A stretch of 64,000 nucleotides of DNA from Nitrososphaerota archaeon (GTDB lineage Archaea; Thermoproteota; Nitrososphaeria; Nitrososphaerales; Gagatemarchaeaceae). Position 1 is the first letter of the stretch. Every line of letters starts with the position of its first letter. This document shows positions 1 through 64,000 of this stretch, piece after piece. The DNA lies in contig JAFMAI010000001.1 in assembly GCA_029785085.1 (NCBI GenBank), positions 1 to 64,000 on the forward strand. Direction: 5' to 3'. Made by a program: the position numbers and the translations under genes. The notes beneath the pieces are model-generated. The model was given only the letters and a program-made list of their open reading frames with translations. It did no database searches and was not told the origin of the DNA.

Positions 1-186
1 ATGCCGCTCGTAGACCCCGCTGCCGTAGATCTCTGTCAAGGGAGGTATCCGGATGATGGTGAGCCCGTGATCCGTCTCGACGAAAGCGAGCTTGTCACCT
101 TTATGGATGCCATACTTCTTCCGAATAGAAGCTGGGATGTTGACCATGCTCTTGCTCGTCACTGTCGAAGTCTCGGTCATAGCCAT
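1..186 (-). CDS. AbrB/SpoVT-type DNA-binding protein, C-terminus cut by window edge
   Basis: Reverse-strand translation MAMTETSTVTSKSMVNIPASIRKKYGIHKGDKLAFVETDHGLTIIRIPPLTEIYGSGVYERH... has the swapped-hairpin AbrB pattern; TATA-like AAATATAT upstream. Not in ORF track. Confidence 0.85.
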   Translation of the reverse strand, partial: MAMTETSTVTSKSMVNIPASIRKKYGIHKGDKLAFVETDHGLTIIRIPPLTEIYGSGVYERH

Positions 187-249
187 ACAAAATTGCAGAC
201 ACCATATATTTAACTCTCCTCATGGTAAGCGCCCGGGGCAAGTGGGACG

Positions 250-618
250 TTGCAGAAGGTAATCTTCGACAGCAGCTTCCTGATGGCTGTGGCGGAGACG
301 CCGACCACGTGGTTCGAGGACACGACCGAGATCGTCGGGGGGTTCCGTCCCATCCTTCTGGAGTGCGCGAAGTCTGAGTTGGAGAGCCTGGCGTCAGAGG
401 GCGGCAGCAGGGCCCGGACCGCCAGGGTAGCCCTCCAACTCTCTTCAAAGTTCTCCTCGGAGCGGTGCGGGGGCGCCAAGGTGGACGATGAGTTAGTCTC
501 TGCCGCCAAGACATCGGGGGCCGTCGTAGCCACCGTGGACTCTGAGCTCCTTAGGTCCCTGAAAGCAGCCCATGTCGGAGCCATCACCCTCGGCGGCGGC
601 AGGGTACGCCTCGTCTGA
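250..618 (+). CDS. PIN-domain protein (FCF1-like)
   Basis: TTG start; N-terminal VIFDSSFLM and late VVATVDSELLRSL acidic motif typical of PIN domains; located just upstream of nadE and rpb7. Confidence 0.7.
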   Translation: MQKVIFDSSFLMAVAETPTTWFEDTTEIVGGFRPILLECAKSELESLASEGGSRARTARVALQLSSKFSSERCGGAKVDDELVSAAKTSGAVVATVDSELLRSLKAAHVGAITLGGGRVRLV

Positions 619-672
619 CCCTGGCCTCACGTTCTGCAAGCGGTTAAAACGCCGGACTGCGGCGAGGAGGGG

Positions 673-2613
673 GTGGCGCCTAACGGATTAGACCTGGACG
701 CCCCTCTGGAGACGGAGCGCATCTCTGAGTTCATCAGGAGGACAGTCGCCGGGGCAGGGGCCGAGGGGGCGGTGGTCGGGCTGAGCGGTGGCATAGATAG
801 CGCGGTCGTCGGAGCGCTGTGCGTCAGGGCACTGGGGAAGGGCAGAGTCTTTGGTCTGCTCTTGCCATCAGACCACACGCCCAAGGAGGATATGAATGAC
901 GCTCAATCGCTGGTGAAGTCTTGGGGAATAAGGTCGGCGATTGTTAGAATATCCCCTATCCTCGATTCGCTCTTGTCTGTTCTGGGGAACGAAAAAGTCC
1001 GGATGCCGTACGCCAATCTCCAGGCGCGGATAAGAATGAGCATCCTCTATTTCTACGCGAACAAGATGAATTACTTGGTTGCAGGGACTGGCGATCGGAG
1101 TGAGAACCTGCTGGGCTATTTCTGTTACGACGAGAAGACGCGCGTCGTAACCAAGCAAGGTCCGAAGGGAATCGGTGAACTCAAGACAGACGATGTCGTG
1201 TTTTCATTCGACCCCACTACCAAGAAAGTCAAGGAATCGAAGGTCGATGGTGTTTTCGTCTTCGATTACAATGGAGAGATGGTTAACTTCAGGTCTAGAA
1301 ATGCAGACATCATGGTTACCCCGAACCATCGGATGCTTGTTGTTTCATCATCCACCGGAGACTATCAATATGCAAAGCCGGTCTTTCGATCAGCGCAGGA
1401 ATGTCTACGGCGCAAGTATACGGTTGTTCCGATACCCGCAGGCTGGGACGGAGTGGGAGATCTTCCCGCGGAGTTCCAGGTTACTTTCAGCCAAAAACAT
1501 GTTGTTCGGGCGATTTCAGTTCGTATGGAGGATCTGCTCTTTGTCTTCGGGTTGTTCATCGGGGATGGTTGTGCTGTAAAGGGAACGACAGTAGTCCCTG
1601 CGAGGTCCGGCTTGACAAGAGGCGAATATCAGGCGCAGGTTCGAGACACCAAAGGAAGATTCCTCGCTCTTTCACCACAAGTCTCCAGGCCCAGGATGAG
1701 GGCATATGATACGTACGAGACCGACTTCGCGCTCCCGAATTATACCAAAGACGATGCCCGCCAACGACTCATCCGAATCCTCGAGAAGTACGAGATCAGC
1801 TACTCCTTGACGAGAGATTTGGTGAGAATCCCGTCTAAAGGGTTGTTTGACCTGTTCAGTCAGTGCGGATTCGGCGCTCGTCAGAAGCACATCCCCCCAT
1901 GGATACTTGAGTACCCCTCAAACTATCTGACCTTCCTGCTTCACGGCCTAAGGGCTAGCGATGGCAGCAAGGGGAAGGGGGAGGTCTATTGCACAAGCTC
2001 ATCCCGCTTGAAGGACGATTTTGTTCAGTTGTGCGTGAAAATCGGAAGGATGCCCAAAGTCCGAACTAGAGCCCCGAGGACATCAAGGCTGAAGAGTGGC
2101 AAAATCATCAGGTCCTCGGAATCCTACGAAATCATCTATGCCCGCAAGGTGAAGAGGGGCCGCACGATTCGGAATTCCAATGCGAAGAAGGTTCACTACG
2201 AGGGCAAAGTATGGTGTCCGTCAGTCCCTCCGTTTGAGAACATGCTCGTTGAGCGAAATGGCAACTACGTGTTCTGCGGCAATACCAAGTTCGGGGACGG
2301 CGGGGCCGACTTCCTCCCTATAGTCCACCTCTACAAGACCCAGACCCGCCAGCTCGGGGCCCACCTGGGCCTGCCCAGGCGCGTCGTCGACAAACCGGCT
2401 TCCCCCCAGCTCTGGCCGGGCCAGAGGGCCAGCGACGAGCTCCCGGCCGAATACGACAGGCTGGACGTCGCCCTCCACCGCCTCTTCGACCTGAAGACGG
2501 GCGTTGACGAGGCCGCAGCCGACGCAGGGCTCCCAAGGAGCGCGGTCAGGAAGGCCCTGGAGATGCACCGCAAGTCCGCCCATAAGAGGGCCCTCCCCCC
2601 TTCACTGGGATGA
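673..2613 (+). CDS. nadE: NAD synthetase (NH3-dependent) interrupted by an intein
   Basis: SGGIDSAVV P-loop, GTGDRSENLLGYF | TKFGDGGADFLPI NadE motif split by an in-frame 387-aa insertion; exteins total about 259 aa. Confidence 0.93.
   Translation: MAPNGLDLDAPLETERISEFIRRTVAGAGAEGAVVGLSGGIDSAVVGALCVRALGKGRVFGLLLPSDHTPKEDMNDAQSLVKSWGIRSAIVRISPILDSLLSVLGNEKVRMPYANLQARIRMSILYFYANKMNYLVAGTGDRSENLLGYFCYDEKTRVVTKQGPKGIGELKTDDVVFSFDPTTKKVKESKVDGVFVFDYNGEMVNFRSRNADIMVTPNHRMLVVSSSTGDYQYAKPVFRSAQECLRRKYTVVPIPAGWDGVGDLPAEFQVTFSQKHVVRAISVRMEDLLFVFGLFIGDGCAVKGTTVVPARSGLTRGEYQAQVRDTKGRFLALSPQVSRPRMRAYDTYETDFALPNYTKDDARQRLIRILEKYEISYSLTRDLVRIPSKGLFDLFSQCGFGARQKHIPPWILEYPSNYLTFLLHGLRASDGSKGKGEVYCTSSSRLKDDFVQLCVKIGRMPKVRTRAPRTSRLKSGKIIRSSESYEIIYARKVKRGRTIRNSNAKKVHYEGKVWCPSVPPFENMLVERNGNYVFCGNTKFGDGGADFLPIVHLYKTQTRQLGAHLGLPRRVVDKPASPQLWPGQRASDELPAEYDRLDVALHRLFDLKTGVDEAAADAGLPRSAVRKALEMHRKSAHKRALPPSLG
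1123..2283 (+). mobile_element. Intein in NadE with LAGLIDADG-type endonuclease
   Basis: Starts Cys1 (CYDEKTRVVTKQGPKGIGELKTDDVVFSFD), block B TPNHRMLV, endonuclease motifs VFGLFIGDG and LLHGLRASDG, ends VFCGN followed by Thr+1. Confidence 0.93.
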
Positions 2614-2688
2614 AGGGGGCGTTCGTCTCATGTCAGCCAAAGATTAAAATCGCTGAGCCGAAGGGGTGCCCAGGTTTCTGGATAATTC

Positions 2689-3273
2689 ATGTTTGAGCTT
2701 GTGAACCTCGAAGATGTGGTTAGGGTGCCTCCGGACCGGTTCGGCTCCCCCCTCGAAAAGGTGGCAATGGACCTGCTGAAGCTGAAGTATGAGAGCACCA
2801 TCAACCCAGACCACGGGTACCTGGTCCTGGTCACCAAGGTTGACGTGGACAAAGTGGGGAAGATCATAGCAGGGGACGGCGCGACATACCACAGGGTGAG
2901 GTTCGAAGTCCTCTCGTTCTACCCGCTGAAGCAGGAGATAGTCGAAGGGGAGATAGTCGAGGTGACGGACTTCGGCGCCTTCGTCAGGATAGGGCCGGCT
3001 GACGCTCTCCTCCACCTCAGCCAGATCATGGACGACTACCTTACCAGCGACGTGAAGTCAGGCATCATCACGGCGTCCCAGAGTAAGAGGACGCTCCGCG
3101 TCGGGAGCAAGGTGAGGGTCAGGATCACTGCCGTGAGCCTCGGCCATGGCATCTCCATGGGGAAGATAGGGGTGACCTGCAGACAGCCATTCCTGGGAGC
3201 GGTGGAGTGGATCGAAGAAGAGGTGGCCAAGGCCGGCAAGGCGCGCAAGGCAGCTGAGCGGGCGGAGAAGTAG
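2689..3273 (+). CDS. rpoE: DNA-directed RNA polymerase subunit Rpo7 (RpoE')
   Basis: Rpb7-like N-terminus plus S1 domain (EIVEVTDFGAFVRIGPADALLHLSQI). Confidence 0.95.
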   Translation: MFELVNLEDVVRVPPDRFGSPLEKVAMDLLKLKYESTINPDHGYLVLVTKVDVDKVGKIIAGDGATYHRVRFEVLSFYPLKQEIVEGEIVEVTDFGAFVRIGPADALLHLSQIMDDYLTSDVKSGIITASQSKRTLRVGSKVRVRITAVSLGHGISMGKIGVTCRQPFLGAVEWIEEEVAKAGKARKAAERAEK

Positions 3274-3278
3274 GCGCC

Positions 3279-3464
3279 ATGAAAGAACTGGCCTGCCGCA
3301 AGTGCAGGATGCTGACGACCGAGAAGGCGTGTCCCAACGACGGCTCCACCGAGCTCAGCAACGAGTGGTCGGGGCTCATTGTGATAATCAATGCCGAGAA
3401 GTCCCAAGTCGCAAAGACCTTGGGAATCACGAGGCCAGGCCGCTATGCCCTCAAGGTAAGCTAG
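3279..3464 (+). CDS. spt4: Transcription elongation factor Spt4 / RpoE''
   Basis: 61 aa, CRKCRML...CPNDGSTELSNEWSGLIVIINAEKSQVAKTLGI; follows rpoE. Confidence 0.92.
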   Translation: MKELACRKCRMLTTEKACPNDGSTELSNEWSGLIVIINAEKSQVAKTLGITRPGRYALKVS

Positions 3465-3468
3465 GCCC

Positions 3469-3987
3469 TTGGCCAGGGCGTTCAAGCTCCCCGAGACCCT
3501 GAGGCCGAGGCTGTCGGAGCCCCTCGGACATGTGTTTGGCCCTCAGGAGACGGCCGGGAAGGAGTTCATCGGACTTGCCCAGGACGCGTCCATGGTCATC
3601 ACCGTCGGGGACAAGGTGACAGAAACGCTGTATGCCCTCGGCGTGACACCTGCTGTTCACGTGGTCGACGGCGTGGAGCGGAGGTCGAAGAGGGCACCCC
3701 CCGAAGTCCCCTATGCAAGACTGGTTAATGTGAGCAACCCTGCTGGAGGGCTGACCCAGAGCGCCATCGACGGGATGAGGGAGGCGTTTGCTGGGGGCAA
3801 GCCGGTCCGGGTGCTGGTCGACGGTGAGGAGGACCTCATGGCGATGCTCGCCATAGCGATGGCCCCGGTCTCCGCCGTTGTCTTCTATGGGCAGCCCGGA
3901 GCCGGGGTGGTAGCCGTCAAGGTCAACGGGGTGTCGAAGTCGAGGAACAGGACCATACTGTCAGAGATGGGCATCGAGAGGCTGTAG
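3469..3987 (+). CDS. GTP-dependent dephospho-CoA kinase (DUF359 family)
   Basis: GDKVTETLYALGVTPAVHVVDGVERR...NPAGGLTQSAIDGMREAF...VDGEEDLMAMLAIAMAPVSAVVFYGQPGAGVV; located between spt4 and S24e as in other archaea. Confidence 0.9.
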   Translation: MARAFKLPETLRPRLSEPLGHVFGPQETAGKEFIGLAQDASMVITVGDKVTETLYALGVTPAVHVVDGVERRSKRAPPEVPYARLVNVSNPAGGLTQSAIDGMREAFAGGKPVRVLVDGEEDLMAMLAIAMAPVSAVVFYGQPGAGVVAVKVNGVSKSRNRTILSEMGIERL

Positions 3988-4029
3988 AGGCCTCAACTTA
4001 ATATCCTCGCGAAATTCGGGTGCTCCGGT

Positions 4030-4374
4030 TTGCAGGTAGAGAAGAAGTCCCAGTCAAAGGTCCTCGACAGGTCCTACGTAGAGCTGTCGCTGGAGGACAG
4101 GGCGGGGAAGATCTCGAGGAAGGAGGCCATCGCGGCCGTGGCCCAGGAGATGGGTGTCCCTGCGGAGAACGTAGCGATCATCAGGATTGACGGCCAGTCC
4201 GGGACGACCAAGCTGCTGGGCAAGTTCTACGTCTACGGCTCTCCGGAGTCCAAGAAGCGGATCCACCTCCGCTACCTCGACGAGAGGACGCTCTCGAAGG
4301 AGGAACGTGAGAAGCTAAAACAGGAGAGGAAGAAGAAAGCTGCCGCGCCGGCGGCCGCCGGGGCTAAGAAGTAG
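4030..4374 (+). CDS. rps24e: Ribosomal protein S24e
   Basis: S24e pattern VAIIRIDGQSGTTKLLGKFYVYGSPESKKRI. Confidence 0.9.
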   Translation: MQVEKKSQSKVLDRSYVELSLEDRAGKISRKEAIAAVAQEMGVPAENVAIIRIDGQSGTTKLLGKFYVYGSPESKKRIHLRYLDERTLSKEEREKLKQERKKKAAAPAAAGAKK

Positions 4375-4376
4375 CC

Positions 4377-4649
4377 ATGTCTAAGCAGCCTGCCCCAGCG
4401 CCAGCGCCCGCTCCTGCGCCTGCCGAGGCCGCGGCGCCAGTCGAGGAGAAGAAGCCAGAGAAGAAGGAGAAGCCGAAGGCCCCGAAGCGGAGGATACAGG
4501 TTCACAAGCTCTACAAGGCGGATGATGGCTCGCTGACCAGGCTGAGGAAGGAGTGCCCCAGGTGCGGCAGGGGATACTTCATGGCCCAGCACGGCGACCG
4601 GCATACCTGCGGCCACTGCGGGTTCACGACATACGCCTCGAAGGCATAG
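4377..4649 (+). CDS. rps27ae: Ribosomal protein S27ae with Pro/Ala/Lys-rich N-terminal extension
   Basis: ECPRCGRGYFMAQHGDRHTCGHCGFTTY zinc ribbon; low-complexity APAPAPAPAPAEAAAP N-terminus. Confidence 0.9.
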   Translation: MSKQPAPAPAPAPAPAEAAAPVEEKKPEKKEKPKAPKRRIQVHKLYKADDGSLTRLRKECPRCGRGYFMAQHGDRHTCGHCGFTTYASKA

Positions 4650-4720
4650 AGCAGATTCCTCTCGAAATCGCCATCGGTCCACTCTGGCGGCCGTGGATGC
4701 ACCATCTACGCCCAGAAGGA

Positions 4721-6346
4721 CTAGGCGTAGGTTGACATCAGCTCTCTGAGCATCTTTGCCATGGCCGGGGTGAGGAAGGGCCTGAATGGCCCGAAGTACT
4801 TGGCCCCCCTCGCCTTCGCCACCCGCGACCTGTCCCCTTCCCTGACATAGGAGTCGAGGAAGGCGACGGCCACCGCCTTCATCGCGTTTTCCCTGTTGGA
4901 GAGCTTTGCGGTGTAGTACAGGAACTCGGCCAAGTCCCAGGCCTGGTCCCCGCCTGGGTATGCCTGCTCCAGGTCCGTGAGATAGAGCCCCTCTCCAGAG
5001 ACGATGACATTGCTCGGCTTGGCATCCCCCAGCGCCATCCCCCAGCCGTGGATCCTGGCCATCAGGGCCCCGTAGGAGCCAGCCTGCGGGAGGGGGGCGC
5101 CCTCCCCCTTCAGGAAGGCGTTGATCTCTGACGCTAGCGTCGGGCCCTTGACGAACTCTTTCACGAGGATTCGCTCCGCGGGAGCGACAGCGACGACCGC
5201 AGGCACGAGGACCCCCCTGGCCCTCAGGGTGAGGGTCGCCCCGTATTCGCGGTCCATCCGTGTGAGAGGCCCGGCGCTGAACTTGTTCGCAGCGGATGCC
5301 CAGATCCCCAGGAGGGCCCACTTGAGGGACCTCACGTCGGTGTAGTTCTTGACCACCACTGACCTCTCATCTTCGCCAGCCCTGAAGGTGAGGACCCTCG
5401 TGGTGGAGTAGGGCTCCCCGATGTCCTTCTCCGTGGCAGAGTAGGTGTCGAGCCCCAGCAGGCGAGCCAGTTCCTTCACGAGGAAGGACGCGTCGGGGAT
5501 TATGGCTCCCTCGTCCAGCCTGAGCAGCGAGCGTGGAACATCCAGGGGGACGAACCGGGGGGGCGCCTCTCTCATCCGCCTCAGCTTCGACAGCGCCTCC
5601 CTGCTGAACACAGAGGGCCCTACCCTGCCGGCGTAGCCATGGACAGCGTACTGGGCCACCCCCCTCGCGGTGACGGAGAAGAGCGACTGCACCCTGGTGA
5701 ACGCGTCTCCTTTCAGCTTCTCGGGGACGAGCCTCACGCCGTCGGGGCCGGCGATGAGGAACCCCCGCGGCTGGAGCGCCTCGGCGGCGGCACGGAACCC
5801 GGCCACTGACTCCGCCCGGTTAGCGTCCCCCAGCCTCGAGGTGTAGGTATGGACATAGCTGTAGAGTGCAGGGGGGTAGATGGCTGCGCGCCTGTGGAGC
5901 TTGTCGAAGAGGAAGTAGTCGTAGGGGACCATCAGGCGGCTCCCGAACTCCCCGTAGTCTGAGGAGAGGTCGAGGAGGGCCTCGACTATCACCCTTTTCT
6001 TGTACTCGTGCTCGACCGTCCGGAACAGCTCCGGGTTGGATAGCGGCTCGTAGGCGTTGAGCAGCCTCCCCACTACGAACTCCCCGAGGTAGGACGACCG
6101 GGCATCCTGGACCAGCATGTCTTCGTCTACGATGAGCGCTGACGCCTCGACCGGGTCGCTAACGTATCTGTACCGCACCCCCTCCCTGAAGCGCTTCGAC
6201 ACGATGATGATGTCGTAGTCTGAGTCGGGCCTGGCGTACCCAGCGACCTTTGAGCCGTAGGCCGCGACCCCTGAAGTCTTTGAAGGGTCCACCAGCGCAG
6301 CCGCGAGCCTCTCCACGGTGGCCCGCTCCTCCGCTGTCAGCCTCAA
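4721..6346 (-). CDS. Fusion of N-terminal nucleotidyltransferase domain and C-terminal Bud32/RIO-like kinase domain
   Basis: N-term AAYGSKVAGYARPDSDYDIIIVSKR (NTase GSx..D.D); C-term ILVKEFVKGPTL...MARIHGWGMALGDAKPSNVIVSGEGLYLTDLEQA (kinase catalytic and metal-binding Asp). Confidence 0.8.
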   Translation of the reverse strand: MRLTAEERATVERLAAALVDPSKTSGVAAYGSKVAGYARPDSDYDIIIVSKRFREGVRYRYVSDPVEASALIVDEDMLVQDARSSYLGEFVVGRLLNAYEPLSNPELFRTVEHEYKKRVIVEALLDLSSDYGEFGSRLMVPYDYFLFDKLHRRAAIYPPALYSYVHTYTSRLGDANRAESVAGFRAAAEALQPRGFLIAGPDGVRLVPEKLKGDAFTRVQSLFSVTARGVAQYAVHGYAGRVGPSVFSREALSKLRRMREAPPRFVPLDVPRSLLRLDEGAIIPDASFLVKELARLLGLDTYSATEKDIGEPYSTTRVLTFRAGEDERSVVVKNYTDVRSLKWALLGIWASAANKFSAGPLTRMDREYGATLTLRARGVLVPAVVAVAPAERILVKEFVKGPTLASEINAFLKGEGAPLPQAGSYGALMARIHGWGMALGDAKPSNVIVSGEGLYLTDLEQAYPGGDQAWDLAEFLYYTAKLSNRENAMKAVAVAFLDSYVREGDRSRVAKARGAKYFGPFRPFLTPAMAKMLRELMSTYA

Positions 6347-7029
6347 GGGCTGGCCTTCTTTTTGAGCTCGGCCACCTTCGCCAGGACTGCCGGGTCGAAC
6401 CTCGTGGCCGCCACAGCCTCCATCGAGAGGCTGACCCTGTTCTCTTCCGGCCCTACCAGGCGGACGGGGAGGTTCTTCGCTATCCAGGCAGCCCCCACCT
6501 TCTTGTTGAGGGCTTCGTCAGACAGCTCGTTCTTGAACTTCCGACTGACCAACGAGACGAGGGCCTTGTCGGCGAAGATCAGTTTGGGCGGGACCACCCG
6601 CTCTGCGTCGGCGAAAGCCGCCTCGTACAGGGTGGTAGCAGTTTCGTCGCTGGTGACGTTGGTAGTGCTAAGCTTCCGGACTAGGTCGACGTAGTGGGTG
6701 AACTCGTGGGCGGCGACCGCGTCCATGGTCCCCTTGGTCCCGAAGGCGATGAGGGCGGCGGTGAACTGCACCAGGATCAGGACGCTCCCGTTCACGGCGG
6801 CGGGGACCACCCTGGCGAAGAGCACCCCCATCTGGCCGTACTCGCTCCCTGACTTCGAGACGGGGAGCGTCGGCTCTACGTAGTAGGGAGGGTAGCGGAG
6901 GCCGCTGGCTTTCTCGACCCGCTCCACCGCTGCCTGGAGGTACTTCATCCTCAGCCGCACCTTCTTGGCCAGCGCCCTGGGAACCTTCTCCTGAGCCACG
7001 GCCTGGTCGAGTAGGATCAGCGGGTCCAA
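6343..7029 (-). CDS. Putative zincin-type metallopeptidase
   Basis: HEFTHYVD (HExxH) in a 228-aa protein; 4-bp overlap with the downstream NTase-kinase gene. Confidence 0.6.
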   Translation of the reverse strand: MDPLILLDQAVAQEKVPRALAKKVRLRMKYLQAAVERVEKASGLRYPPYYVEPTLPVSKSGSEYGQMGVLFARVVPAAVNGSVLILVQFTAALIAFGTKGTMDAVAAHEFTHYVDLVRKLSTTNVTSDETATTLYEAAFADAERVVPPKLIFADKALVSLVSRKFKNELSDEALNKKVGAAWIAKNLPVRLVGPEENRVSLSMEAVAATRFDPAVLAKVAELKKKASP

Positions 7030-7069
7030 CTGGGCGCGACCTCGTCCCGGTGCATATGAACCTTAGGCG

Positions 7070-7528
7070 TCACTCGATGAGCCTGAAGCTGACAGGGGGG
7101 TAACGCCTGGAGACCTCCATGAACACCTCGGTGTGCATCACCCCGGGTATCTTCCCTATCACGTCGTAGACCGCCCTGTGCAGCTCGTCCAGGGACTTTC
7201 CTCTGAGGTTGACGATGACGTCGAACCGGCCGGTCACCTCCCTGACGAGCCTGACCCCCTCCGCCTTCTCGACCTCGTTCAGAATCGACTCCCTCAGCTT
7301 TGGGTCGATGTTGAGCCCTGCCAGCGCCCCAGCCTGCATGCCGAGCATGTCCTCGTTCACCTGCACCGTGAACCGTTCTATGACCCCCCTCTTCTGCAGG
7401 CGCTTTATCCTGCTGTACAGCACGGAGAGGTTGATCCCGAGCTCCTTGCTGAGCCGGGGGACGGACACCGACGCGTCTGCATGAAGGGACGAGAGTATCT
7501 TCATGTCTAGCTCGTCCAGTCTGGCCAA
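7070..7528 (-). CDS. Lrp/AsnC family transcriptional regulator
   Basis: LDELDMKILSSLHADASVSVPRLSKELGINLSVLYSRIKRLQKRGVIERF HTH plus RAM-like C-terminal domain. Confidence 0.92.
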   Translation of the reverse strand: MARLDELDMKILSSLHADASVSVPRLSKELGINLSVLYSRIKRLQKRGVIERFTVQVNEDMLGMQAGALAGLNIDPKLRESILNEVEKAEGVRLVREVTGRFDVIVNLRGKSLDELHRAVYDVIGKIPGVMHTEVFMEVSRRYPPVSFRLIE

Positions 7529-7625
7529 GTCTGATCCTGAAGGCCCTCTCCGTCCTTCTAGATATTTCTGCTTTTCAGGCTGAGAGTTCGCGAGTTTTGG
7601 CAGAAACCTGCTGTGACTTTAGCGT

Positions 7626-7985
7626 CTAGCTGACCTTCGTGGACTCGTCCACGCGCTTGGCGTTCACCTGGAACGTCTCCTCAGTTATGGTGTTCCCCCT
7701 CACCAGCTTGCGCCTCTTGGACCCGTCTTCTTTCGTCCTGTACCCCACCCCTTTGGTCAAGAGGACGTAGTTTTTCCCCCCGCCCATGGTGTCTGCGCGC
7801 ATGGGGAACCCTGCCTTGTCGCTCCCGCCGGTGATCATTATCTTCCCGGTCAGCCCGATGGTGGCCCCGTCCAGGACGTTCCCTATCTTCCTCCCGACCA
7901 GGAGCTGGGCTGGGGTGTCTTTGAGTTCCTGGGCCTCTGACTTGCCGGTCTTGGGGTCCGAGAGGACCAGCTTGAAGCTGACCAT
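7626..7985 (-). CDS. rps6e: Ribosomal protein S6e
   Basis: LVLSDPKTGKS...GFPMRADTMGGGKNYVLLTKGVGYRTKEDGSKRRKLVRGNTI. Confidence 0.95.
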   Translation of the reverse strand: MVSFKLVLSDPKTGKSEAQELKDTPAQLLVGRKIGNVLDGATIGLTGKIMITGGSDKAGFPMRADTMGGGKNYVLLTKGVGYRTKEDGSKRRKLVRGNTITEETFQVNAKRVDESTKVS

Positions 7986-8019
7986 TGGAATCGGCTCCGA
8001 CTACAGCGGGTAATTAAGT

Positions 8020-9807
8020 CTAAAACCCGTACATCGGGTCCGCCGGCGACTTTATCGCAATGACTTCGTCCAGCACATGCTTCTCGTCCTCAGTCAGGGA
8101 ACCGAGGAGCTTCGTGCGGAGGATCTTCGCCTCATGGCTGCGCGGCATGGCATAGAGGATGTCGTTCTCCTTCACCTGCCTCCCGAGGGTCGGGCCCTGG
8201 ACCGAGATGGCCACCTCCTCCCCCTCCTTCGCCTCGCCGACCGCTTTGCCGTTGTCCTGCACCTGCTCGACGGTCCCTACCTCGGTCCCTGCCGAAGACA
8301 TCAACCTAACCTTGGGGCGGAGCCGCCCGGCGACCACTTCGACCCCGAACACGGCTGGGTCGTTCCGTCTGAAGAACGCTCCCGGGAGGACCTTGAGCTT
8401 GCATGGCCGCGTCAGGCTCGAAAGAGCGGCCCTCTCGTCCGCATCCTTCTTCGCAGTCGCCCAGCTGGCATAGTTGTCGATGACCTCATAGATGATCGAG
8501 GAGATGAAGACCGGGCTCGAACCTGCGTGCTCCTTGGCCTCGGGGAGGACCTTCGAATCGAAGCCGAGTATCGCCCCGAGGTAGGGGTCGTGCTCTCCGA
8601 CCACCTGGGCGGCGACGATGTCGTTCTTCGAGATGTCCCCTATGTCTGCCTCCCTCACCGGGACACCCCTCTCCTCCAGCATCCTCAGGAGAGCTTCCAG
8701 GCCGCCTATGCTCCCCGCCTTCACTATCACCCCCATGTTGTCTGTCTTGACCACGATGTTGGAGAGCTCCTTCTCCATCTCCGACTTGAGGTCCTGGAAC
8801 TGCCTCTCGGTGGTGAAGGACGCCACCAAGGTGCCTGCCACCACCCCTCCGAGGTCTGGGGAGACCAGTTTTACTCCCGCCGCGGCGTAGGCGGCGGTCA
8901 CGGCGGTGAACTTGTCCCTGGGGTCTCGCATTTCGTCCAGCGGCTTGGGCATGAAAAGCGCCTTCACCTTGGACTTGAACGCGCCGTCCCTGCGGACCAG
9001 CGATATCGAGTCCCCCACGCTCAGGGTCCCCTCGGTCAGGATCACGTTGGCCGTCTGGCCGATGCCCACCTCCTCCTGAAGCTCCAAGATTATCCCGCGA
9101 GCCGAAGGAGCGTCTCCTACCCTCAGCTTCCCCTTCAGGAACTGCTGCGCGAGGCCGATCAGCATGGCCAGCATCTCCGGCATCCCCACTGGCGCCCTCG
9201 CCGAGACAGGGACTATGGACACCTGCTGGCGGAAGTCCTTGACTCTATAGTAGGCATCAGACTGGAAGCCGAGGCGGTTGAGCCCCCCGACCACGTTATA
9301 CAGGCGTTCCTCTAACTCGTCCCCCCAGGTCGGGGCCTGGTCCTTCATCACCTGCAGGAGAGGACCCTTGCTCCCCTTCTTCCAGCCGCTGATCATGTCT
9401 ATCTTGTTCAGCGCGACCAAAAAGGGGACGTGCCTCTGCTTCAGGATGTCAATGCTCTCTAGGGTCTGGTTCTCCAGCCCCTTCAGAACATCGACGACGA
9501 GTATCGCGATGTCTGCCGCCGACCCTCCTCTGAGCCTGAGGTTGGAGAAGACTGCGTGACCAGGTGTGTCTATCATGAGAAGCCCTGGTATCTGGAGCTC
9601 GCCCCCCGCCCTGTCCAGAAGAGGCCCGCATATCGTCCTCAGCGTCTCCATAGGGAAGAAGCTCGCCCCTATCTCCTGCGTTATCCCGCCCACCTCGCGG
9701 GCCTGGACCCCGGTCCCTCTCAGGCAGTCAGCGATTGAAGTCTTGCCAGAGTCTACGTGCCCCAGGATGACGACTACAGGCTGCCGTATGCGGCTTTGCT
9801 CTGACAT
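8020..9807 (-). CDS. infB: Translation initiation factor aIF5B
   Basis: VVVILGHVDSGKTSIADCLRGT...GGITQEIGA...LLMIDTPGHAVFSNLRLRGG. Confidence 0.96.
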   Translation of the reverse strand: MSEQSRIRQPVVVILGHVDSGKTSIADCLRGTGVQAREVGGITQEIGASFFPMETLRTICGPLLDRAGGELQIPGLLMIDTPGHAVFSNLRLRGGSAADIAILVVDVLKGLENQTLESIDILKQRHVPFLVALNKIDMISGWKKGSKGPLLQVMKDQAPTWGDELEERLYNVVGGLNRLGFQSDAYYRVKDFRQQVSIVPVSARAPVGMPEMLAMLIGLAQQFLKGKLRVGDAPSARGIILELQEEVGIGQTANVILTEGTLSVGDSISLVRRDGAFKSKVKALFMPKPLDEMRDPRDKFTAVTAAYAAAGVKLVSPDLGGVVAGTLVASFTTERQFQDLKSEMEKELSNIVVKTDNMGVIVKAGSIGGLEALLRMLEERGVPVREADIGDISKNDIVAAQVVGEHDPYLGAILGFDSKVLPEAKEHAGSSPVFISSIIYEVIDNYASWATAKKDADERAALSSLTRPCKLKVLPGAFFRRNDPAVFGVEVVAGRLRPKVRLMSSAGTEVGTVEQVQDNGKAVGEAKEGEEVAISVQGPTLGRQVKENDILYAMPRSHEAKILRTKLLGSLTEDEKHVLDEVIAIKSPADPMYGF

Positions 9808-9833
9808 ATTCCATCCAGTTCCTTAAGGTGGCC

Positions 9834-10253
9834 TCACCCTAGCGTCTTGCCGAAGAAGGCCGCGCTCTCCTTTGTAAAGCTCTCGGTGGAATCTGAGGCG
9901 TGGATGCAGTTGTCAGTCAGCCCTAGGCCGAAGTCCCCCCTTATGGTCCCCGCCGCGGCCTCCCAGCTCTTCGTCGCTCCGACCATCCGTCTGACCGTGG
10001 CGACGGCATCCCTGCCCGACATGACAACCCCCACCACCGGACCCGATGTGATGAACGAGACCAGCTCGCCGAAGAAGGGCTTCGCGTTGTGGACGCTGTA
10101 GAACTCCTCCGCCTGAGGCTTCGACATTGTGAGCATCTGTACCCTCTTGACAGCGAACCCCTTCCTTTCGAACCTCCCGATGATCTCTCCGACCAGGCCC
10201 CGCTTCACGCCGTCAGGCTTCACGACGATCAGCGTGTCTTCGACGGCGCTCAT
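9834..10253 (-). CDS. ndk: Nucleoside diphosphate kinase
   Basis: TLIVVKPDGVKRGLVGEIIGRFERKGF...IRGDFGL...IHASDSTES; start set at MSAVEDTL, ATGA overlap with L24e stop. Confidence 0.95.
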   Translation of the reverse strand: MSAVEDTLIVVKPDGVKRGLVGEIIGRFERKGFAVKRVQMLTMSKPQAEEFYSVHNAKPFFGELVSFITSGPVVGVVMSGRDAVATVRRMVGATKSWEAAAGTIRGDFGLGLTDNCIHASDSTESFTKESAAFFGKTLG

Positions 10254-10432
10254 TTCTTGGCGGGTCTCCTCGCCCACTTCAGTTTGCGCGGGTCCCGACC
10301 CAGCTTCAGGTCGTTGGTTCTGCACTTGGAGGAACAGTAAGACTTGGTGGAACCGTCGTTCTTCACGTAGAGGGTGCCCGAACCGAGTCTGACCTCTTTA
10401 CCACAAAAGACGCATTTCTTTGGGACGTACAT
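10250..10432 (-). CDS. rpl24e: Ribosomal protein L24e
   Basis: CVFCGKEVRLGSGTLYVKNDGSTKSYCSSKCRTNDLKLGRDPRKLKWA. Confidence 0.93.
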   Translation of the reverse strand: MYVPKKCVFCGKEVRLGSGTLYVKNDGSTKSYCSSKCRTNDLKLGRDPRKLKWARRPAKK

Positions 10433-10535
10433 TTCAGGCTACCGCACCTCGACCTTTCGGTGGCCTTTGAAACTCTGGATATAAAGACGGCGCCTGCCCC
10501 CCAGGAGGCGCCTGGGAGCTAGGTCAGGCGGGAGG

Positions 10536-11468
10536 TCATGTCGGAACGGTCCCCCCGAGATGTCTCATCCAGTGCTGGGCCTCCACGATGAGCCTCTGGC
10601 CGAAGTCCTTCGGGTGCGGGACGAAACCCTCGAGCGCCTTTGCCAACGTTTCAGGGCCCAGGTTGGCCAAGTCTTCCAGGTTCACGGCCCCGAGGCCGGT
10701 GGCCCCCCTCAGCCTCACCCCTATCTCCAGCTCGTTTGTCTTGATCGCCTCGAGCTCCTTCTCGTCAGCGAAGGCGCTGGACAAGAGCGGGATGTCACCC
10801 GTCAAGATGATCTCCTTGACAGACCGCCCCTTCGCCTTCATCGCGGCGTAAAGGTGACTCGGGGGAGCCACCTCCTCCAGAGAGAGGGCGGCGAACAGGG
10901 TCCTGGCCATGGGCATCTTCCTTATCCCCCTTCGCTCCGAAATCACCCTCTTCAGGTCGACGGAAGCGATGAACGGGAAGACGTAGTCGACGCTCTTCGT
11001 CACCTTCTTCGCCAGGTTCTGCCTGAACCAGAGCCGCATGGCATCCTGGGACTCGAGGCCCTGCGGCGTCCTCGTCGGCGGGAGCACCCAGACCCCCGGC
11101 TGGACTGCCTTGAACCCCATTTCGATGAGCCTGTCCTTGAAGACGGTCGAATCGTTCTTCTTCTTTGTCTTCTCGTAGGACTTGAGCAGAAGGAGGGACC
11201 TCACCTCATATGGATAGGACCTGATGAGCTCCTCGGGGGTCAGCCCTGAGTTCTTGAGCTGCCAGTCGAGGCGCACCATCAGCTTCTTGTACACCGCGTC
11301 GCTGTCTTCGAAAGTCGCCGGGACTGAAAGGTCCTCTCCGGCCACCTCAATCCTGCTTATGACAGCCAGTATCAGGTCTTCGTCCTTGGGCGAACCCGGC
11401 CCGGATAGCCTGCCGAGAGGGACCCTCACCTTCTCGAAGAATCCGGCTATCCGCTTTACCGCTGACAA
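10536..11468 (-). CDS. Uncharacterised 310-aa protein, third gene of the tubulin-like locus
   Basis: Long ORF co-oriented with the tubulin homologue; no family recognised. Confidence 0.75.
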   Translation of the reverse strand: MSAVKRIAGFFEKVRVPLGRLSGPGSPKDEDLILAVISRIEVAGEDLSVPATFEDSDAVYKKLMVRLDWQLKNSGLTPEELIRSYPYEVRSLLLLKSYEKTKKKNDSTVFKDRLIEMGFKAVQPGVWVLPPTRTPQGLESQDAMRLWFRQNLAKKVTKSVDYVFPFIASVDLKRVISERRGIRKMPMARTLFAALSLEEVAPPSHLYAAMKAKGRSVKEIILTGDIPLLSSAFADEKELEAIKTNELEIGVRLRGATGLGAVNLEDLANLGPETLAKALEGFVPHPKDFGQRLIVEAQHWMRHLGGTVPT

Positions 11469-11522
11469 CCCTCCGGCCTCCCTCCGGCGCTGAATACTAG
11501 TAGGAGCATCCCAGTCCTTCGT

Positions 11523-12059
11523 CTAGGAGAGCTTCCGTTTGAGCGCCTTCCTCAGGTCCTCGAAAGCATCCACTAGCTTCTTCTTGGCGAAGTACTCGTC
11601 TGATTCCGCGACCACCACCCTGTCTTCGGAGATTGTCACGTCCCCCAAGCTGAGCGGGGACGGAATGCCGAGCATGGCCGAGAAAGCCTCGACCGACTTC
11701 GGGAATGTCGCACCGGATCTGAACCTGAAGGTGAAGGAACGCCCCCCAGACACAGGTATAGGGTCCAGAGGCACTATTAGTCGGTCGGAGCTGAGCCCGG
11801 TGAACATCTGGCCGTGGACTTCTCGGATGGATGCCAGTACGTCCCCCCGCTCCCTCTTCAAGGCAGCCGCCCTGTCTTGGTGCCCCGGGTCGGACCAGTC
11901 GAGGCCGATCAGGGCGTAGAATGCCTGGTCCTTCTCGTTCCTCTTTGGGTCCTGCGTGATCTCCTGTGACAGCACATCGAGTTCGCTGTCGATGGTCTTG
12001 AGCCTCTTCTGCTCTTCCAGTAACCTACCGGCTGCAACCTCCAGTTCTGTGAGGTTCAT
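11523..12059 (-). CDS. Uncharacterised 178-aa protein with probable N-terminal coiled coil, second gene of the tubulin-like locus
   Basis: Starts 7 bp after the tubulin homologue stop; charged helical N-terminus (ELEVAAGRLLEEQKRLKTIDSELDVLSQEI). Confidence 0.75.
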   Translation of the reverse strand: MNLTELEVAAGRLLEEQKRLKTIDSELDVLSQEITQDPKRNEKDQAFYALIGLDWSDPGHQDRAAALKRERGDVLASIREVHGQMFTGLSSDRLIVPLDPIPVSGGRSFTFRFRSGATFPKSVEAFSAMLGIPSPLSLGDVTISEDRVVVAESDEYFAKKKLVDAFEDLRKALKRKLS

Positions 12060-12066
12060 CTCTTAC

Positions 12067-13431
12067 CTAACCCAGGTGGCTTGAGACTTCGATGACCGCT
12101 TTCTTGAATTCCTCGTGCGTCAGTTCCCTGTTCTGGTACTCGTCCTTGTAGGAGTCCCAGGCGTCCTCGGCTTCCGTGACAAAGGGCAGGAGCTTCTTCC
12201 CTGTCCCCTTCACATTGAGAAGGACGAGGGCCGACGCGGGCTCGTTGGTCATGGTGGGTATCTTGACGAAGATCACTCTCTTGTCCTGGATGCCGTACTT
12301 TTCGTTCAGTATCTTCTTGAAGAACTCCCTCTCTTCAGCATCCACGCTCCCGGCGCACTTTATCAGGACGCAGGCTGAGTCAGTCTTCCCCTTCTCCATC
12401 TCCCCCTCCTGTTCGAGGTTGAAAAGAAGCCCATCGTTCCCCTCTTCGAACGCCTCCTCGATGGACTTTATCTCCGAACTCCCTTTCGGGACCAGAGGCA
12501 GGAGCCATGGCACCACGAACTTCGGCTTGCTCGCAGCCAGCCAGGTCCTGTAGTTGGACATGTCCCACTCCGTCTCGCGTATGAATGAATCCATGAACTC
12601 GGCTATCACGTGGGCAGCCAGCAGGTTCTTGTTTCTATAGTCGTGCCAGCCGACGCGGATTTGCTTCGGGAGCTCGTCCACGATGGAGGACCGCGCGTCG
12701 AGCTGATTCTTCAGCCTGTCCGCCTGGAACCTGAGCTCTTTGTTGTCCATCAAGATTGGGGCATCAGAGTACTTGATCTGATAGGCCAGGTTGAGAACGA
12801 TGCTGATGTGGGCGGGCCCGTAGATGACAGGGTCCCAGCCGAACTCAGGGAGCACCCCGAAGGTCGCGATGGTGGCGTGCCCGAGGGCGCTGTTCCCCTT
12901 GACGTAGGACATGAACTCAGATGAGAACGAACCCCCCGTCCCTCCACCCATGCTGAACGGGACTATGAAACCCCTCACCGGTTCGGGCGAGATCGCCTGT
13001 ATCCTAGACGCGATGTCCTGCTTCCCAACGATCTCGTTCCTGAACCTGCTCCTACCCTCGGCCCAGTTCCTCGCAGCCCCGCCCAGGCCGTAGACAGCGT
13101 GCTTGTCCTTCATGGCGAAGAGCTGCGGATATGACTGCAGGATGAGGTTCGCCGAGCGTGGGTCGAGGTCCACGAGCAGCGCCCTCGGCACGAGGGGCAT
13201 CTCCCCCTTCCGCAGCGAAGCGCCGAACCTGAGGATCGTGCTTCCATACCTCCGGAGGACTTCCAACTGCTGCTTCTCTCCTTTCAGGGTCGGCGCGGTG
13301 GGGTCCGCCCCCACGTCAATCAGCACCCAGCGATAGGCTTCGGCGCCGATACCTACTCCCGCATGGCCCATGCAAGCCATGATGACCGGGTTAGGTGCAA
13401 GCGGAGCTTGGTTCGCTGCCCTGAACGCCAA
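12067..13431 (-). CDS. Tubulin superfamily GTPase, eukaryote-tubulin/artubulin-like
   Basis: GHAGVGIGAEAYRWVLIDVGADPTAPTLKGE; VPRALLVDLDP; VYGLGGAARNWAEG; SMGGGTGGSFSS (T4 loop); ILMDNKEL; T7-like TEWDMSNYRTWL; tubulin-length 454 aa with a C-terminal H11/H12-like acidic helix region. Confidence 0.88.
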   Translation of the reverse strand: MAFRAANQAPLAPNPVIMACMGHAGVGIGAEAYRWVLIDVGADPTAPTLKGEKQQLEVLRRYGSTILRFGASLRKGEMPLVPRALLVDLDPRSANLILQSYPQLFAMKDKHAVYGLGGAARNWAEGRSRFRNEIVGKQDIASRIQAISPEPVRGFIVPFSMGGGTGGSFSSEFMSYVKGNSALGHATIATFGVLPEFGWDPVIYGPAHISIVLNLAYQIKYSDAPILMDNKELRFQADRLKNQLDARSSIVDELPKQIRVGWHDYRNKNLLAAHVIAEFMDSFIRETEWDMSNYRTWLAASKPKFVVPWLLPLVPKGSSEIKSIEEAFEEGNDGLLFNLEQEGEMEKGKTDSACVLIKCAGSVDAEEREFFKKILNEKYGIQDKRVIFVKIPTMTNEPASALVLLNVKGTGKKLLPFVTEAEDAWDSYKDEYQNRELTHEEFKKAVIEVSSHLG

Positions 13432-13486
13432 CGGTTTACCTCCCCTCCCATCTTTTTTATACGTTTGTCAGTTTCTGGGTGCAGGT

Positions 13487-14062
13487 TTGAGCTACGACGA
13501 ATCCAAGGCTAAGGACGTCCTCTTTGTGATAGACGGCTCAAGGAGCATGGGAGGGAAGTTGCACTCTTCCGGCATGAGCAAGATGAAGATCGTCAAGACC
13601 GGACTGTTCAACTTCGTGGCTGAGTACTGGCCGGTCTCCTACTTTCCGTGGCCGATCAGGATGGGGGTGACGTTCTATAGGTTGCTGGGGACCCCAGGTT
13701 CCACTCAGATCGAAGTGGTAGTCCCCCTGAACCCTGCTCCGGCCTCGCTGGAGCTCTACCGGCTGGAGGACCTGCAGTGCAAGGGCGGGAGCCCCCTGGT
13801 CGACGCGGTCAAGTACGGCATCGAGAACATCTCCGACTCCATCAGGAAGGAGAAGGTCATCAAGCTGATCAGCGACGGAGGGAACGACAGGGAGCCCATC
13901 AAGACCATATCCGAAGAGTTGAAGATATCCCCGGTCGAGGTGGACGTGATAGAGCTCTCCAACGAGGCATCGAAAGAGCTCAGGGACATCGCCACCCTCA
14001 CCCACGGGACGTACACCAGGCCACACAACCTGGCTGATTTCGAGAAGGCTATCCGAAGTTAG
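13487..14062 (+). CDS. VWA-domain protein, divergent from tubulin homologue
   Basis: DVLFVIDGSRSMGG (DxSxS MIDAS), GGSPLVDAVKYGI, LISDGGNDREP; TTG start proposed at 13487; TATA-like TTTTTTATAC upstream. Confidence 0.85.
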   Translation: MSYDESKAKDVLFVIDGSRSMGGKLHSSGMSKMKIVKTGLFNFVAEYWPVSYFPWPIRMGVTFYRLLGTPGSTQIEVVVPLNPAPASLELYRLEDLQCKGGSPLVDAVKYGIENISDSIRKEKVIKLISDGGNDREPIKTISEELKISPVEVDVIELSNEASKELRDIATLTHGTYTRPHNLADFEKAIRS

Positions 14063-14153
14063 AGCTGAGTGGAACAGGGCCGGAAACCTGCGCCGACCAT
14101 ACAGCAGAGCCTTCTGAAGGCAGGCATGTATCAGACGGTGACTGGCGAAGGCT

Positions 14154-14372
14154 TTACTTGAGCTTCCTCGCTTCGCGCTCCGTCTCTCTGAGCACGAGCA
14201 CGTCGGCCAGCCGTATCGGCCCCTTCACGTTCCTGGTGAGTATGCGGCCCTTCTCCTTTCCCTCGAGAATCTTCACCCTCACCTGGGTTATCTCGCCTGC
14301 GACCCCTGTCCGCCCGACTATCTGGACTACCTCGGCCGGAGTGAGTGTCTCTACTTCTTTCTTGCTGCTCAT
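14154..14372 (-). CDS. rps28e: Ribosomal protein S28e
   Basis: [61 protein letters not shown]. Confidence 0.96.
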
Positions 14373-14755
14373 GCGGCCTTCTTCAGCCTCGAAAGCTCTT
14401 GAGTGACCTGCTCCAAGATTTGGGAGCCTTCACCAGCCTCGAGGACCGCCGCTGCCGCCGTCGACACGTCGATGCCGATAGCCGGACCTATCTGGTCCTT
14501 GGAGGGCACGAAGACATAGGGTATCTTCCTCTCGTCGCAGAGGATTGGCAGGTGGGCGACCACCTCAGGCGGCGTCACGTCCTCGGCTATCACCACCAGC
14601 TTGGCCAGCCCCCTCTCGATGGCCTTCGTCGACTCGTTGGTGCCCTTGCGGACCTTTCCGGTCCTGGACGCCTGCCTCAGCACCTCGTAAGCTGCTTCGG
14701 AGACTTCCTTCGGGGTCTCGAACTTGATGTAGTAGGGCTTCTTGTCGGGGGTCAT
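14369..14755 (-). CDS. rpl7ae: Ribosomal protein L7Ae
   Basis: [52 protein letters not shown]. Confidence 0.96.
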
Positions 14756-14826
14756 CTTACAATCTCCCAGGCGGGCCAGTTTCGGCCAGCATATAAACGG
14801 TTGGCCACCGAACTCGTTTCAACGGC

Positions 14827-16542
14827 TCATCCTGCGAGGATGAACCGCCCTGTGGCGTCTAGCCTGCAGAACCCAAACCTGGGGAATTGGACGATGTCGC
14901 CGAGAGGGAGGCCGGAGGCCGACTCTTCGACGTATCCTGCCACCTCCTTGAGACTGTCCTTGTTGTAGACGTCACCCTCCAAAAAGAGCTCTCCGGGTAT
15001 GGTGACCACCGCCTCCGAGTGCGCCCGGGTGACCCACTGGACCTTCTTCGAGTCTGGGATTAGCTCGTCCCCGGCGTACTCAGCTCGGGGGGAAGGCCAC
15101 TCCGCGGTCAGCCTGACGTTGTAGAGGTCCATGAGGCGGAACACGGTCCCCTTCTTCATCGCGCCAAGGTCCGCCGACGGGACGAAGAAATCACCCTCGG
15201 TGCTGATCGTCCTGCTGCCCATGACCTTCTGCGGGTGGAAGGCGAGTGTCACCTCCTTGCTTGGCGCGCCCTCCACTTCCAGCTTTGCGGGCCCAGGGAC
15301 GAAGAACATCCGCTTCGAGATAGGGTCGAGGAGCTTCCTGTTCACCGACAGGAGTATGCTCCAGTCGTACTCGTGCTCGGTCTTCGTGTAACCCACCTGT
15401 AGTGTGAACTCCCTGATCGCCTGTGGCATGATGCCGCGCCTTCTGAGGCCGTCTACCGTAGGCATCCTCGGGTCGTCCCATCCTGACACCACGCTCTTCT
15501 CCACGAGCGGGCGGAGGAGCCTCTTCGATACCGGCGTCCCCTTGAAGTTGAACCTCGAGAATTGGATGACCTCTATGCGCCTGAACCTCAGCGCGTCGCG
15601 TATCTGCGCCTGGAGTTCGTTGCGGAACTCGGAGCTCCTGAGGACGTGGGTTATGCCGCACATCTCGTCCTCGACGGCGTTGGCTAGGTCGTATGTCGGC
15701 CACAGAGAGTACCTATTCCCGGTAAGTGGGTGTGGATATGAGATGGTCCTGAAGAGGTTGGTGTCCCTGAGTGAGTAATTGGGGCTCTTCATGTCCCCCT
15801 TGAACCTGATGACGTAGGCACCGTCCTTGTGCTTCTTCGCCAGGAGCTCGTCCCAGACCCGAAGGTTCGCCTCGACCGAGCTCCCCCTGTGCTCGCAGGG
15901 GGTCCCTTCGAACCGCAGCGCCTTCACCCTCGCCTCGTCGCAGGAGCAGGCATAGGCGTCCCCCTGCTCGAGGAGCTTCCTCCCCGCTTCGTAGATGGCC
16001 TCCATGTCGTCCGACACGTTCTTCTCGTGGTCGTACTTGATCGAGAGCCATCCTATCCCACGGCGGAAGCTGTCGTAGTACTGGGGGAGGACCTTCTTCG
16101 GGTTGGTGTCTTCGAATCGGAGCCAGAGTTCTCCATCGTACTGTTCTTTGTAGAGGTAGTTGATGGTGAATGCCATGGCGTGCCCCACCGTCATGTAGCC
16201 AGACGGTTCCGGAGGGAGCCGGAAGGCGGTCTGCCCCTTCACGGCGTTGGGGAGCGCGGGGAGCCCGACTCTACCCTGTCTCTCCACGGGCGCTGCCGCA
16301 TCTGGGTACCTCTCGGCGATTAGCTGCTCCTGCTCCGCTATGCCGAGGGCGTTTACTCTCTTGGCCACTGCCGCTGCCTCCTTCGATACCAGACCCGCCT
16401 TGGTCCTCAGGTCTGGAAACTCGGCCAGGACCCGCCCCACGATGGCCCCCACCTCGGCCTTCCCGCCGTGCCTAGCAGCGTTCACAAGGGCAGCCTCCTC
16501 GACGGCTGCGAGCGCCTCTTCCCCCAGCGATTCTGCTACCAT
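14827..16542 (-). CDS. gltX: Glutamyl-tRNA synthetase (archaeal type)
   Basis: PPEPSGYMTVGHAMAFTINYLY (HIGH region), RFEDTNPKK, GTPVSKRLLRPLV (KMSKS region). Confidence 0.94.
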   Translation of the reverse strand: MVAESLGEEALAAVEEAALVNAARHGGKAEVGAIVGRVLAEFPDLRTKAGLVSKEAAAVAKRVNALGIAEQEQLIAERYPDAAAPVERQGRVGLPALPNAVKGQTAFRLPPEPSGYMTVGHAMAFTINYLYKEQYDGELWLRFEDTNPKKVLPQYYDSFRRGIGWLSIKYDHEKNVSDDMEAIYEAGRKLLEQGDAYACSCDEARVKALRFEGTPCEHRGSSVEANLRVWDELLAKKHKDGAYVIRFKGDMKSPNYSLRDTNLFRTISYPHPLTGNRYSLWPTYDLANAVEDEMCGITHVLRSSEFRNELQAQIRDALRFRRIEVIQFSRFNFKGTPVSKRLLRPLVEKSVVSGWDDPRMPTVDGLRRRGIMPQAIREFTLQVGYTKTEHEYDWSILLSVNRKLLDPISKRMFFVPGPAKLEVEGAPSKEVTLAFHPQKVMGSRTISTEGDFFVPSADLGAMKKGTVFRLMDLYNVRLTAEWPSPRAEYAGDELIPDSKKVQWVTRAHSEAVVTIPGELFLEGDVYNKDSLKEVAGYVEESASGLPLGDIVQFPRFGFCRLDATGRFILAG

Positions 16543-17567
16543 TCCCTTTCTACTGCGAACCTAGCAAATGAGGCCAGGAGGGACACGGCTTCCTTGTCCC
16601 CCTTCCAATCTATGCCCCGGAGCGTGGCCAGGGACAGCTTGAGCAGCTCTGACGCCTTCTTCCTGGCGAACCCCACAGCGTCATACTTCTCCATCGTCGA
16701 CAGCACGAATGCCACGTCGGCGTCTGTCTTCTGTGCCCTGCCCTTGTCCATGATTGCGACGACCTTGTCCCTCTCGCTCTGGGACACCACAGAGAGGAGG
16801 TGGAGGAGCATCAGGGTCCTCTTGCCTTCCAGTATGTCGTCGGACCTCGCTTTGCCGTATTTCTTCTGGTCCCCCACCAGGTTCAGCGCGTCGTCCTGGA
16901 TCTGGAAGGCGACCCCCAGGGTGGTCCCAAAGTCCTTCAGGCCTGTCAGCACGCCCGCACCGGCCCCGGCCACCAGCGCCCCCATCCTGCACGGGCTGGC
17001 GACGGTGTACCACGAAGTCTTGCGAGTACACATCTCGAAGTAGTCTTTCTCCCCGAGGTCCCACCGCTTGGCCGCGACCCATCCCAGCTCCATGTGCTGG
17101 CCTTCGGTCGTCTCGTTGACCATCCTTGAGAACTCTTCCATGACCGCGAACGTCCGGTCCAGGCCGATCCTCTCCCTGTTCTTCAGGAGCGCCTCCCAGG
17201 TGCGGGCATGGAGGGCATCCCCGGCGTTGAGAGCCAGAGCCTCTCCGTACTTCCTGTGCAGTGCGGGCTCTCCGCGCCTCAGCTCGGATCCGTCCTCTAT
17301 GTCGTCGTGGACCAGTATCCAGTGCTGGAAGAGCTCTATGCAGGCGGCGGTGAGCACCGCGTCGCCTTCTGAGCCTCCGGCGGCCCTGCAGGCGGCCACG
17401 CAGAGGAACGGCCTCATGCCCTTGGCCGGGCGCGACGGGTAGTCCCGCATCATCCTGTAGAGAAGGTCGACTTCCCTTATCGGGCTGGACTTCGGCAGGA
17501 TCTGGTCGAGTATCAGGGCGTCTACCTCAGCCTTCACGCGCCTCATCTCGTCCTGGAAGGTGGGCAT
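16536..17567 (-). CDS. idsA: Polyprenyl (geranylgeranyl) diphosphate synthase
   Basis: HDDIEDGSELRRGEPALH and FQIQDDALNLVGD aspartate-rich motifs. Confidence 0.92.
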   Translation of the reverse strand: MPTFQDEMRRVKAEVDALILDQILPKSSPIREVDLLYRMMRDYPSRPAKGMRPFLCVAACRAAGGSEGDAVLTAACIELFQHWILVHDDIEDGSELRRGEPALHRKYGEALALNAGDALHARTWEALLKNRERIGLDRTFAVMEEFSRMVNETTEGQHMELGWVAAKRWDLGEKDYFEMCTRKTSWYTVASPCRMGALVAGAGAGVLTGLKDFGTTLGVAFQIQDDALNLVGDQKKYGKARSDDILEGKRTLMLLHLLSVVSQSERDKVVAIMDKGRAQKTDADVAFVLSTMEKYDAVGFARKKASELLKLSLATLRGIDWKGDKEAVSLLASFARFAVEREW

Positions 17568-17591
17568 GCCTGTCCGGTCCCTGCCTCTAGC

Positions 17592-18302
17592 CTAAGCGCG
17601 GACCACGGTGCCGTAAAAGTCTAGGCCCCGGAGGGCCTTGGAAAACTCGTTCCGCCTGTACCCAGAGACGAAGTACACGCTGGTTCCTCCTGCGGCTATC
17701 TTGGCAGCCACTTCCAGCTTCAGCCTCATACCTCCGGTGGCGTCGTCCCCTTCCTTCACCTTCATCCGCCTGACCTTGGAGGCGGTCAGCTCAGGGATGA
17801 TGACCCGCGTGTTCTCTTCGTAGACGCCGTCCACGTCTAGGGCGAACACAGCCCTCTCCGGCTCCAGCATCTTCGCCAGCTCTTGCACAATCACGTCCCC
17901 TGACATCACCTTGAACCCTGACGGCGTTAGCCCGACGTCCCCGAAGGTGACCGGCGTGAGCCCTTCCTTGAGGAGGCCCTTCAGCCAGGAAGAGACCGAC
18001 GCGCCTCCGGCCCGGCTTACGGCGTCGAAGGGCGAGAACGGGTAGGGGCTGAGCTTGAACTCCAGCATTGTCTTGCAGACCATCCTGTTCAACTCGTACA
18101 TTGCCGCCCTAGTCTGGGCTACCCCCACCGCCGGCGCCTCGCCGGCGTCTGAGCCTAGCCCGTGCTGCTTCGCGACGACGTGGCCGAAGGACCCTCCGCC
18201 GTGCACCACGACGACCTTCTGGTCAGAAGACGCGATCTCCTCGGAGAGCGCTGAGACTACGTCCGGACGATAGGAGAAGGGCTTCGACTTGTCCGTGATC
18301 AC
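17592..18302 (-). CDS. Isopentenyl phosphate kinase; true start probably upstream of 18302, start codon unclear
   Basis: Upstream in-frame AKLGGSVITDKSKPFS plus VVVHGGGSFGH, GDVGLTPSGFKVMSGDVIVQELA. Confidence 0.88.
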   Translation of the reverse strand: MITDKSKPFSYRPDVVSALSEEIASSDQKVVVVHGGGSFGHVVAKQHGLGSDAGEAPAVGVAQTRAAMYELNRMVCKTMLEFKLSPYPFSPFDAVSRAGGASVSSWLKGLLKEGLTPVTFGDVGLTPSGFKVMSGDVIVQELAKMLEPERAVFALDVDGVYEENTRVIIPELTASKVRRMKVKEGDDATGGMRLKLEVAAKIAAGGTSVYFVSGYRRNEFSKALRGLDFYGTVVRA

Positions 18303-18322
18303 GGAACCCCCCAGCTTCGCGA

Positions 18323-19249
18323 CTATCGCTCTAGCCAGCTTTTCACTCCCTCGGTAGGTACTTTGGCGATGAACGTCTCGAACCCTCGCGCCGTGAGCCC
18401 TGAAACTAGGTTTTTTTCCTTTGCCTTGGGGGCCACTGCGATCACGCTCCCTCCTCCGCCTCCCCCGGTGAGCTTCGCACCATAGGCTCCAGCCGTTATC
18501 ATCTGGTCGACCATCCCGTCCAAGGTAGGGTTGGATACCCCCAGCATCCCCAGGAGAGCGTGGTTCATTGTTAGCAGCCCTCCCAGCCCCTCCCCGTCTC
18601 CCTTGGCGAGGAGCCCTGCGGCCTCTAGGCTTAGGGCGCCCACCGAGCCGGCCAGGCGGGCGAAGTAGCCCGGGTATCTGTCCTTGGCCTCTGATACTCT
18701 GCCTATCTGCGCCTTGGTATCCCTGCTGATCCCGGAGTACGACACTAGCAACGAGCGGCTCCCGCCTAAGGAGACTTCCTTCGGCTTGGTCCCTGGTTTG
18801 AACAGGATGGCCCCCCCTAGGGCGCAGACAGCTGGGTCGATGCCGGAAGGGCGGCCGTGGATTGCGTTCTCTCCGACCATCGAGAGGCGGATGATGTCCT
18901 CGGCGCCCAGACCCAGAGAGTGGAACTCTGATAGGGCGGCAGAGAGGGCGACCATGGTGGCGGCGGATGACCCCAGGCCGGCGCCTCGGGGGACCGAAGA
19001 AGTGACAGACACCGCTACCTCCTGGCCCACCGAGTACTCTTCGGCCACGGCCCTGACCACCTGCCTGACTGGCGCAATCCCGGCAGGCCCCTCTTCTGAC
19101 CCCTGGGACGTCACCCTGAAAGAGCGGGCCCCCTCCACCTCCACCCTCACCTTCTTCGGCAAGGCGGCGGCAAGGGCCCAGGCGCCGTGGACCACGAAGT
19201 GCTCCCCGGTGACGATTGCCTTCGAAGGAGCTTCTGCTACGGCTCTCAA
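18323..19249 (-). CDS. mvk: Mevalonate kinase (GHMP family)
   Basis: EHFVVHGAWALAAAL, VPRGAGLGSSAATMVAL, GAKLTGGGGGGSVIAV. Confidence 0.93.
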   Translation of the reverse strand: MRAVAEAPSKAIVTGEHFVVHGAWALAAALPKKVRVEVEGARSFRVTSQGSEEGPAGIAPVRQVVRAVAEEYSVGQEVAVSVTSSVPRGAGLGSSAATMVALSAALSEFHSLGLGAEDIIRLSMVGENAIHGRPSGIDPAVCALGGAILFKPGTKPKEVSLGGSRSLLVSYSGISRDTKAQIGRVSEAKDRYPGYFARLAGSVGALSLEAAGLLAKGDGEGLGGLLTMNHALLGMLGVSNPTLDGMVDQMITAGAYGAKLTGGGGGGSVIAVAPKAKEKNLVSGLTARGFETFIAKVPTEGVKSWLER

Positions 19250-20091
19250 GAGCTTACGAATCTGAGGGCTCCATAACCCACGACTTGAACGTTGTCGCCG
19301 CTGGTGTCGCCGCTCGTGGCGTACTCTAGGAGCTCTGGCCTCGTGAGCCCCAGCGACCTGGCCGTGAGCATCACCGTGGCGATGGCGCCATAGCCACAGG
19401 CTGTGACGTTGAGCCTCTCGAGGACAGAGTAGAACCCCGGAACGTCCATCTTCAGCACCTCGCCGAGGAGCGCCTCGTCCTTCTCCTTCGCAGCGGGGGG
19501 CGGCTCGTAGTGGGTCAGGTCTGAGGAGGCGATGAGGATGGCCTTCCTCCCGCTCAGGATCCTGGAGAGGGCCGAAGCGACAGTTTCCGCGGTGTCCAGG
19601 TCCTGGAAGAGGAGTGAAATCGGCAGGAGTGGGACCGAGTCACCGTAGAGTTTCTGCAGGAACGGGAGCTGCACCTCGAGGGAGTGCTCTAGCCGGTGGG
19701 CCCCCGGGTCCACCGAGACTCCGGCAAGTTCGACGAGCTCTGCGGCCGCCTCTTCGTCGACGCGCATGCGTCCCAGAGGGGTCTCCCATTCCCCCTCGTC
19801 GTAGGTTGAGACCCCGCTCCCGAGGCCGTAGTGGTTGGGCGCTACCACAACAGCCAGGTCCGGACTGCGGAGCGAAGATACATGATAGTAGGAGTGGGCG
19901 GCCACCGGGCCGGAATAGACGTAACCAGCGTGCGGCGATATCGCAGCGACTATGTCCGCGTCCGTTGCTGGGGCCGGCGGAAGCCTGCCTGGTCCGAGCC
20001 TGTGGGTGTAGCATTCGTCGATGAGGGTGGAGAGCTCGGCGGGGTCTGACGGGTAGAACTGGCCTGAAACTGCGGGCTTTCTGACTGGCAA
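19246..20091 (-). CDS. MEMO1 family protein
   Basis: RKPAVSGQFYPSDPAELSTLID...SPHAGYVYSGPVAAHSY...IASSDLTHYEPP. Confidence 0.92.
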   Translation of the reverse strand: MPVRKPAVSGQFYPSDPAELSTLIDECYTHRLGPGRLPPAPATDADIVAAISPHAGYVYSGPVAAHSYYHVSSLRSPDLAVVVAPNHYGLGSGVSTYDEGEWETPLGRMRVDEEAAAELVELAGVSVDPGAHRLEHSLEVQLPFLQKLYGDSVPLLPISLLFQDLDTAETVASALSRILSGRKAILIASSDLTHYEPPPAAKEKDEALLGEVLKMDVPGFYSVLERLNVTACGYGAIATVMLTARSLGLTRPELLEYATSGDTSGDNVQVVGYGALRFVSS

Positions 20092-20100
20092 TACGGAGGC

Positions 20101-20796
20101 CTATTCGCGCCTCTCGGACGTCCTTTCTTCGAGGGGCTCGGGCCTCTGCTCTTCATCCACCTTGGTCTCGAAGTCTTCGATGCCGTACTTCATGGGCTGG
20201 TCCTCGGCCAGCGACTTCGAGTGGACGAGGGTCGCTCTGGCCAGGAGCCAGAATATGGCAGCTATGGACTTGCGCCCCCTGTTGTTCCCGGGGATGACCA
20301 GATCTACGTCGTCGGTTATGTTGTCCGTGTCGCAGACCGCAATCACGGGGACCCCCAGCTTGGCTGCCTCGACCATGGCTTGCGTGTCTGACATCGGGTC
20401 CGCCACGACCACCAGTTCGGCGTCCAGGTGACCCGGATAGAGAGGGTTGGTGAATGTGCCTGGCATGAACCGGCCTATCCTGGGCATCGCCCCAGTGAGC
20501 TCGCAGAACTTCTCGACAGCCACGGCGCCGTGCTCCCTGCTGGTGTACACGACGGTGTTCTTCGCGCCGGTGGCCGCTATGAACTTGCCAGCGATGTCGA
20601 TGCGCTGCAAGGTCTTGGGATAGTCAATCATGTGCAGACCGTCTGGCTTTGGCCGCGTTGTGAACGGCTCCATGGTCTTCGTCCTGATGGGCGTCCCAAT
20701 CCGGATGCCGGTGGCTAGCAGGGCCTTCTCTGAAAAGCCTGGGGCGACCATCTTGTCGGCTGAACCCGCGTCGTCGTCGAACTCAGACATGGCCAA
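20101..20796 (-). CDS. rps2: Ribosomal protein uS2
   Basis: GIRIGTPIRTKTMEPFTTRPKPDGLHMIDYPKTLQRI...PGTFTNPLYPGHLDAELVVVADP...VIPGNNRGRKSIA. Confidence 0.96.
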   Translation of the reverse strand: MAMSEFDDDAGSADKMVAPGFSEKALLATGIRIGTPIRTKTMEPFTTRPKPDGLHMIDYPKTLQRIDIAGKFIAATGAKNTVVYTSREHGAVAVEKFCELTGAMPRIGRFMPGTFTNPLYPGHLDAELVVVADPMSDTQAMVEAAKLGVPVIAVCDTDNITDDVDLVIPGNNRGRKSIAAIFWLLARATLVHSKSLAEDQPMKYGIEDFETKVDEEQRPEPLEERTSERRE

Positions 20797-20805
20797 GCTC
20801 CAGAC

Positions 20806-21015
20806 CTATAGCTCTGATTTCCTGCTGTAGAACGGAAGAACCTGGTCGATGACGTCCACCGAGGAGATGAGCATACGCCGGCAGCAGTACCTCTTCAGGC
20901 CTAGGTCGTCCAGCACCTTGCCCGGATCTTCGCCCCCCTTCACCCTGGTCTGGAACGGGGTGAACTTGTCGCCGATGAGACTACCGCAAGTGAAACAGCG
21001 TATGGGAATCATCAT
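20806..21015 (-). CDS. rpoN: RNA polymerase subunit Rpo10 (RpoN)
   Basis: [17 protein letters not shown]...[23 protein letters not shown]. Confidence 0.96.
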
Positions 21016-21021
21016 AGCAAA

Positions 21022-21450
21022 TCACCTGTACGATTTCTGCCTCTTCCTGCGCGCGCCCGGCCCTCCGAACTTCTTGGGTTCAGCTTGTCTCGGGTCGCCC
21101 GAAAGCAGGTATTTATTGTATGCATTCAGTCTCTCCCTGATTTCGTTCCCTCTGACCTGGTCGACGTAGGCCCTGGCGATGGCCATGGCCGCGGCGTCCG
21201 CCTGCCCCATGAACCCCCCTCCGGCGACGCTGACGTCGAGGTCGAACTTTTCTCTCAACTCCCCAACCACATAGACCGGTGCCAGTAAATGGAGCCGTGC
21301 GGGCTCTGGTTCCCAAAGCTCGACCGGTGTCCCATTGACCCTGATGCGCCCCGCTCCGGGGGATATTGCCGCAGTGGCCCTGGCTGTCTTCCTCGCGCCA
21401 GAATAGAGCTTTGGCGGCTTCTTCACTTGGGCCTTGGCAGAGGTCGGCAT
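21022..21450 (-). CDS. rps9: Ribosomal protein uS9
   Basis: YSGARKTARATAAISPGAGRIRVNGTP...GGGFMGQADAAAMAIARA...KKFGGPGARRKRQKSYR. Confidence 0.96.
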   Translation of the reverse strand: MPTSAKAQVKKPPKLYSGARKTARATAAISPGAGRIRVNGTPVELWEPEPARLHLLAPVYVVGELREKFDLDVSVAGGGFMGQADAAAMAIARAYVDQVRGNEIRERLNAYNKYLLSGDPRQAEPKKFGGPGARRKRQKSYR

Positions 21451-21452
21451 CT

Positions 21453-21905
21453 CTACTCATTCCACCCCAGACTCTTCGAGAGGTCCCCCATGGTCACATA
21501 TACCGGAATGGGGCGCGTTGCGGCGGTCTCCTCGAACTTTTTCAGCTTCGCTCCGTTGATCCCTTCGGGGACCCCGATGTAGACCCGGAGCCGCTTCATC
21601 GCCATCGCGCCCTTGGGCTTCTTTCGCGGAACCATCCCCCTGACCATCCTGCGAAGGATGTTGTCAGGCCGCCTCGGGTGAATCGGACCGTAAATCGGAT
21701 TGACCTTGCTCGCCAGCTCGAGCCTCTCCTTCCATTGGTTTACAACAGAGGTCCTCGACCCAGAAACAAGAGACTTCTCAGCGTTCACCACGGTCACCTT
21801 CTTTCCTGACAGGAGGAGCTTCGCGACCTTGGAAGAGAGCCGCCCAGCGATCTGGTTTGTTGCGTCGATGTACACCGACTCCTCACCTGACAAGTTTGAC
21901 CCCAC
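21453..21905 (-). CDS. rpl13: Ribosomal protein uL13
   Basis: VYIDATNQIAGRLSSKVAKLLLSGKKVTVVNAEK...RRPDNILRRMVRGMVPRKKPKG. Confidence 0.95.
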   Translation of the reverse strand: MGSNLSGEESVYIDATNQIAGRLSSKVAKLLLSGKKVTVVNAEKSLVSGSRTSVVNQWKERLELASKVNPIYGPIHPRRPDNILRRMVRGMVPRKKPKGAMAMKRLRVYIGVPEGINGAKLKKFEETAATRPIPVYVTMGDLSKSLGWNE

Positions 21906-22236
21906 TCCCTTTCGGGTACTTCTTCAGGAAATCTTCAACCGAAAGCGCCGCGCCACCGGTCGCCTCTATCTTTGACCTGGCTGAGGCCGAAAATGAAAAG
22001 GCGCCCACGACCATCTTCTTTCCTGCCGCGCCTGTGCCGAGGACCTTTCCCGGGACAAACACAGCGTGGGCCTCACCGACGACCTTGGATATCCTCCCGA
22101 GGTTCACTTCCACCCTTGTTCCCGCGGGGCTGGAGAGCAATGCGGAAGCCTCGCTCCAGATGCGGGCCTTGTGCGTCTTCCCTGCCTTCTCAAGCATCAC
22201 TGCGGTCCGCCTGAGGATCGGATTAGATGCGGTCAC
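21883..22236 (-). CDS. rpl18e: Ribosomal protein L18e (GTG start)
   Basis: VTASNPILRRTAVMLEKAGKTHKARIWSEASALLSSPAGTRVEVNLGRISKVV; GTGA overlap with rpoD stop. The 248-aa ORF in the track is an N-terminal over-extension. Confidence 0.93.
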   Translation of the reverse strand: MTASNPILRRTAVMLEKAGKTHKARIWSEASALLSSPAGTRVEVNLGRISKVVGEAHAVFVPGKVLGTGAAGKKMVVGAFSFSASARSKIEATGGAALSVEDFLKKYPKGSGVKLVR

Positions 22237-22877
22237 TTCGCCCCGCCCACCGCGACCTGGATGTCGTTCAGCTTCTTCTCGAGGAGCTGGATGGCCTTGA
22301 GCACTATCTGCTTCGCAGGGAGCCCCCCCGCAGACTCCACGGTGAGTATGAAGACCCCCTCTTTCTTGCCGTCCGTAAGGGTGGCAACGGTGCAAGGCTG
22401 CCACTTCGCGTGCTCCTTTCCGCGGCCGAGCCTGGCATAGGCTTCGAGCTTCACCGACTGGCCTGCCGCCAGTTTGATGAGAGGTATGGACTCGCTGACC
22501 GGCCTCACGTCCCTGTCTTCGGACACGAGGTCCCCCGACGTCACTGTCGATACCTTGTCCCTCCCTTTGGCGTCGAGGACGAACAGCACTCTGCATTTGT
22601 GGCATCCAAGAGGGTTTCCGCAGTCGCACTCTTCGGGGAGGTTGTATCTCTCGAGGTCGGTCTTTATCGGGACCATGCCGAGCCTATGGGCGAGTATCTC
22701 GTCATAGAGGACTGAAGAATTCTCCAAGATCACTACGTCGTCTATCGCCATGGAGGGCACTTCGGATATGCAGAACCGCCGCATCGCGTTGGCGTAGGAC
22801 CGGTCTATCCCTTCGAGTTGTATAGAGACAGTATTCCCTCTGTCTTCAAGGCACTTTACCTCAACCAACCGCTCCAC
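22233..22877 (-). CDS. rpoD: RNA polymerase subunit Rpo3 (RpoD)
   Basis: RSYANAMRRFCISEVPSMAIDDVVILENSSVLYDEILAHRLGMVPI. Confidence 0.95.
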   Translation of the reverse strand: MERLVEVKCLEDRGNTVSIQLEGIDRSYANAMRRFCISEVPSMAIDDVVILENSSVLYDEILAHRLGMVPIKTDLERYNLPEECDCGNPLGCHKCRVLFVLDAKGRDKVSTVTSGDLVSEDRDVRPVSESIPLIKLAAGQSVKLEAYARLGRGKEHAKWQPCTVATLTDGKKEGVFILTVESAGGLPAKQIVLKAIQLLEKKLNDIQVAVGGAK

Positions 22878-23152
22878 CTGCTGGCCCGAAACTGGTTCTC
22901 ATGAGACGTCGCGTTTCGAGGTCGGGAATTTGTTCCGGTTAAAAAGTTAGCGGGCGGGCGACGGGCCCTCTATGGCGTATGAGAGGGGAAGAGCAGCCAG
23001 CTACGGCGCCAGGCTGGGAGGTCTGGAGGTGGTCATTGAGGGACAGTCGGTGCGTTCGCGGATGAGCCGCCATGGAACAAATCTCTCTTGCAAGAGTTGG
23101 CGCCTGGCTGTCGAAACCTTATATCGGAAGGGCGAAGGGCAGGGTCGGAAAA

Positions 23153-23647
23153 ATGTCTGAGGCCTCTGAGTTCAGGCACCTGGTCAGGATCTCCGGACGG
23201 GACCTGGCTGGACAGAAGAAGCTGATTGTGGCGCTGGCCGACCTCAGAGGGGTCGGGTACAACTTCGCCAACGTGATCACCACGAAGTTGAGCCTGGATC
23301 CGAGGGTCCGCCTGGGGACGCTCACCGAAGAGCAGGTGAGCCAGATCGAGCGGGCCATACAGAGCACGGCGAAGTCGGCTCTGCCCGAGTGGTACTACAA
23401 CAGGAGGAACGACCCTGAGACCGGGGAAGCAAGACAGCTGCTCGGCGCAGATCTCGACTTCATACAGAAGAGCGACATCGAAGACGAAAAGAACATCCGG
23501 AGCTGGAAGGGGGTAAGGCACAGCCTCGGGTTGAAGGTAAGAGGCCAGAGGACTAGGACGACTGGGAGGAAAGGGAGGACGGTGGGGGTTAGGAAGGCAT
23601 CCCTGGTAGCGGCGGCGAAGGCAGCCTCCGCGAAGAAGGAGGAGTAG
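23153..23647 (+). CDS. rps13: Ribosomal protein uS13
   Basis: MSEASEFRHLVRISGRDLAGQKKLIVALADLRGVGYNFA...VRHSLGLKVRGQRTRTTGRKGRTVGV; TATA-like CCTTATAT about 30 bp upstream. Confidence 0.95.
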   Translation: MSEASEFRHLVRISGRDLAGQKKLIVALADLRGVGYNFANVITTKLSLDPRVRLGTLTEEQVSQIERAIQSTAKSALPEWYYNRRNDPETGEARQLLGADLDFIQKSDIEDEKNIRSWKGVRHSLGLKVRGQRTRTTGRKGRTVGVRKASLVAAAKAASAKKEE

Positions 23648-23650
23648 AGA

Positions 23651-24193
23651 TTGGGAGATCCTAAGAAGTCCAGGAAGCAGTACAACAGGCCTCGGAGTCC
23701 CTGGCGGACCGATCAGCTGGCTCAGGAGCTGTACCTCCTGGGTACATTCGGCCTGAGGAACAAGCGCGAACTCTGGAAGTCACAGACGCAGCTCAGCGGG
23801 GTCAGAAAGCAGGCAAGGACGCTGCTTGCGGCCACTCAGGTGGTGAGGGAGCGCGAGGAGAAGAAGCTGCTGGACAGTCTGAGGAGGAGGGGCCTCGTCG
23901 GGGAAGCCGCGACCCTGGACGACATACTCAGCCTCACGGTAGAGGACATGCTCTCCAGGAGGCTCCAGACCGTGGTCTTCAAGAAGGGCATGGCGCTCTC
24001 CCCGCTGCACTCGAGGCAATTGATTGTCCATGGCCACATCACGGTGGACGGGAGGGTGATCACGGTCCCAGGGTACGAAGTCCCCGGGGCCGAGCAGGAC
24101 ACGGTGGTGCTGACCGGAGGAACAGGCAAGGCTGAGGCGGCGGCGACAGAGCAGGCTGAAGCGCCGGCCGAACAGCCGGCCCAGGCGCAGTGA
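23651..24193 (+). CDS. rps4: Ribosomal protein uS4 (TTG start)
   Basis: [47 protein letters not shown]...[24 protein letters not shown] region. Confidence 0.95.
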
Positions 24194-24198
24194 GAGGC

Positions 24199-24603
24199 AT
24201 GTCAGAAGAAGAGATTCTCGCCGACCGCTGGGGCGTCTGCCACATCTACTCGTCCTACAACAACACCATCGTCCACATCACGGACCTGACCGGAGCCGAG
24301 ACCATCGCGTTCTCTTCTGGCGGAAGACATGTGAAAGCGGACAGGTTCGAATCGTCCCCGTATGCCGCCATGAGGAGCGCGTCGGCGGCATCAGAGGTCG
24401 CGAAGGGCAAGGGGATAACTTCAGTACACATCAAAGTCAGAGCCGTAGGCGGGACTGGCCCTAGGACGCCAGGTCCAGGGGCGCAGGCGGCCATCCGCGC
24501 CATCGCCAGGGCGGGCTTCAAGATAGGGCGAATCGAGGACGCTACCCCTATCCCTCACGACACGACGAGGAAGAAGGGCGGACGCAGAGGAAGAAGGGCC
24601 TAG
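24199..24603 (+). CDS. rps11: Ribosomal protein uS11
   Basis: [32 protein letters not shown]...[28 protein letters not shown]. Confidence 0.96.
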
Positions 24604-24606
24604 GCA

Positions 24607-25557
24607 TCAGAGCTGTCTCAGCACTTCCACAGAGTCGACCTTTCCGTCCCCGTCCCTGTCTGCCCCGCGTAGGAGCGCTGCGAAGGGCCCCGACCTGTAT
24701 TTCGAGAAGAGCGCATCCGCGTGGTTGCAGACCCCTATTATGGCCGCCTTCGTCCCTCCCCCTGTCAGCCCCGCGATGACCACGCATGTCTTCGAGCGGT
24801 CCCATGGGTTTTGTATCTTCTCGACGAGGCAGTCCAGCTCTGCGCCATGGGAGTTCCCTCCCTCATCGACTATCGCGCTCCAGAAGCCGCCCTGGCTGAA
24901 CTTGAAAGGAAGGTGCTGGTTGAGTGCCTCGGCTATGACGTTGTTTCTCGGCCCCCCGACCACGACTAGGTTCGAAGCGGTTAGCTTCTCTGCCCTGAGG
25001 TCGGTGTCTAGCTTCACAGGGAATTTCTCGGGGAGATTCACGAACTGTCCGAGCGCGAACCCCAGCTGAACGGCATAATGGCCGTCCCGCGCCTGGGTGC
25101 CTGCCGACCCATGCTGGAGCGGGGACCCGACCACGATCCAGCCGTCGAACTCCCCGTCGTGAAGGAACTCATCGAAGAACCGGCCGAGCGCCCTAGAACG
25201 GCCCGAAGACCTCAGGGTAGGAAGCGGTTCGCCCTTCACGGGGAACTCTACCGCGTAGCCATCGGACGCGAGGGCGTAGAGTTTCGCTTCGCCGCCTCTG
25301 ATATGTTCGCTCCTGACCCTGGTAATCAGCCCGGCCTTCTCCAGTCGGCCGATGTGATAGTAGACCGTCTGGTGGTGCGCGCCGAGCGACCTGGCTATCT
25401 CCGCGGGGTATCTTGGACCCGACGCGAGCAGGGTGATTATCTTCTGGCCCAGCTTCCCTGAGGCGGGTCTGAACCCGTCGGGCCTGTCCGATACCAAGAC
25501 TCTCTTCGCGAGCCCTGTCTCTGTCCTCGGGTCGTAGAGTATCTTCTCCTTGGGCAC
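24607..25557 (-). CDS. ArsR-like wHTH regulator with C-terminal S-layer-like domain and EF-hand-like loop
   Basis: GQKIITLLASGPRYPAEIARSLGAHHQTVYYHIGRLEKAGLI wHTH; LVVVGGPRNNVIAEALN...VVIAGLTGGGTKAAI; C-terminal DRDGDGKVDSVE. GTG start at 25557 preferred over ORF-track start at 25638, which would place the inverted repeat inside the CDS. Confidence 0.75.
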   Translation of the reverse strand: MPKEKILYDPRTETGLAKRVLVSDRPDGFRPASGKLGQKIITLLASGPRYPAEIARSLGAHHQTVYYHIGRLEKAGLITRVRSEHIRGGEAKLYALASDGYAVEFPVKGEPLPTLRSSGRSRALGRFFDEFLHDGEFDGWIVVGSPLQHGSAGTQARDGHYAVQLGFALGQFVNLPEKFPVKLDTDLRAEKLTASNLVVVGGPRNNVIAEALNQHLPFKFSQGGFWSAIVDEGGNSHGAELDCLVEKIQNPWDRSKTCVVIAGLTGGGTKAAIIGVCNHADALFSKYRSGPFAALLRGADRDGDGKVDSVEVLRQL

Positions 25558-25583
25558 AGCGGGGGGTGAGGACCACCATACAT

Positions 25584-25649
25584 AAACGGCTTTGCATAGT
25601 GGTCGAAACCTGATCTGCTTCGTGGGGCGACCATGCAAAGCCGGTTATG
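25584..25649. repeat. Imperfect inverted repeat between glmS and divergent regulator
   Basis: Arm 1 reverse complement CGACCACTATGCAAAGCCGTTTATG versus arm 2 CGACCATGCAAAGCCGGTTATG (one mismatch and a 3-nt gap); a further GACCACCATACATAAACGG lies at about 25571. Confidence 0.8.
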
Positions 25650-25707
25650 ATTACCATGACAGGACCTTTTGCGGTGTTTAAAGGCCAGCCGCCGGTTCGC
25701 AGGGCGA

Positions 25708-28700
25708 ATGTGCGGGATTGTCGGGTGCGTAGCGGAAGAGCCGGTCGCAGGAATCCTTCTCGATGGCCTCAAGCGGGTCGAGTACAGAGGATATGACTCC
25801 GTTGGGATGGCGACGATCTCTTCAGGCGCGATCAACGTCCGCAAGGGGGTAGGCAGAGTGGAAGAGGTGGAAGGGAGGCTCGGAATGTCGAAGCTGCCCG
25901 GGGAGACGGGTATGGCTCATTGCCTGCATCCAAGCACGTATGTGCACCTGGCCAACGGAGCCGTCACAACGATTGAGAAGATGAACGTGAGAGACAAGGT
26001 ACTGTCTCTTGACCCCATCACGATGAAGATCGTCCCCGCGGTTGCGGTAAAATCAGCCCACAGGTCTCCGGAGGAACTCATCAGAATCAGAGTGGGGTCG
26101 ACCGAACTGGTGTGCAGCGAGAATCACACAATGATTGTATCGAGGGGAGGCAAGGTGGAGGAGAAGCTGGCGAGCGACGTGACGGTCGGCGACCTCTTGA
26201 TCCGGCCGAAGCGGATTGCAGTGGCCGGTAAACCGGCGAGACTGCGCCCAGTCGAATTGAAGCGCTACCATCGAATGGGGAAGGACGCGCCCCAAAGACT
26301 CCGCGTAGCGGTCAGAAAGTCAGGGATGGCGCTACAGGAGGCTGCTGACAGATGTGGGATAACTCTGGCTTATCTCGAACACATGTTGGCGGGGGACAGG
26401 ACGGTCAGGGAGGAGGTGCTCAAGACCATCTCTGAGCGACTGGGGGTCGACCTTCTCGCGGACGCGTCTCCAGTATCCCACTCGCACGGGAAGTTCGCTC
26501 ACCTTCCATCCAGCACTTCACCAAGGCTAATGCAGATTGTGGGATATGTCCTAGGTGACGGCGCCATACGTTCTAAGTCGATAAGATTGAAGGGCGCCGA
26601 CTTCGAGCTTCTCTCGCGGTACAGAGGCCTCTTCAAGGAAGTGTTCTCGGTTGACGCAAGGATTCTGAAGTCCCGCGAACCCGGGACCTGGGTGTTGCAC
26701 GTCAACAGCGTAGCCTTGCGGAACTGGTTCGCGCTCAACTTTGCCGACAGGAAGGAGGATTTTGTCTTCTCTCTTGGCGCTATGACTACCGAAGAAGTGG
26801 CCGCTTTCATCAGAGGACTCTTCGACGCCGAAGGCACCGTGAGCCTTTCCGCCGGCCAGTTGTCCCTTCGGATGACCGATCAGCATCTTGTCCGGACCGC
26901 GCAGTCGATGCTGCTCCGGTTAGGGGTTCAGGCATCGGTGAGATCGTTTGAACACGACCGAAAGTGGAACACCGTGTGGGAGCTCTCTGTGAGCGGCAGG
27001 GAGAATCTGGCGAAGTTTGCGTTGGCCGGGGCGACCGGGTCGCGAAAGAAGATGGCGGAACTGAGGCAAGCGAGTCTTGGTGCCAAGGGCGGCTCGTCGT
27101 ACGGTGCCTTTTCTGTGCCTCTGACGAAGTCCGAGCTTCGGAGGATGTTCCCGACACCGGGCCTGAACCGTTACTTGCAACGGGACGAATACCTCAGGGA
27201 TGCGACGGCGACCGCCGTTCATCAGAGAGTCCTCTGTCTCGAAGAGGGGCGTGGCCTGGCCAGTCTTCTAGACAGATTCCTTTCGAGTGAGTTGCTCTTT
27301 GAGAGGGTGAACAAAGTCGAGTGGATACCGGCAGACACAGACGTCTTGTACGACCTGGAGGTCGAGGGCACCCGAAACTTCATTGCGAATTGCGTGTTCA
27401 CGCACAACAGCCGGTGGGCGACCCACGGAGGAGTGACCGACGAGAACGCGCACCCCCACGCTTCGTGCGGTGGGCGGGTGGCGGTCGTCCATAACGGGAT
27501 AATCGAGAACTACATCCCCCTGAAGAAGAAGCTGGTCGCGAAGGGGCACAAGTTCAGGAGCGAGACGGACACCGAAGTGATACCGCACCTGATCGAAGAC
27601 GAGTACAAGAGCACGCGAGACCCCCTGAAAGCGACTTCTGCCGCGGTCAAGAAACTCAGAGGCCAGTATGCCATAGTGGCGATGTTCCAGGACAGGCCTG
27701 ACGTCATGACCGGGGCGCGCAAGGACGCCCCACTTGTCGTAGGGGTGGGGGACGGGATGATGTTCTTGGCCAGCGACGTCCTCGCGACCATCGGCCGCAC
27801 AGACCGCACCATCTTTCTGGACAACCACGAAGTGGTCGAAATCACGAAAGACGACGTCAAGATAGTCGGGCCAGACGGGAAGAGGGTCAGAAGGGACCCT
27901 GACCAGGTAGCCTGGGAGCTCTCCGATGTCACGAAGAGCGACTACGCCCACTTCACGCTGAAGGAGATCAACGAGCAGCCGAGGACAGTGGTCTCAGCGT
28001 CCGCCCAGGATCTGGGCAGGATGGAGAAGTTCGCCAGCGCGATAAGGAAGGCTAGGTCGCTATGCATCACCGCGTCGGGAACGTCCTATCACGCAGGGCT
28101 CCTGATGAAGTTCAGGCTGAACAAGGAGGCGAAGGTGAGGGCTGACGTGGTCGTGGCCGGGGAGCTCAAGGAGCACGAAGAGTTTCTGGGGAAAGGGTCG
28201 GTGCTCGTCGTGCTCTCACAGAGCGGAGAGACCGCCGACGTGATGGAGGCGGTGAGGGAGGCGAAGAAACGCGGGGCGAAGGTGTACTCGATCGTCAACG
28301 CCGCAGCCTCGTCTCTTGCCAGAGAGAGCGACGAGGTCCTCCTCCTCAACTGCGGCCCGGAGGTAGGGGTGGCTGCCACGAAGAGCTTCACGGCGCAGGT
28401 GGTAGTCGCCAACCTGGTGGTCGACGCGGTCCTCGGCAAGAGACGACCCAACAGGCTCGACTGGCTCTCGGGGGCCGTCGAGGAAGCCCTGAAGTGCGAC
28501 GGGCAGGTCAGGGAGCTGGCAAGGCAGTATGTCGAGAGACCGGACTTCTACTTTGTAGCCCGGGGATACGAGAGCCCCATGGCGCTCGAGGGCGCGCTGA
28601 AGCTGAAGGAGCTCTCCTACATACACGCGGAGGGCATGCCTGCAAGCGAACTCAAACACGGGACGCTCGCTCTCATCGAGAAGGGGACGCCCGTGGTGGT

Positions 28701-28962
28701 GATCAATCCGAGCGGGCCCAGCCACGCCGAGTCCTTGTCAAACGCTGAAGAGCTCAGGGCAAGGGGGGCAGACGTCATCGGGATCTCGGACGAGCGGGAC
28801 GAGGTATACAGGCACTTCATACGGGTCCCGAAGGTGCAGCCAGAGTTCGCGCCGGTGATAGAGGCGATTCCGCTCCAGCTGCTCGCCTATCACATGTCCG
28901 TGGCAAGGCGCAACGACCCGGACTATCCGCGGAACCTCGCGAAGTCCGTCACGGTGAAGTGA
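25708..28962 (+). CDS. glmS: Glutamine-fructose-6-phosphate aminotransferase interrupted by an intein
   Basis: N-terminal MCGIVGC (Cys nucleophile), YRGYDSVGMAT; extein GMAH | SRWATHGGVTDENAHPH; two SIS domains (ASGTSYHAGLL, VLSQSGETADV); C-terminal NLAKSVTVK. Confidence 0.96.
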   Translation: MCGIVGCVAEEPVAGILLDGLKRVEYRGYDSVGMATISSGAINVRKGVGRVEEVEGRLGMSKLPGETGMAHCLHPSTYVHLANGAVTTIEKMNVRDKVLSLDPITMKIVPAVAVKSAHRSPEELIRIRVGSTELVCSENHTMIVSRGGKVEEKLASDVTVGDLLIRPKRIAVAGKPARLRPVELKRYHRMGKDAPQRLRVAVRKSGMALQEAADRCGITLAYLEHMLAGDRTVREEVLKTISERLGVDLLADASPVSHSHGKFAHLPSSTSPRLMQIVGYVLGDGAIRSKSIRLKGADFELLSRYRGLFKEVFSVDARILKSREPGTWVLHVNSVALRNWFALNFADRKEDFVFSLGAMTTEEVAAFIRGLFDAEGTVSLSAGQLSLRMTDQHLVRTAQSMLLRLGVQASVRSFEHDRKWNTVWELSVSGRENLAKFALAGATGSRKKMAELRQASLGAKGGSSYGAFSVPLTKSELRRMFPTPGLNRYLQRDEYLRDATATAVHQRVLCLEEGRGLASLLDRFLSSELLFERVNKVEWIPADTDVLYDLEVEGTRNFIANCVFTHNSRWATHGGVTDENAHPHASCGGRVAVVHNGIIENYIPLKKKLVAKGHKFRSETDTEVIPHLIEDEYKSTRDPLKATSAAVKKLRGQYAIVAMFQDRPDVMTGARKDAPLVVGVGDGMMFLASDVLATIGRTDRTIFLDNHEVVEITKDDVKIVGPDGKRVRRDPDQVAWELSDVTKSDYAHFTLKEINEQPRTVVSASAQDLGRMEKFASAIRKARSLCITASGTSYHAGLLMKFRLNKEAKVRADVVVAGELKEHEEFLGKGSVLVVLSQSGETADVMEAVREAKKRGAKVYSIVNAAASSLARESDEVLLLNCGPEVGVAATKSFTAQVVVANLVVDAVLGKRRPNRLDWLSGAVEEALKCDGQVRELARQYVERPDFYFVARGYESPMALEGALKLKELSYIHAEGMPASELKHGTLALIEKGTPVVVINPSGPSHAESLSNAEELRARGADVIGISDERDEVYRHFIRVPKVQPEFAPVIEAIPLQLLAYHMSVARRNDPDYPRNLAKSVTVK
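25921..27408 (+). mobile_element. Intein in GlmS with LAGLIDADG endonuclease and XRE-like HTH
   Basis: Cys1 (CLHPSTYVHLANGAVTTIEKM), block B SENHTMIV, HTH RLRVAVRKSGMALQEAADRCGITLAYLEHMLAGDRTVREEVLKTISERLGVD, endonuclease motifs VGYVLGDGAIRS and IRGLFDAEGTVS, C-terminus FTHN followed by Ser+1; 496 aa. Confidence 0.95.
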
Positions 28963-29026
28963 CGGCCGGCCGCTCGGCTTGATTCCGCTCACAAAATAAT
29001 TAAGTGGACATTCCAGACGGTCCGCC

Positions 29027-30046
29027 GTGGCATCAAAGAAGGAAGTGCTTTCGAAACCGCTGACCACGATCGATGTCGGCAAGAAGAGCATCTCGGCACT
29101 GCTGGACGAGATGTCTCAAACTGGCTTCCAGGGTAAGAAGCTCGGTGAAGTGGCGAAGATTTGGGCTGAGATGGCCAAACAGAAGGACCTTACCGTCTTC
29201 ATAGGGCTCACCGGCTCCCTCAGCACCACCGGCCAGTGGAAGATCATACGATGGCTGGTTGAGCACAGATACGTCGACGTCGTAGTAAGCACTGGCGCCA
29301 ACATCTCCGAGGACCTTCTCGAGGCGCTCGGGTATCACTACTACCAGGGGACCTGGCTGGCCGACGATGAGGAGCTGCTCAAGATGAAGATAGACAGGTA
29401 CTACGACGTGTATGCCGACGAGATGCAGTATCGGAAGCTGGAGCGGACCATCTACGACTTCGCGAACACCCTCGACGAGGAGAAGGTCTATTCGACCAGG
29501 GAGTTCCTATACCAGTTCGGAGAGTTCCTGAACAAGAAGGGGGTCGACAGCATAGTGGCTGCGGCGCAGAGGGCGAAAGTCCCGATCTACTCCCCCGGTC
29601 TGATAGACAGCGGCTATGGAGTGGCGTTGAGCCTCCTGCGACGCGAGAAGGGCAAGATGATAAGGCTGGACCAGACGAAAGACATGGAGGAACTGGCCCA
29701 GATAGCTGAGAGGACCAAGAAGACCGGCGTGGTCTACCTGGGGGGCGGCGTCCCCAAGGACACGATTCAGCTCTCCACCATAATCAAGTCGCTATCGAAG
29801 GGCGGGAAAGAAGAGACGCCTCACGAATACGCGATACAGATAACGGCCGACAGCCCCCAGTGGGGGGGACTGTCTGGGTGCACCCTCGAAGAGGCGATCA
29901 GTTGGGGGAAGATAAAGTCCGACGGCAAGAAGGCGACGCTGTACGCCGACATCACCCTGGCGCTGCCCATCGTGGCCCATGCCCTGAACGAGAAGACTTC
30001 CGGGAGGAGCTACCCTCCGGACCTGTCCTGGGTCTTCAAGAACTAG
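29027..30046 (+). CDS. dys: Deoxyhypusine synthase
   Basis: FIGLTGSLSTTGQWKIIRWLVEHRYVDVVVSTGANISEDL...ITADSPQWGGLSGCTLEEAISWGK. Confidence 0.95.
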   Translation: MASKKEVLSKPLTTIDVGKKSISALLDEMSQTGFQGKKLGEVAKIWAEMAKQKDLTVFIGLTGSLSTTGQWKIIRWLVEHRYVDVVVSTGANISEDLLEALGYHYYQGTWLADDEELLKMKIDRYYDVYADEMQYRKLERTIYDFANTLDEEKVYSTREFLYQFGEFLNKKGVDSIVAAAQRAKVPIYSPGLIDSGYGVALSLLRREKGKMIRLDQTKDMEELAQIAERTKKTGVVYLGGGVPKDTIQLSTIIKSLSKGGKEETPHEYAIQITADSPQWGGLSGCTLEEAISWGKIKSDGKKATLYADITLALPIVAHALNEKTSGRSYPPDLSWVFKN

Positions 30047-31379
30047 CCGTCGAGGCAGAGCCACGCCGCTGTCGGCGGCGCCCCGGGCCGAGCAGCCCAT
30101 CGACGGTCTCCCTGCATCGCCTGGCCAGGTCGACAGAATCCCCTAGGTACGCGACTGGATCCGAGCCAGGGGAGAAGCTACCGCGGCCGACCGAGGCCCT
30201 GACCTTCTCGTAGCCTTCGACGTCTCCAGCCAGCCTTTTCACTATCTGTGCCCTCTCGGCAAGGATTTCAGGGTGCGCCTTCAGATCGTCGCGCATGAAC
30301 GAGCGCTCCACCTTCATGGAAGAGAGGGAGCGCGCCAGCCTCTTGCACGCCACCAACGAGTGGGCCAACCCCTGGCCGACCATCCTCCGGACGACTGAGT
30401 CGGACAGGTCCCGCTGGAGCCTGGTGTGCTGGAGCCTGTAGGCGGCCATCATGAGGAGCGAGGTAGACGTGTCAGCCTGCCCCTCGGCGTTCTCCAGGTC
30501 GACTGGGTTCTCCTTCTGAGGCATTGTCGAAGAGCTCACCTTCCCTGGGCGGACGAAGCGGACGTAGTCCAGCGCCTGGTAGAGCCAGAGGTCCCTTGCC
30601 AGGGAGGCGGTCAGCTGGTTGATGTTGATCACCGTGTGGAGAATGTCAGATAGCCTCTCCCCGGGGACGACCTGCGTGGAGTAGGGGGCAGCCTCCACCC
30701 TAAACCCTTCGACGAACCTCGCGAGCTCCGCGGGCCAGTCGAGGTCGGCAAGCAGCCCGAAGGATGCGTAGGTCCCCACCGCGCCGGAGAACTTCGCCAT
30801 CGGCGTCAGGCCCCTGAGGCGGCAGACCCGCTCCGCGAACCTGTAACCGAAGACGGCCATCTCCTTCCCGAAGGTCGTAGGAACAGCCGGCTTGCCATGG
30901 GTCCTTGCGACCATGGCCGACGTCGCCTCCTTCACCGCGAGGTCGGCGAGGGAATCTGCCAGGGATGAATAGGCGGGGATGAGCACCTCGTCTATGGCGG
31001 CCTTCTGGAGCGTCGCGTAGGAAAGGCTGTTGGTGTCCTCGCTCGTCAGGCCGAGGTGAACGAAGGGCGCAAGTTTCCCAGAACCTGACCTCGACAGGCG
31101 CTGCCTGATGTATACCTCCACGGCCTTGACGTCGTGGCCCAACTCTCCTTCGAGTTTCTCCAATGCGGCCATGTCGGCGTCGACCTTGGGCACCCTCACG
31201 TTCGGCGCGACCCCCAGCCTGACCAGCAGCCCGAGGTATCCCATCTCGACGGTGACCCTGGCCTCCATCAGGGCTCGATCGGAGAAGTAGCGGCCCAGAG
31301 GGGCGGCCTCGCGACGGTACCGGCCGTCTATGGGAGAGATGGCGTCATAGCTCAATGGTCTTCGACCTTTCTTCCCCAT
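30036..31379 (-). CDS. purB: Adenylosuccinate lyase; start between 31355 and 31379
   Basis: YDAISPIDGRYRREAAPLGRYFSDRALMEARV...GLTSEDTN...SSTMPQKENPVDLEN. Confidence 0.94.
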   Translation of the reverse strand: MGKKGRRPLSYDAISPIDGRYRREAAPLGRYFSDRALMEARVTVEMGYLGLLVRLGVAPNVRVPKVDADMAALEKLEGELGHDVKAVEVYIRQRLSRSGSGKLAPFVHLGLTSEDTNSLSYATLQKAAIDEVLIPAYSSLADSLADLAVKEATSAMVARTHGKPAVPTTFGKEMAVFGYRFAERVCRLRGLTPMAKFSGAVGTYASFGLLADLDWPAELARFVEGFRVEAAPYSTQVVPGERLSDILHTVININQLTASLARDLWLYQALDYVRFVRPGKVSSSTMPQKENPVDLENAEGQADTSTSLLMMAAYRLQHTRLQRDLSDSVVRRMVGQGLAHSLVACKRLARSLSSMKVERSFMRDDLKAHPEILAERAQIVKRLAGDVEGYEKVRASVGRGSFSPGSDPVAYLGDSVDLARRCRETVDGLLGPGRRRQRRGSASTASS

Positions 31380-32583
31380 GAGACATGAACCGTACCCTGA
31401 CCCCCAGCTGATCCTCGATGTAACTGACGAGACGCTTCCCCTCCGCAGGCAGGCCGTGCTCGAAGTCGGCTCCACGCAGCGATAGAGGGGTGTCCAGCAC
31501 CGGCTGAGCTTGGTCCAGGGCACCCATGGCACTCTGGAAGTCAGTGGTCTCGCTCCCGTTCAGCTTGTATGCGACGCAGACCTTCACATCGTCCATCCTT
31601 GAGAGCACGTCCAGCTTTGTCACCGCGACCTCCTCGACGCCGTTGAGCCGTATGGTATACTTCAGCGACACCAGGTCGAGCCAGCCGACCCTTCTGGGCC
31701 TCCCGGTCGTGGCGCCGTACTCGTTCCCCAGCGTGCGTAGCCTTTCTGCGCTCTCTCCTGCTATCTCCGAGGGAAACGGACCGCTCCCAACCCTCGTGGC
31801 GTAGCACTTCATTACGCCCAGGGCCTTCCCAGCCAGCTTCGGAGGTATCCCCAGGGCCGCTGGGATGTAGCTCGCGGTGGTATGGGTGGACGTGACGTAA
31901 GGGTAGCTGCCGTGCAGCAGGTCGAGAAGGGTTCCCTGGGACCCTTCGTATAGGACGCTCCCTCCTGCGTCTGCGATGCTCTCGATTCTTCCTGCAACGT
32001 CCCCGGTCAACCGTCCCAGGAGTTCGTGCGAGGAGGCAGCCCAGGCGGCCAGGCGTGCCGGGTCCAGGGAGAGGGCCTTGTAGAACGAAGCGAGCGGAGC
32101 GAAGTCGAACCCGGCGGCCAAGTCCCCGGCCCTAGGGCTCAGGCGCAGGGCGCGCAGCGCATAGGACGGCCCGATCCCCCGCTTCGTTGTCCCGAGCGCG
32201 GCAGTTCCACGTGCCCCTTCCAACATGGCGTCGAAATCCTTGTCCACCGGCGTGACCAGGGTGCACCTGGAGTCGACGAGCAGCCTGCTCCTGGCCTCCT
32301 CCGGGAGAAGCGCGAGCTCCTCGGCCAGCACCTCAGGGTCGGCTGCGACCCCGGCTCCGATGAGGAGTTGCTTCCCTTTCAGCGCCCCCGACGGGACGAG
32401 GTGGAAGGTGTACTTCTTGGTCCCGATGACCACGGTGTGCCCGGCGTTGCTGCCTCCGTTGAACCTCGCTACAGCGTCGTACCCCGAGGCGAGGTAGTCG
32501 ACAATCTTCCCCTTGCCCTCATCCCCCCACTGCAGCCCTACGACGGATAGGTTGGCCGTGTCAGACCACCCTCTGTATGTCAT
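31345..32583 (-). CDS. purA: Adenylosuccinate synthetase
   Basis: VVGLQWGDEGKGKIVDYLA...FNGGSNAGHTVV...TTKRGIGPSYALRALRLS...YEGSQGTLLDLLHGSYPYVTS. Confidence 0.95.
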   Translation of the reverse strand: MTYRGWSDTANLSVVGLQWGDEGKGKIVDYLASGYDAVARFNGGSNAGHTVVIGTKKYTFHLVPSGALKGKQLLIGAGVAADPEVLAEELALLPEEARSRLLVDSRCTLVTPVDKDFDAMLEGARGTAALGTTKRGIGPSYALRALRLSPRAGDLAAGFDFAPLASFYKALSLDPARLAAWAASSHELLGRLTGDVAGRIESIADAGGSVLYEGSQGTLLDLLHGSYPYVTSTHTTASYIPAALGIPPKLAGKALGVMKCYATRVGSGPFPSEIAGESAERLRTLGNEYGATTGRPRRVGWLDLVSLKYTIRLNGVEEVAVTKLDVLSRMDDVKVCVAYKLNGSETTDFQSAMGALDQAQPVLDTPLSLRGADFEHGLPAEGKRLVSYIEDQLGVRVRFMSHGEERSKTIEL

Positions 32584-34036
32584 GCGGGAGGCTCTCCTTG
32601 TACCCGGCGGAGGTGATCCTCATGAACTCTGACTTCTTCCTTAGCTCGCCGAGGTCGTGGGCCCCCGAGTAGCTCATCCCTGACCGGAGTCCCCCTACAA
32701 GCTGCCTGACAACCTCGTCCACCCGCCCCTTGTATGGAATCAGCCCCTCCACCCCCTCTGGGACGCTCTCTTCGATTACCTCTCCCACCAGTTCGTCCTC
32801 CTTCGGGCCCGATCCCCCTGTCTCCCGTACCCTCCGGTCTACCGTCGCCGCCAGGGATGCCATCCCCCTGGTGAGCTTGTACCTGACCCCCTCCCTTAGA
32901 ATCGTGGGACCGGGGCTCTCTTCCGTGCCTGCGAACAGACTCCCGACCATTACCGACGAAGCCCCTGCAGCCAGCGCCTTCGTCAGATCCCCCGGGTTCC
33001 TTATCCCTCCGTCGCCTATGATGGGGACGCCGCTGTCTGCCGCCCCCGCGGCGCTGTCCATGATGGCTGTGAGCTGCGGTACGCCGGAGCCGGTGACCAC
33101 GCGCGTGACGCAGATGCTCCCAGAGCCGACGCCAACCTTGACCGAATCGGCCCCCGCCCGGATGAGATCCAGGGCCCCCCTGGCGGTCGCCACGTTCCCG
33201 GCGACCACTTCCACGTCTCCCAGCTCGCGTTTTATCTCCTTCAGCGTGTCGATGGCGTAAGCAGAGTGGCCGTGGGCTATGTCGACCACCAGGGCGTCGG
33301 CGCCGGCGTCGAGCAGCTTCCGCGAGCGCTCCATGTGGTCCCCTTTGACCCCCACTGCTGCCCCCACCCGCAGGCGGCCTTTGGCGTCCTTGGTCGCGTT
33401 TGGAAACTGCTTGCGTTTCATTATGTCCTTCGAGGTTATCAGCCCGGCGAGCCTCCCCTTGCTGTCAAGCAGAGGAAGCTTCTCGACCTTGTGGTCGTGG
33501 AGGAGCTTCTTCGCTTCTTCCATGCTCACCCCCTTGCGAGCGGTGACAAGCTTCCGCCTCGGGGTCATGACCTCCTTCACCGCCCTGTCCAGGTCGTCCT
33601 CCAGGGTTATGTCGCGCCTGGTGAGAAGCCCGAGGACATTCCTCGACCCGTCTACTATCACTATGCCCCCTATGTCTCTGTCCCCGATGACATTCTGGGC
33701 CTCGCTGACGCTCCTGTCCGGGCCGAGGGTGATAGGGTCATCTATGACCACCCCCTCGGACCTCTTCACCTTCAGGACCTCGGCCACCTGCTCCTCGATC
33801 GTGAGGAACCTGTGTATCACCCCGATCCCTCCCAGCCTGGCGAGGGCGATGGCCATGGATGACTCGGTCACAGTGTCCATGTTGGCGCTGACTATTGGAA
33901 TGCTGAGCGTGATCTTCCTTGAGAAGCGGGTCCGAGTATCGGCGTCCCTGCGGGACTTCACGTCCGAGAACTTCGGGACGAGAAGTACGTCGTCGAAAGT
34001 GAGGCCGACACGCATGTCGGAACCCGAATCCTTCAC
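32561..34036 (-). CDS. guaB: IMP dehydrogenase
   Basis: [18 protein letters not shown]-domain pair, [65 protein letters not shown]. Confidence 0.96.
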
Positions 34037-34095
34037 TTGACTTCGGGTTGATTCCTCTGTTTATAGTGTTTTGGGCTTGAGCGCCGGGACTGGGA

Positions 34096-34120
34096 CTTTC
34101 ATCCTCTCCTCGGAGAGGAG
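34096..34120 (-). other. tRNA intron 3 (T-loop, about 59/60), CTCCTCTCCGAGGAGAGGATGAAAG
   Basis: Removal restores T-loop TTCAAAT between CTGGG and CCCAG; insert contains CTCCTC/GAGGAG hairpin. Boundary may shift by 1 nt. Confidence 0.8.
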
Positions 34121-34154
34121 TTTGAACCCAGAACCCGCTTTCGCGAGACAGGCT

Positions 34155-34170
34155 CGCCGGTCAGACGCAA
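34155..34170 (-). other. tRNA intron 2 (canonical position 37/38), TTGCGTCTGACCGGCG
   Basis: Lies between CTGGAA and A-GCCTG; removal gives a 7-nt anticodon loop CTGGAAA. Confidence 0.75.
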
Positions 34171-34178
34171 TTCCAGGC

Positions 34179-34194
34179 TTGCGCGAAGCACTCA
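34179..34194 (-). other. tRNA intron 1 (position 29/30), TGAGTGCTTCGCGCAA
   Basis: Removal restores CAGGC, which pairs perfectly with GCCTG. Confidence 0.75.
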
Positions 34195-34255
34195 CTGCGC
34201 CCTACCAGATTAGGCGATCCCGGCATTCACAAGCCTCGATTGGGGCGCTTAAAAC

Positions 34256-35275
34256 CTAACCCGAATCCCGGACCTTCCCTGCCTCGGCCTTCCCCCCATG
34301 AGACTTCCACATGCGAGGGTAGGTGCCCGCCTTCATCACTACGCGGCCGGTTGACGCTGCGAGTCCCCGCTTCAGCGGTCGGAGCTCGTCGGCCGAGAGG
34401 AGGGCCTTGCCTATGGCTACCAGCTCCCCCTTGGCGCTCATTATTGCGACCGGGTCGTCCTTCTTGATCCCCGACGAGAGCGAAAGAATGCCTGGGATGC
34501 CGAGCCGGGCGCCATGGCAGATGGCGTCGACCGCGGAGTCGCGAATGACGATCCTACCCACTGGTCCCAGGGACTGCTCCACCGGGAGCACCAGCTTCCT
34601 GATCGGCCCTTCGTCCCCTGCCTTCATGCGGAACACCGCGTCGCTTAGCTGGTGGAGTGTGACGAACCCCCTCTCCTCGGTCAGAGGCCCCACCTTGGTG
34701 CGCCTTAGCTCCACCATGGTAGCGCCCACGCCAAGCACCTCCCCCAGGTCGTAGATCAGCTTCCGTATGTACGTCCCGGACTGGCAGAGCACCCTGAAGA
34801 GATGCAGGTTCCCTGCTGACTCCTCAATCTCGAACTCGTAGACGGTCCGTGCTCTGGTCTGCCTGGACACAGAAGAGCGCTGCGGGGGGCGCTGGAAGAT
34901 CTCGCCAGTGAACTCCGCCTTCACCCTGTCGAGCTCCTTCTTGGGCACTGAGGAGTGGACTCTCATCACCCCACGGTACTCCTTCGGGTAGAGCAACAGC
35001 AAGCTAAGGGCCCTGGTCGACTGACCGAACCCGATGGGGAGGAGCCCGGATACTGGGGGGTCGAGGGTGCCGCTGTGTCCAGCCTTCTCCATGCCGAGGA
35101 GCTTTCTGGTCCAGGCGACCACTTCATGGCTGGTAGGGCCCCGTGGCTTGTCAAGTGGGACGAGGCCGTAGTCGAGCAGCGACTGAATGGGCCTCGAGGC
35201 GGGCGAGCACCCGTACTCTGGGTCCGACGCCTCTTCGTCGAGGACCAGCGTCTTCTGGGGCTGCATGTCAGTCAC
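34256..35275 (-). CDS. cbf5: tRNA/rRNA pseudouridine synthase Cbf5 (TruB family)
   Basis: GLVPLDKPRGPTSHEVVAWTRKLLGMEKAGHSGTLDPPVSGLLPIGFGQSTR; C-terminal PUA domain. Confidence 0.95.
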   Translation of the reverse strand: MTDMQPQKTLVLDEEASDPEYGCSPASRPIQSLLDYGLVPLDKPRGPTSHEVVAWTRKLLGMEKAGHSGTLDPPVSGLLPIGFGQSTRALSLLLLYPKEYRGVMRVHSSVPKKELDRVKAEFTGEIFQRPPQRSSVSRQTRARTVYEFEIEESAGNLHLFRVLCQSGTYIRKLIYDLGEVLGVGATMVELRRTKVGPLTEERGFVTLHQLSDAVFRMKAGDEGPIRKLVLPVEQSLGPVGRIVIRDSAVDAICHGARLGIPGILSLSSGIKKDDPVAIMSAKGELVAIGKALLSADELRPLKRGLAASTGRVVMKAGTYPRMWKSHGGKAEAGKVRDSG

Positions 35276-35828
35276 TTCGGCTCTTCACGTAGTGCAGCAC
35301 TATCTCGGCCACCCTGGTCTCGTCGATGGAGTCGGTCTCGACGACAAGGTCGAACGGTTTGAGGTCTTTGCCGAACTCTATGCCGTAGATCTTCTTGTAG
35401 AGTCTGTAGTTCTCAAGGTCCCTGACAGAGAGTATCTCCTCGCACTCGGAGACAGCGATGCCGTCCCTCTTTGACATCCTGCTGGCCCTGCTCTCCACAG
35501 ACCCCGACAGCCAGACCTTGATCCCATCCTTGGTGAGCCAGGGTACCGGGTAGCTGGTTATGACAACGTCTCCCTTCTTCGCCTTCTTGAGGAGCCTGGC
35601 GTCCACCTCCTTGTCGAAGTTCGGGGAACGCTTCCTCTCCTGTAGGAACTTCATCCCGTCTCCCTTGTCCCACCAGTCTTCGCCTCCCGGGGTGTAGCCC
35701 TCTTCCACCGCCATCTCCTTGAGGACGTCGCCACCTCCCACCATCTGGGTCCCCAGGGACTCGGCCACCTGGTGGGATACCGATGTCTTCCCCACGGCGG
35801 GCATCCCAGAGATTATGATTGCCTTCAA
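35268..35828 (-). CDS. cmk: Cytidylate kinase (archaeal type)
   Basis: IIISGMPAVGKTSVSHQVAESLGTQMVGGGDVLKEMA...VWLSGSVESRASRMSKRDGI; position between cbf5 and EMC3-like gene. Confidence 0.88.
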   Translation of the reverse strand: MKAIIISGMPAVGKTSVSHQVAESLGTQMVGGGDVLKEMAVEEGYTPGGEDWWDKGDGMKFLQERKRSPNFDKEVDARLLKKAKKGDVVITSYPVPWLTKDGIKVWLSGSVESRASRMSKRDGIAVSECEEILSVRDLENYRLYKKIYGIEFGKDLKPFDLVVETDSIDETRVAEIVLHYVKSRSD

Positions 35829-35837
35829 CGGTTCTCC

Positions 35838-36752
35838 CTATGGCGTAGTGTGCAGCAGGCGTCCGAGCATGGTGGAGAACGCGAAGGAGCTGAGGAAATA
35901 CCACCAGACGAGGCTGACGTTGTACACCCCGGCGTGCTGGGTCGCCCCCGCGATGACTGGGATCGGTATCGGGGTGAACGCGACTATGACCCCGTAGCCA
36001 CCGAGGAAGCTGGCCATTAGATAGTACACCACCAGCAGAGGGACGAACGTGACTGCAGTCACCTTGAGCCTGGCCCTCTGCACCCTCAGCTGCTCCTGTT
36101 GGACCGCGAGCTCTCGTTTCTTGAGCTTGTCTAGCTTCTCCTTGTCTTTGGCCAAGGTCGCTGCGCGCTTCTCCTTCTGGAAGGCGTTCACCTCTGCCCT
36201 CATCCTCCTTTCCGCGTCCAGGTCTACGACCCTCTTGGTCACGACCTGGGTGACGAGGCCCAGAAGGACGGAGGTCGTGGTGACCAGCACCGTGGACACG
36301 GGCGGCACGTATCGCGGTATGGTGAAGCTGGCCACGCCGCTCGTCGTGCCAGCGGTCAGGACCACGGAATAAGACCCTGAAGACGCCTTGGGGACCCAGA
36401 ACATGCACCCGGAGACGTCGCCCTTGGCGTTGGTGCCGCAGCGGGTCGCTCCTGTCGAGGAGTTGATGAGCTGCAATGAGGCGGAACCGAAAGTGGCAGT
36501 TATGTTCTCGTTCGGGGCCAAGTTGCTGGCGGTCACCAGGATAGACGCGCCCGAGATGTCGGAGGAGGTGTTGAACTTGACCGTCCCGGCGCTGGCGCTG
36601 GCCGTCGTAGTGGCCGTCGACCTGGGGATGACTGCCGGGAGGACCACGTAGTATCCCACCAAGACGACGATGAGACCTACGAGGGCGTAGGTGATCAGCC
36701 TGGGACTCAAGGAGGGCCCGCCCTGGGACCTCCTCTTTGACGCTGCCTTCAT
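35838..36752 (-). CDS. DUF106/EMC3-like (Oxa1 superfamily) membrane protein with extracytoplasmic domain
   Basis: TM segment, ~110-aa Thr/Ser-rich beta-like region, then TM/coiled-coil/TM (VVDLDAERRMRAEVNAFQKEKR...VPLLVVYYLMASFLGGYG). Confidence 0.85.
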   Translation of the reverse strand: MKAASKRRSQGGPSLSPRLITYALVGLIVVLVGYYVVLPAVIPRSTATTTASASAGTVKFNTSSDISGASILVTASNLAPNENITATFGSASLQLINSSTGATRCGTNAKGDVSGCMFWVPKASSGSYSVVLTAGTTSGVASFTIPRYVPPVSTVLVTTTSVLLGLVTQVVTKRVVDLDAERRMRAEVNAFQKEKRAATLAKDKEKLDKLKKRELAVQQEQLRVQRARLKVTAVTFVPLLVVYYLMASFLGGYGVIVAFTPIPIPVIAGATQHAGVYNVSLVWWYFLSSFAFSTMLGRLLHTTP

Positions 36753-37321
36753 GACGAAACTCGCTCCAGCATCCGGGCTATGAACTGCGCGACCTCAGCC
36801 TGCATGCCCTCCCCGTTCCTGACTATGGTGATGGGAGCCCCCGTGAGGGTCGAACAGGCCACGATGAAACTCCTCGCGAGTTCCAGCTCCTCGGCAAGGG
36901 ACGCCTCTGTGGCCGGGTCCCTGTACCTTGTCGCGTCGCTGGCCCTCCTCTTGGCGACCTCCGCAGGCGAAGCCTCCAGTAGTATCAGGTGGGTCGGCTT
37001 CAGGGCCCTCACTACGTCGAAGGGGAGCCCAGGCCAGAACCCTTCGTGTGTCCTGATGAACAGATGGGTGTCGACCACCACCAGCTTGTCCTTCATGAGC
37101 GAGATCTTGGCCGCAGCGGTCTTCTGGAGGTGCCTCTGCTTGTCCAGCGGGAGCCGCCTGAGTTCGTCCCTGAACTGCACAAGTTTCTCTGACCGGCCGA
37201 CCTCGAGCATGATGCTGCCGAAGTTCGCCAGCTTGGCGCCCCGGTAGCTCGCCACGACCTTCTCTAGGACGGTGGTCTTCCCGACTCCAGGGATGCCCAC
37301 TATCACCGCGCGTAGCCCCAC
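36749..37321 (-). CDS. adkA: Adenylate kinase (archaeal AdkA)
   Basis: AVIVGIPGVGKTTVLEKV...NFGSIMLEVG...RDELRRLPLDKQRHLQKTAAAKI...VVVDTHLFIRTHEGFWPGLP. Confidence 0.94.
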   Translation of the reverse strand: MGLRAVIVGIPGVGKTTVLEKVVASYRGAKLANFGSIMLEVGRSEKLVQFRDELRRLPLDKQRHLQKTAAAKISLMKDKLVVVDTHLFIRTHEGFWPGLPFDVVRALKPTHLILLEASPAEVAKRRASDATRYRDPATEASLAEELELARSFIVACSTLTGAPITIVRNGEGMQAEVAQFIARMLERVSS

Positions 37322-37323
37322 GG

Positions 37324-38763
37324 CTACCCAGCTCCGATGAGTCCTGCCAGAGCCGGTGACACCTCTTCCACCTGCTCCTTCAGCAGCATCTGGTAGTACT
37401 GGAGGATGATGTCCACCATCAGGAGCATGCCTATGCCCGTCCCGAACACGCCGACTATGTCGGCCACGCCGGCGATCAGCCCTATCAAGATCCCACCTAT
37501 GATGGTCAGCGTAGGGATGTACCTGTTGAGCATCTGCTCTATGGAGACGCCTGACCGCCTGAACCCTGGCACCTGGACGTCAGCGTCCATCAGGTTCTTC
37601 GCCACCGCCCTAGAGTTGAGACCCCCTATCTCCACCCACAGCCTAGCGAAGACCACCGACATGCCCACCAGGAAGAGAAGGAAGATCACGGTGTGGATGG
37701 GGTCTGCGATGGTCTCACCGAAGGACGTGGGGGCTGTGAGGTAGTAGACCAGCCCGCCGACAGGGGAGGCGTTGAATGCCGATGTGGAGTTGCTGGTAGG
37801 GAACACTGCGAGGTAGTGATACCACCACGGAGGGTTGCTCGCGCTGTACCTTTCGAGGAGTTCGGCGAAGAACGTGACGTTCGCTCCAAGCGCGGAGACG
37901 AGGATCACAGGTATGTTAGACACGTAGAGGAGCTTGATCGGGTACACACCCTGGAACCCTCTGTACTTGATCGATGTGATAGGGAGCTCGACCCTTATCC
38001 CCTCTATGTAGATCAGCACCAGTATCATGACCACCGTCAGTGAGAACGTCATCACGCTCGGGTAGAAGTTCGCCCTGATCAGGATCGAGCCGATGTCTCC
38101 GGCGAAGAACTGGCTGATGGCGCCGGGGATGAACCCGAATATCTGCGTGACACCCGTGGCTACCTGGAATGGGATTGGAGAGAACGTGTACCACATCACC
38201 TGCTGGGCCACCCCGGCCAGGATGAACAGGCTGACCCCGCTCCCTATCCCCCAGCCCTTCTGGATCATCTCGTCGAGGAGCAGGACGAGGAGGCTAGCGA
38301 TGACCAGCTGGATGAAGATCACGATCGACTGGTCGGCGGTCAGGGCCCCAAGGGCTCCGCCATAGATGTAGGCCATGGACTCCCCCACTATCACGATTAT
38401 CGTGAGGAGCTTGGTGGCAGAGCCGAAGATAGCCCTGTCTGAAGTGTCGCTCATGTCCAGCTTGATTATGTCGCTGCCTACGAGGAGCTGCAGGATCAGC
38501 CCGGCCGTGACGATCGGCCCTATGCCGAGCTGCATTAGAGTCCCCTGGGCCGACGCGAAGACCACCCTGAGGAAAGTACTGGGGTTCGACTGGGCCGCCG
38601 TGCCGGTTATGCCGTACAGCGGGGTTGTGGCCATTACGAGGTAGGCGATGAGGGCGATGCCGGTCCAGATGAAGCGCTCGTTGAGCGTAGGCTTTCTCTC
38701 AGGCTTGGGTATCTCTGGGAGAACCGTGCCTACGCTCTTGATGAAGTCTCGCAGCGATGCCAT
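37324..38763 (-). CDS. secY: Preprotein translocase subunit SecY
   Basis: Multi-TM protein after uL15; GIGPIVTAGLILQLLVGSDII, IEGIRVELPITSIKYRGFQGVYPIKLLYVSNIPVIL. Confidence 0.96.
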   Translation of the reverse strand: MASLRDFIKSVGTVLPEIPKPERKPTLNERFIWTGIALIAYLVMATTPLYGITGTAAQSNPSTFLRVVFASAQGTLMQLGIGPIVTAGLILQLLVGSDIIKLDMSDTSDRAIFGSATKLLTIIVIVGESMAYIYGGALGALTADQSIVIFIQLVIASLLVLLLDEMIQKGWGIGSGVSLFILAGVAQQVMWYTFSPIPFQVATGVTQIFGFIPGAISQFFAGDIGSILIRANFYPSVMTFSLTVVMILVLIYIEGIRVELPITSIKYRGFQGVYPIKLLYVSNIPVILVSALGANVTFFAELLERYSASNPPWWYHYLAVFPTSNSTSAFNASPVGGLVYYLTAPTSFGETIADPIHTVIFLLFLVGMSVVFARLWVEIGGLNSRAVAKNLMDADVQVPGFRRSGVSIEQMLNRYIPTLTIIGGILIGLIAGVADIVGVFGTGIGMLLMVDIILQYYQMLLKEQVEEVSPALAGLIGAG

Positions 38764-38774
38764 TTGGACGGGGG

Positions 38775-39176
38775 CTACTCCTTAGTCAGAATCTTTCCGC
38801 CCGCGGCCTCTATTTTAGCCTGAGCCTTCTTGGTGAAAGCGGCGACATTCACCTCGTAAGCCCCGCCGACGGCTCCGGAACCCAGGAGCTTCTCCACCCC
38901 CAGCGCAGTCAGGTCCAGAGATTTCCCTCCCTTTGCAAGGTCGTCGAGCTGGCCGACGTTCACCCATCTGGACGGCCGCAGATACCCCGGCGGCCTGAAC
39001 GGGTCCCGGCCGAAGTGGTCGGGATCGTTGATGACGAGCCAGCTCCACTTGTGCTTGTGGAGACCAGCGTTCCCGTGCCCTCCCTGCTTCCCCGAGTGGC
39101 GGTGCTGGCCTATCTGGCCGTACCCGTGGGTCCGCATCCCCCTGTAACGCCTTCCCTTCCGTGCTCTCGTCGGCAT
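38775..39176 (-). CDS. rpl15: Ribosomal protein uL15
   Basis: RARKGRRYRGMRTHGYGQIGQHRHSGKQGGHGNAGLHKHKWSW. Confidence 0.95.
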   Translation of the reverse strand: MPTRARKGRRYRGMRTHGYGQIGQHRHSGKQGGHGNAGLHKHKWSWLVINDPDHFGRDPFRPPGYLRPSRWVNVGQLDDLAKGGKSLDLTALGVEKLLGSGAVGGAYEVNVAAFTKKAQAKIEAAGGKILTKE

Positions 39177-39177
39177 A

Positions 39178-39648
39178 TCAGATCATCCTCCTCACGATCT
39201 CTTCCAGCTTAGGGTTGCTCCCAAGTTCACCCTTTTCTGTGAACTGCCTCCGGAGCGACCGCTTGAACCCGCCTTTCGGGGGCGCCAGCCGGAAGTAGGG
39301 GAGAACCCCTGCGACCGCGGAGAGCCTCTCCTGGTCCTTCAGCATCTTGGCGGCAAGCTCCTTGTAGTCGCTGAACCCCAGCTTCTTGAGCGCGCCCTTG
39401 TCCAGGGGCCTGGCTGTGCTCACCATGCCCCTCCTCGAGAGGAGATCGGTCAGAAGGCCAGCATCCACTGGGGCCCACGCTGTGTAGTCTTTGCAGAGCC
39501 TCAGCATGCCTACCGTGGCGGGGTCGTCGGGGACCACAGACGCCGAGAACTTCTTTGCCACCCAAAGCTCGTTGAGGGCTTTCCTCACCGGGGCAGAGCT
39601 GTTGATTTGCCCGTGGAGGTTGACGACCAGGATTAGACCCATGCTCAA
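39178..39648 (-). CDS. rpl30: Ribosomal protein uL30
   Basis: ILVVNLHGQINSSAPVRKALNELWVAKKFSASVVPDDPATVGMLRLCKDYTAW. Confidence 0.94.
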   Translation of the reverse strand: MSMGLILVVNLHGQINSSAPVRKALNELWVAKKFSASVVPDDPATVGMLRLCKDYTAWAPVDAGLLTDLLSRRGMVSTARPLDKGALKKLGFSDYKELAAKMLKDQERLSAVAGVLPYFRLAPPKGGFKRSLRRQFTEKGELGSNPKLEEIVRRMI

Positions 39649-39653
39649 ACCAC

Positions 39654-40280
39654 CTATACGTTGAGTCCGTGCGACTCCCTGAAGGCATCATAGACAGCGT
39701 TCGCAAGGGAAGACATGGTGTTGGTCGAGCCGAAGGTCCTGACCCAGGCGTCCTTAACTCCTGCGAGCTGGAGGAGATTCTTCAGCGCAGGCCCCGCGAC
39801 CAGTCCCAGAGCCCTCGGCGCCGGCATTATCTCTACAGTGACGCTCCCTGCCTTCCCCCTGATCCGGTAGGGGACCGAGTGCGGCCTACCGTCCCGGCAC
39901 TCCCATGAGCCGCAGCCGAGCTTGACCGGGATGATGTTCAGCAGCGCTGCCGTAGTGGCCTTCTCGATCGCCTCCCTGGTCTGCATCGCCTTTCCCTTGC
40001 CCACCCCGAACCAGCCGCCGCCGTTCCCGACGGCGACCACGGCCAGGAAGCGTGTTAGCTCTCCGGCGTCGGTCTGCTTCTGTACCACGCTGACCCCCAC
40101 TACCTCGTTCCTAAGGTCGGGGAGGAGCTTCTTGACTATCTCTGCTTCGCGGACCCTCTGGCCGCTCTTGAATATCTCGTCCAAGGTGGTGATCTTCCCC
40201 TCGTTGACCAGCGTGCCAAGCTTAGTCCGGGGGACCCAGACCTGCTCCTCTTCCTGACGGTCGTGCCTCTGGTACGGCAT
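39654..40280 (-). CDS. rps5: Ribosomal protein uS5
   Basis: KTDAGELTRFLAVVAVGNGGGWFGVGKGKA...VGSWECRDGRPHSVPYRIRGKAGSV region. Confidence 0.95.
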   Translation of the reverse strand: MPYQRHDRQEEEQVWVPRTKLGTLVNEGKITTLDEIFKSGQRVREAEIVKKLLPDLRNEVVGVSVVQKQTDAGELTRFLAVVAVGNGGGWFGVGKGKAMQTREAIEKATTAALLNIIPVKLGCGSWECRDGRPHSVPYRIRGKAGSVTVEIMPAPRALGLVAGPALKNLLQLAGVKDAWVRTFGSTNTMSSLANAVYDAFRESHGLNV

Positions 40281-40864
40281 TACTTGCCTGCCCCCGTTAT
40301 CGCGGCCTTGACCTTTTCGAACTCCTCTGTGTAATTTTCAGGCTTGAAGCCCGCCTTCAGCAAGGCGGAGAACGCGCGCGCGTAGGCGTCTTTGTTCTCG
40401 GCGGCGAGCTTTGCTGCGTACTCGGCGATTGGCTTCCCCGAGAGCCTGTCCTCGTCAGGGTATGCCTCTTCTCCCACCGGGACCACCAGCCCTGAGTCGA
40501 CCACTCCTTTGAGGAGCGCGGCGATTCTCGATCCCCTGATGAACGGCGCCAGCCCGTTGTACACTACAGCTTCTTTCACGCCTGCGGCGGCCGCCTTCTT
40601 CCCGGCGAGCCTCCCCAGCAGGTAGCAGGCGGGTGTCGACTTCGCTGAGCCGTGCCATCCCAATTTCGACAGTTCCCTAGAGTGGGATGAAGATAGAACA
40701 ACGTCTCCCTTGACCGTCGGCTTCACAAACTGGGTGCTGACGTTCTTGTTGGATATCCTCACGACCAGCAAGGGCTTCTGCGAAGTGATGGCCCGCTTCC
40801 TTGCCCTGTAGTCGGTGACCCCTTCGCGCCTCCTTCGGAGGAGCTGCACGTGGCCCGGCATCAC
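40280..40864 (-). CDS. rpl18: Ribosomal protein uL18
   Basis: RRRREGVTDYRARKRAITSQKPLLVVRISNKNVSTQFVKPTVKGDVVLSSSHSRELSKLGW. Confidence 0.95.
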   Translation of the reverse strand: MMPGHVQLLRRRREGVTDYRARKRAITSQKPLLVVRISNKNVSTQFVKPTVKGDVVLSSSHSRELSKLGWHGSAKSTPACYLLGRLAGKKAAAAGVKEAVVYNGLAPFIRGSRIAALLKGVVDSGLVVPVGEEAYPDEDRLSGKPIAEYAAKLAAENKDAYARAFSALLKAGFKPENYTEEFEKVKAAITGAGK

Positions 40865-41295
40865 TTCTTTACCTCCTTCATCAGGTCGAGGAGGTGCTTC
40901 ACGCCCCTCACCTGACCCCCCTTCACCTGCTTGTAGAGTCGCTTGTAGGCGTCGTTGCTAATCTCTTTCCTGTCCTTGGCCACCTTGAGTCGCCACCTCA
41001 GAGCCCTGACCTTCGAAATCCACTGGTCCTTCCTCGGGTTCCTAGCGGTGGCTCGGCCTTCGGTCGACCCGGCGCCTCTTCCGCGCTTGAGCTTCTTCGA
41101 CTTCGCCCTGAACCTGCCTCTGGAAACCCCCTTCACTGGGGTGACCGTGATGGCGCCGAAGCCCACTAGGCCGCGGATGGTGCTCCGGGTGATTGCGTCC
41201 TGTATCAGGTCGTTGTAGTCGTCGTCGAACACGATTCGGTCGACCCCGACGCCTAGGACTGAGGCCGCAAGCCTGCGCTTACTCTTTAGATTCAA
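40861..41295 (-). CDS. rpl19e: Ribosomal protein L19e
   Basis: LKSKRRLAASVLGVGVDRIVFD...GRATARNPRKDQWISKVRALRWRLKVAKDRKEI. Confidence 0.95.
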   Translation of the reverse strand: MNLKSKRRLAASVLGVGVDRIVFDDDYNDLIQDAITRSTIRGLVGFGAITVTPVKGVSRGRFRAKSKKLKRGRGAGSTEGRATARNPRKDQWISKVRALRWRLKVAKDRKEISNDAYKRLYKQVKGGQVRGVKHLLDLMKEVKK

Positions 41296-41707
41296 CTACC
41301 CTCAACCCTGTCGGATTCACGACCCTTATCCCCAGCTCGGTGGCTCTCTCTATGATCGTCGCCCTCTTCTTTGCGCCCACCGTGCCTCCTATCCGTGCCA
41401 CGTCCCGGCCCGGCACCAACGTCGCCAGGTCGCCCGGCCTGTAAACGATGACTTCGAAGTGGCCGCTCGGGTGCAGGCCTCTGGCTGCCGCAGGGCCCCT
41501 ATAACCGACCCTGACGAGCGGTGGCCACCCCTTGTCCTGGCGCCTCATCTTGCTGTCGACGCCTTTGGGCTTTCTCCACTCTGGGTGTATCCTGACGTAG
41601 CGCCAGCTCTCTTGCCTCACGAAGGCGGGTCTCGAATCGGAAACTTCCTTCCTCTTGGCCACCAGGCTCTTCAGCCTGTTCTCTTCTGTCTGTTTCGCCT
41701 TCGACAT
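41279..41707 (-). CDS. rpl32e: Ribosomal protein L32e
   Basis: FVRQESWRYVRIHPEWRKPKGVDSKMRRQDKGWPPLVRVGYRGP. Confidence 0.95.
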   Translation of the reverse strand: MSKAKQTEENRLKSLVAKRKEVSDSRPAFVRQESWRYVRIHPEWRKPKGVDSKMRRQDKGWPPLVRVGYRGPAAARGLHPSGHFEVIVYRPGDLATLVPGRDVARIGGTVGAKKRATIIERATELGIRVVNPTGLRVVESKE

Positions 41708-41712
41708 GGGTT

Positions 41713-42258
41713 TTACCGCCCCTCCTCCTTATGGTATATGTATACGCCGTCGAGAAAGACCCTCTGGTCCTTCCTCCTGATCTTGGTGGCAAGCTCGATG
41801 TTGGCCGCGGTCTGGCCGACATCCTCGAGGGAGACCCCTTTCACTATCACGTCATCCCCCTCCACAGAGACCTTGGAGCTTCCAACGATCTGAGATACCC
41901 TGGGCGACCGCTCTCCCACGAAGTTCTCGACCAGCACCTGGTCTCCTTTCACCTTCACCGATATGGGGAAGTGGGCGTAGACCACCTTCAGTCTGTAGGT
42001 GAAACCTTTGGTGACCCCGGTGACCATGTTGTTCACTATGCTCACCACTGTGTTGATTATCACGTTGTCTTTCTTCTTCGCGGAGAAGGGAGAGAGGAGC
42101 ACCTTGTTCCCCTGGACCGAGAGGTTGATGTTGACTTTGTCGAAGTGCTTCTTGGCCTCGCCGAGCTTTCCCTTGACAAAGAGGGTTCTTCCGTCGAGCC
42201 TCACCGTCACCCCATCGGGGATGGCGACAGGTGTCCCCTGGACAGACTCAGTAGACAA
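41713..42258 (-). CDS. rpl6: Ribosomal protein uL6
   Basis: DGVTVRLDGRTLFVKGKLGEAKK...VVSIVNNMVTGVTKGFTYRLKVVYAHFPI. Confidence 0.95.
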   Translation of the reverse strand: MSTESVQGTPVAIPDGVTVRLDGRTLFVKGKLGEAKKHFDKVNINLSVQGNKVLLSPFSAKKKDNVIINTVVSIVNNMVTGVTKGFTYRLKVVYAHFPISVKVKGDQVLVENFVGERSPRVSQIVGSSKVSVEGDDVIVKGVSLEDVGQTAANIELATKIRRKDQRVFLDGVYIYHKEEGR

Positions 42259-42640
42259 ATCCTACGAGCCTCCCTCCAATCTTCTTCTCCTGGGCTTCGA
42301 CGTGGGACATCACTCCCTGCGAGGTAGAGACGATAAGGGTCCCCACCCCTACGGCCGGGAGGTATCGGTGCTCCCAATCGACGAGCTTCAGCGACCTGAC
42401 GGGGAATCTGGGAGATATGACGCCGCACTTGTTGATCCGTCCTAGCAGCTGCACCCTCAACTTGCCTCCCACGCCGTCGTCGATGAACTCGAACTCCCCG
42501 ATGTACCTGCGCTTCTGCAAGACCCGAAGGACCTCGCTGGCGAGACCTGATGCGGGGATCACCATGCACTCCTTCTTGTTCCTCATCTCCGCATTCTGCA
42601 GGCTGGCGAACAGGTTTGCTAGTATGTTGGTCGCTGGCAT
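42248..42640 (-). CDS. rps8: Ribosomal protein uS8
   Basis: NILANLFASLQNAEMRNKKECMVIPASGLASEVLRVLQKRRYIGEFEFIDDGVGG. Confidence 0.95.
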   Translation of the reverse strand: MPATNILANLFASLQNAEMRNKKECMVIPASGLASEVLRVLQKRRYIGEFEFIDDGVGGKLRVQLLGRINKCGVISPRFPVRSLKLVDWEHRYLPAVGVGTLIVSTSQGVMSHVEAQEKKIGGRLVGFVY

Positions 42641-42649
42641 CTATCCCAC

Positions 42650-42811
42650 CTAGTCGTACTTCCTGAAGCCTAGCTTCTCGGCGACCTCCCTGAAGCACTG
42701 CCTGCACAGGACTAGGTCGTAGGACCTGATTACCGCGCCGTACTGGCCACACCTCTTGCAGTAGTGCGTCGACTTGCCGTACTTCCTCTCCTTTGGGTGT
42801 CGCTCTTTCAT
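42650..42811 (-). CDS. rps14: Ribosomal protein uS14 (54 aa, absent from ORF track)
   Basis: Reverse-strand translation [53 protein letters not shown]; zinc-binding Cys pairs; position between uS8 and uL5. Confidence 0.96.
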
Positions 42812-43335
42812 TGGATGGTAACCCCGAAGTTGTCTTTGAGGTACTGCATCGCCTCGTCTCTGCTGACGAGGTGAGACTTACCCACACGGGACGTCCTGCG
42901 GTTGCGCCGCGAGACCCCGTACCCCGGCCTCTCCAGGAGGATGGAGACGTTCATCCCGAGTATCCCGATCGCCGGGTCGTATCTGATACCAGGAATCTCG
43001 ATGTGCTCGCGAATCCCGAAGGAAATCGAACCCCTCGGGTCGAAGGACGACCCGGCCAGCTTCTTCTCTCTGGCCGTGAGCAGCTTCTCGATGAGGGCCT
43101 TCGTCTCGTCGCCCCGCACCGTGACCACCACCCCGATGGGCTCGCCCTTGTGGATGCCGAAGTCCCGCACCGAGTTCTTGGCCCGGGTCTGCGCAGGGCT
43201 CTGGCCAGTCACCTGTTCCAGGACCTTCTTTCCCCGCTCTATGGCTTCCCCTGATTTCCCTAGGCCTATGTTCACTACGACTTTACCAACCCTGATCTCC
43301 CTCATGGGGTGCGCCTGAACAGCTGACTGGCTCAT
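42808..43335 (-). CDS. rpl5: Ribosomal protein uL5
   Basis: [56 protein letters not shown]. Confidence 0.95.
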
Positions 43336-44060
43336 GACGCGCCCACTCCTACCGTGATCATGGGTGAAGAGGTCCCCACCGGGAATACCAGGCGAGAGGG
43401 CATCTCGGCTTCGCCGCTCGGGAGGGCGATCCGCACCATCTTCTCGCGTGAGACGGTCCCCTTCTTCACCTCGGCTATCTTCCCGAGCTGTCCGACTCTG
43501 TCCCCGCCGAGGACAAGACCCAAGGACCCCTTCGCGAGCTTGACGTTGCCCAACACCTTCTGGGAAGGCACCTCGAGCAGCACCGCGTCGCCCGGAGCGA
43601 GGTTCAGGGCGTCGTCCAACACCGACCTCCCGTCGTGTAAGCCATACTGGATGTGCCCGCCCTTGATCTTCCTCTTGGTGTTGATGCTGCAGAGCTTCCT
43701 CGACGCTTCGTCTGACGGCACTTTGGCGAGTCTGAAGCCCTTGCGGCCGGGGACGAGCCGGTAGTCCGCCCCTTCGGCGGGGACGCTGACCACGTTGAAG
43801 AGCCCGACAGGGAAGCGCGAGGTGTGCCTCTCACGCCCGTCGACCAGCACCTTCCCGGTCTTGACCATGTACTTCAGCTCACGAGACAGGCCTGCCATGG
43901 AAGCTAGGTCGCGTATGACCACGCCGAGCGGATAGGATGACGAAATCGAATGCGGCCCTGGCACGGGTTTGAAGACGAACCTGTCGGACTTTCGCGGAAT
44001 GTCCCAGGTACGCGGGGCGGCCAGGCGCTTAATCTTGTTCCTTCCACCCTTCTTGCCCAC
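43332..44060 (-). CDS. rps4e: Ribosomal protein S4e
   Basis: KRLAAPRTWDIPRKSDRFVFKPVPGPHSISSSYPLGVVIRDLASMAGLSRELKYMVKTGKVLVDG. Confidence 0.96.
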   Translation of the reverse strand: MGKKGGRNKIKRLAAPRTWDIPRKSDRFVFKPVPGPHSISSSYPLGVVIRDLASMAGLSRELKYMVKTGKVLVDGRERHTSRFPVGLFNVVSVPAEGADYRLVPGRKGFRLAKVPSDEASRKLCSINTKRKIKGGHIQYGLHDGRSVLDDALNLAPGDAVLLEVPSQKVLGNVKLAKGSLGLVLGGDRVGQLGKIAEVKKGTVSREKMVRIALPSGEAEMPSRLVFPVGTSSPMITVGVGAS

Positions 44061-44359
44061 TACGCCGACACCTCCAGTTTCAGCTTCCTCTGTTTGTCTT
44101 CGAGCACGAGGGCCGTGATGACTACGTTGGAAGAGCGTATGGGGACCGGAGCGTTCCCACCCTTGAGCTTCTCATGAGTGACCCCTTCCACGTTCACCGT
44201 CCCGGTGAACGAATCGACCTTGGTGATCTTCCCCTCGATCCCCTTGAACTCTCCCCTGACAATCTTCACCGAATCGCCCACCCTCGGCCTTACGCTGCGC
44301 TTACCATGCTTCCCTCTGAGATCCGCCGACAGCTGAGACCCGAATTTCATCCATTCCAC
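44060..44359 (-). CDS. rpl24: Ribosomal protein uL24
   Basis: LRGKHGKRSVRPRVGDSVKIVRGEFKGIEGKITKVD (KOW). Confidence 0.94.
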   Translation of the reverse strand: MEWMKFGSQLSADLRGKHGKRSVRPRVGDSVKIVRGEFKGIEGKITKVDSFTGTVNVEGVTHEKLKGGNAPVPIRSSNVVITALVLEDKQRKLKLEVSA

Positions 44360-44794
44360 CTATACTATGATTGATGCGAGGTTCGCGATCCTAGGCCACT
44401 TTTCTGCGGCCTCGCTGGCTACGGGTCCCTTGATGTCGGTCCCCTTCAGGTCCCCTTCAGGCGTGATTATCACAGCGGCATTGTCCTCGAAGACCACTCT
44501 CTGTCCGCTCACCCTCCTCACCGGGTACTTCTGCCTCACTATCACTGCCCCGAACACGGTCTTCTTCAGCTCTGGAGGCCCCTTCTTCACAACGCAGACA
44601 ATCGAGTCCCCCACCGACGCGGCTGGGACCCTGCTCAACCTCCCCTTCGCCTTGGTGACCTGTACCACGCGCAGCGTCTTGGCGCCGGTGTTGTCAGCGC
44701 ATGTGATCACCGCGTACAGTGGTATCGACCTCGTGATGTAGTTCTTGAACTCCTCGACTCCCTTGGCCGAGACTGCACGAGACTTCGTGGACAT
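44360..44794 (-). CDS. rpl14: Ribosomal protein uL14
   Basis: LYAVITCADNTGAKTLRVVQVTKAKGRLSRVPAASVGDSIVCVVKKGPPELKK; start set at MSTKSRAV. Confidence 0.95.
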   Translation of the reverse strand: MSTKSRAVSAKGVEEFKNYITRSIPLYAVITCADNTGAKTLRVVQVTKAKGRLSRVPAASVGDSIVCVVKKGPPELKKTVFGAVIVRQKYPVRRVSGQRVVFEDNAAVIITPEGDLKGTDIKGPVASEAAEKWPRIANLASIIV

Positions 44795-45120
44795 TAGGCG
44801 CTCCTCCTCGACTCCACCACGACGAACGAAATAGTCTTGGACAGCGGCCTGCACTCGCCGAGGGTCACCGCGTCACCGTCCCTGACTTCGATGCAGGGGG
44901 GGACGTGGGCGCTGACGCGGCTTCTCCGCCTCTCGCCCCGGTTGAACTTCGGCACCATGTGGAGATACTCCATTTCGACCACGACAAAGCTCTTCCCCGC
45001 GGTTGAGACCGCCTTGCCGGAGAGCATCCTCCCTCGAACCTTGACGTGTCCGTGGAAAGGACAGCGGTCGTCCTGGCACTTCTTCTTGGGGGCCGCCACT
45101 TCGAGGCCAGCCGAGCTCAT
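44794..45120 (-). CDS. rps17: Ribosomal protein uS17
   Basis: CPFHGHVKVRGRMLSGKAVSTAGKSFVVVEMEYLHMVPKFNRGERRRSRVSAHVPPCIEV. Confidence 0.95.
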   Translation of the reverse strand: MSSAGLEVAAPKKKCQDDRCPFHGHVKVRGRMLSGKAVSTAGKSFVVVEMEYLHMVPKFNRGERRRSRVSAHVPPCIEVRDGDAVTLGECRPLSKTISFVVVESRRSA

Positions 45121-45350
45121 CGCCGCGCCCTCCCAAGCCTGTCCTGAAGCCTCCCGGCGATCTCGGCACCAGTCACCCTCTTTCCCGACCCCAGGCTGAA
45201 GACCGCCCCCTCTTTCTCGACGGTGACGGAGTGCCCTCCGGTGTCGATGATCAGGGTGTTCGCAGTCTCCATGAGCACCCGCCCGGTCCTACCGATCTTG
45301 GTCGGGTCTGAGGAGTTCATCACAGTCAACATGTTTCCTATCAGGCTCAC
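45117..45350 (-). CDS. rnp1: RNase P protein component 1 (Rpp29)
   Basis: VMNSSDPTKIGRTGRVLMETANTLIIDTGGHSVTVEKEGAVF between uS17 and uL29, as in other archaea. Confidence 0.9.
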   Translation of the reverse strand: MSLIGNMLTVMNSSDPTKIGRTGRVLMETANTLIIDTGGHSVTVEKEGAVFSLGSGKRVTGAEIAGRLQDRLGRARR

Positions 45351-45553
45351 TCTACTATCCCTTTCTCGTGCATCACAGTAATCACCCTTGCTATGTCCTT
45401 CCTTATCCGCCTGATGTTGCCCACGTCCTTCTTGACTATGCCGCGCTGGGCTTCGCCTGACAGCTTGGAGAGCTCCGACCTGAGGTCGAAGAGCGTCTGC
45501 CGAAGCTTGTCAGTGCCCTGAGTCCTGAGTTCCTTCGGCTTGAGTTGTGGCAT
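45347..45553 (-). CDS. rpl29: Ribosomal protein uL29
   Basis: LKPKELRTQGTDKLRQTLFDLRSELSKLSGEAQRG. Confidence 0.9.
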   Translation of the reverse strand: MPQLKPKELRTQGTDKLRQTLFDLRSELSKLSGEAQRGIVKKDVGNIRRIRKDIARVITVMHEKGIVE

Positions 45554-46193
45554 CTTCTTTGTTCTCCTCTTTGTTCTCTTCTTTGATGTCTTCTCTTAAC
45601 TGGAAATCGGGCGGAAGCGCATCCCTGAGCGCTATCTTCACCTTGATCCCATATAGGCCGAGCTTCATCAGGACGTCGGTGGTGGCCTGGTCCACCGACC
45701 TGTCGGCCGTGTCGCCGCTCTTGGGGACTACCCCTGCCCTGTACTTCTCTCCGTGCGACCTGTCGCTGCGGAGCTTTCCGGCTACGGAAATCTCGACGCC
45801 AGCGGCGCCGGCGTTCATTATGTTGTTGACGGTCCACTGGGCGGCCCTGCGGAACGCCGTCCCCCGAGACACGATCTGTGCGATCCTGGCGGCCATGATC
45901 CTAGCGTTGAGCTCCGGGCGCTCCACCTCGGTCACGGCAATCTGAGCGTTGGGGAGGCCGAAACGGGCGACCACCTTGTCGGTCAGATCCTTGATCCCGG
46001 TCCCTCTCCTGCCGATGGCGAGGCCAGGTCTCGCGACGTAGACCTTGAGAGTCGTCCCGACTGGGGACTTCTGCACCTCCAATCCTCCGTAGCCCGCGTC
46101 CCGCAGCTCCTTTTCAAAGAACTCGTCCAAGTCAGCGTACGACATGTTGGACGTCAGGATCGACTTCACCATGGTTCGCTGCTGGACAGACAT
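45510..46193 (-). CDS. rps3: Ribosomal protein uS3
   Basis: FFEKELRDAGYGGLEVQKSPVGTTLKVYVARPGLAIGRRGTGIKDLTDKV (KH domain). Confidence 0.95.
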   Translation of the reverse strand: MSVQQRTMVKSILTSNMSYADLDEFFEKELRDAGYGGLEVQKSPVGTTLKVYVARPGLAIGRRGTGIKDLTDKVVARFGLPNAQIAVTEVERPELNARIMAARIAQIVSRGTAFRRAAQWTVNNIMNAGAAGVEISVAGKLRSDRSHGEKYRAGVVPKSGDTADRSVDQATTDVLMKLGLYGIKVKIALRDALPPDFQLREDIKEENKEENKEDATTQAEGTQDSGH

Positions 46194-46195
46194 CG

Positions 46196-46714
46196 CTACA
46201 GTTCCTTGCCCACGACTTCGATGTGCACTAATTGATGGAAATTGGGAGAGCTTCTGCCGAAGGCTCGAGGGTAGTAGTCCTTCACAGTCCTGCCTGCATA
46301 GCCAGCGGCGTGGATTATCTTCACCCTCTCAGGGTCCAGGCCCTTGAATTCGGTGTTCCCCTGCAGGTTGTGAAGGACGTTGAGATACGCCTTGGCGGCT
46401 CTGACCGGGTAGGACCCGGTCGGGAACCCTTGGAGCTCGCTCCTGTGACCGACCTTCAGCTTGTGCCGCCTGAAAGCCACAGGCATCTCTTTGCTCTCGA
46501 CCTGTTCGAGCAGGCCAATGGCCTTCGTCAGCGACATCCCTTTGATCGTCACGGCGACTTCACGGGCCGCTTTGGGCGAGATGTTGACTTCTCTCCCGCT
46601 AGCCCTGACATGTACCGCTGGGTCGAAACCCTGGAAACTGTAACCATGGTGAGGCACTTTACCCCTCTCGTTGACCCGGCCGATTGTTGATGCGGTTATA
46701 AAGATGTCCATCAT
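46196..46714 (-). CDS. rpl22: Ribosomal protein uL22 (N-terminus probably over-extended)
   Basis: SPKAAREVAVTIKGMSLTKAIGLLEQV...FRRHKLKVGHRSELQGFPTGSYPVRAAKAYLNVLHNL. Confidence 0.93.
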   Translation of the reverse strand: MMDIFITASTIGRVNERGKVPHHGYSFQGFDPAVHVRASGREVNISPKAAREVAVTIKGMSLTKAIGLLEQVESKEMPVAFRRHKLKVGHRSELQGFPTGSYPVRAAKAYLNVLHNLQGNTEFKGLDPERVKIIHAAGYAGRTVKDYYPRAFGRSSPNFHQLVHIEVVGKEL

Positions 46715-46890
46715 GAAACGCCCATCGGACAGAAAACAGGCGTTTTCTATCCAGCTGCCCCGTTTTCAGTCTCTACGCAGCCACGATTCGCTGGAAGGCG
46801 GGGCCGCGACCGCACCTAGCACTCCCAACATCGCACGTAAGCTCGAGGTTGGGCTCCGGTTCAGCTATGACTCGGATTCCGTCAGGCCTT

Positions 46891-47679
46891 CTACTTCGTT
46901 TCCCCGGCCGTGGCGCCCCCTTTGAGACGCCTGTAGACCCAGAGGATGGGGTCGTAATGCCTGTCCACAACTCTCTCCTTCTCAGGTATGATCGCGTCGT
47001 CGGTGATCACGATGTGCTCAGGGCATATCTCTTGGCAGCACTTCGTTATGTTGCAGTAGCCGAGGCCTCCGGCGTCCTTCATGAACTTCGATCTGTTCAG
47101 GCCGTCCATGGGGTGCATATCCAGGGACGCCGCCTTCACGACCCACCTGGGGCCCATGTAGTCCGCCTCGTGCTCCCTTATCACGTGGCAGACGTCCATG
47201 CACAAGAAACACTCGATGCACCTCCTGAACTCCCTCGACCTGTCCACGTCCGCCTGATAGAAGGTGTAGATGTCGCCTGCGTTGGCCTTGGGGGTAAATG
47301 GCGGTATGGTTGCCGCCACCTTCCAGTTCGCTGTGACGTCTGTGACCAGATCCTTCAGCCTGGGGAATGCCTGCATGGGTTCGATGGTGATTTCTCCTTC
47401 GATCGAGTCCACCCTCGTCTTGCACATCAGTTGCGGCCTGCCGTTTATCTCGGCCGAGCAGGAGCCGCATCTCCCTGCTTTGCAGTTCCACCTGATCGAA
47501 AGAGACGGGTCCAGGTGTGATTGTATGTAATGGACGGCGTTCAGCACCACCATCCCCTCCTCGCGCGGGACCTCGAAGGTGTCGTAGTGCGGAGACGAAG
47601 TTCGCTCGCCGGTCCCTCTCAGAATCCTCAATCTGATTGTCTTCCTTTGGTCTGGCTGCGCGCTCGCGTGGGTCTCCAC
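46891..47679 (-). CDS. sdhB: Succinate dehydrogenase/fumarate reductase iron-sulfur subunit
   Basis: RWNCKAGRCGSCSAEINGRPQLMCKTRV (2Fe-2S), CIECFLCMDVC, CNITKCCQEICPEHI. Confidence 0.94.
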   Translation of the reverse strand: METHASAQPDQRKTIRLRILRGTGERTSSPHYDTFEVPREEGMVVLNAVHYIQSHLDPSLSIRWNCKAGRCGSCSAEINGRPQLMCKTRVDSIEGEITIEPMQAFPRLKDLVTDVTANWKVAATIPPFTPKANAGDIYTFYQADVDRSREFRRCIECFLCMDVCHVIREHEADYMGPRWVVKAASLDMHPMDGLNRSKFMKDAGGLGYCNITKCCQEICPEHIVITDDAIIPEKERVVDRHYDPILWVYRRLKGGATAGETK

Positions 47680-47680
47680 T

Positions 47681-49474
47681 TCAGTCGTCCTCCTTGATCA
47701 GCCTCTGGAGCTCCTGAGGCGGAGTGGATACAGGCACCGTTCGACGGACCATCTTCCCATCCTCCTGGACGGTGATTATGTTCACCAGCCACTTCGGGTC
47801 TTTGGCAGGGAAGTCGGACCTCGTGTGCGCCCCGCGGCTCTCCTTCCTCTCCAATGCCGACCGAATCATCGCTTCGCAGATCAGCAGCATGTCCAAGACT
47901 TGGAGCGAGTCTGTCCAGGACTGGTTGTATGCGCGCGGTCCCACGGCCTTCAACCCCTTCGCATCCTTCCTGAGCCTCTCGATTTCGACCAGACCTGCCT
48001 CAAGGTCCACCGCGTTCCTGACAATGCCCACGTGCGCCCACATGTTAGAAGCTATCTCCTCCTTGATGTGGAATGGGTTCGCGCTGCCTGTGGAGGAGAA
48101 TGGAGACAGCACTCTGGATATCTCCTTCTCGACTTCTTTACTGTCCACTGATGGAAGGTCCACCGCCGTGGCGCTCTTCGCAGCGGCATCCCCCGCCCTC
48201 TTCCCGAAGACCAGTATGTCCGAAAGGGAATTTCCTCCTAGCCTGTTTGCCCCGTGGAGACCGCTCGCCACTTCACCCGCGGCGTAGAGCCCCTTCACGC
48301 TGCTCTCGGCTGTCTCCGGGTCGACCCTGATGCCGCCCATCTGATAGTGGACGGTGGGAGCAACCTCCATCTTGTCTTTTGTGATGTCTATGTCGGCGAA
48401 TGCCAGGAACTGGTCGTACATGCTCGGGAGTTTCTTCTTGATGTGGTCCGCCCCCTTGTGGGAGATGTCTAGATAGACGCCCCCGCCCTTGCTCCCCCTG
48501 CCTGCCATTATCTCTGTGTATATCGACCTGGCCACCACGTCCCTCGCGGAGAGCTCCATCCTCTTAGGGTCGTACTTGGACATGAATCTCTCTCCTTCAG
48601 AATTGGTCAGGATTCCCCCCTCTCCCCTGACAGCCTCTGTGACGAGCATCCCTCGCACCCCTGGCGGATAGATCATACCCGTAGGGTGGAACTGAATCAT
48701 CTCCATGTCCATCAACTCCGCCCCCGCCCTGTATGCCATCCCTATCCCGTCTCCGGTGCTCTCATAGGAGTTTGAAGTCACCTGATAGACTCTCCCGGAC
48801 CCCCCCGTCGCGATTATGATTGCTCTGGCCCTGAACAGAAGAAGCTTCCCTGTCTTTATGTCGATGCCGAGCGCGCCCGCCGCCCTCCCGGTCTTCGGGT
48901 CTCTGAAGAGGCAGGTGGTCATGACTTCGTCCATGAATGGCACCCCTCTGGCTACAACCTGATCCTGGAGCGTGCGGATCAACTCCAGTCCCGTCCGGTC
49001 CCCGATGTTGCAGAGGCGTCTGTAGGTATGAGCGCCGAAGGGCCTCTGACTTATCTTACCGGCAGGGGTCCGGTCGAAGACCGCCCCGTATCTCTCGAGC
49101 TCGTAGACCCTTTCGATGGCCTCCTTGGCGAATATCTCCACAATCCTCCAGTTCGAGAGATGCTGTCCCTCGACGATGGTGTCGGAGAAGTGGACTTCCC
49201 AGGAGTCCTTTGGGTCGACGTTCCCGAGGGCCGCGGCTATCCCCCCTTCAGCCATCACGGTGTGCGCCTTTCCGAGGAGGGACTTGCAGACCACGAGGGT
49301 CTTTGCCCCCCTGTCGTGCGACTCTATGGCCGCCCTGAGTCCGGCCCCTCCGGCTCCGATTATGAGGACGTCGCAGACCCTTTCGTCGTAACTCCGGTCG
49401 TTGACTTCGACGCTTTCTTTCTCTTGTTGAGGAGCCCACAAATCGAGCACACCAGATGCCATTGACCCGTTCAT
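47681..49474 (-). CDS. sdhA: Succinate dehydrogenase/fumarate reductase flavoprotein subunit; start proposed near 49474
   Basis: DVLIIGAGGAGLRAAIESHDRGAKTLVVCKSLLGKAHTVMAEGGIAAAL...QFHPTGMIYPPGVRGMLVTEAVRGEGG. Confidence 0.95.
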   Translation of the reverse strand: MNGSMASGVLDLWAPQQEKESVEVNDRSYDERVCDVLIIGAGGAGLRAAIESHDRGAKTLVVCKSLLGKAHTVMAEGGIAAALGNVDPKDSWEVHFSDTIVEGQHLSNWRIVEIFAKEAIERVYELERYGAVFDRTPAGKISQRPFGAHTYRRLCNIGDRTGLELIRTLQDQVVARGVPFMDEVMTTCLFRDPKTGRAAGALGIDIKTGKLLLFRARAIIIATGGSGRVYQVTSNSYESTGDGIGMAYRAGAELMDMEMIQFHPTGMIYPPGVRGMLVTEAVRGEGGILTNSEGERFMSKYDPKRMELSARDVVARSIYTEIMAGRGSKGGGVYLDISHKGADHIKKKLPSMYDQFLAFADIDITKDKMEVAPTVHYQMGGIRVDPETAESSVKGLYAAGEVASGLHGANRLGGNSLSDILVFGKRAGDAAAKSATAVDLPSVDSKEVEKEISRVLSPFSSTGSANPFHIKEEIASNMWAHVGIVRNAVDLEAGLVEIERLRKDAKGLKAVGPRAYNQSWTDSLQVLDMLLICEAMIRSALERKESRGAHTRSDFPAKDPKWLVNIITVQEDGKMVRRTVPVSTPPQELQRLIKEDD

Positions 49475-49583
49475 TTGGCGATAATAAGCTGATTCCCTTA
49501 GCTCCCGTCGCATTGGCACCGGGACGCAAGATGAGAGTCGACGAAGCGAGGCTGGTCGATCTGGACTAAGCACCGCGGAAGGG

Positions 49584-49751
49584 TCAACGTATGGTCACTG
49601 AGAGTATCATCAAGAGGAATCCAACACCGACTATCCCTCCGGTCGCCGAAACGCCTGCGTTTCCAAAGTAGGCCGCAAGGCTACCGAAGAGCATTATCGC
49701 GAGTCCGGCCACGAACAACGGGTACCTGGCTCTGGGGACGCGGGACGCCAT
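49584..49751 (-). CDS. Small membrane protein (55 aa) adjacent to sdh genes
   Basis: MASRVPRARYPLFVAGLAIMLFGSLAAYFGNAGVSATGGIVGVGFLLMILSVTIR*, two hydrophobic segments; starts 3 bp downstream of the preceding membrane-protein stop. Confidence 0.55.
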   Translation of the reverse strand: MASRVPRARYPLFVAGLAIMLFGSLAAYFGNAGVSATGGIVGVGFLLMILSVTIR

Positions 49752-49753
49752 CC

Positions 49754-50548
49754 CTATAGCCTCACCAGCGTCAAGTCGAGCGGGAGTCCTGCGGCCAGAC
49801 CACGGATGTAGAGGTCGGCGAAGAAGATGGTGAGCAAGCTCGCCCAGGCGAGGGTCTCGTGGTGCCTGTTGAGCCAACTCTGCCTCTCGTAGAAGGCTTT
49901 CCTCGCACCGCCAGCGGCGACGCAACTGTAGCAGTCGATGTTCCCTCCTGTGAGATGCCTGAAAGCATGGCATGAGCCTGTCCACGCCGTGAGCAGAAGC
50001 GCATTCGCCAGGAGGACCAGGCTCCCCACCCGCAATTCAAAGACGCCGCTGAAGACAAGCGAATGGTAGAAGTCGTAGTAGAAGAACGGGAGAAGAGCGA
50101 TTCCGGCGTAGAGGAAGTATCGGTGGAGGTTCTCTAACTGGAACAAGCCGTTCCTTTCTCCGGTGTAGTGCCTCTTACTGGAGTCACCTCGTTCCGCGTT
50201 GGAACAGCCCAGCGGGTGCTTGAAGAGGTGGCGGTGATAGTCTTTCCTGTAAGCGTAGCAGGTGAGCCTGAAGAGGCCGGGGAGAGGGACTATCAAGATA
50301 GTCGGGCTGTAGAACGGGTCGATGTACCCAGCATATTCAGCAACCGGGAAGGAGAGGAGCGCCCAGAAGCCGACCACCAGGATGCCGACGAACGACCAGA
50401 ACCTCCAGTTAGGCTCGAAAATCTCGTATGGAAACAGAGTCTTCCAGTTTAGCGCCAACGGCAGTCTCCAGCACATGGGGCAAGTTTGACTGCGTAAAAG
50501 CCCTTCCCCGAATGGAGTTTGCCCTGAGCCCCTTGGCGGGACCCGCAT
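49754..50548 (-). CDS. Multi-spanning membrane protein, possible SDH membrane anchor (start may be internal)
   Basis: Several hydrophobic segments and conserved-looking His/Cys; upstream of and co-oriented with sdhA/B. Confidence 0.5.
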   Translation of the reverse strand: MRVPPRGSGQTPFGEGLLRSQTCPMCWRLPLALNWKTLFPYEIFEPNWRFWSFVGILVVGFWALLSFPVAEYAGYIDPFYSPTILIVPLPGLFRLTCYAYRKDYHRHLFKHPLGCSNAERGDSSKRHYTGERNGLFQLENLHRYFLYAGIALLPFFYYDFYHSLVFSGVFELRVGSLVLLANALLLTAWTGSCHAFRHLTGGNIDCYSCVAAGGARKAFYERQSWLNRHHETLAWASLLTIFFADLYIRGLAAGLPLDLTLVRL

Positions 50549-50554
50549 TCCAGC

Positions 50555-50974
50555 CTAAGGAGGCGTGGACGCGTCCTGATCTTCGTAGTGGGCCCCGAGG
50601 TATCCGTACACCCCTGTCTTCAGGACCTTCATTCCAAGCAGCGCACACTTGACCCTGGAGGGGCCCAGGTCAGGGTTGCCGAGCATCTCGAACACGTCTT
50701 CCTTGACCAGCTCCTTCACCCACTCGAGCGGTTTTCCCTTCGCGAGTTCTGTCAGCATGGAAGCGGAGGCCTGGCTGATGGCGCACCCCTTCCCTGTGAA
50801 CTTCACTTCCTCTATCTTCTGGTCCTCCCCTACCCTGACCTGGATCTCAATCTCGTCCCCACAGAGGGGGTTGGTGTCGCGGGAGGATATGTCGACATTC
50901 TCGAGCTTGCCGAAGTTCCTCGGATTGCGATAGTAGTCCAAGATTAGCTCCCTGTATATGTCGGCGCTGCTCAT
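50555..50974 (-). CDS. sufU: Fe-S scaffold SufU/IscU family
   Basis: LILDYYRNPRNFGKLENVD...NPLCGDEIEIQV...FTGKGCAISQASASMLTEL...RVKCALLGMKVL. Confidence 0.93.
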   Translation of the reverse strand: MSSADIYRELILDYYRNPRNFGKLENVDISSRDTNPLCGDEIEIQVRVGEDQKIEEVKFTGKGCAISQASASMLTELAKGKPLEWVKELVKEDVFEMLGNPDLGPSRVKCALLGMKVLKTGVYGYLGAHYEDQDASTPP

Positions 50975-52209
50975 ACCTTGAAGATCCTCCCGGCCTTTTC
51001 TATGGCAAGTTTCAGCGCGTCCACGTCGTCGTGGGAGTTGTAGACGTAGAAGCTCGCCCTGCTGGCGGCTGGAACGTCTAGCCAGCGCATGAGGGGCTGG
51101 GCGCAGTGGTGTCCGGACCTTATGGCGACCCCCTCTTCGTCGAGTATGGTGGCGAGGTCATGGGGGTGGACGTCGGCGTAGTTGAAAGAGATCACCCCAG
51201 CCCTGAGACGTGTGTCCATTGGTCCATAGAGCCTGATCCCTCTGATCGCAGTGAGCTCGTTCATAGCATAGTCGAGCAGGCTGACTTCATGCGCCCTGAC
51301 CCTCTCCATGCCTATGGACTCGAGGTAGTCTACGGCTGCTCCAAGGGCTATGCCATCGGCTATGTTCACAGTCCCGGCTTCGAACTTGTATGGTATGTCG
51401 TTCCAGGTCGAGTGGTCGTCGAACACCTCTCTTATCATCTCCCCGCCTGTCTGGAACGGGTCCATCTCCTCCAGAAGACCTCTCCTGGCGACTAGGGCGC
51501 CTATCCCGGTGGGACCGAGCATCTTGTGCCCTGAGAACGCGTAGAAGTCCGAGTCTATCGCCCCAACGTCCACCGGCATGTGCGGGACCGCCTGTGCCCC
51601 GTCGACCAATGTGGTAGCGCCTGCTTCCTTCGCCATGGCGCAGAGCTTAGCCGCGTCATTTATGGTCCCCAGCACGTTGGAACAGTGAGTGAAGGCGACG
51701 AGACGTGGTGCCTCCCTGAGCAAGGCCTCAAAGCTCCCTAGGTCGAGCGTCCCGTCAGGGTTGAGGCCGACATACTTCAGAATCGCTCCGCTGCGCTTTG
51801 CCAGCATCTGCCATGGGACGATGTTACTGTGATGCTCCATGGTGGTGACGACAATCACGTCGCCCTTCTTCATGTTCTTGTCCCCCCAGGCGAAGCTCAC
51901 GAGGTTGGTGGCTTCGGTGGTCCCCCTGACGAAGACCAGATCTTGCGGTCGCGCCCCTACGAAAGCGGCTGTCTTCTTCCTGGAGCCTTCGTACGCTGCC
52001 GTTGCTTCTTCCCCCAGCGTGTGCACCGACCGGTGGACGTTGGAGTTGTAGTTGGAGTAGAATCTCACGAGCGAGTCGATTACCACCTGCGGCCTCTGGG
52101 TAGTGGCAGCGTTGTCCAGATAGACGAGTCTCTTTCCCCGGACCTTCCTGCTGAGAATCGGGAAGTCCGCCCTTAGTCTCTCCACATCTATGGCTTTGGA
52201 TTCGAGCAA
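50971..52209 (-). CDS. sufS: Cysteine desulfurase SufS
   Basis: YLDNAATTQRPQVVIDSLVRFYSNYNSNVHRSVHTLGEEAT...DFYAFSGHKMLGPTGIGALV...RSGHHCAQPLM. Confidence 0.95.
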   Translation of the reverse strand: MLESKAIDVERLRADFPILSRKVRGKRLVYLDNAATTQRPQVVIDSLVRFYSNYNSNVHRSVHTLGEEATAAYEGSRKKTAAFVGARPQDLVFVRGTTEATNLVSFAWGDKNMKKGDVIVVTTMEHHSNIVPWQMLAKRSGAILKYVGLNPDGTLDLGSFEALLREAPRLVAFTHCSNVLGTINDAAKLCAMAKEAGATTLVDGAQAVPHMPVDVGAIDSDFYAFSGHKMLGPTGIGALVARRGLLEEMDPFQTGGEMIREVFDDHSTWNDIPYKFEAGTVNIADGIALGAAVDYLESIGMERVRAHEVSLLDYAMNELTAIRGIRLYGPMDTRLRAGVISFNYADVHPHDLATILDEEGVAIRSGHHCAQPLMRWLDVPAASRASFYVYNSHDDVDALKLAIEKAGRIFKV

Positions 52210-52263
52210 CGTCTGATGAGACTCCGACAGCCCGAAGCTTCTTCGCCTGCTTAAAAGAACTCC

Positions 52264-52572
52264 CTAAACCTCAACGTAAACCGTCCCTTTGTCGACCCTG
52301 GTCCTATAGCGCCGCAGTGGGGCGGTCGCAGGTGGGTTCACTGCGTCCCCCGTCCTAAGGTCGAACTGTGACAGGTGCAGCGGACAGACCACCCTGTCCT
52401 CTAGGATGAAGCCCTGGCCTAGGTCCGCTTCCTCGTGGGTGCAGGTGGCAGCCACGGCGAACACCTCGCCGCCGATCTTAGACAGGAGTATCCGCTCCCC
52501 CCCGATGTCCACGGTGGCCATAGAGCCCTCGGCAAGGTCAGACTCGCCCATGGCGGGCAGGTAGTCCCCCAA
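52264..52572 (-). CDS. Rieske-type ferredoxin
   Basis: CTHEEADLGQGFILEDRVVCPLHLSQFDLRTG (CxH...CxxH). Confidence 0.92.
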   Translation of the reverse strand: MGDYLPAMGESDLAEGSMATVDIGGERILLSKIGGEVFAVAATCTHEEADLGQGFILEDRVVCPLHLSQFDLRTGDAVNPPATAPLRRYRTRVDKGTVYVEV

Positions 52573-52577
52573 GCGAT

Positions 52578-53990
52578 CTACCTGTACTTGTAGTGGCGCT
52601 CGAAGATGTCTTCTGACTCCTTGACCTCAGGGGTGAGTTCGCCCGTCGCAGCGAGAAGCGTCTCCCGATCTACAAGGCGTCGTTTCTCCTCATGCCACTT
52701 GCCTTCAATCATGAACCTGGCACCCTCCCTGGTCTGTTCGATGGGAATCCTAGAGAGGACAGGCTCGAAGAAGCCCAGGACCACCATCTTCTTCGCTTCG
52801 TCCGGTGACAGGCCGCGGGCCATTAGGTAGAAGAGCTGCTCTTCGTCGATCTGGGCCACGGAGGCGGAGTGCGTCGCCTTTACCTCGTTGTTGTCTATCT
52901 CAAGGCTGGGGACACCATCGGACCTCGCAGTCCTCTCCAAAATCATGGCATGATGTGCAAGATAGGACCGAGAGTTCTTGGCCGCGTTCACTATCTTGAT
53001 CATCCCCTTGAATATCGACTGGGACTCCCCCTTCAGGACCCCCCTTGCCTGGGTGGAACCAGTGGAGTCAGGGGAGTTGTGGACCAGGTTGGTCTCGTAG
53101 TCATAGCGCTGTTTCCCGTCAGTGAAGAAGATTTCGAACCCCTCCGCGAACGAGCCCCGCCCGTTCAGGTAGAAGTTGGTCCTTGAGCGCGAGACAGACG
53201 CTCCGAGGGAAAGAGAGCTCATTGTCGCCCTGGCGTCGTTGGAGACCTCGATCCCCCTGTTCGAGAGGTGCGTGGTCTGGTCGTCGAGGAGCTGGATGGA
53301 AGAGAAGTCAACGTGAGAGTTCGGCCTGGCGATGACCTCGGCCGTCGATGCGACGAACGCGGGCGACGGTGTGCCCTTGGAGTACTGCTCCTCGAGATAG
53401 ACCAGCCTAGCCTCCTCCTCGGCTATGACGAAGGTCTGCTCGATCACCGACGTTCGTGGGGAGTCAAGCAGGAGCATCTTACGCAGCGGCTTCTCAAGGA
53501 CCACCCCTCGCGGCACTCTGACGAAGGTTCCACAGTTGAAAAAGGCATTCACGAATGCGGCGTACTTGTCAGTCTCCGACTTCACCAGCCTCCCCTCGAC
53601 CAGTTTCCTGACCGCTCCCTCTTCCTGGCGGAGGGCGTCGTGGAAGGACATCAGGTTCACGCCCTTCGAGGCCAGGTCCCTGCTCAGTTCCGCGTGGACC
53701 TGGGTCTCGTTCCCCTGAAGGAGGATGTCTGACTCGGTCCCGGTCAGGTACCCCGTGAAGAAGCTCCGGAAGTCGACCTCCGTGCGGTCCCGGGCCAGCT
53801 TGAACCTGTCCAAGGCGATGTCGAAGGTCCTCGAGTACTTCGTGTAGAGAGGGTTCTTTTCAGAGGGGAGGGAAATGAACTGTCTGAAAGCCTCGAGCCT
53901 CACGTCGGTCAACCACGACGGCTCAGCCAAGGAAGCCGAGATGGAGCGCAGGAGGTCCTCGTTGAAGGAGGACAGGGACGCCTGAGACAT
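52578..53990 (-). CDS. sufD: Fe-S assembly protein SufD (SufB/D family)
   Basis: SufBD family core (SRSYLAHHAMILERTARSDGVPSLEIDNNEVKATHSASVAQIDEEQLFYLMARGLSPDEAKKM). Confidence 0.93.
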   Translation of the reverse strand: MSQASLSSFNEDLLRSISASLAEPSWLTDVRLEAFRQFISLPSEKNPLYTKYSRTFDIALDRFKLARDRTEVDFRSFFTGYLTGTESDILLQGNETQVHAELSRDLASKGVNLMSFHDALRQEEGAVRKLVEGRLVKSETDKYAAFVNAFFNCGTFVRVPRGVVLEKPLRKMLLLDSPRTSVIEQTFVIAEEEARLVYLEEQYSKGTPSPAFVASTAEVIARPNSHVDFSSIQLLDDQTTHLSNRGIEVSNDARATMSSLSLGASVSRSRTNFYLNGRGSFAEGFEIFFTDGKQRYDYETNLVHNSPDSTGSTQARGVLKGESQSIFKGMIKIVNAAKNSRSYLAHHAMILERTARSDGVPSLEIDNNEVKATHSASVAQIDEEQLFYLMARGLSPDEAKKMVVLGFFEPVLSRIPIEQTREGARFMIEGKWHEEKRRLVDRETLLAATGELTPEVKESEDIFERHYKYR

Positions 53991-54011
53991 TCCACTCGAC
54001 TCCGGTCGATC

Positions 54012-55421
54012 CTAGCCGACGGCGTTCGTCATTTCGAGCGACATGAGGCGGTTGAACTCCACCGCGTATGTCATAGGAAGCTCCTTTGCGAAGGGTTCCA
54101 TGAACCCGTTGACGACCATGCTCAGCGCGTCCCCTTCTGATATCCCCCTGGCCATGAGATAGAACAACTGCTCCTCCCCCACCTTGCCTACGCTCGCCTC
54201 GTGGGTGACCGTGGCGTCGTCCTCCTGAATCTCCATGTATGGATAGGTGGCGGTGGTGCTGATCGGGTCCACGAGGAGGGCGTCGCAGCGGACCGTCGAC
54301 TTCACGTTCTTGGCTCCCTTGGCTATGTGGAGGAGGCCTCTGTAGGCGGTGTGGCCGCCCCCTTTCGAGACCGAGCGAGATATAATCTTCGACGTGGTGT
54401 CCTTCGCCAGGTGGATCGCCTTAGCGCCGGTGTCCTGGACTTGGCCTGGACCTGCGTAGGCTACCGAGATGATGTCGGCCTTCGCCCTCGGCCCGAGCAG
54501 ATAGACAGACGGGTATTTCCTGGTGAGCTTGGCGCCTCCGTTGAAGTCCACCCAAGAGACGGTCGCGTCTTCGTGCGCGTGAGCCCGCTTGGTGACGAGA
54601 TTGAGGACATCCCTGGACCAGTTTTGAAGGGTCGTGTACTTCACCAGCGACCCTTTCCTGGCAACAATCTCGACTATGGCCGAATGCAATGACTGCGAAG
54701 AATATACGGGGGCAGAGCAACCTTCGATATAGCCTACTTCGCTGTAGGGGTCGGCGACGATGAGCGTCCTTTCGAACTGGCCCATGTTCTTCTCGTTAAT
54801 CCTGAAGTATGCCTGCAGCGGCATGCTTACCTTCACGCCTTCAGGGACGTAGACGAAGGAACCTGCGCTCCAGACCGCCGTCTGGAGGGCGGCAATGTAG
54901 TTGTCCTGGTAGGGGACCACTGTACCGAAGTACTTTTTCATGATGTCGGGGTACTCTTTCAGGGCCGTCACGGTGTCTGTGAAGACGACCCCCTGCTTCG
55001 CCAGCTCCCCCTGGATGCTGTGGTAGACCGACTCGCTCTCATAGATCGCGCCTACGCCCGAGAGGAACTTCTTCTCAGCCTCGGTGATTCCGAGCTTGTC
55101 ATAGGTCCGCCTGATGTACTCAGGGAGCTGGTCCCAAGATTGGGCTGCCTTCTTCGTGGGGTTGGCATAGTAGTAGAAACCCTGATAGTCGATGTCTTTC
55201 AGCTCCGGGGCCCAGGAAGGAGGCTCTCGATCGAGGAAGTGCTTCAGGGCCTTCATTCTGATCTGTTCCATCCACGCGGGCTCGTCGTGGAGCCTGACGA
55301 TCTCCTGCACCACCCGCTCGCTCAGGCCCTTGGTGCTCCTTACCGCATACTCTTCTACGGGGTCGCTGAAACCGTACTTCTGTGCGTAGTCGTCGCCGAC
55401 GATGTCGATCTTAGAAGTCAT
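54012..55421 (-). CDS. sufB: Fe-S assembly protein SufB
   Basis: DYQGFYYYANPTKKAAQSWDQLPEYIRRTYDKLGI...FVYVPEGVKVSMPLQAYFRIN...QEDDATVTHEASVGKVGEEQLFYLMARGISE. Confidence 0.95.
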   Translation of the reverse strand: MTSKIDIVGDDYAQKYGFSDPVEEYAVRSTKGLSERVVQEIVRLHDEPAWMEQIRMKALKHFLDREPPSWAPELKDIDYQGFYYYANPTKKAAQSWDQLPEYIRRTYDKLGITEAEKKFLSGVGAIYESESVYHSIQGELAKQGVVFTDTVTALKEYPDIMKKYFGTVVPYQDNYIAALQTAVWSAGSFVYVPEGVKVSMPLQAYFRINEKNMGQFERTLIVADPYSEVGYIEGCSAPVYSSQSLHSAIVEIVARKGSLVKYTTLQNWSRDVLNLVTKRAHAHEDATVSWVDFNGGAKLTRKYPSVYLLGPRAKADIISVAYAGPGQVQDTGAKAIHLAKDTTSKIISRSVSKGGGHTAYRGLLHIAKGAKNVKSTVRCDALLVDPISTTATYPYMEIQEDDATVTHEASVGKVGEEQLFYLMARGISEGDALSMVVNGFMEPFAKELPMTYAVEFNRLMSLEMTNAVG

Positions 55422-55436
55422 GTCGCGAACTCTTGT

Positions 55437-55450
55437 ATAACATACGTTAT
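55437..55450 (+). promoter_or_regulatory. Shared palindromic element ATAACATACGTTAT, sufB promoter copy
   Basis: ATAAC-ATAC-GTTAT directly upstream of sufB start, downstream of a TATA-like CTTATAGG. Confidence 0.7.
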
Positions 55451-55457
55451 GTTCCCC

Positions 55458-56243
55458 CTATAAGGTTTGCCCGGTCTGAGGAGGAACCTGCTCTTCCTCT
55501 CTGTATCCTTTGATCCAAGTGTATCCCTTCTCCTCCAGGAGCCTTGACAGCTCCTCCCCGCCCGACTCGATTATCCGGCCTTCGAACATCACGTGGACGA
55601 ACTGGGGTTTCACGTACTTCAGTATCCTCTGGTAGTGAGTTATGAGGAGAGAGCCCGTCTGAGGGCCGGACACCCTGTTTATTCCCTCTGCTACGATCCT
55701 GAGCGCGTCGATGTCCAGTCCCGAATCGGTCTCGTCCAGGACCGCGAACTTCGGTTGCATGAGCGCCATCTGAAGGATTTCGGCCCTCTTCTTCTCCCCG
55801 CCAGAGAAGCCTTCGTTCAGGTACCGGTTCAAGAAGGAGTCGTTCATGCTCAGCATCTTCAGCTTCTCAGCGACCACTTCCTTGAACTCGAATATTGTAG
55901 GGGGCTCCGAGCCTGCGGGACGGGAGTTGTTGTAAGCGGCGCGAAGGAAGGAGAACATGCTCACGCCCTGTACGCTCACGGGGTACTGGAATGCGAGGAA
56001 GAGGCCCTTCTTCACCCTCTTGTCTGGAGCGAGCCCGACTATGTTCTCTCTGTCTATGAGGATCTCACCAGAGGTCACCTGGTACTTGGGGTGCCCCATG
56101 ACCGTGTATGCGAGGGTGCTCTTGCCGGAGCCGTTGGGGCCCATCAGGGCGTGGGTTTCACCCTGGCCGATGGTGAGGTTGACCCCCTTGAGGATCTCCT
56201 TACCCTCTACTGAAGCGTGAAGTTCCTTTATCTCAAGTTGCAT
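55458..56243 (-). CDS. sufC: Fe-S assembly ATPase SufC
   Basis: HALMGPNGSGKSTLAYTVMGHPKYQVTSGEILIDRENI...LNEGFSGGEKKRAEILQMALMQPKFAVLDETDSGLDIDAL. Confidence 0.96.
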   Translation of the reverse strand: MQLEIKELHASVEGKEILKGVNLTIGQGETHALMGPNGSGKSTLAYTVMGHPKYQVTSGEILIDRENIVGLAPDKRVKKGLFLAFQYPVSVQGVSMFSFLRAAYNNSRPAGSEPPTIFEFKEVVAEKLKMLSMNDSFLNRYLNEGFSGGEKKRAEILQMALMQPKFAVLDETDSGLDIDALRIVAEGINRVSGPQTGSLLITHYQRILKYVKPQFVHVMFEGRIIESGGEELSRLLEEKGYTWIKGYREEEQVPPQTGQTL

Positions 56244-56281
56244 AATCTGAGTTGCTGACCGCCAGTTCGTATTTAAGTATT

Positions 56282-56295
56282 ATAACGTATGTTAT
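56282..56295 (-). promoter_or_regulatory. Shared palindromic element ATAACATACGTTAT, sufC promoter copy
   Basis: Identical 14-mer on the minus strand, immediately upstream of TATA-like CTTAAATA of sufC. Confidence 0.7.
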
Positions 56296-56305
56296 TGAAT
56301 TCGAG

Positions 56306-56782
56306 CTACCAGACGAGGCTGACTTTTCTGGCGACGGCCTCGAGGAACTCCTTGTCGACCGACGAGAAGGCGTCCAACTGGTCGCTGTCTATGTCTATCT
56401 CCCCAATGACGCGTCCCTCGCTCAGGATCGGGACAACTATCTCCGCCTTTGTCGAAAGAAAGCACTGCAGGTACCTCGGATCCTTCCCCACGTCAGAGAC
56501 TATCTCGGTCCTCCCCGCCTTGGCTGCGAACCCACACACCCCCTTTTCGATGGGGATGCGGGTGTGCTCGGTCGGCGACGGCCCAGCCCAGGCATCAAGG
56601 ACCAAGTCATTGCCTTCGACTGCATAGATTCCCACCCACGAGTAGGTCGGTATGGAAGAGTTCAGGAACTTCACGATGGCGCCCCTCGCAGCCTCCCCCC
56701 GGGAACCTTCCAGCGTGGAATCGAGGCCGACGAGAACCTCCTTTGCCTGCTCCCTGCTGAGTCTTCCTGCCGCGGACTTCAA
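56306..56782 (-). CDS. GAF-domain protein, free methionine-(R)-sulfoxide reductase-like
   Basis: WVGIYAVEGNDLVLDAWAGPSPTEHTRIPIEKGVCGFAAKAGRTEIVSDVGKDPRYLQCFLSTKAEIVVPI keeps two fRMsr-type Cys. Confidence 0.8.
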   Translation of the reverse strand: MKSAAGRLSREQAKEVLVGLDSTLEGSRGEAARGAIVKFLNSSIPTYSWVGIYAVEGNDLVLDAWAGPSPTEHTRIPIEKGVCGFAAKAGRTEIVSDVGKDPRYLQCFLSTKAEIVVPILSEGRVIGEIDIDSDQLDAFSSVDKEFLEAVARKVSLVW

Positions 56783-56821
56783 CCTGTTCGCCTTTCTCCC
56801 GAGTTATTTATTCGCGACCCT

Positions 56822-57517
56822 TCAGGCTTCGCTCTCAATCAGATACCGGTAGACTAGCCCGGCGGCGATTCCACCAAGCACCGGACCGATGAGATAGATG
56901 TACCAGTAGCCTGGATAGAACCCGGACGCGATCATCGGGCCGAACGCCCTTGCGGGGTTCATTGCTGCGCCAGTGAGATTCCCGGCGACCAGGACGTCGG
57001 CCACCACTACGAGGCCTATGCCCAGCCCGCCGATGTGGGGAGCCCTGGAGTCGACCGCTGTCCCGTAGACGGCGAATACCAAGACGAACGTCAGGAGCCC
57101 CTCGATTGCCATCCCCTGACCGGCGCTCAAGGCGCTGCTGAGGGTTGGCGAACCCCACTTCACGCTGTCCCCGAGCGCCGACGGGAAGGAAGCCTCCAGC
57201 GCGAGTCCGGCGGCGGTCGCCCCCACGAGCTCCGCGATTATGTAAGGGACGACGTCTCTGGACTTCAGCTTCTTCCCCACCCAAAGACCCAGGGTGACCG
57301 CAGGGTTGAGCGCCCCGCCGGAGACGGCCATGGTGGCTGAAATCGCCACTCCGAGCCCCAGCCCGTTCGCAAGGGCCGCCACGAGTATGGCGGCTGCTGA
57401 GTTGGGACCGACCAGGCTGGCCGTACCCACCGCAGACCCGGCGCCCACGAGCACGAAGACGAAGGTGCCCACCGCCTCTGCCACTAGCTTCCTCGACAGG
57501 GTCGGGGATGTGGACAA
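56822..57517 (-). CDS. MIP family channel (aquaporin/GlpF-like)
   Basis: Two NPA boxes: GGALNPAVTLGLW and GAAMNPARAFGP. Confidence 0.93.
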   Translation of the reverse strand: MSTSPTLSRKLVAEAVGTFVFVLVGAGSAVGTASLVGPNSAAAILVAALANGLGLGVAISATMAVSGGALNPAVTLGLWVGKKLKSRDVVPYIIAELVGATAAGLALEASFPSALGDSVKWGSPTLSSALSAGQGMAIEGLLTFVLVFAVYGTAVDSRAPHIGGLGIGLVVVADVLVAGNLTGAAMNPARAFGPMIASGFYPGYWYIYLIGPVLGGIAAGLVYRYLIESEA

Positions 57518-57611
57518 AACGTTCGGCGCAGTTCCGAACAGGCCCCACTTAAGAATTCCCTATCTCTGTCCGGAATAATTCTTATAAACCGTCGGTTGTA
57601 TACCGAGCTTT

Positions 57612-59252
57612 ATGTCAGCGACTGGACAGCCTGTCATAATTCTGAAGGAAGGTTCTGGCGAGTCTAGGGGGAGGGAGGCTCAGAGGAACAACGTCACCGC
57701 CGCGAAGCTCATCGCCGAGGTTGTTAGGACTTCACTCGGGCCGCGGGGCATGGACAAGATGCTCGTGGATTCCATGGGAGATGTCACCATCACCAACGAC
57801 GGCGCGACGATGCTGAAGGAGCTCGACGTCCAGCATCCGGCCGCGAAGATGATGGTCGAGATAAGCAAGGCCACGGACAACGAAGTCGGAGACGGGACCA
57901 CGTCGGCCGTGGTGGTGGCTGGGGCGCTGCTCGAGAAGGCCGAGGAACTGATCAACAAAGACGTGCACCCAGTGGTGGTGGTGGACGGGTATGGGCGGGC
58001 CGCTGAGAAGGCCCAGGAGATTCTCGAGGCGATAGCAGAGAAGGTCAACCCCGAAAACAGATCCGACCTGCTGAAGATTGCGAACACAAGCATGATGACG
58101 AAGCTAGTGAGCGAGGACTCGCCGCACTTGGCTGGCATAGTGGTCGACGCTGTGCTTCAGGTTGCTGAGAAGCGCGAGGACGGGTTCAAGGTGGACATCG
58201 ACAACGTGAAGGTCGAGAAGAAGCCAGGCGGAGCACTGACAGACACCGAGATGATAAGGGGACTGGTCTTGGACAAGGAAGTGGTCCACTCCGGGATGCC
58301 CAAGCGCGTTGACGAGGCGAAGATTGCGCTGGTGAACTCTGCCCTCGAGATCGAGAAGACGGAGTTCTCGGCTGAGATAAGGATCAACGACCCCCAGCAG
58401 ATGCAGCAGTTCATGGATGAGGAGACGAGCATCCTCAGGGGGATGGTGGACAAGGTCCATTCAGCTGGAGCGACCGTCCTGATATGCCAGAAGGGGATTG
58501 ATGACCTCGCACAGCACTTCCTCGCGAAGGCAGGGATTCTGACGGTGAGGCGGGTGAAGGAGAGCGACATGACCAAGCTGGCGAAGGCGACAGGCGCCAG
58601 GATCGTCACCAACCTCGATGACCTCAACTCGAAGGACCTTGGCTATGCGAAGGTGGTGGAAGAGAGGAAGATCGAAGATGACAAGTGGGTGTTCCTAGAA
58701 GGGGCCAAGAACCCGAAGGCTGTGAGCATCCTTGTGAGAGGAGGAACCCAGAGGGTGGTAGACGAAGCTGAGAGGGCGCTTCACGACGCGCTGATGGTGA
58801 CCAAAGACGTCGTTGAACTCCCTGCAGTCGTAGCCGGGGGAGGCGCTCCAGAAGAGGAGGTCTCGATACAGCTACGCAGCTGGGCGCAGAAGCTCTCGGG
58901 GAGAGAGCAACTGGCTGCTCTGAAGTTCGCTGACGCCATGGAGAGCATACCTCTCACCCTCGCTGAGAACGCTGGGATGGACCCCATCGATACCCAGGTA
59001 GACCTGAGGGCGAAGCATGGGAAGGAAGGGAAGTGGTACGGCGTCGACTCTCTCAACGGGAAGGTGACTGACATGTACTCGAAGTCTGTGTGGGAGCCCC
59101 TGGCCGTCAAGCTCCAGATACTCCGTGCAGCCACCGAGGCGGCGTCCATGATCCTCAGGATCGATGACGTGATAGCGGCGAGCAAGATGAAGGCGCCCCC
59201 TGCCCCTCCTGGAGGAGGGATGGGTGGCATGGGTGGCATGCCGCCGATGTAG
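57612..59252 (+). CDS. thsA: Thermosome (group II chaperonin) subunit
   Basis: VVRTSLGPRGMDKMLVDSMGDVTITNDGATMLKELDVQHPAAKMMVEISKATDNEVGDGTTSAVV; C-terminal GGGMGGMGGMPPM. Confidence 0.97.
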   Translation: MSATGQPVIILKEGSGESRGREAQRNNVTAAKLIAEVVRTSLGPRGMDKMLVDSMGDVTITNDGATMLKELDVQHPAAKMMVEISKATDNEVGDGTTSAVVVAGALLEKAEELINKDVHPVVVVDGYGRAAEKAQEILEAIAEKVNPENRSDLLKIANTSMMTKLVSEDSPHLAGIVVDAVLQVAEKREDGFKVDIDNVKVEKKPGGALTDTEMIRGLVLDKEVVHSGMPKRVDEAKIALVNSALEIEKTEFSAEIRINDPQQMQQFMDEETSILRGMVDKVHSAGATVLICQKGIDDLAQHFLAKAGILTVRRVKESDMTKLAKATGARIVTNLDDLNSKDLGYAKVVEERKIEDDKWVFLEGAKNPKAVSILVRGGTQRVVDEAERALHDALMVTKDVVELPAVVAGGGAPEEEVSIQLRSWAQKLSGREQLAALKFADAMESIPLTLAENAGMDPIDTQVDLRAKHGKEGKWYGVDSLNGKVTDMYSKSVWEPLAVKLQILRAATEAASMILRIDDVIAASKMKAPPAPPGGGMGGMGGMPPM

Positions 59253-59261
59253 GTTAAGGGC

Positions 59262-60251
59262 TCAGAGTATCTTTACGTCTTGGAACTTCCCTTCGGTCTT
59301 CGCCAACTCGTATAGCTTGCTGGCTACGGCCACGTCTTCTATGGCCACTCCCCCGGACTTGAATAGGGTCCGCCCCTCGGGTTGGCGCCTCCCCGCGACC
59401 ACCTCGCCCAGCTCTACCGCAGAGTCCCAAGAGAACCTCCCCGCTTCCGCGGCCCTCATCAGCTCTCCATACTCGAACTTGGCCTGGGCCAGGTCGTCCA
59501 CGGCCACCGTCTGAAAGGACGCGACAGCGTCGGTCGAGATTTCTGCGTGGGTCGGGACGTTGGCGCCGCAGATGTTGGCGTGCGAGACGTCCCTCAACAT
59601 GCCCCCGTCCAGGAACGGCGCGTGGGCTGAGGTGATCGCGGTCGCGACCTGCGCGCCTCCGAGGGCGCGTTCAGGAGAGTCGAATGCCCTCGCGGCGAAG
59701 CCCTTCTGGCCCAACGTCTGGGCGAAGGCGCCTCGGCTCCTCTCATTGGGACTCCAGACGCGCACCTCCTCCACCGACATGACAGAACCGAGGGCTAGAA
59801 TCTGGGTAAGCGCCTGCTTCCCAGAGCCGAAGATTGCGACTGCCGCGGAAGTCTTTCGATAGAGGTGCTTCGTCGCCACGGCTGATGCGGCTCCCGTCCT
59901 GAACCGGCCGAGCATGTCCGCCGCTATCACAGCTAGAGGCGCAGAATCGGCGGTGTCGAAGAGGATGACCACGAATTTCGCCCCCGCCTTCGAGGAGAGG
60001 TAGGCCTTCACCCCGGCCCGGCCGAGGTAAGGCATGCTGGCGTGCATCACGTTCAGCACAGAAGACGCGCCTCTCGTCCTGGTCCGCATGAAGTTCTCCG
60101 CTTCGCCCTGCCCCTTCCTCCGGAAGGCCTCTTCCACGACGCCCACCACCTCGTCCATGTCTAGGAGGCCCTCGACGTCCTCCTCCGACAGGATCAGCGT
60201 CAAGCCCGTTGCGCTTCTTCTTTGTGTTCCGCTGCCTCGGGTGTCCCCCAC
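59262..60251 (-). CDS. Ornithine cyclodeaminase / mu-crystallin family dehydrogenase
   Basis: LILSEEDVEGLLDMDEVVGVVEEAFRRKGQGE...VAIFGSGKQALTQILAL...VRVWSPNERSRGAFA; start may be downstream. Confidence 0.9.
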   Translation of the reverse strand: MGDTRGSGTQRRSATGLTLILSEEDVEGLLDMDEVVGVVEEAFRRKGQGEAENFMRTRTRGASSVLNVMHASMPYLGRAGVKAYLSSKAGAKFVVILFDTADSAPLAVIAADMLGRFRTGAASAVATKHLYRKTSAAVAIFGSGKQALTQILALGSVMSVEEVRVWSPNERSRGAFAQTLGQKGFAARAFDSPERALGGAQVATAITSAHAPFLDGGMLRDVSHANICGANVPTHAEISTDAVASFQTVAVDDLAQAKFEYGELMRAAEAGRFSWDSAVELGEVVAGRRQPEGRTLFKSGGVAIEDVAVASKLYELAKTEGKFQDVKIL

Positions 60252-60451
60252 CGGCCCACCCGCGGGAGGTTCTTCGTCCTGAATAGCGCCATCCCCTGCT
60301 GATACCGCTGTAGCTCGACTTCCAGAAATCTGATGTCAGATGCCAGTAACGCCGACTCCTTCTCGGCCCCTTTCTTCCCCGTCAGCTCGGCCAGCTTGGC
60401 CCTCTTTTCGTCCAGCATCTTAGCGAGTAACTGCTCATACTCCGTGGTCAA
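60200..60451 (-). CDS. Small charged helical protein (83 aa)
   Basis: ORF upstream of and overlapping the cyclodeaminase-family ORF; helical composition. Confidence 0.45.
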   Translation of the reverse strand: MTTEYEQLLAKMLDEKRAKLAELTGKKGAEKESALLASDIRFLEVELQRYQQGMALFRTKNLPRVGRWGTPEAAEHKEEAQRA

Positions 60452-60514
60452 TGGGCGTTCCGGGCCAGCGGGGCCTCGAAACTATAAAGACGTTGCCAGC
60501 GGGCCGGAGCCACG

Positions 60515-60979
60515 ATGTTGACCACCGGCAGAGAAGGTTCATCGGCGCAGAAAGGTAGACTTGCCAGGGAGGAAGTGAGCTTCCGGGGGCACCCGATGGT
60601 GAGGTCCACCCATGCGACGACCATGGAGGTCACCACCGAAGAGCACCTGACCGAGAACGGTGACTGCATCATAGGCGTCAGGGCGGACAAAGGGTGTTTC
60701 GGGATCAACCCGGCTGTTAAAGAGGGGCTACGGAAGTCGGGGGCGAAGGTCACAATCAGGATCAGCGTTGGCGACCGCACGTTCCAAACTGTGGCTCGGG
60801 GGGACGTCAGGCTCAAGCTGTCCCACCCCCACGATATCGTGATCAGGAAGAGCGAATTCGTCAGCGATAGGACGCTGGCCGTGGGGGCGAGCGCGGCCGC
60901 GAAGGACATCCCCAGGGACATGGTCAGGCTGCTTACGAGCCCCGCGGCGACAGGGGTGCTCGAGATAGAGGTGGGGTGA
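60515..60979 (+). CDS. DUF371-type protein
   Basis: SFRGHPMVRSTHATTMEVTTEEHLTENGDCIIGVRADKG...LKLSHPHDIVIRKSEFVSDRTLAVGASAAAKDIPR. Confidence 0.85.
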   Translation: MLTTGREGSSAQKGRLAREEVSFRGHPMVRSTHATTMEVTTEEHLTENGDCIIGVRADKGCFGINPAVKEGLRKSGAKVTIRISVGDRTFQTVARGDVRLKLSHPHDIVIRKSEFVSDRTLAVGASAAAKDIPRDMVRLLTSPAATGVLEIEVG

Positions 60980-61926
60980 CGTTGGCGAGATTCAGGGCTG
61001 AAGCGTTCACCATGCAGGCGCTGGTGAAGTACCACGGCCTCAAGGACTGGAAGTTGAGGCTCCCCTACCACGACAGCATCTCAGTCAACACGACCTGCAT
61101 GAAGACCGAGGCCTCTATCACAGACTCCGAGAAGGGAGGCGTGTTCATAGGAGGGAAACAGAACGACTCTGCCAACGCGCGGCTCCAGGGCGTCGTCTCC
61201 AGGATTGACCCCTCAAAGAAGGCGACCGACTTCAGGATTGACAGTCGGAACGTCCCCACGGGAAAGGCGAAGGGGATAGGTTACTCGTCTTCCGCAGGCG
61301 CGGCGCTGACCCTCCTGACCCACAGGCTGCTCTCGGGAGAGTCCACCGACCTTCCCAGGCTGTCCAGGACGGCTCGGCTCTTCGCAGCCTCTGCCTCCAG
61401 GTCTCTGGTAGGCGGCTTTTCGAGGCTGTATGCTGGGAAGGATGACGAAAGCACCTACGCTGAGAGGTTCGCCGACGCCAAGGCGATGGACCTTCGCATG
61501 GTGGTCGTGCCACTGCCGTCCAGGATAAGGACCGAAGATGCGCATCGGGAGGTTCTCACGTCCCCCTTCTTTCAGGCAAGGGTTGAGTCCGCGCAGAAGC
61601 GGTGTGACGAGATGGAGAGGGCCATCCGAGGGAACGACCTGGATGCTGTGGGCAGGCTGGCGGAACGGGACACGCTCGAGCTCCACAGTCTGACCATGAC
61701 CGGTGACAGCGGTCTGGTCATAATGACCGAGGACTCGATCAGGATCATCCGAAAGGTGAGGGATCTACGGGGAGACGGGGTGAAGGCGTACTACTCGATG
61801 CAGACCGGGCCGTCGGTCTTCGTCAACACCGACGAGAAGCATCAGAACAAGGTGCTGAATGCCATGGAGAAGCTCGGCTACAGGTCTTACCTCTCCGGAG
61901 TCGGCGGCGAGGCGAGGATCCTGTGA
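60976..61926 (+). CDS. Diphosphomevalonate decarboxylase homologue (GHMP family), altered active site
   Basis: VKYHGLKDWKLRLPYHDSISVNT, YSSSAGAALTLL, ASASRSLVGGFSRLY, YYSMQTGPSVFVNT aligned by eye to MvaD. Confidence 0.85.
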   Translation: MTLARFRAEAFTMQALVKYHGLKDWKLRLPYHDSISVNTTCMKTEASITDSEKGGVFIGGKQNDSANARLQGVVSRIDPSKKATDFRIDSRNVPTGKAKGIGYSSSAGAALTLLTHRLLSGESTDLPRLSRTARLFAASASRSLVGGFSRLYAGKDDESTYAERFADAKAMDLRMVVVPLPSRIRTEDAHREVLTSPFFQARVESAQKRCDEMERAIRGNDLDAVGRLAERDTLELHSLTMTGDSGLVIMTEDSIRIIRKVRDLRGDGVKAYYSMQTGPSVFVNTDEKHQNKVLNAMEKLGYRSYLSGVGGEARIL

Positions 61927-62135
61927 GCGAAGGCGCCAGCGTCCGCGACTACCTGCGGCAGCTAGAAAGGACCAAGGCCCGAAAGGACGGCCAGGTGAAA
62001 GAGGGCCTGGAGACGTTCATCGGCCTTTGGGAGAAGGCGATCGAGAACAGGGTGGTCGGCGAGACGGACAGCGTGGAAGCCGCATTGGCGAAGCTTGAGA
62101 AAGCAGGCGGGCTCTATCGCGCAGCCGGGGCCTAG
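61923..62135 (+). CDS. Small uncharacterised protein (70 aa)
   Basis: 4-bp overlap with preceding gene; helical composition. Confidence 0.55.
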   Translation: MSEGASVRDYLRQLERTKARKDGQVKEGLETFIGLWEKAIENRVVGETDSVEAALAKLEKAGGLYRAAGA

Positions 62136-62899
62136 CGGGCCGCTTCTCCACCATCGAGCGACACGACCTGCCCTGTGATGAAACTGGACTCTTCGCTGGC
62201 TAGGAAGAGCGCGAGGCTGGCGGCCTCCGACGGCTTTCCGAACCTGCCCATGGGGATGGCGCCGACGTAGGAGCGCCTTTGTTCCCTGCCAAGCCACTCT
62301 ACCCAGGCAGTCTCAATCGACCCGAAGGCCATGCAGTTCACTCTGACCTTAGGGGCGAGCATCTTCGCCAGCATCTTGGTCATGGAGACGACAGCCCCCT
62401 TGGCTGAGGCGTAGATCAGACCGTCGGTATCCCCCACAAGGGCTGGTATCGAAGCTACGTTGACGATGGAGGAGCCCTGCTTCATCAGCCTGACTGCCCC
62501 TCGGACGCAGAGGAAGGTTCCGAACGTATCGACGGCGAAGACCCGCTTCCACATCTCAAGGGTGGTGTCTTCCAGACGGAGGTTCCAGAGCTTTGGGTCT
62601 GCCAAGCCCGCGGCATTGACCAAGATGTCCAGCCCCCCCAACTTTCTTCTTACTTCCTCGAACATCGCGTCTACGCTGGAACTGTCTGAGACGTCCGCAT
62701 GGACAACGAAGGCATTCCCCCCGGCGCCTTCGATGGTTCTGAGCACGGCCTCCCGGTGAGGAGGGCCTCCACGGTGGTTGACTGCCACAGTCGCCCCTTC
62801 CCTCGCGAAGAGCCTGGCCACCTCCGCGCCTATCCCCTGCGAGGAGCCGGTGACAAGGGCCCTCTTGCCCTCTAGCCTCAAGCGGCCCGACGAGTCCAT
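62132..62899 (-). CDS. Short-chain dehydrogenase/reductase
   Basis: ALVTGSSQGIGAEVARLFAREGATVAVNHRG...DILVNAAGLADP...YASAKGAVVSMTKMLA. Confidence 0.94.
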   Translation of the reverse strand: MDSSGRLRLEGKRALVTGSSQGIGAEVARLFAREGATVAVNHRGGPPHREAVLRTIEGAGGNAFVVHADVSDSSSVDAMFEEVRRKLGGLDILVNAAGLADPKLWNLRLEDTTLEMWKRVFAVDTFGTFLCVRGAVRLMKQGSSIVNVASIPALVGDTDGLIYASAKGAVVSMTKMLAKMLAPKVRVNCMAFGSIETAWVEWLGREQRRSYVGAIPMGRFGKPSEAASLALFLASEESSFITGQVVSLDGGEAAR

Positions 62900-62922
62900 T
62901 TCCCTGACTTAAGGGTTAGAGG

Positions 62923-63435
62923 CTAGGGCCTAGGCGCCCTTTCCCTGGCCGTCGCGCCGGCAGAGGCGTACTGTCTCAGGAACCGTATGTTGAAGAGCGA
63001 AGCCTTCGCCGAGTTCCTGACCATCTCGTCCGAGTCGGACTCTGCCTTTACGAGGACATCCTCCGAATCTGCGCTCCCGACTGAGCCCAGGGCTGCCGCC
63101 GACTCGTGCCGGACGATTGGATCCTTGTCTTCGATGACCGCCTTGGCCAGCGCTTTGTTCCCCTCCGAGAGCCCGATTTGGCCAAGGGAGAAAGCCGCCT
63201 CATGGCGGACCAAGGGGTCTGGATCATGGAGCAAGACGTCCGCCAGGGCTGGGACAGACCCCTCCCCTCCGACCTCCGCCAAGATGCAGACGGCGTGGAC
63301 ACGGAGGACCAGGCTCGGCTCGTTCCTGAGGACTTCGATGAAATACGACTCGTCCTTGCGCCCCCACGCCTCTTCCATCCCCCTCATGATTGTCATGGCG
63401 TGGGCCTCGTCGTCGACCACTGTGCTGGTGTACAA
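62923..63435 (-). CDS. HEAT-repeat (PBS lyase-like) protein
   Basis: Repeats VPALADVLLHDPDPLVRHEAAFSLGQIG / LAKAVIEDKDPIVRHESAAALGSVG. Confidence 0.9.
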   Translation of the reverse strand: MYTSTVVDDEAHAMTIMRGMEEAWGRKDESYFIEVLRNEPSLVLRVHAVCILAEVGGEGSVPALADVLLHDPDPLVRHEAAFSLGQIGLSEGNKALAKAVIEDKDPIVRHESAAALGSVGSADSEDVLVKAESDSDEMVRNSAKASLFNIRFLRQYASAGATARERAPRP

Positions 63436-63489
63436 CGTGCTGGAGTCGGCCTGGCTCGGCCTATAAATGAAGCGAAATCTTGACTTGGC

Positions 63490-64000
63490 TCAGGGCGTCA
63501 GGAGGATCTTACCCTGCACTTCACGGGACTCGACGATCTCGTGGGCTTCCTTTGCCGCCCTGAGAGGGAGCTCCCTGTAGATGAAGGGCTTGAGCCTGCC
63601 TGCGGACGTCAGCTCCATGACGCTCCTGATATCCTCTTTGGACTGACCGTAGACGCCCATCAGCTTCAGCTCTTCCTGGTACACCTTGCGGACGTCGACC
63701 TCGGACTTCGCCCCTGAAGTGAGGCCGAGTGTCAGCATCCTCCCTCCTCTGGCAAGGCAATCGAAGCTGGTTGGCCAAGTGTCCCCCCCTACGTGGTCGA
63801 ATACGACAGAAGCCCCGAACCCGTCGGTTAGCGAGCGGACCCGCTCAACGAAGTCGTGAGACCTCGAGTCCACCACCGCATCTGCGCCCAGAGACTCCAC
63901 GAACTGCCTCTTCTTCTCATCCCCCACTGCTGCGATGACCCTGGCACCGAGGTGCTTGGCGACCTGGACCGCAGCGTGGCCGAGCCCACCTGCGGCCCCC
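63490..64000 (-). CDS. Zinc-type alcohol dehydrogenase/quinone oxidoreductase, N-terminus beyond window
   Basis: GGLGHAAVQVAKHLGARVIAAVGDEKKRQFVESLGADAVVDSRSHDFVERVRSLTDGFGASVVFDHVGG; frame open to the window end. Confidence 0.88.
   Translation of the reverse strand, partial: GAAGGLGHAAVQVAKHLGARVIAAVGDEKKRQFVESLGADAVVDSRSHDFVERVRSLTDGFGASVVFDHVGGDTWPTSFDCLARGGRMLTLGLTSGAKSEVDVRKVYQEELKLMGVYGQSKEDIRSVMELTSAGRLKPFIYRELPLRAAKEAHEIVESREVQGKILLTP

Follow-up and report, generated by a model that had tools for sequence, protein, structure and literature searches.

An artubulin gene and its constant downstream partner in a Nitrososphaerota genome

Which tubulin-like protein an archaeal genome encodes, and whether it can be expected to work in the manner of FtsZ or of the microtubule-forming tubulins, are the questions raised by one gene in the 64,000-nucleotide stretch of Nitrososphaerota DNA analysed here (the window). 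A first-pass annotation had described it as a eukaryote-like tubulin homologue and had left open whether it is an artubulin, a member of an FtsZl1-like family or the representative of a new clade. The gene (12067-13431, minus strand) begins with a TTG codon at 13431, which is preceded by the purine-rich stretch GGGAGGGGAGG, and ends with the stop codon at 12067-12069; it forms one uninterrupted frame of 454 codons, and the plus strand is broken by stops over the same region. Every peptide quoted by the annotation was found in this 454-aa translation. The Pfam family Tubulin (PF00091) was matched with 43.1 bits (cut-off 33; E 7.6e-11). Moreover, databases contain 16 further distinct artubulin copies with 62-95% identity to the window protein, which excludes a chance open reading frame; the close copies stem from metagenome-assembled genomes labelled Nitrososphaerota, Thaumarchaeota or Nitrososphaerales archaeon.

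Family identity of the tubulin homologue

The best sequence matches in the PDB were the Asgard tubulins AtubB/Heim-alpha (4e-16) and AtubA (2e-12), followed by eukaryotic beta- and gamma-tubulin; in a profile search, gamma-tubulin came first among the eukaryotic tubulins. No significant blastp match was obtained with the canonical FtsZ or the CetZ-like proteins that occur in its class. Aligned as a single sequence, the window protein matched significantly only over residues ~17-248. The profile-profile alignment related positions 22-451 of the artubulin profile to positions 4-414 of alpha/beta/gamma-tubulin (379 columns, P 98.6), and at this level the annotation was right in claiming similarity over the whole length and not just in the FtsZ core. 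Such an end-to-end match was seen with alpha/beta/gamma-tubulin only: For the CetZ-like proteins just 124 columns were aligned, and for FtsZ hhalign gave a P of 8%. Artubulins and tubulins have in common a tubulin-type insertion that separates H8 from S7 and is missing from FtsZ and the CetZ-like proteins, and artubulin conservation extends over the whole tubulin body with a mean column identity of 71%. The window sequence has no acidic C-terminal tail. The AlphaFold model of the artubulin, which is based on a shallow alignment of 17 rows, has a mean pLDDT of 41 and is better only in parts of residues 320-400. Assigned by hand, the order of its elements would be H7-H8-S7-H9-S8-H10-S9-S10 plus two C-terminal helices, as in tubulin. 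In the Foldseek comparison which the annotation had suggested, the 50 matches listed for this low-confidence model were all tubulins (E 5e-8 to 1e-6, TM ~0.3).

For the superfamily phylogeny, likewise suggested, the artubulins were combined with human alpha-, beta- and gamma-tubulin (verified residue by residue against PDB chains), two Asgard sequences, both of them GTPase-domain fragments taken from alignments, and FtsZ and CetZ-like proteins of the class. Note that the CetZ-like set was chosen by length and motif and not by comparison with a named CetZ, and that TubZ and PhuZ were left out. With f1 denoting the family of the window's own genome, perhaps group I.1c-like, and f2, f3, f4, f5, and f9 other families of the class, the maximum-likelihood tree united the artubulins of f1, f2, f5, and f9 in one clade (support 100/100), within which f2 and f5 stand apart from f1 and f9. 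Artubulins and tubulins were split from CetZ and FtsZ with a support of 99.8/100. The artubulins sit on a long separate branch, and this tree does not fix their exact position relative to the eukaryotic tubulins, which is also called unresolved in the available text of PMC13394414. Based on these findings, CetZ is rejected by the 124 aligned columns and its separate clade; FtsZ is rejected by the tree, the hhalign result and the asparagine found at the D212 position (see below), and the genome possesses a separate FtsZ. In this genome (0.9 Mb, 66% complete), PF00091 proteins number two, the artubulin and this divergent FtsZ (G000 contig C18, 25819-26283, L068), which has the motif GGATGSG and a lysine at the catalytic aspartate position. 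The FtsZ of Nitrosopumilus maritimus is reported not to assemble into polymers (PMC3684127).

The window protein shares 53-55% identity with f2 copies over ~453 aa, which is nearly its full length. In the f2 locus L090, the genes around the artubulin code for Snf7 (E 9e-10), DNA polymerase B, triosephosphate isomerase (TIM) and an MFS transporter; the artubulin neighbourhood published in PMC3349469 consists, in the available text, of Snf7, DNA polymerase, TIM, and MFS. Due to this agreement, the published family is that of the window gene. Judging from its synteny with Nitrosoarchaeum, f2 appears to be of the Nitrosopumilaceae type, and it is by synteny that the published artubulins of N. limnia and N. 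koreensis would be equated with those studied here. In Nitrosotenuis, Snf7 is not adjacent to the artubulin (PMC3835317, available text), and among the loci examined it is absent from the window block and from the vicinity of most other artubulins. Taken together, the identity to f2 copies, the synteny of L090 and the tree settle the choice of family in favour of artubulin. That the window gene belongs to the thaumarchaeal tubulin family of Yutin and Koonin is practically certain; this membership is firm, and polymerisation and function are what we infer from it. A eukaryote-like tubulin homologue is thus present in this archaeal genome, as PF00091, PDB matches, tree and profiles agree, but the novelty implied by the annotation was too high, as artubulins have been known since 2012; those of Nitrosoarchaeum and Nitrosotenuis are the subject of PMC3349469 and PMC3835317 (available text). 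Artubulin is now found in another archaeal family (f1) than that of its first description.

GTP site and T7 loop

The base contacts N230, Y265, and N269 (N206, Y224, and N228 in tubulin) are conserved in 21 of 21 artubulins. In the phosphate loop T4 (GGGTGGS, 12928-12948, minus strand, residues 162-168), the core GGGTG is intact, and the last glycine of GGGTGSG is replaced by serine or alanine in artubulins. The T7 loop ETEWDMSNYRTW (12541-12576, minus strand, residues 286-297) ranks among the most conserved stretches of the family. The annotation had emphasized an aspartate retained in this loop; it is indeed present (D290, corresponding to D251 of alpha-tubulin), but it is not the diagnostic residue, as the one relevant for hydrolysis lies three positions further on, where N293 takes the place of alpha-tubulin E254 and FtsZ D212. 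Across the protofilament contact, it is this acid that switches on GTP hydrolysis in the adjacent subunit; beta-tubulin, which also lacks it, has no such effect at its contact. The position is occupied by asparagine in all 21 artubulins and by aspartate in FtsZ (7/7) and CetZ-like proteins (7/7) of the same class. A pair of the alpha/beta type with the catalytic E254 in one subunit, the arrangement of microtubule-forming tubulin, is rejected by this asparagine and by the single copy which is the rule for artubulin.

With asparagine in place of the trans-activating acid, contact with the next subunit would trigger no or only slow hydrolysis, and filaments or oligomers would stay GTP-bound. Artubulins may hence hydrolyse GTP poorly; as deduced from the residues of the loop, such a hydrolysis-poor mechanism is a serious possibility, which falls somewhat short of being probable. 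Alternatively, the acid could be supplied from within the same highly conserved loop, because none of the 21 artubulins deviates at E288 or D290, and tubulin and FtsZ have an asparagine at the position of E288. If E288 (or D290) replaced the missing E254/D212, artubulin would form dynamic polymers that hydrolyse GTP, as FtsZ and alpha/beta-tubulin do, a reading with which the preserved residues of the GTP pocket are consistent. However, asparagine occupies in all artubulins examined the very position on which FtsZ, CetZ, and alpha-tubulin rely, and the example of beta-tubulin argues against activation at such a contact, which makes a hydrolysing polymer rather unlikely. For the preferred reading with little T7-triggered hydrolysis, the absent acid amounts to a sharp biochemical prediction.

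The partner protein and the surrounding genes

Seven bp after the artubulin stop, a gene for a protein of 178 aa begins (11523-12059, minus strand), which is named partner here. The annotation had overlooked this gene, as it had the missing catalytic acid of T7. Its AlphaFold model (pLDDT 89) consists of a helical (coiled-coil) hairpin (residues 3-91) and a compact alpha/beta domain (residues ~95-178). Comparison with PDB, Pfam, and NCBIfam gave no confident match; the best PDB match had an E of 0.06, so that no function can be read from the fold. A classification as Snf7/ESCRT-III was rejected, as there is no Pfam match and the Snf7 of L090 is a different gene located upstream of the artubulin. 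The partner or a homologue (25-86% identity) follows directly downstream of artubulin in every complete locus examined (f1, f2, f5, f9), and this order is constant although the surroundings differ completely between the loci of the four families. In a profile search of 400 genomes of the class, the partner scored above 200 bits in 88 of the 88 genomes having an artubulin; the only genome with a strong partner but without artubulin is G260, whose contig ends where the artubulin would come. In three genomes without artubulin (G108, G087, G197), decayed pieces of the partner remain, in G108 beside the Snf7 of the published locus; here, artubulin loss is seen directly. Co-occurrence and remnants indicate that both genes were gained and lost together.

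Partner homologues also occur on their own. In f3 genomes (L116-L119), a lone homologue (105-125 bits) without artubulin adjoins an archaellum-like cluster with a FlaH-like ATPase and an archaellin-like protein, and in f4 genomes (L122-L126, L131), again without artubulin, a short protein matching the C-terminal domain alone occupies a conserved spot between Nep1-like and S19e-like genes (all names assigned by eye). In the published artubulin literature, neither the partner nor the T7 asparagine is described in the available texts, supplements and subscription journals lying outside this scope, and in the available texts of papers on non-ammonia-oxidising Nitrososphaeria the word tubulin does not occur. 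It is likely that the partner and artubulin proteins have been noticed earlier in sequence collections.

The 88 genomes with artubulin orthologues, most of them full length and some cut by contig ends, belong to f1, f2, f5, and f9, and among 300 genomes drawn from the phylum no artubulin was found outside the order. One full copy per genome is present, except in G113 and G376, which have two; in G113 (f5), two artubulin-partner pairs lie at the separate loci L082 and L083. The patchy distribution could result from loss or from old transfer, and an aIF5B tree, whose backbone is unresolved, does not separate vertical descent from transfer.

The 1:1 linkage with a small partner would also suit an artubulin that no longer polymerises and, together with the partner, forms a GTP-switched oligomer or scaffold, e.g. 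at the membrane or with CdvB. The loss of both the T7 acid and the last T4 glycine and the Snf7 gene adjoining the artubulin in L090 point in the same direction, whereas the conservation of the whole tubulin body including the H8-S7 insertion and the lack of an Snf7 neighbour in the window and in most loci speak against it; we regard this alternative as unlikely. The constant partner gene offers a first obvious candidate cofactor for co-purification.

In the window, the two genes are part of a block set in a translation-gene cluster, between the gene for ribosomal protein L7Ae (14369-14755, minus strand) on one side and those for nucleoside diphosphate kinase (NDK; 9834-10325, minus strand) and, beyond it, aIF5B (8020-9807) on the other. 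The block further contains a gene for a 310-aa protein without assigned function (10536-11468, minus strand), which follows the partner and is confined to some members of the own family, and one for a VWA-domain protein with the MIDAS motif DGSRS, which is divergent from artubulin and restricted to the own family (13370-14062, plus strand, as longest open reading frame; its true start is probably near 13463). Five relatives from the own genus have no artubulin (G096, G390, G242, G213, G176); in them, L7Ae lies close to NDK and all four genes are missing from the interval, and in G310 the block is missing here and artubulin, partner, 310-aa, and VWA genes are found at another place. These empty sites and the relocated block indicate that, in the own family, the four genes are relocated or lost together. 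The aIF5B frames of the same-genus genomes G310, G333, G400, G402, G404, and G254 (L104-L107) comprise ~1120 codons versus 600; close to the GTPase P-loop, around residue 22-29, they are interrupted, probably by an intein; the window copy has no interruption.

The VWA gene adjoining the artubulin in its own family recalls the FtsZl1 (Tubulin_2) type of membrane-remodelling system, whose loci include VWA proteins and whose FtsZl1 is described as lacking recognisable T6-H7-T7 elements (PMC2875224, available text). Membership is rejected, because neither the protein nor the genome has a PF13809 (Tubulin_2) match at E<=1. Moreover, artubulin has the T6-H7-T7 elements, and the VWA neighbour is absent in f2, f5, and f9; a role shared with the VWA protein is conceivable, but as an explanation of the locus this system is extremely improbable.

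Proposed mechanism and comparison with known systems

According to the explanation we prefer, artubulin and its partner make up a cytoskeletal element of two components that binds GTP and in which T7 triggers little hydrolysis; taken as a whole, we consider it fairly probable. Artubulin would bind GTP and stack head to tail into protofilaments, in which the T7 asparagine would keep the contact to the next subunit from causing more than slow hydrolysis; the resulting filaments or oligomers would remain GTP-bound, comparable to the non-exchangeable site of the alpha/beta dimer or to gamma-tubulin. The partner would bind artubulin and cross-link, anchor or disassemble it. Whether artubulin binds GTP and assembles with the partner acting as its cofactor is, in our judgement, evenly balanced. 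In the own family, the VWA protein with its MIDAS metal site and the 310-aa protein may extend the module, and the system might act beside Cdv-type division as an element of shape, membrane or segregation. More tentatively, and doubtful at present, Nitrososphaeria could possess an obligate two-component cytoskeleton of GTP-stable polymers whose turnover or anchoring falls to the partner and which works without hydrolysis triggered by T7. If true, this would be a tubulin system regulated unlike both FtsZ and microtubules. Artubulins, for which the available texts of the literature surveyed report no function, belong to the small number of archaeal lineages that have been connected with the emergence of tubulin in eukaryotes, and a host range of at least four families offers many orthologues for choice and more sequences to root tubulin trees.

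With the FtsZl1/Tubulin_2 systems (PMC2875224), the locus shares a tubulin-fold GTPase encoded near a VWA and a coiled-coil protein; in contrast, its coiled coil is a separate protein, and artubulin has the full tubulin C-terminal domain and no PF13809. Gamma-tubulin, like artubulin, is without an acid at the E254 position, but the two sequences are very far apart; artubulin comes with a partner of its own, and gamma-complex proteins were not recognised beside it at the loci. The artubulins of Nitrosoarchaeum and Nitrosotenuis agree with the window protein in sequence (f2 copies), in the invariant T7 loop and in the downstream partner gene, whereas the window gene belongs to family f1 and lies between L7Ae and NDK, with the VWA and 310-aa genes instead of the Snf7 neighbour of the Nitrosoarchaeum locus. 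The Asgard tubulins AtubA/AtubB and Heim-alpha/beta (PMC13394414, PMC13371889) share with artubulin the signatures VPRALLVDLDP, GGAARNWAEG, and DN; they constitute, however, an alpha/beta pair, whereas artubulin is usually encoded by one gene per genome.
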